32,452 nucleotides of DNA from Methylococcaceae bacterium (GTDB lineage: Bacteria > Pseudomonadota > Gammaproteobacteria > Methylococcales > Methylomonadaceae), in the NCBI GenBank assembly GCA_030627265.1, contig DAOUSK010000013.1, forward strand, positions 1 through 32,452, in the 5' to 3' direction. Positions 1-32,452 of this stretch are shown here, piece after piece; positions within the stretch are counted from its first letter, which is position 1, and every line of letters starts with the position of its first letter. Under the pieces are notes generated by a model. It ran no database searches, had not been told where the DNA came from, and worked only from the letters and a program-made list of their open reading frames with translations. Position numbers and translations under genes: made by a program.

Positions 1-1043
1 TAACGCGGATTTTAGAGGCAGAGACTTTTGATGGCGTTATTATTTTTGTACGTACAAAAAATGCAACGATAGAGCTGACAGAAAAATTAGAAGCGCGCGG
101 CTATTCAGCTGCGGCAATTAATGGTGATCTAGCGCAAAACCAGCGTGAAAAAACGATTAATCGTCTGAAAAAAGGTAGCTTAGATATTTTAGTTGCAACA
201 GATGTTGCTGCACGTGGCTTAGATGTACCTAGAATTAGCCACGTTATTAACTACGATATTCCTTACGATACAGAAGCCTATGTGCATCGTATTGGACGTA
301 CAGGTCGTGCGGGTCGTTCTGGTGATGCAATTTTATTTGTTGCACCACGTGAAAAACGTATGTTGTCAGCTATTGAGCGTGCAACCAATCAACGTATTGA
401 ATTATTAGAAATGCCTTCAACAGAAGCGATTAATGATAAACGTGTTGATCGTTTTAAACAGCAGATTACAGATACACTTGCAAAAGAGTCTTTAGAGTTT
501 TACGCTAAGATTATTGAGCAATATGAAGCTGAGCATGATGTGCCTGCACAAGAAATTGCAGCCGCTTTAGCTAAATTAGTACAAGGTGACGAGCCTTTGT
601 TACTACATAAAGCACCTAAAGTGACTGAGAGCAATGAGCGTGGACGTGATAAAAGACGTCGCGAAGAGAGCCGGGAAAGAGGTGGTTCTCAACCTGAAAT
701 GCAACGCTACCGTATTGAAGTAGGTAAAGATCATGGTGCGATGCCTGGCAACATTGTTGGCGCAATCGCAAATGAAGCCGGCCTAAATGGTAAAGAAATT
801 GGCCAAATTGATATGCACGCTGATTTTACAATGGTTGATTTACCAAAAGGCATGCCAAATGAAGTCTTTAATGCGCTTAAAGCAACACGCGTTGCAGGGC
901 AGAAATTAGATATTTCACCTGCTAAAGACGGCGAAGTACCAAGACAAGAGAGAGATTCTGCACCTCGTAGAAGAAATGGCGGTGGTGGAGATAAGTCAAA
1001 CAAAAAACCTCGCAGAAACCCGCGTAGAAGCAAGCCTTCGTAA
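1..1043 (+). CDS. deaD: DEAD-box ATP-dependent RNA helicase, DeaD/CsdA type (5'-truncated)
   Basis: This is the C-terminal part of a cold-shock/ribosome-assembly RNA helicase. Reading frame 3 is open from the window edge, so the gene starts outside. The visible part begins inside helicase domain 2 (GVIIFVRTK, ATDVAARGLDVPRI) and carries motif VI (HRIGRTGRAGR) about 95 residues in. Around fragment residues 232-305 lies a DbpA-type RNA-binding domain (YRIEVGKDHGAMPGNIVGAI), which separates DeaD-like from RhlB/RhlE-like helicases. The tail is Arg/Lys/Gly-rich (KPRRNPRRSKPS), typical of RNA-binding extensions. In the family, the protein unwinds structured RNA during 50S assembly and mRNA decay at low temperature. 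A strong intrinsic terminator follows directly. DeaD is the best assignment; a DbpA paralogue is less likely because of the long linker and basic tail. Confidence 0.9.
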   Translation, partial: TRILEAETFDGVIIFVRTKNATIELTEKLEARGYSAAAINGDLAQNQREKTINRLKKGSLDILVATDVAARGLDVPRISHVINYDIPYDTEAYVHRIGRTGRAGRSGDAILFVAPREKRMLSAIERATNQRIELLEMPSTEAINDKRVDRFKQQITDTLAKESLEFYAKIIEQYEAEHDVPAQEIAAALAKLVQGDEPLLLHKAPKVTESNERGRDKRRREESRERGGSQPEMQRYRIEVGKDHGAMPGNIVGAIANEAGLNGKEIGQIDMHADFTMVDLPKGMPNEVFNALKATRVAGQKLDISPAKDGEVPRQERDSAPRRRNGGGGDKSNKKPRRNPRRSKPS

Positions 1044-1060
1044 TCGTTTTTTAGATTAAG

Positions 1061-1100
1061 AAAAAAGCCCTAATTGATTGAATCAGTTAGGGCTTTTTTT
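1061..1100 (+). terminator. Intrinsic terminator after deaD
   Basis: The arms AAAAAAGCCCTAA and TTAGGGCTTTTTTT form a long A/U-flanked stem. The interior TTGATT/AATCAG extends the pairing with one G-U position, and the structure ends in a run of seven T. It lies 18 bp past the deaD stop codon. The symmetric A-run and T-run could make it work in both directions. Confidence 0.9.
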
Positions 1101-1186
1101 ATGCCTGAGGATAACTGCCCTAAAGACTTGCGCCCCGTTTCCTGCTTCTAATAAGTCCCTACTTTTTATGCTTAAACGTAATACCT

Positions 1187-2227
1187 ATGACACCTGAAAA
1201 TTTTCAACTGCAATTACTTGAATGGTTTGACCAATTTGGCCGAAAAGACTTGCCTTGGCAACATCCGATTAGTCCGTACCGCGTTTGGCTTTCTGAAGTT
1301 ATGCTACAACAAACGCAAGTTGTGACAGTTATCCCTTATTTTAATAAATTTATTAAACAGTACCCAACAGCTAAAGAGTTGGCAAATGCGCCCTTGGATA
1401 ATGTTCTGAGCTTATGGGCTGGTTTGGGTTATTATGCGCGCGCAAGAAATCTACACAAAGCAGCGCAACAAATTGATAAATCTGGATTCCCCGAAACATT
1501 GGACGCTTTGGTGGATTTACCCGGCGTTGGCCGCTCAACAGCGGGTGCGATACTGAGTATTGCTTTTTCTAAAAGCCATGCGATCTTAGATGGTAATGTC
1601 AGACGTGTTTTGGCTCGATTTAAAGGAATAGAGGGATGGACAGGAGGAAGTGCGGTTAACAAGCAGCTGTGGGATCTTAGCGAATACTATACGCCGGAAG
1701 AGAGATCTGCCGACTATACGCAAGCAATGATGGATTTAGGCGCTACCGTTTGTACGCGATCAAAACCCTTATGCTTGCAATGTCCGCTACAAATAGATTG
1801 CCAAGCCTTGCTACAAGATAAGGTTCATTTATTACCAACCCCCAAAGTCAGCAAGAAAATACCGGTTAAGCAGTTGGTTTTTATTCTTGCCACCAATAAA
1901 AAAGGCGAAGTCTTACTCGAAAAAAGGCCGCCAGTCGGAATTTGGGGAGGCTTATGGAGTGTACCAGAGCTAGAGAGCAAGCTGGATATATTAGCCTGGA
2001 TTGAGAAACATGATTTAACGGTACATGAAACTAAAGAGCTGACTGTAAAGCGCCATACATTCTCCCATTATCATTTAGATTATTTGCCTATTCAACTTAC
2101 TGTCGATAGCCCTACAAATAATGTGATGGAAGCAGATTTACGAATCTGGTATAAACATATGCAGCATAAGAATATAGCGCTACCTGCGCCAATAAAACAA
2201 TTATTTGATGAGCTTAAAGAGGACTGA
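1187..2227 (+). CDS. mutY: Adenine DNA glycosylase MutY
   Basis: MutY removes adenine mispaired with 8-oxoguanine, preventing G:C to T:A transversions. The 346-residue length is normal (E. coli about 350). Visible are SEVMLQQTQV with the catalytic Glu, a helix-hairpin-helix LVDLPGVGRSTAGAIL, DGNVRRVLAR with the catalytic Asp, and the 4Fe-4S ligand pattern C-x6-C-x2-C-x5-C (CTRSKPLCLQCPLQIDC). A C-terminal Nudix-like 8-oxoG recognition domain follows from about residue 230 (VLLEKRPPVGIWGGLWSVPE). The ATG is 143 bp after deaD, behind its terminator, so the gene probably has its own promoter. It is coupled to yggX two bases downstream, a common gammaproteobacterial pairing. Confidence 0.97.
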   Translation: MTPENFQLQLLEWFDQFGRKDLPWQHPISPYRVWLSEVMLQQTQVVTVIPYFNKFIKQYPTAKELANAPLDNVLSLWAGLGYYARARNLHKAAQQIDKSGFPETLDALVDLPGVGRSTAGAILSIAFSKSHAILDGNVRRVLARFKGIEGWTGGSAVNKQLWDLSEYYTPEERSADYTQAMMDLGATVCTRSKPLCLQCPLQIDCQALLQDKVHLLPTPKVSKKIPVKQLVFILATNKKGEVLLEKRPPVGIWGGLWSVPELESKLDILAWIEKHDLTVHETKELTVKRHTFSHYHLDYLPIQLTVDSPTNNVMEADLRIWYKHMQHKNIALPAPIKQLFDELKED

Positions 2228-2229
2228 AA

Positions 2230-2502
2230 ATGGCAAGATTAGTTAACTGTGTAAAATTGGGTACGGAAGAGGAGGGCCTAGAGTCTATTCCATTTCCAGG
2301 TGAAAAAGGACAGTATATTTTTGAACATGTGTCACAAAAGGCGTGGAAAGAGTGGATGGCAATGCAGACAGTGTTAATTAACGAGCATCGTTTAGCGAGT
2401 TTTGAGCCAAAAGCAAAAAAATTAATTGAAGAAGAAAGGGAAAAATTCTTATTTGGAACAGATTTCCAAACGCCAGAAGGCTATGTGCCAGAAAAGGCGT
2501 AG
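2230..2502 (+). CDS. yggX: Probable Fe(2+)-trafficking protein YggX
   Basis: This is a small 90-residue cytosolic protein linked in the family to iron trafficking and protection of Fe-S clusters from oxidative damage. The sequence matches YggX throughout: N-terminal NCVKLG with the conserved Cys7, GLESIPFPGEKGQ, WKEWMAMQTVLINE and the C-terminal FGTDFQTPEGYVPE. The ATG lies two bases after the mutY stop codon, so the two are almost certainly co-transcribed. This makes sense because MutY is an Fe-S enzyme. Downstream is convergent rho with a hairpin in between. Confidence 0.96.
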   Translation: MARLVNCVKLGTEEEGLESIPFPGEKGQYIFEHVSQKAWKEWMAMQTVLINEHRLASFEPKAKKLIEEEREKFLFGTDFQTPEGYVPEKA

Positions 2503-2535
2503 AGCTTAAGGTACTACAAGGTTGAAAGCATATTT

Positions 2536-2569
2536 GAAGCGAGGCTAAAGGCCTCGCTTCCATCCTACG
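2536..2569. repeat. REP-like palindrome between yggX and rho
   Basis: A perfect 10-bp stem, GAAGCGAGGC/GCCTCGCTTC with a 5-base loop, sits between convergent yggX and rho. There is no good T-run on either side, so it is not a textbook intrinsic terminator. Read on the minus strand it is preceded by CGTAGGATGG, giving a GTAG head followed by a palindrome. The same layout appears in the repeats near 18.2 kb and 29.5 kb. It may still help end transcription from both sides. Confidence 0.55.
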
Positions 2570-2593
2570 CAAACACGTAAAATATAGTGTTTC

Positions 2594-3850
2594 TTAACGC
2601 TTCATAGACTCAAAAAATTCAAGATTAGTGTTAAAGTCTTTCAATTTTCCTAATATAAATTCAGACGCAGCCATTTCATCCATCGGCTGTAAAATTTTAC
2701 GTAAAATCCAAGTTTTTTGTAACTCTTCAGGGGCAACTAAATAGTCTTCACGGCGAGTACCAGAGCGGTTTATATTAATCGCAGGGTAAATACGTCTTTC
2801 TGCAATTTTACGTTCCAGGTGTAATTCCATATTACCCGTTCCTTTAAACTCTTCATAAATCACTTCATCCATTCGTGATCCGGTATCAACAAGCGCCGTT
2901 GCAATAATCGTTAAACTACCGCCTTCTTCAATATTACGTGCTGCACCAAAGAAACGTTTAGGTTTTTCTAGGGCATTCGCATCAACACCACCTGATAAGA
3001 TTTTACCTGATGAAGGCGCGACCATATTGTAAGCTCTTGCTAGACGCGTTAATGAGTCTAACAAAATGACTACATCGTGTTTATGCTCAACTAAACGACG
3101 TGCTTTTTCAATCACCATTTCGGCAACTTGAACGTGACGTGTTGCAGGCTCATCAAACGTACTAGAGATAACCTCACCACGAATACAACGCTCCATCTCT
3201 GTCACTTCTTCAGGGCGCTCATCAATGAGCAAGACAATCATGTAACATTCAGGGTTATTCTCAGAGATCGATTGTGCAAGACTTTGCAAAATCATTGTTT
3301 TACCCGCTTTTGGCGGAGAAACAATCAAGCCCCGTTGGCCTTTACCAATAGGTGAAACTAAATCAATAACCCGTCCTGTTAAATCGGCACTTGTGCCATC
3401 ACCACGCTCCATAATAAAGCGCTTAGTAGGAAAAAGAGGAGTTAGGTTAGAGAAGAGAATTTTGTGTTTAGCATTTTCAGGCGTTTCAAAGTTGATTTTT
3501 TCAACTTTAAGCATGGCGAAATAGCGCTCGTTATCTTTAGGCGGTCTTATTTTTCCGCTGACAGTATCACCAGTACGAAGGCTAAAGCGTCGAATTTGGC
3601 TTGGGGAGACATAAATATCATCAGGGCCAGCAAGGTAAGAACTGCCTGGGGTACGAAGAAAGCCAAAGCCATCTTGTAAGATCTCTAATACCCCATCGCC
3701 ATAGATATCTTCACCACTTTTTGCTTGTTTTTTTAAAATGGAGAAAATAACATCTTGTTTTTTTGCTCGGGAAACACTATCAATATTTAATGATTCAGCG
3801 AGAGCAATAACTTCAGTGATCGGTTTTAGTTTTAATTCAGTTAGGTTCAT
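2594..3850 (-). CDS. rho: Transcription termination factor Rho
   Basis: Rho is a hexameric RNA-dependent ATPase that ends transcription. Starting at the ATG at 3850 gives 418 residues beginning [10 protein letters not shown], which aligns with residue 1 of E. coli Rho (419 aa). The ORF track adds 17 residues from an upstream TTG with no family support, so I moved the start. Visible parts are the N-terminal Rho helix bundle, the cold-shock-like RNA-binding domain ([26 protein letters not shown]), Walker A (SPPKAGKTM), the Walker B strand ([16 protein letters not shown]), and the Q/R-loop region ([20 protein letters not shown]). It lies downstream of trxA in the same direction, the usual gammaproteobacterial order. 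I see no strong Shine-Dalgarno next to the chosen ATG. Confidence 0.98.
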
Positions 3851-3984
3851 ACAATGGATAAATTTATTAGAAGGGGTGAGCTCATTAATGTCGAAAGACA
3901 ACTTAAGCTAAATTAAGGTGCGGTTATTTTGGTGTTCAGGAAGGCGCTAAGAGATCAGCACCAAATGCGAAGTATACGCAAGTA

Positions 3985-4020
3985 ATCAGGAAGTTACAAA
4001 TAAACTTTGCACTTCCTGAT
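3985..4020. terminator. Hairpin between trxA and rho
   Basis: The inverted repeat ATCAGGAAGT/ACTTCCTGAT has a 16-base spacer and lies just past the trxA stop codon. On the minus strand the T-run after it is weak (TTACTTG), so it may be only a partial terminator that lets some transcription through into rho. Rho genes are often autoregulated in their leader, and this region would be part of that leader. Confidence 0.45.
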
Positions 4021-4028
4021 TTTATATC

Positions 4029-4355
4029 TTAGATATTGTCGTCAATAAATTGAGTAAGTTGCGACTTAGTTAACGCCCCTACTTTTGTTGCTTCAACATC
4101 GCCATCTTTAAATATCATCAATGTTGGAATGCCACGTACACCGTAATGTGCAGGTGTTGCTGAGTTGTCATCAATATTCAATTTAGCAACAGTGATTTTA
4201 CCGTCGTATTCTTTTGCAATTTCATCTAAAACAGGCGCGATCATTTTGCAAGGACCACACCATTCTGCCCAGTAATCAACAAGGACGGGGATACTTGATT
4301 TTAAAACAAGTTCATCAAAAGTACTATCAGCTACATGAAGGACTGAGTCACTCAC
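4029..4355 (-). CDS. trxA: Thioredoxin 1
   Basis: This is a cytosolic thiol-disulfide oxidoreductase that passes electrons from NADPH, via thioredoxin reductase, to ribonucleotide reductase, methionine sulfoxide reductases and others. The active site WCGPCK is at residues 32-37, the cis-proline loop is GIPTL, and KLNIDDN and VGALTKSQL are typical of the family. The track start at 4367 is a TTG that overlaps the Shine-Dalgarno GGAG. The GTG at 4355, seven bases after GGAG, gives a 108-residue protein beginning SDSVLHV that lines up with E. coli SDKIIHL, so I use it. The gene is divergent from rhlB and upstream of rho, as in E. coli. Confidence 0.97.
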
Positions 4356-4513
4356 GCTATTCTCCAAATTATTTAACGAGCGGCTAATATCGCTGTATCG
4401 ATCATTTTTGTCAATCTATTTTTGCTAGTTACTTTTAGCTTATCCAGTATTAACAGAGAGTTAATAGGTTTAACTTCAGTGCAACTTAAAGTTTATTACT
4501 GTATTCTATACGC

Positions 4514-5779
4514 ATGAAGAAAACACACTTAACAGAGACGCGCTTCGTTAATTTGGAGCTTTCACGGCCCATTTTACGAGGCTTAAAAGATGCAGGATTC
4601 GATCAATGTTCGCCTATTCAGGATCAATCATTACCGATTGCATTAAGAGATAGAGATGTTGCAGGCCAAGCACAAACAGGCACGGGTAAAACTGCCAGTT
4701 TTTTATTGGCAACTTTTCAGCGCTTACTTAATGATAAGAGTGAAACGAAACAATATCCTAGAGCGCTCATTCTTGCGCCTACTCGTGAGTTAGCGATTCA
4801 AATTCATAAAGATGCATTGCAGCTAGGCAAATACTTGAATTTCAATATGGCGCTTATTTATGGTGGTACGGATTACCAAAAGCAACTAAAAGCAGTGCAG
4901 TCTAATGTGGATATTATTATTGCCACGCCGGGCAGGATTATTGATTTTTATCGACAAAATGCTTTTTCTTTAGATCACATTCAAGTGATGGTGATGGATG
5001 AAGCCGATAGAATGTTTGACCTCGGTTTTATTAAAGACATTCGATACTTATTAAATAGAATGCCTAGCCCTGAAAAGCGCTTAAATTTACTATTTTCAGC
5101 GACTTTATCCTTTAAAGTGACTGAGCTCGCTTATGAGCATATGCATCAGCCAGTGATGGTGAAAATTGAAAGCGAAGAGATGACTTCAGCTTCAATTAAG
5201 CAATCTGCATTTTGTCCTGCGAATGAGCAAAAAATCCCCTTATTGCTAGGCCTATTAGAGAAGCATAAGCCTGTCCGTAGTATTGTTTTTGTTAACACGA
5301 AACGGTGCGGAGAGAAATTAGCGGATTATTTAGCCGCTAACGGGCATAAAATAGCCTTATTAAGTGGTGATGTTCCACAGGATAAGCGCGAACGATTATT
5401 AGCTGATTTCCAAGAAAGTAAAGTGACCATTATGATTGCGACTGACGTTGCAGCACGTGGCTTACATATTCCTGATGTCTCGCATGTCTTTAATTTTGAT
5501 TTACCACAAGATTGTGAAGATTATGTACATAGAATTGGTAGAACAGCACGTTTTGGCGCAGAAGGTGAAGCCATTAGCTTTATTTGTGAAGAGTACGCTT
5601 ATTCGATGCCAGATATAGAGCAATATATCGGACAAAAAGTGCCCTTGGAGAGAATCTCGGAAGATTTATTGCCTGAGATGATTAAACCAGCGCCGAGAAA
5701 ACCAAAACCGAGAGTTCAAAAACCTTATAAAAAACCAGTTCGAGCACAAAAAGAAAAGACTTCCAATACTGCTAGGTAA
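4514..5779 (+). CDS. rhlB: ATP-dependent RNA helicase RhlB
   Basis: RhlB is the DEAD-box helicase of the RNA degradosome in enterobacteria. At 421 residues it has the length of E. coli RhlB and the same N-terminus (KTHLTE). Motifs in order: Q motif (CSPIQDQSLPIA), Walker A (AQTGTGKT, about residue 55), PTRELAIQ, DEADRMFDLGFIKDIR, SAT, then domain 2 with ATDVAARGLHIPDV and DYVHRIGRTARFGAEG. Motif VI reads RTAR where most family members have RTGR; both arginines are kept. The C-terminal tail is Lys/Arg/Pro-rich, suitable for RNA or RNase E contacts. Its position divergent from trxA-rho is conserved synteny and supports RhlB over other DEAD-box paralogues. Confidence 0.95.
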   Translation: MKKTHLTETRFVNLELSRPILRGLKDAGFDQCSPIQDQSLPIALRDRDVAGQAQTGTGKTASFLLATFQRLLNDKSETKQYPRALILAPTRELAIQIHKDALQLGKYLNFNMALIYGGTDYQKQLKAVQSNVDIIIATPGRIIDFYRQNAFSLDHIQVMVMDEADRMFDLGFIKDIRYLLNRMPSPEKRLNLLFSATLSFKVTELAYEHMHQPVMVKIESEEMTSASIKQSAFCPANEQKIPLLLGLLEKHKPVRSIVFVNTKRCGEKLADYLAANGHKIALLSGDVPQDKRERLLADFQESKVTIMIATDVAARGLHIPDVSHVFNFDLPQDCEDYVHRIGRTARFGAEGEAISFICEEYAYSMPDIEQYIGQKVPLERISEDLLPEMIKPAPRKPKPRVQKPYKKPVRAQKEKTSNTAR

Positions 5780-5808
5780 GGTAGCTATTATTAAAGTTAA
5801 GAAAGTAC

Positions 5809-5859
5809 GCCTGTTACAAACCCCATCAATAGCGTAAAACGAAGGGGTTTGTAACAGGC
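5809..5859. repeat. Long perfect inverted repeat between rhlB and glnE
   Basis: GCCTGTTACAAACCCC and its exact complement GGGGTTTGTAACAGGC form a 16-bp perfect stem around a 19-base loop, 29 bp after the rhlB stop codon. No T-run follows the stem, so it does not look like a simple intrinsic terminator. It could stabilise the rhlB mRNA 3' end or be a dispersed intergenic palindrome. The glnE promoter must lie in the remaining roughly 85 bp, if glnE has its own. Confidence 0.7.
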
Positions 5860-5943
5860 ACTCTACGAGTTACATAATAAAAAACTATACCTTTTTACAT
5901 TGCAGTATTATTATAAAAGTATCCCTCAGCGACTGAGATACTT

Positions 5944-8802
5944 ATGTTTTCCATTGATCATATCCCCCCAGAATTACACGCTTCTACCCAGCTCTCTTTA
6001 GATAAATTTACCGAAGCATTACAGCGATCAAATTTAATATTTCCTAACAATAATTTAGCAACCGAAAGCCTCGCTAAAATATTTTGTTGCAGTGAATTTA
6101 TTGCCTTACAAAGTGAGAGACAGCCACAATTATTAATTGACCTTATAAACTCAGGCGATTTATTTAGCGCAGAAGTTCGCCAGCAGTATGTAACGCAATT
6201 AGCAGCGATCACTTTTGATGGTGATGTAGAGCTAATGAAGGCGCTGCGAAAATTTCGTAATCAGCAAATGATGCGTATTGCATGGCGTGATTTAGCGGGT
6301 TGGTCTGATTTGGATGAAACCTTAGCCGACTTAACCGCACTGGCGGAAAGTTGCATTCAATTCACCCTAAACTACCTTTATCAACAAGCTTGTGAACGCA
6401 AAGGGACACCTGTCTTGGATGATGGTAGCGCACAAAATATTGTTATCTTAGGTATGGGCAAGCTGGGTGCTTGGGAGTTAAATTATTCATCTGATATTGA
6501 TTTGATTTTTGCTTACCAACAAGATGGCGTATTGGCGGACCGTAAAGAAACCACTTATGGTGAATTTTTTGCCCGAATTTGTCGTCAGCTAGTTAAAATT
6601 TTAGATGAAATCACGGCGGATGGCTTTGTTTTTAGAACCGATATTCGTTTACGCCCTTTTGGTGATAGCGGCCCGATTTTAATGAACTTTGATGGCTTAG
6701 AGAATTACTACCAAACTCAGGCAAGAGAATGGGAGCGATATGCCATGGTAAAAGTACGGCCTGTGGCAGGGGATGAGCACGGCGCAGAACAATTTATGAG
6801 CTTAATAAAGCCTTTTGTGTATCGTCGTTATCTGGATTATGGTGCATTTGAAGAATTGCGTAGCTTAAAGCAACAGATTACCCAAGAATTACAGCGTAAA
6901 GACCGGATGGATAACGTTAAGTTAGGCCCCGGCGGTATTCGCGAAATTGAATTTATCGGGCAAGCTTTTCAGCTAATTCGTGGTGGGCAAGACGAAGATT
7001 TGCAAGAGCGACAAATTCAAATCATCCTAAAATTATTAGGCGATAAAGACCTGATAAGCTCGGAAGATTCAGAGCAATTAATTACTTCTTACCAATTTTT
7101 ACGACGTGTTGAAAACCATATTCAAGAGTACCAAGATAAGCAAGCGCATGATCTGCCTAAAACAGAAAAAGAGCAGTTAATTTTAGCATTTTCTATGGGG
7201 TTTACTGATTGGCAAAGTTTTAAACAAGACTTAGATAAAGTACGGGCACAAGTCCATAGCGTGTTTATTACCGTTTTTTCCATAGAAGATAGTGAAGATC
7301 AGCCCAGCATCAGCAGTCAAATTTGGATGGCGCAAGCAGATGAAGAAATCCGATTAAATCAACTGGCTGAATTAGGTTACCAGGAGCCAGAAAAAACATT
7401 GCTTTTAATTGACCAGTTTCAAAGTGCATCAAGTATTAAGCGTTTAACGGTTAAAGGCGCAAATGCATTAAATAAATTAATGCCAAAAATTTTAGAGCTG
7501 GTGCCGAAAGAAAAAAATCCTCAGCAAACATTGCAACGGCTTTGTCGATTATTTGAAGCGCTAGCAGGGCGTAATGTTTACCTTGCCTTGTTAGCTGAAA
7601 ATGAAAATGGCTTACAGCAGTTGATACAGTTAAGCGCAGCAAGCCCTTGGATTAGTGATTACCTTAGTCAATTCCCAGCGCTTTTTGATGAGTTACTGGA
7701 TATAAGGTCGCTTTATGAGCCCTTAGAAAAATCAGCGTTACAAACACAGCTAGACGCAGCGCTAAAAAAAATAGAGCCTGATGATATAGAGCAGATTATG
7801 TTTGCTATGCGTAAGTTTAAACAAATTAACGTACTTCGTGTTGCGGCTGCCGATATTATGGGCGCTGTGCCACTGATGGTCGTGAGTGATTATTTAAGCT
7901 ATATTGCGGAAGTTATTTTAGAAAAATCAACAGAAATAGCGTGGCAAATATTAGCCAAAAAACATGGTACACCACCGAATTCAAGTTATGAAAGTAGCTA
8001 TTTTGGTGTCTTAGGTTTTGGCAAATTAGGTGGGTTAGAGCTGAGTTATAGCTCAGATTTGGATCTCATTTTTATTTGTAATTACCCAGATAATAACGCA
8101 CTAACCGATGGGCGTAAGCAAATTACCAGCATGCAGTTTTATGCTAATTTAGGACAGCGCATCCGTAGCTTACTCAATACTCCTATGCTTTCGGGCATGC
8201 TTTATGAGGTCGATATGCGTTTGCGTCCGCGTGGCGAAGCGGGTTTATTAGTCACCCCATTAAATAGTTATGAAGACTATCTTAATAATGAAGCGTGGAC
8301 TTGGGAGCATCAGGCGTTGGTGCGAGCACGGTTTATTAATGGTGATGTTAAAACTCAAAAAGAATATGAGCATACCCGTAAAAAAATCTTATCGCTACCA
8401 AGAAACTGCAGTGATTTAAAAAAAGAAGTGCGAGAAATGCGCATTAAAATGCGCGAAAATCTTGATAAAAGTACCGCTGAATTATTCAGCTTAAAACAAG
8501 GTGTTGGCGGGATTACTGATATCGAATTTATCGTACAATATTTGGTTTTATCATTTAGCCACCAGTATCCCGAGCTAACTAAAGTCACTGATAATATTAG
8601 CTTGTTAGCTAAATTAGCAGAGTTAAAATTACTCACTTTTGAGCAAACTCATTGCTTAGAGTCCGCTTATTGTACTTTTAGAGATAGAGGGCATAAAGAA
8701 GCCTTACAGGAAAACAAGCCCATGATCCCACAAGCCGAATTAGTTGAAAAACGTACAAAAATAGCTAATATTTGGCAGCAGGTGATGGAAGATAAAACAT
8801 AG
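5944..8802 (+). CDS. glnE: Bifunctional glutamine synthetase adenylyltransferase/adenylyl-removing enzyme
   Basis: GlnE adenylylates and deadenylylates glutamine synthetase in response to PII protein state and glutamine, setting nitrogen assimilation. At 952 residues it has family length (E. coli 946). The two nucleotidyltransferase domains each show the signature: GMGKLGAWELNYSSDIDLIF near residues 170-190 (adenylyl-removing half) and GFGKLGGLELSYSSDLDLIF near 692-711 (adenylyltransferase half). Each is followed by the expected R-x-R-P region (DIRLRPFGDSG; DMRLRPRGEAG) and a helical GlnD/PII-uridylyltransferase-like segment (GPGGIREIEFI; GVGGITDIEFI). It stands alone, behind rhlB and ahead of the rpmH block. 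The start ATG has only a weak upstream GAGA. Confidence 0.96.
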   Translation: MFSIDHIPPELHASTQLSLDKFTEALQRSNLIFPNNNLATESLAKIFCCSEFIALQSERQPQLLIDLINSGDLFSAEVRQQYVTQLAAITFDGDVELMKALRKFRNQQMMRIAWRDLAGWSDLDETLADLTALAESCIQFTLNYLYQQACERKGTPVLDDGSAQNIVILGMGKLGAWELNYSSDIDLIFAYQQDGVLADRKETTYGEFFARICRQLVKILDEITADGFVFRTDIRLRPFGDSGPILMNFDGLENYYQTQAREWERYAMVKVRPVAGDEHGAEQFMSLIKPFVYRRYLDYGAFEELRSLKQQITQELQRKDRMDNVKLGPGGIREIEFIGQAFQLIRGGQDEDLQERQIQIILKLLGDKDLISSEDSEQLITSYQFLRRVENHIQEYQDKQAHDLPKTEKEQLILAFSMGFTDWQSFKQDLDKVRAQVHSVFITVFSIEDSEDQPSISSQIWMAQADEEIRLNQLAELGYQEPEKTLLLIDQFQSASSIKRLTVKGANALNKLMPKILELVPKEKNPQQTLQRLCRLFEALAGRNVYLALLAENENGLQQLIQLSAASPWISDYLSQFPALFDELLDIRSLYEPLEKSALQTQLDAALKKIEPDDIEQIMFAMRKFKQINVLRVAAADIMGAVPLMVVSDYLSYIAEVILEKSTEIAWQILAKKHGTPPNSSYESSYFGVLGFGKLGGLELSYSSDLDLIFICNYPDNNALTDGRKQITSMQFYANLGQRIRSLLNTPMLSGMLYEVDMRLRPRGEAGLLVTPLNSYEDYLNNEAWTWEHQALVRARFINGDVKTQKEYEHTRKKILSLPRNCSDLKKEVREMRIKMRENLDKSTAELFSLKQGVGGITDIEFIVQYLVLSFSHQYPELTKVTDNISLLAKLAELKLLTFEQTHCLESAYCTFRDRGHKEALQENKPMIPQAELVEKRTKIANIWQQVMEDKT

Positions 8803-9261
8803 GTTTTGCGATATTTTAATGGATGTGGATATGACTGTACTTGATGGGTTGCTGTTAGGTAGCAACCCAGTAGCGGCCTAATTATTTAGGTTGGTGCAGA
8901 GCGATGGATCAGAGTTGTGGTTTAACGCTCGAAAAGTGACTACATTGTGCGCTTGGATATTTTTAACACTTAACAGTGATAGACATTTAACGGAATATCA
9001 CGTTTTTATCGGAGGTTAATGGCTATTTTCCTTGATAAATGGATGCGGTGATCGAGTTGTGTAGAGTGAAAAATAGAAAAATCACCACGCATTAAGGCTT
9101 TAATTAACTATATTTTATGATTGCTTGTTTCAAGAAGTAATCAACATCAAGCAGTTAGCTTATTATTTATATGTCACTTTTATTGACAAGCGGCCCTATT
9201 TAAGACTAAAATTCCAGCTCTTTCACCCCAAATTTATCTATATTTTTTAAGGAATCTTAGA
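8803..9261. other. Intergenic region, glnE to rpmH (459 bp)
   Basis: No credible gene is seen here. Just after glnE is a 9-bp stem (TGGGTTGCT/AGCAACCCA, 8845-8869) without a T-run, a possible 3'-end structure. At the far end is a good sigma-70 promoter for rpmH. In many gammaproteobacteria dnaA lies on this side of rpmH, sometimes with oriC. Here there is no dnaA, and I find only one imperfect DnaA-box-like site (TGTGGATAT near 8824), so I do not call an origin. Confidence 0.6.
9183..9212 (+). promoter_or_regulatory. Probable sigma-70 promoter of rpmH-rnpA-yidD-yidC
   Basis: A consensus -35 hexamer TTGACA (9183-9188) is followed, after an 18-bp spacer, by TAAAAT (9207-9212). The rpmH ATG is about 50 bp further on. 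A single strong promoter ahead of rpmH suits a compact block encoding an abundant ribosomal protein. Confidence 0.65.
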
Positions 9262-9396
9262 ATGAAAAGAACTTTCCAACCAAGTAAAATCAAACGCGCT
9301 CGTGTACATGGCTTTCGTGCAAGAATGGCAACTGTTGGTGGCCGTAACGTCATCCGTGCACGTAGAGCGAAAGGTCGTCACGTACTAGCACTATAA
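9262..9396 (+). CDS. rpmH: 50S ribosomal protein L34
   Basis: Too short for the ORF track, this 44-codon gene starts at ATG 9262, 8 bp after AAGGAA. The protein begins [19 protein letters not shown] and ends [11 protein letters not shown], the standard L34 sequence, very basic and of exact family length. L34 is a late-assembling protein of the large ribosomal subunit. The rnpA GTG lies only six bases downstream, so the genes are translated from the same message, as in most bacteria. Confidence 0.98.
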
Positions 9397-9402
9397 TAAA
9401 TA

Positions 9403-9771
9403 GTGGATCAGAAAAGCGCGAGTTTTCCGCCTAAGCTCCGATTACTAGAGCCGGCAGAATTTAAACGTGTTTTTGCTAAACCGGAAAGATCTAGTGATAA
9501 ATATTTTACAGTTCTTGCGGTAGCTTCCGACTTAACGCATCCGCGTTTAGGCTTAGCTATTGCAAAGAAAAGCGTTAAACGCGCTGTCGATAGAAATAGA
9601 ATCAAACGATCTGCCCGGGAAAGCTTTAGATTACAGCAGCATGAGATTAGCTCTCTTGATTTTGTCGTTATGGCGCGTCGAGAAGCGGCTATAGAAAACT
9701 CCAAAGTGCTACAAGCCTCTTTGGATAAGCACTGGCTTAAATTGGTTAAGCGATGCGCACCCTCCTCATAA
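9403..9771 (+). CDS. rnpA: Ribonuclease P protein component
   Basis: RnpA is the basic protein subunit that helps the RNase P RNA bind and process tRNA 5' leaders. The 122-residue protein shows [38 protein letters not shown] (the RNR signature) and [11 protein letters not shown]. The start is GTG, giving the family-like N-terminus just after the rpmH stop codon. No GGAGG-type site is visible, so translational coupling to rpmH is likely. The 3' end overlaps yidD by 19 bp. Confidence 0.96.
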
Positions 9772-9980
9772 ATTTCCTTAGGTTTTATCAATATTTTATA
9801 AGCCCGCTATTAGGAAGTAACTGCCGCTTTCACCCCACTTGTTCGAGCTATGCTATGCAAGCCATATCACTACACGGCGCATTAAAAGGCTCTTACCTCA
9901 CAATAAAACGATTACTCCGATGTCACCCTTTTAATAATGGTGAGATTGATGATCCTGTACCCAAAAAGACTGGTAAGTAA
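9753..9980 (+). CDS. yidD: Membrane protein insertion efficiency factor YidD
   Basis: A 75-residue peripheral inner-membrane protein that in E. coli aids YidC-dependent insertion. The family signature is clear: an amphipathic N-terminus ([18 protein letters not shown]), then [37 protein letters not shown] with conserved Cys and aromatic positions. It overlaps the end of rnpA and ends one base before the yidC ATG, so all are probably translated from one transcript. The length matches the compact forms of the family. Confidence 0.96.
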
Positions 9981-9981
9981 A

Positions 9982-11616
9982 ATGGAGAATTTAAGGTTTG
10001 TACTCATCGTAATTTTATCGATGATTTCACTCATGTTATGGGAAGCTTGGCAGCTGGACTACGGCCCCAAAGACCCTTTAACAACAACCCTAGATAGTAA
10101 TGGCAATCCTGTTACTGTAGTCGGTACAGCAGCCAACAGTAATGGCTCTGAACTACCACTAGACGAAACAGCAATTGATAACAGCATTATTACCGTTTCT
10201 ACCGATGTTTATCAGCTAGAAATTGATACTAAAGGCGGTACATTACGCAACCTCGATCTTCTTGAGTACACGGTTAATAAAGGCGAAGAAGATAAAGTTC
10301 GCTTATTAGATTCTCGTGGCGACAAATTGTTTTTAGGCCAAAGCGGTTTATTAACAAGCGGCTCGTCAGCTAAATTACCTAATCATAATGTGTCACTAAA
10401 AGCAGCTAAATCTAATTACACATTAGCGATAGGCGAAGATACTTTAAACGTACCATTAACATGGACAGATGGACAAGGTATCAGCTATACAAAAACATAC
10501 ACTTTCAAGCGTGGCAGTTATGTTATTGGTTTAGCACAAGCAGTTAATAACCAATCAAGCGCTGATTGGACAGGTAGACAATACACACAACTATTAAGAG
10601 TGCCGCATACAGATGAAAAAGGTAATACTTTCATCCGTACTTACTCCGGTGGTGTTGTTTATACTGAAGAAGAAAAATATCAAAAAATTGATTTTGATGA
10701 CATGGCAGATGAAGACCTAAAAACTAAAACAGTTGGCGGTTGGTCTGCAATGATTCAGCATTATTTTGCAACAGCGTGGGTTCCACCTGCTGGAGAAGAG
10801 CATAACTACTTTACTAAAGAATTAAGTAATGCACGTTTTGTGATTGGTTCTTACTCTAACCCAACAACGGTTGCAGCAAAGACATCAACAACATTCTACA
10901 GCCAATTATTTGTTGGGCCTAAAATCCAACCTATGATGGAAGCCGTTGCTCCAGGATTAGAATTAACAGTTGATTACAGCTGGTTAACAGTGATTGGTAA
11001 ACCGATTTATTCACTATTGAACTTCCTACACTCTTACTTAGGTAACTGGGGATTTTCAATTATGGGTGTTACTTTTTGTATTAAGTTATTATTCTTTCCA
11101 TTATCTGCTGCTAGTTACAAATCAATGGCGAATATGCGCAAGCTACAACCGCGTTTAGCACAATTGAAAGAAAGCTATGGTGACGATAGACAGCGTTTCA
11201 ATACTGAAATGATGGAGCTATATCGTAAAGAAAAAGTAAACCCAATGGGTGGTTGTTTGCCGATTATGGTGCAAATCCCTGTGTTTATTTCACTTTACTG
11301 GGTATTAATTGAAACCGTTGAATTAAGACAAGCACCGTTCTTATTATGGGTTCAAGATTTATCAGCACAAGATCCATATTTTGTACTACCTGTTATTATG
11401 GGGATTACAATGTTCTTACAACAACGCCTAAATCCTGCGCCGGTAGATCCATTACAAGCGAAGATTATGCGTATGTTCCCAATTGTATTTACCGTGTTCT
11501 TCTTGTTCTTCCCTGCAGGTCTTGTTTTATACTGGGTAACAAACAACACGTTATCTATTATTCAACAGTGGTTTATTACTAAAAAGATTGTCGGTGAATC
11601 ACCGCTTAAGACTTAA
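9982..11616 (+). CDS. yidC: Membrane protein insertase YidC
   Basis: YidC inserts and folds inner-membrane proteins alone or with SecYEG. The chosen ATG at 9982 gives 544 residues (E. coli 548), starting MENLRFVLIVILSMISLML, which is the N-terminal membrane anchor. The track start at 9937 lies inside yidD and is rejected. Next come a large periplasmic domain (about residues 50-330) and the conserved C-terminal insertase core: SIMGVTFCIKLLFFPLSAASYKSMANMRKLQPRL and MGGCLPIMVQIPVFISLYWVL. The core ends in two further membrane helices and a short basic tail. It ends the rpmH transcription block; a strong terminator follows. Confidence 0.98.
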   Translation: MENLRFVLIVILSMISLMLWEAWQLDYGPKDPLTTTLDSNGNPVTVVGTAANSNGSELPLDETAIDNSIITVSTDVYQLEIDTKGGTLRNLDLLEYTVNKGEEDKVRLLDSRGDKLFLGQSGLLTSGSSAKLPNHNVSLKAAKSNYTLAIGEDTLNVPLTWTDGQGISYTKTYTFKRGSYVIGLAQAVNNQSSADWTGRQYTQLLRVPHTDEKGNTFIRTYSGGVVYTEEEKYQKIDFDDMADEDLKTKTVGGWSAMIQHYFATAWVPPAGEEHNYFTKELSNARFVIGSYSNPTTVAAKTSTTFYSQLFVGPKIQPMMEAVAPGLELTVDYSWLTVIGKPIYSLLNFLHSYLGNWGFSIMGVTFCIKLLFFPLSAASYKSMANMRKLQPRLAQLKESYGDDRQRFNTEMMELYRKEKVNPMGGCLPIMVQIPVFISLYWVLIETVELRQAPFLLWVQDLSAQDPYFVLPVIMGITMFLQQRLNPAPVDPLQAKIMRMFPIVFTVFFLFFPAGLVLYWVTNNTLSIIQQWFITKKIVGESPLKT

Positions 11617-11638
11617 AGTTTAAACACTGCTAAAAACT

Positions 11639-11676
11639 AAAAAGCCGAATTTAGCGCAAGCTAGTTCGGCTTTTTT
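11639..11676. terminator. Intrinsic terminator after yidC
   Basis: AAAAAGCCGAA pairs with TTCGGCTTTTTT around a loop that itself can pair (TTAGCGCAAGCTAG), followed by T-rich sequence. It sits 22 bp after the yidC stop codon and 34 bp before the mnmE ATG. It separates the rpmH-yidC block from mnmE, although read-through would feed mnmE. Confidence 0.9.
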
Positions 11677-11710
11677 ATTGCCTAATTTAAAACCATTCAT
11701 TGTATTGCTT

Positions 11711-13054
11711 ATGAAAAATATAACCTCAGATACCATTGCCGCTATCGCAACGCCACCAGGAAATGGTGGTGTTGGTATTATTAGGATTTCAGGTAATAAA
11801 GCGAAAGACATTGCCCAAGCGCTAACTCAAAAAGAATTGCAGCCGCGCCATGCGCACTATGCCAATTTTTACGATAGCGATGAAAGTATTTTAGATTCGG
11901 GTTTAGCGCTATTTTTTCCTAACCCCGCTTCATTTACAGGTGAAGATACGGTAGAAATTCAAGGGCATGGTGGCTCGGTTATTTTAGACCTATTGCTTAA
12001 GCGCATTGTTTCTTTAGGCTGCCGCATGGCAAATGCAGGTGAATTCTCCGAACGCGCTTTTTTAAATGACAAGATAGACCTCGCGCAAGCGGAAGCTATT
12101 GCTGATTTAATAGAAAGTAGTACCGAGCAATCAGCACGCTCTGCACAAAAATCAATGCAAGGGGTTTTCTCCAAGCAAATTAATGCGCTCGTTGAAGAGC
12201 TAATTGAATTACGCATTTACGTCGAAGCCGCGATTGATTTTGTTGATGAAGAAATCGACTTTTTAGGCGATGGTGTGGTTGAAAAACGCATTATTAGTTT
12301 AGCTGAGACAATTGCAGTGATTTTATCCACAGCACAACAAGGACGATTGTTACGAGACGGAATGAATGTCGTTTTAGCAGGTAAGCCCAATGCAGGTAAA
12401 TCGAGCTTATTAAATGCCTTAGCAGGCCACGATGCTGCAATTGTTACCGACGTAGCAGGAACAACACGCGATATCCTTAAAGAACGCATTCAAATTGATG
12501 GTATGCCGCTGCATATCATTGATACCGCCGGTTTACGTGAAAGCGATAATAAAGTTGAGCAAGAAGGCATACGCCGCGCGCACTCTGAAATACAGCGTGC
12601 CGATAAAATTCTATTATTGATTGACGCAAATGATCCTAATCCTGATGAGCTATTAAAGACGCTACCAAAAAATATTAGCCTAACTAAAATTTACAATAAA
12701 ATTGATCTCAGCAAACAAATACCAAAAATACAAGAAACGGCAACGGGCACAGAAATTTACCTCTCTGTAAAACACAGTTTAGGCATGGATTTATTAACCC
12801 AGCATTTAAAACAAAGCGTGGGATTTGATGCGAATGCCGATAATGTTTTCATCGCCCGCCGCCGCCATATTGATGCCTTAGAAAAATCCGCAGAATTTGT
12901 GGATAAAGCACTAATGCAACTAGAGTGCGCAGCAGGTGAGTTAGTTGCTGAAGATTTAAGGCAAGCACAAAATAATTTATCAGAAATAACCGGTGCATTT
13001 ACGTCGGATGATCTGTTAGGCAGAATTTTTAGCTCTTTTTGTATTGGAAAGTAA
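11711..13054 (+). CDS. mnmE: tRNA modification GTPase MnmE (TrmE)
   Basis: With MnmG, MnmE makes the carboxymethylaminomethyl group at wobble uridine 34 of several tRNAs. I choose ATG 11711 (447 residues); the track start at 11678 is a TTG in the terminator. The N-terminus ([22 protein letters not shown]) holds the folate-binding domain, followed by the helical domain. The G domain from about residue 223 has G1 [10 protein letters not shown]2 region GTTRD, G3 DTAGL and G4 NKID. The protein ends in the invariant CIGK, whose Cys is needed for the modification. Lying downstream of yidC is typical in Gammaproteobacteria. Confidence 0.98.
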
Positions 13055-13110
13055 CGGAGTAAAAAGCAGAAATTAAACTAGAGGTATCTTTTTTACTTAT
13101 GACATAAATA

Positions 13111-13127
13111 TGTTATAACATTGTTAT
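13111..13127. promoter_or_regulatory. Candidate MazE operator
   Basis: Two overlapping dyads lie 24 bp before the mazE ATG: TGTTATAACA (perfect palindrome) and ATAACA-T-TGTTAT. MazE-type antitoxins, alone or with MazF, usually repress their own promoter by binding such palindromes, so this is a reasonable operator. That is inferred from position and symmetry only. Confidence 0.4.
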
Positions 13128-13151
13128 TATTTTTATATTAATGGAATAGCC

Positions 13152-13394
13152 ATGCACACTCATTTAAGAAAAGTAGGTAACTCTCAAGGAATTATTATTC
13201 CAGCTAGTTTTATACAGGCGTGTTCGTTAAAAAAAGATATTGAGTTAAGAATTGAAGGTAACACTTTAGTTATTGAGGCTTTAAAAAAACCAAGATCAGG
13301 TTGGTTTGATAATTATAAGGATGAAGAGCTATTAAAGGATGACGTATGGAATGATACTTTACCCGATGATATTACCGAGGAATGGCAATGGTAA
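13152..13394 (+). CDS. mazE: MazE-like antitoxin (AbrB/SpoVT fold)
   Basis: An 80-residue protein with an N-terminal swapped-hairpin DNA-binding domain: HLRKVGNSQGIIIPASFIQACSL fits the MazE consensus, followed by the second half ELRIEGNTLVIEAL. The acidic C-terminal tail (about residues 50-80, with GWFDNY, DDVWNDTLPDD and ITEEWQW) is the part that in MazE wraps the toxin and blocks RNA cleavage. It overlaps the toxin gene by 13 bp, the usual antitoxin-first order, and probably represses its own operon. It sits in a short accessory segment after mnmE. Confidence 0.9.
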   Translation: MHTHLRKVGNSQGIIIPASFIQACSLKKDIELRIEGNTLVIEALKKPRSGWFDNYKDEELLKDDVWNDTLPDDITEEWQW

Positions 13395-13696
13395 AGTGTG
13401 GAGAGGTTTATTGGGTTAATCTTGACCCTACTTTTGGTACCGAGATTAAGAAAACACGCCCTGCATTAATTGTATCACCTGATGATTTAAATGATGCTTT
13501 GCCAAGGGTTATCATTGCACCTTTAACAAGCAAAGGTCAGTCTTTAGGCTGTCGGCCTGAAATAGTTTTTAATAATCGTCCCTCTCGATTATTGTTAGAT
13601 CAAATTCGTTCAGTCGATAAAAGGCGTTTACTAGAGAAAATGGGAGAAATAGATAAAAAGTTTTGGCATTCCATTTTGCTGGAAATGCTGGACTAA
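13382..13696 (+). CDS. mazF: MazF/PemK-family endoribonuclease toxin
   Basis: At 104 residues this matches the CcdB/PemK fold family in length. Visible are GEVYWVNLDPTFGTEIKKTRPALIVSPDDLND (the conserved start, with GTEI and TRPALIV), VIIAPLTSK, and LLLDQIRSVDKRRL, which carries the conserved DQIR region. Family members cut single-stranded mRNA at short sequences and slow growth when the antitoxin is degraded. Two ATGs, at 13382 and 13388, are both possible; the second gives MVKCGEVYW. The ORF looks intact, so the module is probably functional. Cut specificity cannot be read from the sequence. Confidence 0.92.
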   Translation: MAMVKCGEVYWVNLDPTFGTEIKKTRPALIVSPDDLNDALPRVIIAPLTSKGQSLGCRPEIVFNNRPSRLLLDQIRSVDKRRLLEKMGEIDKKFWHSILLEMLD

Positions 13697-13787
13697 AAAG
13701 AGCCTTTTATTGTATTTTTACACCTAATTTACAAGGTGCAATCAAATCCGAATACACTACTCAAAACGGTATCGTACAGCTGTATTT

Positions 13788-13824
13788 ATCGTTCCTCACG
13801 CTGGCTGGGGGCGGTGGGAACGAT
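13788..13824. repeat. Degenerate intergenic palindrome between mazF and the multicopper oxidase gene
   Basis: ATCGTTCC and GGAACGAT form an inverted repeat around a GC-rich core (TCACGCTGGCTGGGGGCGGTG) that partly pairs (CACGC with GCGGTG, imperfect). The core is far richer in G than the surroundings. It resembles the dispersed CGTTCCCACGC-type palindromes seen in many proteobacteria, but is decayed. It lies between convergent genes and could help end both transcripts. Confidence 0.45.
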
Positions 13825-13887
13825 GAAAAATTTTTTACCATGAAGAGATTGTGTTAAATGTATAGCCATATTAACTGATACTTTTTG

Positions 13888-15477
13888 TTACTTGACTAAA
13901 AGATCCCGCATCATTCCCATATCTTCATGCTCTAAGTTATGGCAGTGATACATAAATAGGCCGGTAAAGTCATTAAATGGTTTTAAAATAGTTACTTTTT
14001 CACCGGGCATAACTAATACGGTATCTTTCCAGCCTTTATCTAAAAAGCCCTTAGCAACTGAAGTGTAGCCGTCTCCAGATTTATTTCTAACTTCCCGTTT
14101 AAGCACTTGGAATTGCTCGCCATGTAAATGCATAGGGTGCGGCATTCCCATGCCAGCCATGCCGCCCATACCACGATGAAAGCCATTATCAAATTCCATT
14201 AACTGCAAAGTATTAACAGGAATAATTTCATCTTCCCGAATATCATTCATTTTATAAGAGCGACCATTTAGCAAGGCAGACATATGGTGCATAGATAAAG
14301 TAATACGCCTTGGTGAATTAGGATTTTCAGCATCAGATAAACGTAAAGGCGTTATTTTGCTCAATTGCTTCGGTAAGACATCATGGCTAGATACTTTTTT
14401 ACTAACCCGCACTTTAAGTACAGCAAAATCTTGTCCTGTCTGTGAGCCTCCACTCATACCACCCATCATGCCACCACGACGACCTCCCATCATACCCATT
14501 CCCCCCATACCGCCAGAAGAAAACTCTAAACTACGCAAGGTCAATTCCGTGCCAACTTTCTTATGACTAAAGTCTACCCAGATTTCTCGACGTTCAGCGG
14601 GGGCTAAGGTTAGATAGGGAAGTGTTTCAGCTTGCTCTAAAAGCCCACCATCTGTCGCAATAACTTTAATCGGCGACCCATCATCCCAAGCTAATTTATA
14701 AATGCGTGAGTTAGAACCATTTAATAAGCGCATTCGATAAGCGCGGGTTGCTACAGGTAATTCAAAATTAGGCGTGCCATTAACCAGAATCTGATCGCCT
14801 AAAAACCCATGCATCTTCATCATCATACCGCCACCATATTGCAGCTGGTTTTGCTGATCAAAATTACGATCTTGAATGACTAAAGGTAGATCAAATTCAC
14901 CATTTGGTAATTTAAGAGATTGCTCTTCGTTGTCACTGATAAGAAAAAAACCTGCAAGCCCTGAATAGACATGTTTAGCGGTTAAGCCATGAGTGTGCGC
15001 ATGATACCAATAAGTTCCCGCTCTATTGAGTATTTCAAATTCATAAACATAAGTTTCACCGTTATCAATAGCATACATGGGGTTTCCATCCATTTTTGAC
15101 GGTACATGCAAGCCATGCCAATGTAATATTGTTGAAGAAGATAATTCATTTTTTAAATAGATACGAACCTTCTGACCTTTATGTAAACGAATAGTGGGGG
15201 CAAGATAACTCTTTTCATTGGTAATGGTATTTGCCGGTCCTTTTAAAACCTCACCTATCACTTTCCAGACACGAGTTTGTGGGCCATTAAAAATAGGCAC
15301 GTACCTAACTTCAGCCGTCAGGTTAATTTCTACATCTGGGTTAAAATCAGGGGATGCCTGATTAGCCACTTGCATTGTTTTGGCATTGAGTAGACTAGGA
15401 AATGTAGTCAATGCTGCTGCACTAATACCTGCAATCTTTAAAATTTTGCGGCGTTGAATATTGATGTTATTCGGCAT
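13888..15477 (-). CDS. Tat-exported multicopper oxidase, CueO-like
   Basis: A 529-residue periplasmic blue-copper oxidase. A twin-arginine signal is present (RRKILKIAGISAAALTTFPSLLNA, residues 9-32). All four copper-binding clusters are visible: HWHGLH and HAHTHG in the N-terminal cupredoxin domain, then HPMHLHG and HCHNLEHEDMGM near the C-terminus. The last contains Cys-His for types 1 and 3 and an axial Met. Residues about 322-346 are Met/Gly-rich (GGMGGMGMMGG), with a second Met cluster just before HPMHLHG. CueO uses such segments to bind Cu(I), so a copper-tolerance cuprous oxidase is likely. AGGGGA five bases before the ATG is a strong ribosome binding site. No copper regulator or CopA is adjacent. 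A laccase-like role on other substrates is possible. Confidence 0.88.
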   Translation of the reverse strand: MPNNINIQRRKILKIAGISAAALTTFPSLLNAKTMQVANQASPDFNPDVEINLTAEVRYVPIFNGPQTRVWKVIGEVLKGPANTITNEKSYLAPTIRLHKGQKVRIYLKNELSSSTILHWHGLHVPSKMDGNPMYAIDNGETYVYEFEILNRAGTYWYHAHTHGLTAKHVYSGLAGFFLISDNEEQSLKLPNGEFDLPLVIQDRNFDQQNQLQYGGGMMMKMHGFLGDQILVNGTPNFELPVATRAYRMRLLNGSNSRIYKLAWDDGSPIKVIATDGGLLEQAETLPYLTLAPAERREIWVDFSHKKVGTELTLRSLEFSSGGMGGMGMMGGRRGGMMGGMSGGSQTGQDFAVLKVRVSKKVSSHDVLPKQLSKITPLRLSDAENPNSPRRITLSMHHMSALLNGRSYKMNDIREDEIIPVNTLQLMEFDNGFHRGMGGMAGMGMPHPMHLHGEQFQVLKREVRNKSGDGYTSVAKGFLDKGWKDTVLVMPGEKVTILKPFNDFTGLFMYHCHNLEHEDMGMMRDLLVK

Positions 15478-15505
15478 AATAGTCCCCTAGTAAACAAAGT
15501 AATAT

Positions 15506-15525
15506 AAGTATTTTATAATATACTT
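15506..15525. promoter_or_regulatory. AT-rich dyad upstream of the multicopper oxidase gene
   Basis: AAGTAT-8-ATACTT lies about 30 bp upstream of the oxidase ATG, in the expected promoter region. It could be an operator or simply AT-rich promoter DNA. It does not resemble a MerR-family copper (CueR) dyad that I recognise. Confidence 0.25.
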
Positions 15526-15649
15526 GTCGTTTATTGTAAAGGACTTCTTCTTTTTATTGCGTAACAAAAATGGGAGTCAAGCAGCACAATATGGAGTTAT
15601 TATTTATACTGAGGAACGAGGATTCAATAATACCCAAGTCTGGTTTGCC

Positions 15650-15720
15650 TTTTGACTTTACAGCCGCACTAGATAATCAGTTACGTAGCCTACTTTTCTA
15701 GCATGCCTGTAAAGCCAAAA
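15650..15720. repeat. Imperfect 14-bp inverted repeat, 71-bp element
   Basis: TTTTGACTTTACAG (15650-15663) pairs with CTGTAAAGCCAAAA (15707-15720) at 13 of 14 positions. The 43-bp interior has its own CTAG and GTAGCCTAC symmetry. It lies between the oxidase gene and the downstream end of the START-domain gene. The outline suits a small dispersed palindromic element or a bidirectional transcript end. The rest of this 282-bp gap holds no convincing gene. Confidence 0.45.
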
Positions 15721-15759
15721 TACTGCGTTATATTTTCGGGTTTTATTAAACTCTTGTCC

Positions 15760-16377
15760 TTAAGGTAAAACAAATTTTCTTCTTAAGTTATCTAAACTAA
15801 CAAATGCAGCATTAATCACCCCTAAATTTGCTAAACTTGCAGGGATCACACCAGCAGGATCACCATGCATTTGATGGGTAATATGAATATTTGGCGCATG
15901 ACTTAAATCAAGTTTCCAGTAACCATCTGAAGTACGCATCTGCACAGTATTGCCTTCTGCCGGTAATTGTTTTTTAATGTTTTCCGGTAACAAATCACGA
16001 GGAATGTTTTTTAGCTTTAAGGTGTGTATCTGTGTTTGTAAGTTAAATTTTTCATCGCTGTACATCACTGTATAACGATTATTTAAAGGCCAGGGTAGAT
16101 TGCTTAATTTGTAGATATAGCCATCCGTTAACTGCAATTGATAAATGCATTTATATTGCCAGTCTGGGCAGTTTTTCGGTTCTTTAATAAAAGTCAGTAG
16201 CTCTGCTAAATTCGCTGTAATATTGACTTCGCCTTTAAATTCTTTGTAATCAGAGTTAGGCAGTGTTCGCGTATAAACAGTGATACCATTTTTTTCTTTT
16301 GCGAGCATCCAATCTGATGGTTCTTGAGCGTAACAGGGAAAACTGATGAACAAACTCAGCAATAATAATTTCAACAT
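15760..16377 (-). CDS. Secreted START-domain (StAR-related lipid-transfer-like) protein
   Basis: A 205-residue protein with a clear Sec signal peptide (MLKLLLLSLFISFPCYAQ, cleavage likely after CYA). It is followed by a single START-type domain filling the mature chain: WMLAKEKNGITVYTRTLPNSDYKEFKGE at the start, WQYKCIYQLQLTDGYIYKLSNLPWPLNNRY in the middle, and HGDPAGVIPASLANLGVINA leading into the C-terminal helix. START domains have a deep hydrophobic pocket for lipids. Bacterial periplasmic members are widespread in Gammaproteobacteria but poorly characterised, so the ligand is unknown. The gene is divergent from the cupin gene with only 18 bp between the two ATGs. I see no Shine-Dalgarno for it. 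Confidence 0.8.
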   Translation of the reverse strand: MLKLLLLSLFISFPCYAQEPSDWMLAKEKNGITVYTRTLPNSDYKEFKGEVNITANLAELLTFIKEPKNCPDWQYKCIYQLQLTDGYIYKLSNLPWPLNNRYTVMYSDEKFNLQTQIHTLKLKNIPRDLLPENIKKQLPAEGNTVQMRTSDGYWKLDLSHAPNIHITHQMHGDPAGVIPASLANLGVINAAFVSLDNLRRKFVLP

Positions 16378-16395
16378 GAAATAAAGGGTGGCTAG

Positions 16396-16722
16396 ATGAA
16401 TGTAAAAAATATATTAGCAGAAATTCCCGAACAAGTGCCCAATGAATTATTCACAACCTTGCTACAAAATCCGCAGATAAAAATCGAACGCATTGTTTCC
16501 AAAGGCCAGTGTGATGCTAAGGGTGAGTGGTATGACCAAGAAATGGATGAATGGGTGATTTTATTACAAGGCGAAGCAATATTGGAATTTACCGAGCCCA
16601 ATGAGTTAAAAAGTCTAAAATCTGGCGATTATTTGTTTATTCCTGCACATAAAAAACATCGGGTTGAATGGACTCATTTAGAACAAGAAAGCATCTGGTT
16701 GGCGATACATTTTTCAAAATAG
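16396..16722 (+). CDS. Small cupin-domain protein
   Basis: A 108-residue single-domain cupin. Cupin motif 1 is partly kept (DEWVILLQGEAILEF) and motif 2 reads SGDYLFIPAHKKHRVEWT, with His residues in the metal-ligand area. No extra domain is present, so substrate cannot be predicted. Family members include metal-dependent dioxygenases, isomerases and sensors. GGGTGG lies upstream of the ATG. It is back to back with the START-domain gene and sits 51 bp ahead of rimO, with which it may be co-transcribed. Assignment to the cupin fold is good; a specific function is not offered. Confidence 0.8.
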   Translation: MNVKNILAEIPEQVPNELFTTLLQNPQIKIERIVSKGQCDAKGEWYDQEMDEWVILLQGEAILEFTEPNELKSLKSGDYLFIPAHKKHRVEWTHLEQESIWLAIHFSK

Positions 16723-16773
16723 GGTAGTATGCTTAATAAATTAAGATGATTACAGTAATAAAGAATAAACAAA

Positions 16774-18093
16774 ATGACAAAAGCAGCAAAAATTGGATTT
16801 ATTAGCTTAGGGTGCCCTAAAGCATTGGTTGATAGCGAACGCATTTTAACGAAACTCCGCTCAGAAGGTTATGAAGTCGCACCTGATTATGAAGGTGCAG
16901 ATATGGTAGTGGTTAATACCTGTGGTTTTATTGATTCAGCCGTAGAAGAATCATTAGATAGCATCGGTGAAGCGCTTAATAAAAATGGCAAAGTGATTGT
17001 GACGGGCTGCTTGGGTGCAAGACCTGAGGAAATTTTAGAAAGACATCCGCAAGTCTTGGAGATTACTGGCGCGCATGCGTTAGAAGAAGTAGTCGCAGCG
17101 GTGCATAAACACTTACCGCCTGCACATGATCCGTTTATCAGTTTAGTGCCACCACAAGGGATTAAATTAACCCCGAAACATTACGCTTATTTAAAAATCT
17201 CAGAAGGCTGTAATCATCGCTGTAGTTTTTGCATTATTCCTTCCATGCGGGGTGATTTAGTTAGCCGCCCAATTAATAGTGTGCTCGCTGAAGCGAAACG
17301 CCTTGCCGATGCAGGTGTAAAAGAATTATTGGTGGTTTCGCAAGATACCAGTGCTTACGGTTTAGATTTGAAATACGCTGAGTATGACTGGCAAGGTAAA
17401 GCTTTGCGTACGCGTTTTTATGATTTAGCTGAAGCTTTGGGTGATCTGGGTATTTGGGTGCGTATGCATTATGTTTACCCTTATCCACACGTTGATGAAG
17501 TCGTGCCTTTAATGGCAGCGGGTAAAATTTTACCGTACTTGGATATTCCTTTCCAACATGCCAATACGCGCATATTAAAGTTAATGAAGCGCCCAGCCGC
17601 AACAGAAAATAACTTGGAACGCATTAAAGCATGGCGCAAAATTTGCCCTGACCTGATTATTCGAAGTACCTTTATTGTTGGTTTTCCTGGAGAAACAGAA
17701 GAAGAATTCCAAGAATTATTAGATTTTTTAACCGACGCTCAACTAGATCGTGTTGGTTGTTTTGCTTATTCACCCGTTAAAGGTGCTGCGGCGAATGAGT
17801 TGCCTGATCCAATTCCTGAGTCTATTCAGCAAGAACGCTTAGAACGTTTTATGGCGCATCAAGCGGTTATTAGTGCAGCAAGGTTGCAGCAACGCGTTGG
17901 GCAAATCGAACAAGTGATTATTGATGAAGTGGTTGAAGAGGGTGCAGTTGCTCGTAGTATGGCAGATGCACCAGAGATTGATGGCCAAGTTTTTATTGAT
18001 GGTGCAACCCATTTAAAAGTAGGTGATTTAGTCACTGTAGAAATAGAAGAAGCGGATGATTATGATGTGTGGGGGCGTTTATATCAATCATAA
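16774..18093 (+). CDS. rimO: Ribosomal protein S12 methylthiotransferase RimO
   Basis: RimO is a radical-SAM enzyme that adds a methylthio group to an aspartate of ribosomal protein S12. At 439 residues it matches E. coli RimO (441). The N-terminal MTTase domain contributes three cluster cysteines ([32 protein letters not shown]). The radical-SAM motif CNHRCSFC is near residue 146, followed by [27 protein letters not shown] is typical of the family, and a C-terminal TRAM domain ends in [10 protein letters not shown]. The sequence favours RimO over MiaB because of the CPKALVDSE and SMRG signatures. A palindromic element follows the gene. Confidence 0.97.
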
Positions 18094-18117
18094 TCCTTCA
18101 TGGTGAGTTGCTTAAGT

Positions 18118-18274
18118 TAAGAGGCTGTGAAAACATTCAAGAATAACCTGTAAAAAACAGGTTTCGTAGGTTGGGCTGAGCTTGCGAAGCCCAACAATCA
18201 ATGGCTTCTCTAGCATCAGATGTTGGGCTTCATGCTTCAGCCCAACCTACGCATAATACTTTCACAGCCTCTAA
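18118..18274. repeat. Palindromic REP/MITE-like element between rimO and yebC
   Basis: Nested symmetry spans about 150 bp. The outermost arms are GAGGCTGTGAAA (18121-18132) and TTTCACAGCCTC (18260-18271), perfect 12-bp inverted ends flanked on both sides by TAA (18118-18120, 18272-18274), which could be a 3-bp target duplication. Inside are a small hairpin (AACCTGTAAAAAACAGGTT) and a second perfect pair, CGTAGGTTGGGCTGA (18165-18179) and TCAGCCCAACCTACG (18237-18251). Each inner arm is a GTAG head followed by its own palindrome (GTTGGGCT..AGCCCAAC), the layout of REP sequences mobilised by RAYT transposases. No transposase is present. It ends about 95 bp before the yebC ATG. Confidence 0.75.
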
Positions 18275-18367
18275 AGCCAGCGTACAAACGCTTGGGCTTG
18301 CTATAAGCTCGAAAACATCAATACAAAATGCTAAAATTTACACAGCTAAACAATTTAGAGAGAGATC

Positions 18368-19123
18368 ATGGCAGGACATAGTAAGTGGGCTAATATTAAG
18401 CACCGTAAAGCTGGGCAAGATGCCAAGCGCGGAAAGTTATTTACCAAGTTAATTCGTGAAATTACCGTTGCTGCAAAAGGAGGCGGTGATATTGCGAATA
18501 ACCCAAGTTTACGTGCCGCTGTTGATAAAGCATTAGGCGCAAATATGAAGCGCGATACCGTAGAAAATACCATTAAAAAAGCCACCGGCAATGTGGAAGG
18601 TGTGAACTACGAAGAAGTCCGCTATGAAGGTTATGGCTCGGGTGGTATTGCTGTTATGGTTGATTGTCTGACCGATAACCGTAATCGTACCGTTGCTGAA
18701 GTACGCCATGCTTTTTCTAAAGCAGGTGGAAATTTAGGCACCGATGGTTCTGTTGCTTATATGTTTAATAAAGTAGGCATCATTAGTTATAGCCCAGAAG
18801 TGAATGAAGATGAAGTCATGGAGGCTGCTTTAGAATCAGGTGCTGAAGATGTGATTACACATGAGGATGGCTCTATTGATGTAATGACTGACCCTGACGA
18901 CTACTTAACGGTTAAAGATGCAATGATAGCAGCAGGGTTTGAGCCAGAAGCGGCTGAAGTCACTATGCAAGCAGATTTACAAGTCGCATTAAATGTAACC
19001 GATGCAGAAAAAGTATTACGTCTAGTCGATGTGTTGGAAGATTTAGATGATGTGCAAAGTGTTTATTCTAATGCTGATATCAGCGAAGCAGTGATGCTAG
19101 AACTAGAAGAACTTGGTGGCTAG
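18368..19123 (+). CDS. yebC: YebC/PmpR-family DNA-binding protein
   Basis: A 251-residue conserved protein, starting [28 protein letters not shown], the invariant family N-terminus. Further in are [23 protein letters not shown] and [13 protein letters not shown], and the C-terminus is acidic (MLELEELGG). Family members act as transcription regulators (PmpR, YebC); more recent work links some YebC proteins to relief of ribosome stalling at proline stretches. GAGAGAGA precedes the ATG. The gene overlaps ruvC, a conserved gammaproteobacterial arrangement, so the transcript probably covers yebC-ruvC-ruvA. Confidence 0.97.
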
Positions 19124-19616
19124 AATATTAGGAATTGATCCTGGTTCACGCATTACTGGTTTTGGAGTGATTGATGAAACACCCAATGGTTATCAATATA
19201 TAGCCAGTGGGTGTTTACGCATAAAAGGTGATGATTTTCCTTTGCGCCTCAAGCAGATATTTGCTGGTATTAGTGATGTGGTGGAAGAATACAAACCCAC
19301 TGAAATGGGCATAGAGCAAGTTTTTATGCACAAAAATGCTGATTCCGCCTTAAAGCTTGGTCAAGCGCGAGGAGCTGCCATTTGTGCGGTGCAACTTTTT
19401 GATATTCCCGTTTATGAATATGCCGCAAGACAAGTCAAACAAGCGGTTGTTGGTAAAGGCTCTGCTGATAAAAATCAAGTACAACAAATGGTAAAAATCT
19501 TATTAGGTATTACTGGCGAGCTACAAATAGATGCCAGTGATGCACTGGGTATTAGTATTTGCCATGCGAACTACCAACAAACACAACGACAAATTAATAA
19601 AGGACAACATCAGTGA
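19116..19616 (+). CDS. ruvC: Crossover junction endodeoxyribonuclease RuvC
   Basis: RuvC is a dimeric nuclease that cuts Holliday junctions symmetrically. Acidic active-site residues are visible in [17 protein letters not shown] (first Asp), [11 protein letters not shown] (Glu), and [13 protein letters not shown] (last Asp pair). The protein is 166 residues from GTG 19116; the track start is a TTG one codon earlier. I prefer GTG because [11 protein letters not shown] matches the usual N-terminus. It overlaps the end of yebC by 8 bp and overlaps ruvA by 4 bp at GTGA, so translation is coupled. Confidence 0.96.
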
Positions 19617-20215
19617 TCGGTTTTTTGCGTGGTAAATTAGTCTCTAAAGCTCCCCCTTTACTCATATTAGATGTTCAAGGGGTGGGTTATGAAGTTAATG
19701 CGCCAATGACCACTTTTTATAATCTTCCTGCTCTGGGAGAAACGATTCAGTTACAAACCCACCTTTCTATTCGTGAAGATGCCCACGTTTTATTTGGCTT
19801 TTCCACAGAGGCAGATAGAGTGATGTTCAGGTTGTTGATTAAAGTCAATGGTGTGGGGCCTAAACTTGCTTTAGCCATTTTATCAGGACAAAGTGTTGAT
19901 GAATTTCATCGCTGTATTAATGATAACGACACAGCAACCCTGATTCGATTACCAGGGGTAGGAAAAAAGACGGCTGAACGTTTAATTGTAGAAATGCGGG
20001 ATAAACTACCCCAACTAGATAGCGCTAGTCAGCAAACAGGCAATCAGGGGGCTGATATGCCCACTGTTAGTCGTAGCAGTGCGAAACAAGAAGCGATTAG
20101 TGCTTTATGTGCGTTAGGCTATAAAGCTGCTGAAGCAAGTAAAATGGTGCAAAATATCGCGCAAGAAAATAAAACCTGTGAAGAAATTATTCGTCTTGCG
20201 TTGCAGGGAAAATAA
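19613..20215 (+). CDS. ruvA: Holliday junction branch migration protein RuvA
   Basis: RuvA binds four-way junctions as a tetramer and loads the RuvB motor. The 200-residue protein shows the N-terminal OB-fold ([34 protein letters not shown]), two helix-hairpin-helix motifs (VNGVGPKLALAILS, LPGVGKKTAERLIVEM), a flexible linker (residues about 135-150) and the C-terminal RuvB-binding domain (SAKQEAISALCALGY..EASKMV). The GTG start overlaps the ruvC stop codon, with AGGA upstream. RuvB, which usually follows directly in Gammaproteobacteria, is absent from the window. Confidence 0.97.
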   Translation: MIGFLRGKLVSKAPPLLILDVQGVGYEVNAPMTTFYNLPALGETIQLQTHLSIREDAHVLFGFSTEADRVMFRLLIKVNGVGPKLALAILSGQSVDEFHRCINDNDTATLIRLPGVGKKTAERLIVEMRDKLPQLDSASQQTGNQGADMPTVSRSSAKQEAISALCALGYKAAEASKMVQNIAQENKTCEEIIRLALQGK

Positions 20216-20325
20216 TTTTTAATTTAAAGCAATTAAAAGATAAAGGTTTAGTGGTATACCAATCCCAGTAAATAGGGGCTGCTATAAGTAACTGTGATAA
20301 CACACATACACACTGTAACTGTCCT

Positions 20326-20384
20326 GTAGGGTAGGTAGAACGTAATGCCTGTCTTTTTAGGTGTGTATGCCCCGCAATCCTACG
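20326..20384. repeat. Possible decayed GTAGG-headed palindrome
   Basis: GTAGGGTAGG at 20326 faces CCTACG at 20379-20384 in the 290-bp gap after ruvA. The arms pair only at the tips, but head sequences and spacing recall the clearer elements at 18.2 and 29.5 kb. The rest of the gap holds no gene; a weak promoter (TTGCGT-17-TTAATT, 20420-20448) could serve the next gene. Confidence 0.3.
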
Positions 20385-20505
20385 TATAAAGTGAGTTTTA
20401 TTTTTGCTTCTATTGCAGTTTGCGTAACTTATATTCTCTTCTTTAATTTAATGATAGATGTTTTATAAACATTAGTACCCTATAGATGAAATTAGGAAAC
20501 AAAAA

Positions 20506-20841
20506 ATGAGCAACACGGTATATACAGGAAAATTACGCCAGTGGAATAAAGATAAAGCTTTTGGTCTTATCGGACAAACTAAAGGCAAACGTGATATTTT
20601 TATTCATGGGTCAGAGCTAAAAGGGTTAAGCCGTAAACCAAAAATTGGGGATACAATTTCCTATCAAATAATTACCTCCAAAGGAGGCAACACTCAGGCG
20701 ATCAATGGCCATATTAAAGGCATTAGTGAACCTCTCTCTAGCAGACATACTCAAAGAAAAAGCTGGCAAAAACTAGGTAGCTTAATCGCTATCTTTTTAA
20801 GCATTGTCGCTATTGTTAATCTTGTTAAGTACTTTATGTAA
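20506..20841 (+). CDS. Cold-shock-domain protein with C-terminal membrane anchor
   Basis: A 111-residue protein. Residues about 5-70 form a cold-shock-like OB fold: GKLRQWNKDKAFGLI (RNP1 position, normally KGFGFI), RDIFIHGSEL (RNP2) and PKIGDTISYQIITSKGGNTQAINGHI. A Ser/Arg/Lys linker leads to one hydrophobic helix (LGSLIAIFLSIVAIVNLVKYFM) at the very C-terminus. This recalls the CSD-plus-DUF1294 membrane proteins, but here only one helix remains and no DUF1294 is visible. A nucleic-acid-binding protein held at the inner membrane is the simplest reading. AGGA precedes the ATG. It appears to be monocistronic, separated by about 300 bp on each side. Confidence 0.75.
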   Translation: MSNTVYTGKLRQWNKDKAFGLIGQTKGKRDIFIHGSELKGLSRKPKIGDTISYQIITSKGGNTQAINGHIKGISEPLSSRHTQRKSWQKLGSLIAIFLSIVAIVNLVKYFM

Positions 20842-21151
20842 GGTGATGCAGTTCGAGGTGTAATTCTAGTTAACACAGGTATAAGGCATTATAAATTGCG
20901 TAGAAATTAACATAGCGAATGTTACTCTAGAAAGCATTAATATAAGGTTAAAAAAGGGATGTACACTTAAAGTATTTCCGTGATTAGCGTCACAATTTCA
21001 AGTATTTGGCTTTAATTTTTTTTTTAAAAATAGGATAATCGTCACAAATGCTACAGAATTGTGACAGTTTCATTTTGTAACCCCCTTATAAAATCTGAAT
21101 TAACTGAGAAGAGAGATTGATTTCATTATTGAAATATCAATTAATTAGAAT
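20842..21151. other. Intergenic region upstream of the AP2-like gene (310 bp)
   Basis: No gene is seen. The segment contains three copies of GTCACAA: 20989-20995 and 21041-21047 direct, and TTGTGAC inverted at 21059-21065. The last two make a dyad with an 11-bp spacer. A -10-like TATAAA lies at 21087-21092 just downstream, without a clear -35 at normal spacing. A run of nine or more T (from 21016) precedes the dyad. Confidence 0.5.
21041..21092 (+). promoter_or_regulatory. Candidate operator/promoter of the AP2-like gene
   Basis: The GTCACAA-11-TTGTGAC dyad sits about 22 bp upstream of a TATAAA -10-like hexamer and about 90 bp before the ATG. The absence of a good -35 suggests an activator-dependent promoter. 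This is inferred from position and symmetry only. Confidence 0.3.
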
Positions 21152-21658
21152 ATGGTAAAACACAAACACATTACACAGCCTGATGTCTTTGGCTATCAAG
21201 TACGTATTGTTCGCCGCGGAAAAGAAAGCAGTCGCTATTTTTCTCATAAATTATGGGGAAGCAAGAATAAGTCTGTTACCGCTGCTATTGCTTGGCGTGA
21301 CCAAATGCTGGTTGCTTTAAAAGGCAGTAGAATTCGCTTCTTAAAACCCCCTAAGAATAAAACATCCACTGGGTTAACGGGCGTTTCTAGAACCATTAAG
21401 TACGATAGAAGAAAAGATAAAAGTTACCTTTGTTATACCGTTTTTTGGGTTTTAAATGGCAAATCTAAAAACAAAACCTTTCAAGTTGGTAATGTGCAAA
21501 CCACTACGGCTGATGACGAACTGCATGCCTTTCGTACTGCGCGTATTTTTAGATGTTGCTATGAGTATTCTATTGATAATGATAAACATTTTGCAGATGA
21601 TGAGTTTGCTGGTTGGAAAAAGAAACGTCTTTACGATACCTTGACACCAGAACTTTAA
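21152..21658 (+). CDS. Basic protein with two AP2/integrase-arm-like repeats, function unknown
   Basis: A 168-residue, strongly basic protein not assigned to a known gene. It appears to contain two related units. The first is about residues 12-56 (GYQVRIVRRGKESSRYFSHK..AIAWRDQML) and the second about 76-140 (GVSRTIKYDRRKD..YTVFWVLNGKSKNKTFQVGN..HAFRTARIF). Each looks like three short strands followed by a helix with a conserved A..(W/F)R pattern. That is the plan of AP2/ERF and integrase arm-type DNA-binding domains, and GVSR resembles the AP2 start (GVYR). A DNA-binding role is therefore plausible but inferred. No recombinase catalytic domain is present. It stands alone between a 310-bp regulatory-looking gap and purC. 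Confidence 0.6.
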   Translation: MVKHKHITQPDVFGYQVRIVRRGKESSRYFSHKLWGSKNKSVTAAIAWRDQMLVALKGSRIRFLKPPKNKTSTGLTGVSRTIKYDRRKDKSYLCYTVFWVLNGKSKNKTFQVGNVQTTTADDELHAFRTARIFRCCYEYSIDNDKHFADDEFAGWKKKRLYDTLTPEL

Positions 21659-21833
21659 GTTTATTGCCCCGGAAAAATGAGAGGCTTAATCCCCTCACTT
21701 TAAATGTAAGATATAAATGGTCTATTTTTATTTGAGGTTTTAACAGCATCTCTTGAATTTATTTTCTCACCTCCCATTTTATTCCTATAAAATAGAAAAT
21801 AATTCTATTTATCTCTTCCTTTAAGTTAACAAT

Positions 21834-22724
21834 ATGACTGCTCCTTCTGCATTATTTGAATCATCACTGTCTCAATTAAAATTACGTACTCGCGGCAAGG
21901 TTCGTGATATCTATGAAGTTGATGATGAGCACTTGTTAATTGTAACCACTGATCGCCTTTCAGCTTTTGATGTCATCTTACCCAACCCAATTCCAGGGAA
22001 AGGGCAGGTACTTACCAGTGTTTCGAATTTTTGGTTTGATAAAATGCGTTCAGTTATTCCAAACCACTTATCAACGCTGAGCCTAGAAAGCATTGTCCCT
22101 AATGCTGAAGAACGCGCTCAAATTGAAGGCAGAGCGATTATTGTTAAAAAGCTTAACCCTCTTCCTGTTGAGGCTATTGTTCGCGGTTATTTAATTGGCT
22201 CAGGGTGGAAAGACTATCAAAAATCTGGCAGTGTTTGCGGCATAGAGCTTCCTAAAGGCTTACAGCAAGCCCAGCAACTACCTGAGGCTATTTACACGCC
22301 TTCGACAAAAGCTGCTGTGGGTGATCATGATGAAAATATTCCTTTTGCTGAAACGATCCCTCTACTTGGCGAGGAAATGGCAACTCGTGTGCGTGATATC
22401 AGTATAAAGCTTTATACGGAAGCGGCAGAATACGCTAAACAGCGCGGTATTATTATTGCTGATACTAAATTTGAATTTGGTTTAGATGCTCAAGGTGAGC
22501 TATTTCTGATTGATGAGGCGTTAACGCCTGATTCATCACGCTTTTGGCCTGCAGACCAGTATCAAGTTGGCATTAGCCCGCCAAGTTTTGATAAGCAATT
22601 TATTCGTGATTATTTAGAAACGCTAGACTGGGACAAAACAGCGCCAGGCCCAGAGTTACCTGAAGAAATAACCACAACCAGTAGCCAAAAATATCAAGAA
22701 GCAATGCATAAACTGCTCGATTAA
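21834..22724 (+). CDS. purC: Phosphoribosylaminoimidazole-succinocarboxamide synthase
   Basis: PurC joins aspartate to CAIR in de novo purine synthesis. At 296 residues this is the longer form, as in yeast and some proteobacteria, rather than the roughly 237-residue E. coli type. Signatures: [28 protein letters not shown] at the ATP-binding N-terminus, [29 protein letters not shown], and [15 protein letters not shown]. No PurR-like operator was recognised upstream, and no good Shine-Dalgarno precedes the ATG. It converges with folK, 52 bp away. Confidence 0.97.
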
Positions 22725-22776
22725 AAGGTAAGTTTCACGCGCTACTTAATTCTAGTACCAAAAAGCAGGCGATAAC

Positions 22777-23268
22777 TTACACAGGAAAAGGGACTTTCCT
22801 TTGTTGGCTGCTGCTATGCGCAACAAACCCCCTCCATAAATCAGCATAATTACACTGCTCTACGGGGTGCTCTTGCTCGCCTGCAATTTCTGCTAACGGC
22901 TGTAAAACAAAAGCATACGCTAAAATATCGGCGTGGGGCAGGGTAACCGCCTCTGTTTGCATTATCGTTTGGTCATATAAAAGCAAATCTAGATCTAGAC
23001 TTCGTGAAGAAAATTTTTCTATCCCTCTTACTCGGCCATGTGCCGCTTCTATTTTTTTTAGCCGCAAAGTAATATCAACAGCACTTTTTTCACTATAAAA
23101 AGCGCTGACTAAATTAAAAAAAGCATCGCCTTCAAAACCAACGGAGCTTGATTCATAAAGGCTAGAATTTTGCAAAACGCCAAATTCGCCTTGCAAAGCA
23201 GTGAGGGCAGAAACAACATTCTGCTCTCGGTTAATGTTGCTGCCTATGCTGATATAACAGAGTGCCAT
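22777..23268 (-). CDS. folK: 2-amino-4-hydroxy-6-hydroxymethyldihydropteridine pyrophosphokinase
   Basis: FolK transfers pyrophosphate from ATP to hydroxymethyl-dihydropterin in folate synthesis. The 163-residue protein shows CYISIGSNINREQNVVSAL, YESSSVGFEGDAFFNLV, and the ATP/Mg site RSLDLDLLLYD followed by LPHADILAYAFVLQPLAEIA. It lies five bases after folB on the same strand, so two successive folate enzymes are co-transcribed. It ends 52 bp from the convergent purC end. Confidence 0.96.
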   Translation of the reverse strand: MALCYISIGSNINREQNVVSALTALQGEFGVLQNSSLYESSSVGFEGDAFFNLVSAFYSEKSAVDITLRLKKIEAAHGRVRGIEKFSSRSLDLDLLLYDQTIMQTEAVTLPHADILAYAFVLQPLAEIAGEQEHPVEQCNYADLWRGFVAHSSSQQRKVPFPV

Positions 23269-23273
23269 TGGCG

Positions 23274-23627
23274 CTATTTTTGACCGCGCTCAATAATAAT
23301 ACCCACATCAGTCCCAGCGCTAATAGCACCTTTTTTATTCAGTGTTAATTTAACCCAAGGTACATTAAATTCGGTACGAATCAGTTGGTTAATTTCTTCT
23401 GCTAATTTCTCAACCAAAAAATACTCGCTTGCTTCAACAAAGGCAATCACCTTATCAGAAACAGCCTTATAATCTAAGGTATCTTCAATATCATCTGTTT
23501 GCGCCGCTTTTTTAATATCATGCGCCATTTCTATGTCTAAAATGACCGTTTGTTTTGTTTCGCGCTCCCAGTCAAAGATACCAATAATTGTTTCTACCTT
23601 TAAACCGCCTAAAAAAATGATGTCCAT
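23274..23627 (-). CDS. folB: Dihydroneopterin aldolase
   Basis: FolB converts dihydroneopterin to hydroxymethyl-dihydropterin and glycolaldehyde, the step just before FolK. The 117-residue protein has MDIIFLGGLKVETIIGIFDWERETKQ, DTLDYKAVSDKVIAFVEAS, FLVEKLAEEI with the catalytic-region Glu/Lys, and VKLTLNKKGAI. GGAAAG sits before the ATG. It is divergent from plsY, an arrangement shared with E. coli and many Gammaproteobacteria. Confidence 0.96.
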   Translation of the reverse strand: MDIIFLGGLKVETIIGIFDWERETKQTVILDIEMAHDIKKAAQTDDIEDTLDYKAVSDKVIAFVEASEYFLVEKLAEEINQLIRTEFNVPWVKLTLNKKGAISAGTDVGIIIERGQK

Positions 23628-23817
23628 AAACTTTCCAGTATTATAATAGTAATTAAAAATGGCTTGCGTGGTGGAAATGCTGGTTAAACAGGCTAAGAAT
23701 CCACCAAACTTATCTGACCAGTCAGTATCTAGGAAATAGAACTTTCATTCAAGCCTAAACCATGAGATTGTTAATAAAACACTCAAACTACTTACAAATA
23801 TCAATTCTAAGGATCAA

Positions 23818-24393
23818 ATGATGATTGAATGGCTAACTGTTCCCGCTGCTTATTTATTAGGCTCTATTTCAAGTGCAATAATCGTTTGTCGCTTAATGGG
23901 CTTAGCTGACCCACGCGAACAAGGCTCGGGAAATCCTGGGGCAACCAATGTTATGCGTATCGGTGGTAAAAAGGCTGCTGCGATTACTTTATTAGGCGAT
24001 ATGCTTAAAGGCTTAATCCCTGTCTTAATTGCTCAAGCACTCAACGTAGAGCCTATCATTTTAGCCTGTGTTGTTTTTGCTGCTTTTATTGGCCATTTAT
24101 ACCCAGTATTTTTCGGCTTTGCAGGTGGAAAGGGCGTAGCAACGTCTTTAGGTGTCTTTTTAGGTGCAAGCTGGATGCTGGGTTTGGCTCTCTTAGGAAC
24201 CTGGTTTATCGTTTATAAAATATCCAAAATTTCATCCATGTCTGCATTAATAGCCGCGGTATTTGCCCCAATTTATGCTTACTTTATTTTTGGCCTGCAG
24301 CCTATCGTTTATATTGCGATAGCCATGTCTATTATTCTAATTTGGCGACATACTGATAATATTAAACGCTTATTAGCGAAAGAAGAAAAATAA
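23818..24393 (+). CDS. plsY: Acyl-phosphate:glycerol-3-phosphate acyltransferase PlsY
   Basis: PlsY makes lysophosphatidic acid, the first acylation in phospholipid synthesis. It is a 191-residue integral membrane protein with about five helices. Conserved motifs: YLLGSISSAIIVCRLMG (motif 1), DPREQGSGNPGATNVMR, and FAGGKGVATSLGVFLG (motif 2), with IWRHTDNIKRLLAKEE at the end (motif 3 region). AAGGA precedes two adjacent ATGs (23818 and 23821); either could be used. A small membrane ORF follows 30 bp downstream. Confidence 0.97.
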   Translation: MMIEWLTVPAAYLLGSISSAIIVCRLMGLADPREQGSGNPGATNVMRIGGKKAAAITLLGDMLKGLIPVLIAQALNVEPIILACVVFAAFIGHLYPVFFGFAGGKGVATSLGVFLGASWMLGLALLGTWFIVYKISKISSMSALIAAVFAPIYAYFIFGLQPIVYIAIAMSIILIWRHTDNIKRLLAKEEK

Positions 24394-24423
24394 CCCTTTT
24401 CATAATCAAAAAGGCAGTCTGAA

Positions 24424-24588
24424 ATGAATAATGAAAAACAAGAAATCATTGTTACCGACGTACAAATACCATTTATTTCCATGGTTGTCTTAATGGTAAA
24501 GATGGCGATTGCTTCTATCCCTGCACTTTTTATTTTGACTATGCTCGGTGGGATTTTTTCTGGATTATTTGGCTCGATTTTTCGTTAA
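24424..24588 (+). CDS. Small 54-residue membrane protein, unknown function
   Basis: Below the track's size limit, this ORF starts at ATG 24424 and ends at TAA 24586-24588. The N-terminus is polar (MNNEKQEIIVTDVQIPF), followed by a long hydrophobic stretch (about residues 17-54) that can form one long or two short helices, with a single Lys inside (VKMAIASIPA) and a terminal Arg. It lies 30 bp after plsY in the same direction, which suggests co-transcription. The polar-start and Pro-containing helix look like a real small inner-membrane protein, not noise. I do not recognise a named family and assign no function. Confidence 0.6.
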   Translation: MNNEKQEIIVTDVQIPFISMVVLMVKMAIASIPALFILTMLGGIFSGLFGSIFR

Positions 24589-24677
24589 GTCGAGTGGGTA
24601 CTCTATTAAAACACTAGCCTTTGATATAAAAATGGCTGCTGAAAAACCTGCCAATCACCTGGAGTTTTTTGTTACAA

Positions 24678-24697
24678 GGGTATACCATTAAGTACCC
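24678..24697. promoter_or_regulatory. Candidate ParD operator
   Basis: GGGTA-10-TACCC forms a dyad 24 bp before the parD ATG, within the expected promoter region. ParD antitoxins usually repress their own operon at such symmetrical sites. Inferred from position only; no clear -35/-10 pair was chosen. Confidence 0.35.
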
Positions 24698-24721
24698 ATT
24701 ATTAATATTTAAGGTGACAAC

Positions 24722-24961
24722 ATGCCTAAAAATACTAGCATGACCCTTGGTGATCACTTTGATGCCTTTATCGCTCATAAAATTAAAGAAGGTCGCTTTT
24801 CTTCAGCAAGTGAGGTGGTGCGAACGGCGCTTAGAATGTTTGAAGATAACGAGCAAAAAACAGAAGCTCTTCGATACCTTCTTAAAGAAGGTGAGCGTAG
24901 CGGTACTGCAGAGTACAGCTATGAAGGTCTCATGAATGAACTCGATGAAGAACTGGGTTAG
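24722..24961 (+). CDS. parD: Type II antitoxin of the ParD family
   Basis: A 79-residue protein with an N-terminal ribbon-helix-helix domain (NTSMTLGDHFDAFIAHKIKEGRFSSASEVVRTALRMFED), the exact ParD pattern with GRFSSASEVVR in the second helix. An acidic C-terminal tail (YEGLMNELDEELG) would wrap the ParE toxin. AAGGTGA lies just before the ATG. Its TAG overlaps the toxin's GTG by one base, so translation is coupled. It is expected to repress its own promoter. Confidence 0.93.
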   Translation: MPKNTSMTLGDHFDAFIAHKIKEGRFSSASEVVRTALRMFEDNEQKTEALRYLLKEGERSGTAEYSYEGLMNELDEELG

Positions 24962-25260
24962 TGAAGTCCTTTACGCTTACCAATAAGGCTAAGGCGGATT
25001 TAAAATCAATTGCTGTCTATACCCAGAGAAAGTGGGGGAAAAATCAACGTAAAATTTATTTACGACAAATTGATGATGCTTTTCATATGCTATCGGAGGC
25101 ACCCGAGTTAGGCAATAAATGCGATTTTATTAAACAAGGGTATAGAAAGTTCCCCATTTCTAGCCATATTCTTTTCTATCGCAGTATTAGTCCGTTACAA
25201 ATTGAGTTTGTTCGTATACTGCATAAACGCATGGATGCTAAAACACAGATTAAAACCTAA
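24961..25260 (+). CDS. parE: ParE-family toxin (RelE/ParE superfamily)
   Basis: A 99-residue basic protein with the ParE layout: FTLTNKAKADLKSIAVYTQRKWGKNQRKIYLRQIDDAF in the N-terminal helices, SEAPELGNKCDFIKQGYRKFPISSHILFYR in the sheet, and IEFVRILHKRMD at the C-terminal end. The family inhibits DNA gyrase, though some members differ, so the target is inferred. The GTG start overlaps the parD stop codon. The ORF is intact. It ends one base from the convergent tadA stop codon, leaving no room for a terminator. Confidence 0.92.
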   Translation: MKSFTLTNKAKADLKSIAVYTQRKWGKNQRKIYLRQIDDAFHMLSEAPELGNKCDFIKQGYRKFPISSHILFYRSISPLQIEFVRILHKRMDAKTQIKT

Positions 25261-25261
25261 T

Positions 25262-25732
25262 CTACATGCCTCGACGTTTCGCTTTAAAAAAATCGCGTAA
25301 TAGAGCGCTACAGGTCTCTGATAACACGCCAGCTTGCCATGTTACTTTATGATTCAAAAAAGGCGCTTCGGTCAGCTCTAGCGCACTACAGATTGCGCCA
25401 CGTTTAGGGTCTGTCGCGCCAAATACCACGCGTGCAATTCGCGCATGGGAAATAGCGCCCATACACATCACACATGGCTCTAATGTGACATAGAGCGTGC
25501 AATCATTTAATCGGTAATTATTTAATGCTTTGCCTGCATTGCGCAAGGCTGTCATTTCCGCATGGGCGGTTGGGTCACTATCAATAATCGGTGTATTCCA
25601 GCCCTCCGCAATGCAGCTATTATTGTGGACAATAACCGCGCCTACGGGCACTTCTCCTTGGTCTTCCGCACGCTGCGCTAGCCTAATGGCATAACGCATC
25701 CATGCTTCATCTTGTTCAGTGCTTATTCCCAC
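25262..25732 (-). CDS. tadA: tRNA-specific adenosine deaminase TadA
   Basis: TadA makes inosine at the wobble position of tRNA-Arg(ACG). The 156-residue zinc deaminase has [10 protein letters not shown] (zinc His and catalytic Glu) and [14 protein letters not shown] (the two zinc cysteines), with the [13 protein letters not shown] loop. The GTG start overlaps the guaA stop codon by 10 bp, so the guaB-guaA-tadA block reads in one direction. Nothing unusual in length. Confidence 0.96.
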
Positions 25733-27309
25733 TCTATGGTTGCCGGCGGCTTGCCTGAGATATCATAAGTAACCCGCGAAATACCATCCACTTCATTAAT
25801 AATACGCGTAGAAATCAAGCCTAAAAACTCATAGGGTAGATGCGCCCAGCGTGCGGTCATAAAATCAATGGTTTCTACCGCACGAATCGCGATAACATAA
25901 TCATAACGACGACCATCACCCATCACACCGACTGATTTAATCGGCAAAAATACCGCAAAGGCTTGGCTTACTTTTTGATATAAATCATGTTTATAAAGTT
26001 CTTCGATAAAAATCGCATCCGCTTTACGCAACAAATCCGCATATTCTTTTTTTACTTCACCTAGAATACGCACGCCTAAACCCGGTCCTGGGAAAGGGTG
26101 GCGGTGAATCATATTCGCTGGCAAGCCTAACTCTAAACCTAGCTTACGCACTTCATCTTTAAATAATTCACGTAAAGGCTCTAATAACTTAAGCTTCATA
26201 TCTTTTGGTAGACCGCCAACATTATGGTGCGATTTAATTAAATGCGCTTTACCATTTGCTGCCCCCGCAGATTCAATTACATCGGGATAAATTGTGCCTT
26301 GAGCTAACCATTTTGCATTAGTTAATTTAGCGGCTTCTTCATCAAAAATTTCAACGAATAAGTTACCAATAATTTTACGTTTTTGCTCAGGATCTGTTTT
26401 ACCGGCTAAAGCGTCTAAATAGCGCTGTTCGGCATTCACACGAATAACATTCACGCCCATGTTTTCAGCAAACATGGCCATGACTTGATCGCCTTCGTTT
26501 AAGCGTAATAAACCTGTATCAACAAACACACACACGAGTTGCTTACCAATGGCTTTATGTAATAAAGCAGCGACAACAGAAGAATCCACGCCGCCAGATA
26601 GGCCAAGAATAACGTGATCCGTGCCCACTTTTTCTTTAATTAAAGCAAGATTTTCTTCGATAATATGCGCTGAATCCCACAAGGCATCACAAGCACAAAT
26701 ATCTAAAACAAAGCGACTTAACATGCGTCCACCTTGTTTAGTGTGGGTTACTTCAGGATGAAACTGCACACCATAATAATCTTTTTCTTCGTTCGCAATG
26801 CCTGCAATCGGCGCGCCATCAGAGCTTGCGATAAGTTTAAACCCTTCAGGTAAATCAACAACGCGGTCGCCGTGACTCATCCAAACATCAAGTAAGCCAA
26901 AGCCTTCGGCACTCACTTCATCTTCTATATCTTTTAATAATTTAGAATGGCCGCGTGCGCGAACTTGTGCATAACCAAATTCACGATGGTTTGATGCTTC
27001 AACTTTACCGCCCAGCTGTTCTGTCATGGTTTGCATACCATAACAAATACCAAAAACAGGAACGCCCGCATCAAAAACAGCTTGTGGTGCGCGCGGTGTG
27101 TTTCCTAGGGTAACAGACTCAGGGCCACCGGATAAGATGATTCCTTTTGCGCCAAAATTAATGACCGCTTCTTCGCTACAATCACAGGCATAAATTTCGC
27201 AATAAACGCCAATTTCACGAATACGACGAGCAATAAGTTGAGTATATTGTGAGCCAAAATCTAAAATTAAGATTTTGTGTGCATGAATGTCAGTATTTTG
27301 TTGATTCAC
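25723..27309 (-). CDS. guaA: GMP synthase (glutamine-hydrolysing)
   Basis: GuaA converts XMP to GMP using glutamine nitrogen. The 528-residue protein has an N-terminal class I glutaminase ([18 protein letters not shown] with catalytic Cys, [10 protein letters not shown] with the His/Glu pair). The PP-loop ATP-pyrophosphatase ([15 protein letters not shown]) and the GMP synthase C-terminal dimer domain ([11 protein letters not shown], ending [10 protein letters not shown]) follow. The start is GTG at 27309. It follows guaB by about 90 bp, with a terminator-like hairpin between them. Confidence 0.98.
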
Positions 27310-27350
27310 AGGCGGTCCCTTTGAATGGTAAGTTTTCTGGTGCTACAAAC

Positions 27351-27379
27351 AAATCGAGGCTCACTAGGAGCCTCGATTT
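27351..27379. terminator. Hairpin between guaB and guaA
   Basis: AAATCGAGGCTC and GAGCCTCGATTT form a perfect 12-bp stem with a 5-base loop, 21 bp past the guaB stop codon. On the minus strand it is followed by a T-rich tract (GTTTGT after the stem), so it may be an intrinsic terminator or attenuator that lowers guaA relative to guaB. Confidence 0.6.
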
Positions 27380-27400
27380 AAAAAATAAAATAGTTAAGAA

Positions 27401-28904
<1,504 letters not shown>

Positions 28905-28967
28905 ATTCTACTATATATTGTATTTTTTAAAAAATTATTTATCTATAAATAACAAGAGCCTAATCTA

Positions 28968-29417
28968 ATGACTAGAAACCACCTGCTATTCACTTTTTTG
29001 CGTTACTTAATATCCGGCGGTTTAGCGACAGCAGTTCACTTTGCGGTATTGATTAGCTTATTAGAGTACCATTTAGTTTCGCCTGTGCATGCAACAATGG
29101 TCGGTGCTTTTTGTGGGTTTTTAGTCAATTACCCAATGCAAGTGGCATGGACCTTTAAAGTAAAAGGCTCACATAAGCGATTTTTTACGCGTTATTTTAT
29201 GGTGACGATATTAATGTTTGGGCTTAATGCGGGAATTTTTTGGCTTGCCAGCTTACCGCCAAGCTTACAATTTTTATTGGCTTTACCTTTCCCGCATTTT
29301 ATTGAACAACCTCATCATTTAGGTTATTGGTATGCGCAAATTATTGCGACAGGCATTGTCTTTTTCTGTAATTTTTTGATTAATCATTTTTTCACCTTTG
29401 CAGCCCAAAAGGACTAG
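28968..29417 (+). CDS. GtrA-family membrane protein
   Basis: A 149-residue integral membrane protein with four predicted helices: FLRYLISGGLATAVHFAVLISLL, ATMVGAFCGFLVNYPMQVAWTF, YFMVTILMFGLNAGIFWLA, and IIATGIVFFCNFLINHFFTF. FLRYLISGGLAT and NFLINHFFTF fit the GtrA consensus. The family is associated with flipping or handling polyprenyl-phosphate-linked sugars in glycan modification. No glycosyltransferase partner (GtrB) is beside it here, so a specific role is not offered. It is divergent from guaB and ends just before a palindromic element. Confidence 0.85.
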   Translation: MTRNHLLFTFLRYLISGGLATAVHFAVLISLLEYHLVSPVHATMVGAFCGFLVNYPMQVAWTFKVKGSHKRFFTRYFMVTILMFGLNAGIFWLASLPPSLQFLLALPFPHFIEQPHHLGYWYAQIIATGIVFFCNFLINHFFTFAAQKD

Positions 29418-29427
29418 CCTTTACAGT

Positions 29428-29547
29428 ACGTAGGTTGGGTGAGATTTTTATTGCGAAGCATTAAAAACGAAATCCGACATAGTATGATTTCGAAAATGTC
29501 GGATTTCGTTATCGTTGCTACGCTAGATGAGCTCATCCAGCCTACGT
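29428..29547. repeat. Palindromic REP-like element between gtrA-like gene and permease gene
   Basis: A 120-bp nested palindrome. The outer arms ACGTAGGTTGGGTGA (29428-29442) and TCATCCAGCCTACGT (29533-29547) match at 13 of 15 positions. The inner arms AACGAAATCCGACAT (29466-29480) and ATGTCGGATTTCGTT (29496-29510) are a perfect 15-bp pair around a 15-base loop. The GTAGG(T/C)TGG heads match the elements at 18.2 kb and 2.55 kb. It fills nearly all the space between two convergent genes and may end both transcripts. Confidence 0.75.
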
Positions 29548-29553
29548 GGTATA

Positions 29554-30351
29554 TTAGAGACTGCCCCACAAGACCTTTGCAGCAACCAATAAAAGCAATA
29601 CCGAAAAATAACGTTTTAATTTTTGTGAGGGTAATTTAGTTGCTAATTTTGCCCCAAGAGTAACGCTTAATACACTACTAAGCACAACCCCGAAAAAAGC
29701 AGGCAAGTAAATATAGCCCAAAGAACCTTCAGGCAATCCCTCAGCATTCCAGCCAATTACCATATAACTAATAGACCCTATTAAAGCTAAAGGAAAGCCA
29801 CAGGCGCTGGAAATAGCCACTGCATGTTTCATTTTTACGCCATGTTTAACCAGATAAGGCACTGTTAAAGTACCGCCTCCAATGCCTAAAAAGGCAGAAA
29901 CAAAACCAATAATACCGCCTGCTAGTTTTAAGCGATGGGGATTAAGTTCCCGCAAACCTTGTTTAGGTTTATAGGCCAGGGCCATTTGCAAGGCAGCCAA
30001 TAATAAATACACGCCAAAAATTAACTGCAAATAATGAACCGCTAATTTATCTGCAAACAAAACCCCAAGGAAAACCCCCAGCACCATACCGCTACTTAAA
30101 TGTAGAACAGGGGCTTTCAGTAAAGTCCCCATACGATAATGCGCCCATGTTGCTGATAAAGAAGTGACCACAATACTGGCAAGGGAAGTGGCAATTGCGA
30201 TAAGCATGACTTGGTCGCCCACTACCTTATTCATCGACAAAACAAATAAAAAGAAGGGTACTAAAACCAATCCTCCACCGATACCAAAAAGCCCCGCTAA
30301 GACTCCTGAAAATCCACCAAAAACAAAACATAGCAAAAAAACATCTAACAT
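29554..30351 (-). CDS. TauE/SafE-family membrane permease
   Basis: A 265-residue inner-membrane protein with about eight helices in two related halves, each with the family signature: GFSGVLAGLFGIGGGLVLVPFFLF near residue 12 and GFVSAFLGIGGGTLTVPYLV near residue 150. Between them is a loop with charged residues (YKPKQGLRELNPHRLKL). Family members export small organic or inorganic sulfur anions such as sulfite or sulfoacetate. The substrate here is not predictable, and no sulfur gene is adjacent. No good Shine-Dalgarno is seen. It is divergent from cca. Confidence 0.88.
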   Translation of the reverse strand: MLDVFLLCFVFGGFSGVLAGLFGIGGGLVLVPFFLFVLSMNKVVGDQVMLIAIATSLASIVVTSLSATWAHYRMGTLLKAPVLHLSSGMVLGVFLGVLFADKLAVHYLQLIFGVYLLLAALQMALAYKPKQGLRELNPHRLKLAGGIIGFVSAFLGIGGGTLTVPYLVKHGVKMKHAVAISSACGFPLALIGSISYMVIGWNAEGLPEGSLGYIYLPAFFGVVLSSVLSVTLGAKLATKLPSQKLKRYFSVLLLLVAAKVLWGSL

Positions 30352-30442
30352 GCGTTTCTATTACCCGAAAAATTGAGATCACTCTATAATAAGGGCTGAT
30401 TTACAAATAAGCACTTAATTATTTATAAGAGTTCTATCTATT

Positions 30443-31684
30443 ATGAAAGCCTATTTAGTCGGCGGTGCCGTCCGTGACACACTGCTTAATTTCCCTGTTC
30501 GAGAGCGTGACTGGGTGGTTATTGGCGAAACGCCAGAAGCGATGCTCAGTCGTGGGTTTATTGAAGTCGGTAAAGATTTCCCCGTTTTTTTACACCCCAC
30601 AAGCAAAGAAGAATACGCCTTAGCACGCACCGAAAGAAAAACGACTCACGGGTACAAAGGTTTTGCCGTCCATGCAACCCCCGACGTTACCTTAGAGGAT
30701 GATTTAATTCGCCGCGACTTAACCATCAACGCAATCGCCATGCTTGATGATGGCTCATTAATTGACCCTTATAACGGGCAAGCGGATTTAAAAAACAAAA
30801 TATTCCGCCATATTTCCCCTAGTTTTTGTGAAGACCCCGTTCGTGTACTACGCATTGCTCGGTTTTGCGCACGTTATCAACATTTAGGCTTTACCATTGC
30901 GCCAGAAACCCAAGAGCTAATGCAAGAAATGGTGCAACAGGGTGAAATTGATTTCCTTGTGCCTGAGCGTGTCTGGGCTGAAACTAAAAAAGCATTGGCT
31001 GAAGAAACCCCTGCGGCTTATTTTCAAGCATTGCGTGATTGCGGGGCGCTGGAACGTATTTTCCCAGAACTTGACGCCCTTTTTGGGGTGCCGCAAACGG
31101 CTGAATACCATCCAGAAATCGACACAGGCATTCATACTTTAATGGTGCTGGAGCAAGCTTGTTTATTAAGTAATGATTTAAGTGTGCGCTTTGCAGCATT
31201 AACGCATGACCTTGGCAAAGCACTGACCGATAAGGAAAACTGGCCGCATCACTACGGACATGAAACCTTAGGTTTAAGCGCACTAAAAAAACTCTGCAAG
31301 CGCCTGCGTGTGCCCAATGAATATCAAAAATTAGCGCATCATGTGATGGAATATCATACCCACTGCCATCGCGCCAAAGAGCTTAAAGCAAGTACGCTGT
31401 GCAAATTATTATGCAGTTTAAATGCATTTAAAGATCAATCTCAATTGGAGTCTTTTTTACTCGCTTGTGAAGCTGATGCAAAAGGGCGTTTAGGTTATGA
31501 AAATGCCAGCTATCCACAAGCTGATTATTTGCGGGCTGTTTATAAAGCAGCAATGGCAGCGGATACCAGTGACATTTTAAAAAGTGACTTGCAAGGCAAA
31601 GCTATCGGGGATGCAATATTTCGTTTACGCAGCCAAGAAATTGAAAAAATAAAACAACAACTTACTTCCACAAAACAGGATTAA
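30443..31684 (+). CDS. cca: CCA-adding enzyme (multifunctional, with HD domain)
   Basis: Cca builds or repairs the 3' CCA end of tRNAs without a template. The 413-residue gammaproteobacterial form has the nucleotidyltransferase core (YLVGGAVRDTLLNFPVRERDWVV, with the DxD-like metal site), LEDDLIRRDLTINAIAML (motif for base selection), DPVRVLRIARFCARY, and then a C-terminal HD phosphohydrolase domain (FAALTHDLGKALTDKENWP, GHETLG). The length agrees with E. coli Cca (412). A TATAAT at 30385-30390 is a plausible -10, without a clear -35. yajQ follows two bases after the stop codon. Confidence 0.97.
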   Translation: MKAYLVGGAVRDTLLNFPVRERDWVVIGETPEAMLSRGFIEVGKDFPVFLHPTSKEEYALARTERKTTHGYKGFAVHATPDVTLEDDLIRRDLTINAIAMLDDGSLIDPYNGQADLKNKIFRHISPSFCEDPVRVLRIARFCARYQHLGFTIAPETQELMQEMVQQGEIDFLVPERVWAETKKALAEETPAAYFQALRDCGALERIFPELDALFGVPQTAEYHPEIDTGIHTLMVLEQACLLSNDLSVRFAALTHDLGKALTDKENWPHHYGHETLGLSALKKLCKRLRVPNEYQKLAHHVMEYHTHCHRAKELKASTLCKLLCSLNAFKDQSQLESFLLACEADAKGRLGYENASYPQADYLRAVYKAAMAADTSDILKSDLQGKAIGDAIFRLRSQEIEKIKQQLTSTKQD

Positions 31685-31686
31685 TC

Positions 31687-32169
31687 ATGCCTTCTTTTGA
31701 TATTGTTTCAGAATTTGATATACATGAAGCACAAAATGCACTCGCTCAAGCCAACAAAGAAGTCGGCGCACGTTTTGATTTTAAAGGTTCTAATGCAGAA
31801 TTTGTATTAACCGATAAATCGATTTTAATGAAAGCAGCATCGCCCTTTCAGCTACAACAAATGCTACCTATATTGCTATCTAAACTCACCAAACGTGGCA
31901 TTGATGTTGCCTGTTTAGAGACTGGGGACGTTAAAGAAGCGGCCAAAACAGCCGAGCAACCGGTTGAAATGCAAGAGGGCATTGATAAGCCTTTTGCTAA
32001 AAAAATCGTTAAGCTGATTAAAGATAAAAAATTAAAAGTCCAAGCCGCGATTGAGGGTGAAAAAATTCGTGTTACTGGTAAAAAACGCGATGACTTACAA
32101 GAAACCATGCAAATGTTGCGCGGAGCAGAATTAGAGCAGCCTTTACAGTTTAATAATTTTAGAGATTAA
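31687..32169 (+). CDS. yajQ: YajQ-family nucleotide-binding protein
   Basis: A 160-residue cytosolic protein with two RRM-like halves, starting MPSFDIVSEFDIHEAQNALAQANKEV, then ARFDFKGSNAEF and KKIVKLIKDKKLKVQAAIEGEKIRVTGKKRDDLQ, and ending QPLQFNNFRD. All are characteristic of YajQ. In Xanthomonas and Pseudomonas a YajQ member binds cyclic di-GMP; in general the family binds nucleotides or RNA. It begins two bases after cca, so they share a transcript. A 13-bp stem follows. Confidence 0.96.
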   Translation: MPSFDIVSEFDIHEAQNALAQANKEVGARFDFKGSNAEFVLTDKSILMKAASPFQLQQMLPILLSKLTKRGIDVACLETGDVKEAAKTAEQPVEMQEGIDKPFAKKIVKLIKDKKLKVQAAIEGEKIRVTGKKRDDLQETMQMLRGAELEQPLQFNNFRD

Positions 32170-32179
32170 AATAAATTAA

Positions 32180-32216
32180 CGCACAATGAAATGCACAATA
32201 GGTATTTCATTGTGCG
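32180..32216. terminator. Hairpin after yajQ
   Basis: CGCACAATGAAAT and ATTTCATTGTGCG form a perfect 13-bp stem with an 11-base loop, ten bases after the yajQ stop codon. No T-run follows, so it may act as a 3'-end stabiliser or weak terminator. It repeats GCACAAT in its loop. Confidence 0.55.
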
Positions 32217-32273
32217 GATATTAAGCTTAGATGTCATAATAACGTTAAATTAATTATTCATTTGGCATATCGC

Positions 32274-32452
32274 ATGGCATATCAATCACTTTCGTATAAC
32301 GACAAAATTGAAGCTTTATTAAACCACCACAGCATTAAAACTTCCGTTAAGTTAAGCCATTTACTCGGTGTATCACGAAATTCAATTCTCAATTGGCGCG
32401 ATAACGATACTAATATCAATACTGAAAACCGTGAAGCTATCGACTTCTGGTA
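32274..32452 (+). CDS. HTH-containing protein, 3'-truncated by the window edge
   Basis: An open frame from ATG 32274 runs to the end of the window without a stop codon. It translates to 59 residues starting MAYQSLSYNDKIEALLNHHS and including VKLSHLLGVSRNSILNWRDND, which fits a helix-turn-helix. An in-frame TTG four codons upstream is an alternative start, and neither has a good Shine-Dalgarno. N-terminal HTH segments of this kind occur ahead of Fic domains and in phage-type regulators, but the informative part is missing. The product is left unnamed. Confidence 0.5.
   Translation, partial: MAYQSLSYNDKIEALLNHHSIKTSVKLSHLLGVSRNSILNWRDNDTNINTENREAIDFW

Follow-up and report, generated by a model that had tools for sequence, protein, structure and literature searches.

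The window, that is the whole stretch of 32,452 nucleotides that was analysed, contains at 21152-21658 a forward-strand ORF of 168 aa with an ATG start, in agreement with the gene placed there by the first-pass annotation. We read its product as a divergent tandem-AP2 protein, judging from its sequence and predicted structure. The gene, its parts and the intergenic region in front of it comprise the following features.

20842..21151, forward strand: intergenic region of 310 bp with a probable promoter, from alignment with two sister symbionts.
20974..20994, no strand assigned: block TATTTCCGTGA-N6-TCACA containing the palindrome GTGA-N6-TCAC, upstream of the promoter; kept in the window and in both sisters (L001, L002).
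21033-21039, forward strand: -10-like element GGATAAT, shared with L001 and L002.
21041..21065, no strand assigned: inverted repeat GTCACAA-N11-TTGTGAC adjoining the -10-like element; present in the window alone, absent in L001 and L002.
21152..21658, forward strand: gene of the putative tandem-AP2 protein, from the ORF, its orthologues, the AF2 model and the Foldseek match to PfSIP2.
21152..21349, forward strand: AP2-like unit 1 (residues 1-66), from AF2, its hhalign match to unit 2 and Pfam AP2 hits in homologues L149, L147 and L007.
21359..21589, forward strand: AP2-like unit 2 (about residues 70-146), from AF2 and Pfam AP2; contains Cys94.
21590..21658, forward strand: C-terminal tail (F..xxF..WKxxRLYD), from conservation across homologues.

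The protein is strongly basic, as had been claimed (pI 10.0; 34 K+R versus 16 D+E), and the proposed lack of a catalytic domain also holds, no other Pfam, PHROG or NCBIfam domain being found along its 168 aa; searches of PHROGs and NCBIfam with the window protein returned no family. The internal duplication suspected from a Y-x-V..F..A..R pattern common to both halves is real. When residues 1-66 and 70-145 were aligned as profiles (hhalign), they matched with a probability of 84%, an E-value of 7.5e-6 and a score of 30.7, above every one of 60 column shuffles (best score 19.8) and the reversed control (7.1); by this alignment each chain contains the two homologous units expected of a tandem-AP2 protein. 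Y15, V17, F30, A45 and R49 of unit 1 are the counterparts of Y95, V97, F110, A130 and R134 of unit 2, and V17, F30, A45, R49, G77, F110, A130 and R134 are invariant in all 28 homologues. Mean conservation is 0.91-0.92 for the two units versus 0.74 for the C-terminal tail, which is missing in the shortest homologues.

Likeness to the plant AP2/ERF factors and PF00847 (Pfam AP2) extends to both fold and sequence pattern. A profile comparison with AP2 and arm-type domains, proposed in the first-pass annotation as a check, was positive for AP2 in homologues, whereas the window protein itself stays below the cut-off (16.2 versus 33.3 bits), its unit 2 matching over residues 86-113 with a likewise sub-cut-off E-value of 0.013. 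Weak matches to PF00847 (E <= 1) are obtained for 25 of 28 family members, and two distant homologues exceed 33.3 bits, L151 (40.8 bits) and L154 (33.5 bits). The Pfam AP2 match falls within unit 1 of L149 (residues 20-54, E 9.8e-5) and L007 (20-52, E 0.0022), and within unit 2 of L095 (78-109, E 2.7e-5) and L151 (123-165, the 40.8-bit match). The earlier proposal of two AP2-like units is thus borne out by Pfam AP2 hits to both units in different homologues and by the best fold match, PfSIP2. A PF00847 search in the genomes of 21 relatives gave no match at E <= 0.001, so that the family is missed by Pfam annotation, and a sequence search of the PDB with the window protein found nothing significant.

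The AF2 model (28 homologues; mean pLDDT 85, pTM 0.60) predicts a βββα arrangement for unit 2 (strands 78-85, 90-101 and 104-114; helix 120-142) and ββα for unit 1, in which a short strand is followed by two long ones (14-21 and 24-31) and a helix (38-56). The short first strand of unit 1 has just 2 residues, likewise when this unit is modelled alone. A three-stranded sheet on a helix, the arrangement sought in an AP2 domain, is therefore predicted in full for unit 2, whereas in unit 1, for which the same had been anticipated, the first strand is rudimentary. When the whole model was compared with the PDB using Foldseek, the sole match with E <= 0.001 was the tandem AP2 repeat of PfSIP2 on DNA (6sy0; E 2.6e-4, probability 1.00), a structural match to known AP2 domains with a low whole-chain TM-score of about 0.23-0.24, which indicates that the arrangement of the units differs or is uncertain. 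Like the window protein, PfSIP2 has two adjacent AP2 units; identity in the structural alignment is, however, 12-13%, and the PfSIP2 units are part of a large eukaryotic protein, whereas the window protein consists of little besides its two units.

Next after PfSIP2 for the whole model are apicomplexan mitoribosomal proteins, including those of Toxoplasma; such proteins are also the best matches of unit 1 alone, alongside PfSIP2 (weak E-values, TM-score 0.62-0.75), and we regard those matched by unit 1 as AP2-like themselves. AP2-type folds can have a ribosomal role, the Toxoplasma mitoribosome being an example, and the protein could by this analogy bind RNA or the ribosome, with which a very weak profile similarity to bL33 (E 0.087) would also agree. 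The bL33 match is not significant, however, the top full-length match is an AP2-DNA complex, and the promoter palindrome described below fits a DNA-binding role; we consider a ribosomal function quite improbable.

Scanning of GTDB contigs yielded 175 confirmed relatives, the best 80 of which all belong to Methylococcales methanotrophs or to bins without a closer name. Of the 127 genomes sampled from the window's family, 112 carry the gene, usually in single copy, with orthologues 74-93% identical; three genera (g27, g32 and g34) account for 12 of the 15 genomes that lack it. The nearest relative (93%) is that of the methanotrophic gill symbiont of Bathymodiolus brooksi. The gene has survived in a symbiont genome reduced to about 2.3 Mb, which suggests that it is important. 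A second family of the order (f6) has a homologue at 70-73% identity, others standing at about 50%. Matches in other orders are confined to 10 of the 370 genomes of the class that were searched, and in a phylum sample of 299 genomes the window's own genome was the only match. In G001, which belongs to the window's genus, the AP2 gene is spread over two frames (L103:4167-4654), through decay of the copy or through an error of assembly. In family f3 (L092, L094), the about 48% identical homologue overlaps a putative 5-formyltetrahydrofolate cyclo-ligase gene, a context that differs from the peroxiredoxin pair described below.

AP2 and arm-type domains are common in homing endonucleases and integrases, and the first-pass annotation had pointed to integrase-arm units. 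What stands of this is a weak structural resemblance of unit 1 to the integrase arm-type domains 3jtz and 3rmp (TM-score 0.44-0.45, probability 0.28-0.35, rmsd about 2.4-2.5 Å over 42-45 columns). Since distant homologues (32-42% identical, annotated as hypothetical or unannotated) are also carried by large plasmids, the only kind of plasmid homologue found, the gene might be what is left of a mobile element, or a part of one that was domesticated (an AP2-HNH homing endonuclease or an integrase arm), with no cellular function. However, no HNH nuclease or integrase domain accompanies the units, the window protein lacks the recombinase domain of tyrosine integrases, and no homologue matched among 50,697 phage records. 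The dN/dS ratio to the two nearest orthologues, about 0.04-0.05, indicates strong purifying selection, and the gene has been retained vertically across the family in a fixed context. This origin is therefore disfavoured, and extremely improbable in our estimation.

That fixed context consists of a 2-Cys peroxiredoxin gene (200-201 aa), which is divergent from the AP2 gene, usually at 230-360 bp, in 75 of the 78 loci with at least 900 bp of upstream sequence. On the downstream side the neighbouring genes form 27 clusters, the commonest of which accounts for 21 of the 78 loci, so conserved gene order in general does not account for the peroxiredoxin linkage. The window's genome is atypical in that the peroxiredoxin block has moved to contig C181, and ruvA and a cold-shock protein gene lie upstream of the AP2 gene instead. 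The C181 block (L112, G000) comprises the peroxiredoxin, a small membrane protein and an AsmA-like protein, with the breakpoint between the peroxiredoxin and the AP2 gene.

Divergent pairs of an autoregulator and its target are familiar from LysR-type regulators, among them OxyR with peroxiredoxins. The likeness lies in a regulator placed back-to-back with a metabolic or stress gene and a site in their common intergenic region; the AP2 protein differs in having neither a helix-turn-helix nor a sensor domain, and control of its partner is our inference. A dependence of the peroxiredoxin on the AP2 protein was considered and rejected. Nearly all sampled genomes of the family have the peroxiredoxin, whether the AP2 gene is there or not, and many genomes that lack the AP2 gene have it; in those of them that were sampled, its own promoter element ATTCTACAC.A is mostly kept and the palindrome is gone; persisting in this way, the peroxiredoxin has no need of the AP2 protein.

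The palindrome in question was found in orthologous promoters of the AP2 gene, where TTGCTT-like and GATAAT-like boxes, GATAAT being the common -10-like element of the orthologues, are directly followed by the 20-bp sequence TTGTAAKC-N4-GMTTACAA. Allowing 2 mismatches, it occurs in 42 of 79 non-redundant upstream regions versus 0.07 expected from shuffled regions, although the 79 come from related sequences and the 42 are not a count of independent events. A conserved candidate operator in the gene's own promoter, as an autoregulator should have, is thus present in these 42 regions, whereas about half of the orthologues, including those of the window's own genus, have no recognisable palindrome. 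With up to 4 mismatches 46 sites are obtained, 44 of them directly 3' of a -10-like TAAT or CAAT. The arms have a mean identity of 0.83, compared with 0.47 for the spacer and about 0.3 for the sequence downstream, and they retain 0.83 even in pairs with flanks 27% identical; the selection of sites favours arm identity, but leaves the count versus shuffles unaffected. The palindrome is in these respects a phylogenetic footprint. At positions 7 and 14, T-A and G-C pairs occur beside mixed combinations, which lends weak support to its symmetry.

Across whole genomes, sites with at most one mismatch were found in 34 of 61 genomes versus 3 with the reversed pattern, and exact copies lie almost solely at the AP2 gene's own promoter. 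The palindrome might be the site of another regulator, with the AP2 gene as its target and the AP2 protein acting elsewhere, for example at other loci. The link between protein and site is indirect, and the several orthologues without a recognisable site would suit such an arrangement. For the site of an unrelated regulator, however, near-exclusive occurrence at one promoter would be unusual, and the palindrome was absent from the peroxiredoxin loci sampled in genomes without the AP2 gene; we hold this alternative to be rather unlikely.

Unlikely, in our opinion, is also a nucleoid-associated protein of low specificity that coats or bends DNA and controls no small regulon, even though a pI of 10, strong conservation, mostly single-copy occurrence and the near-absence of other genomic palindromes are all compatible with one. 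A positioned palindrome in its own promoter and a fixed divergent partner argue instead for a specific regulator, and the gene is rare outside the family and absent from three related genera. Additional regulon members were sought and rejected, the few off-promoter matches adjoining unrelated genes. A palindrome 5' of a rhodanese gene in three genomes was likewise discarded, as these belong to one genus (g17) and are too close for independence. In G156 (L169, L170, L171), three extra near-exact palindromes, one preceded by a copy-like TTGCTT promoter, lie upstream of secreted-looking genes, possibly an expanded regulon.

We favour, with some confidence, a stand-alone two-AP2 regulator that binds the palindrome at its own -10, limits itself and probably modulates the peroxiredoxin. 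Specific DNA binding by the AP2 protein is very likely, autoregulation through the palindrome is probable, and control of the peroxiredoxin, taken by itself, is a tentative proposition. The protein would occupy the 20-bp palindrome abutting the -10 of its promoter; bound there it would obstruct RNA polymerase and thereby hold its own expression down. Placement across the -10/+1 region does suit repression. From the same intergenic region it would probably modulate the divergent peroxiredoxin. Where the peroxiredoxin lies on another contig, as in the window's genome, it could be reached only in trans, and the operator would have to have changed there.

PfSIP2 requires both of its AP2 domains and recognises a bipartite site with half-sites 4 bp apart (PMC2829057). 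The spacer of the methanotroph palindrome has the same length; its half-sites, in contrast, are inverted, for which reason the binding form may be one chain or a dimer. The palindrome as such suits a symmetric dimer, a point that weighs against the favoured reading of a two-unit protein.

All 82 sequences in the family alignment have Cys94, and 80 have Cys136. Cys94 also occurs in the second linked family, whereas all 15 homologues that lie outside the peroxiredoxin-linked clade lack it. Cys94 and the linkage each arise once on the tree and mark one clade (support 98/98); defining the same clade, they stand for a single event and cannot be counted as separate evidence. Strand parity (V97 buried) would place residue 94 on the DNA-facing side of unit 2. 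One may thus imagine a redox switch, in which Cys94 is oxidised by peroxide or by-products of methane oxidation, the palindrome is released and peroxiredoxin output follows the redox state, a speculation to which we give little weight.

The first-pass annotation had also noted a regulatory-looking region upstream of the gene. This is supported in part by the 310-bp intergenic region with its sister-conserved blocks, namely a TGACAGTTTC block common to the window and its two nearest sisters and the GTGA-N6-TCAC palindrome, which we take to be of CRP-like form, and by the inverted repeat absent in the sisters. A generic promoter scan of the window's intergenic region gave nothing above chance. 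The window and both sisters lack a recognisable TTGTAAKC-N4-GMTTACAA; in the window, GTCACAA-N11-TTGTGAC occupies the position at which the palindromic operator is found in other methanotrophs.

Knowledge of AP2 transcription factors comes chiefly from plants and apicomplexan parasites. In the literature, which was covered in part, we found no characterised stand-alone bacterial AP2 regulator, and nothing relevant on AP2 proteins of methanotrophs. What is new here is a family-wide, unannotated putative tandem-AP2 regulator with a candidate operator and a partner gene, missed by Pfam and NCBIfam cut-offs, in hosts that include symbionts of deep-sea mussels as well as strains amenable to genetics. 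Since a candidate operator and a probable peroxide-defence target are at hand, the function of the family and the non-eukaryotic use of AP2 units are both directly testable.

Several other genes of the window deserve mention. The upstream neighbour at 20506-20841 encodes a cold-shock domain (PF00313, E 3.7e-8) in fusion with a hydrophobic C-terminus that probably spans the membrane, and relatives of this fusion occur on plasmids of Methylobacter and others. A probable MazEF-like toxin-antitoxin pair was recognised by eye from the translations at 13152-13696. At 24722-25260 lies a probable ParDE pair, in which a 79-aa ORF overlaps a 99-aa toxin of the ParE family (PF05016, E 1.8e-19).
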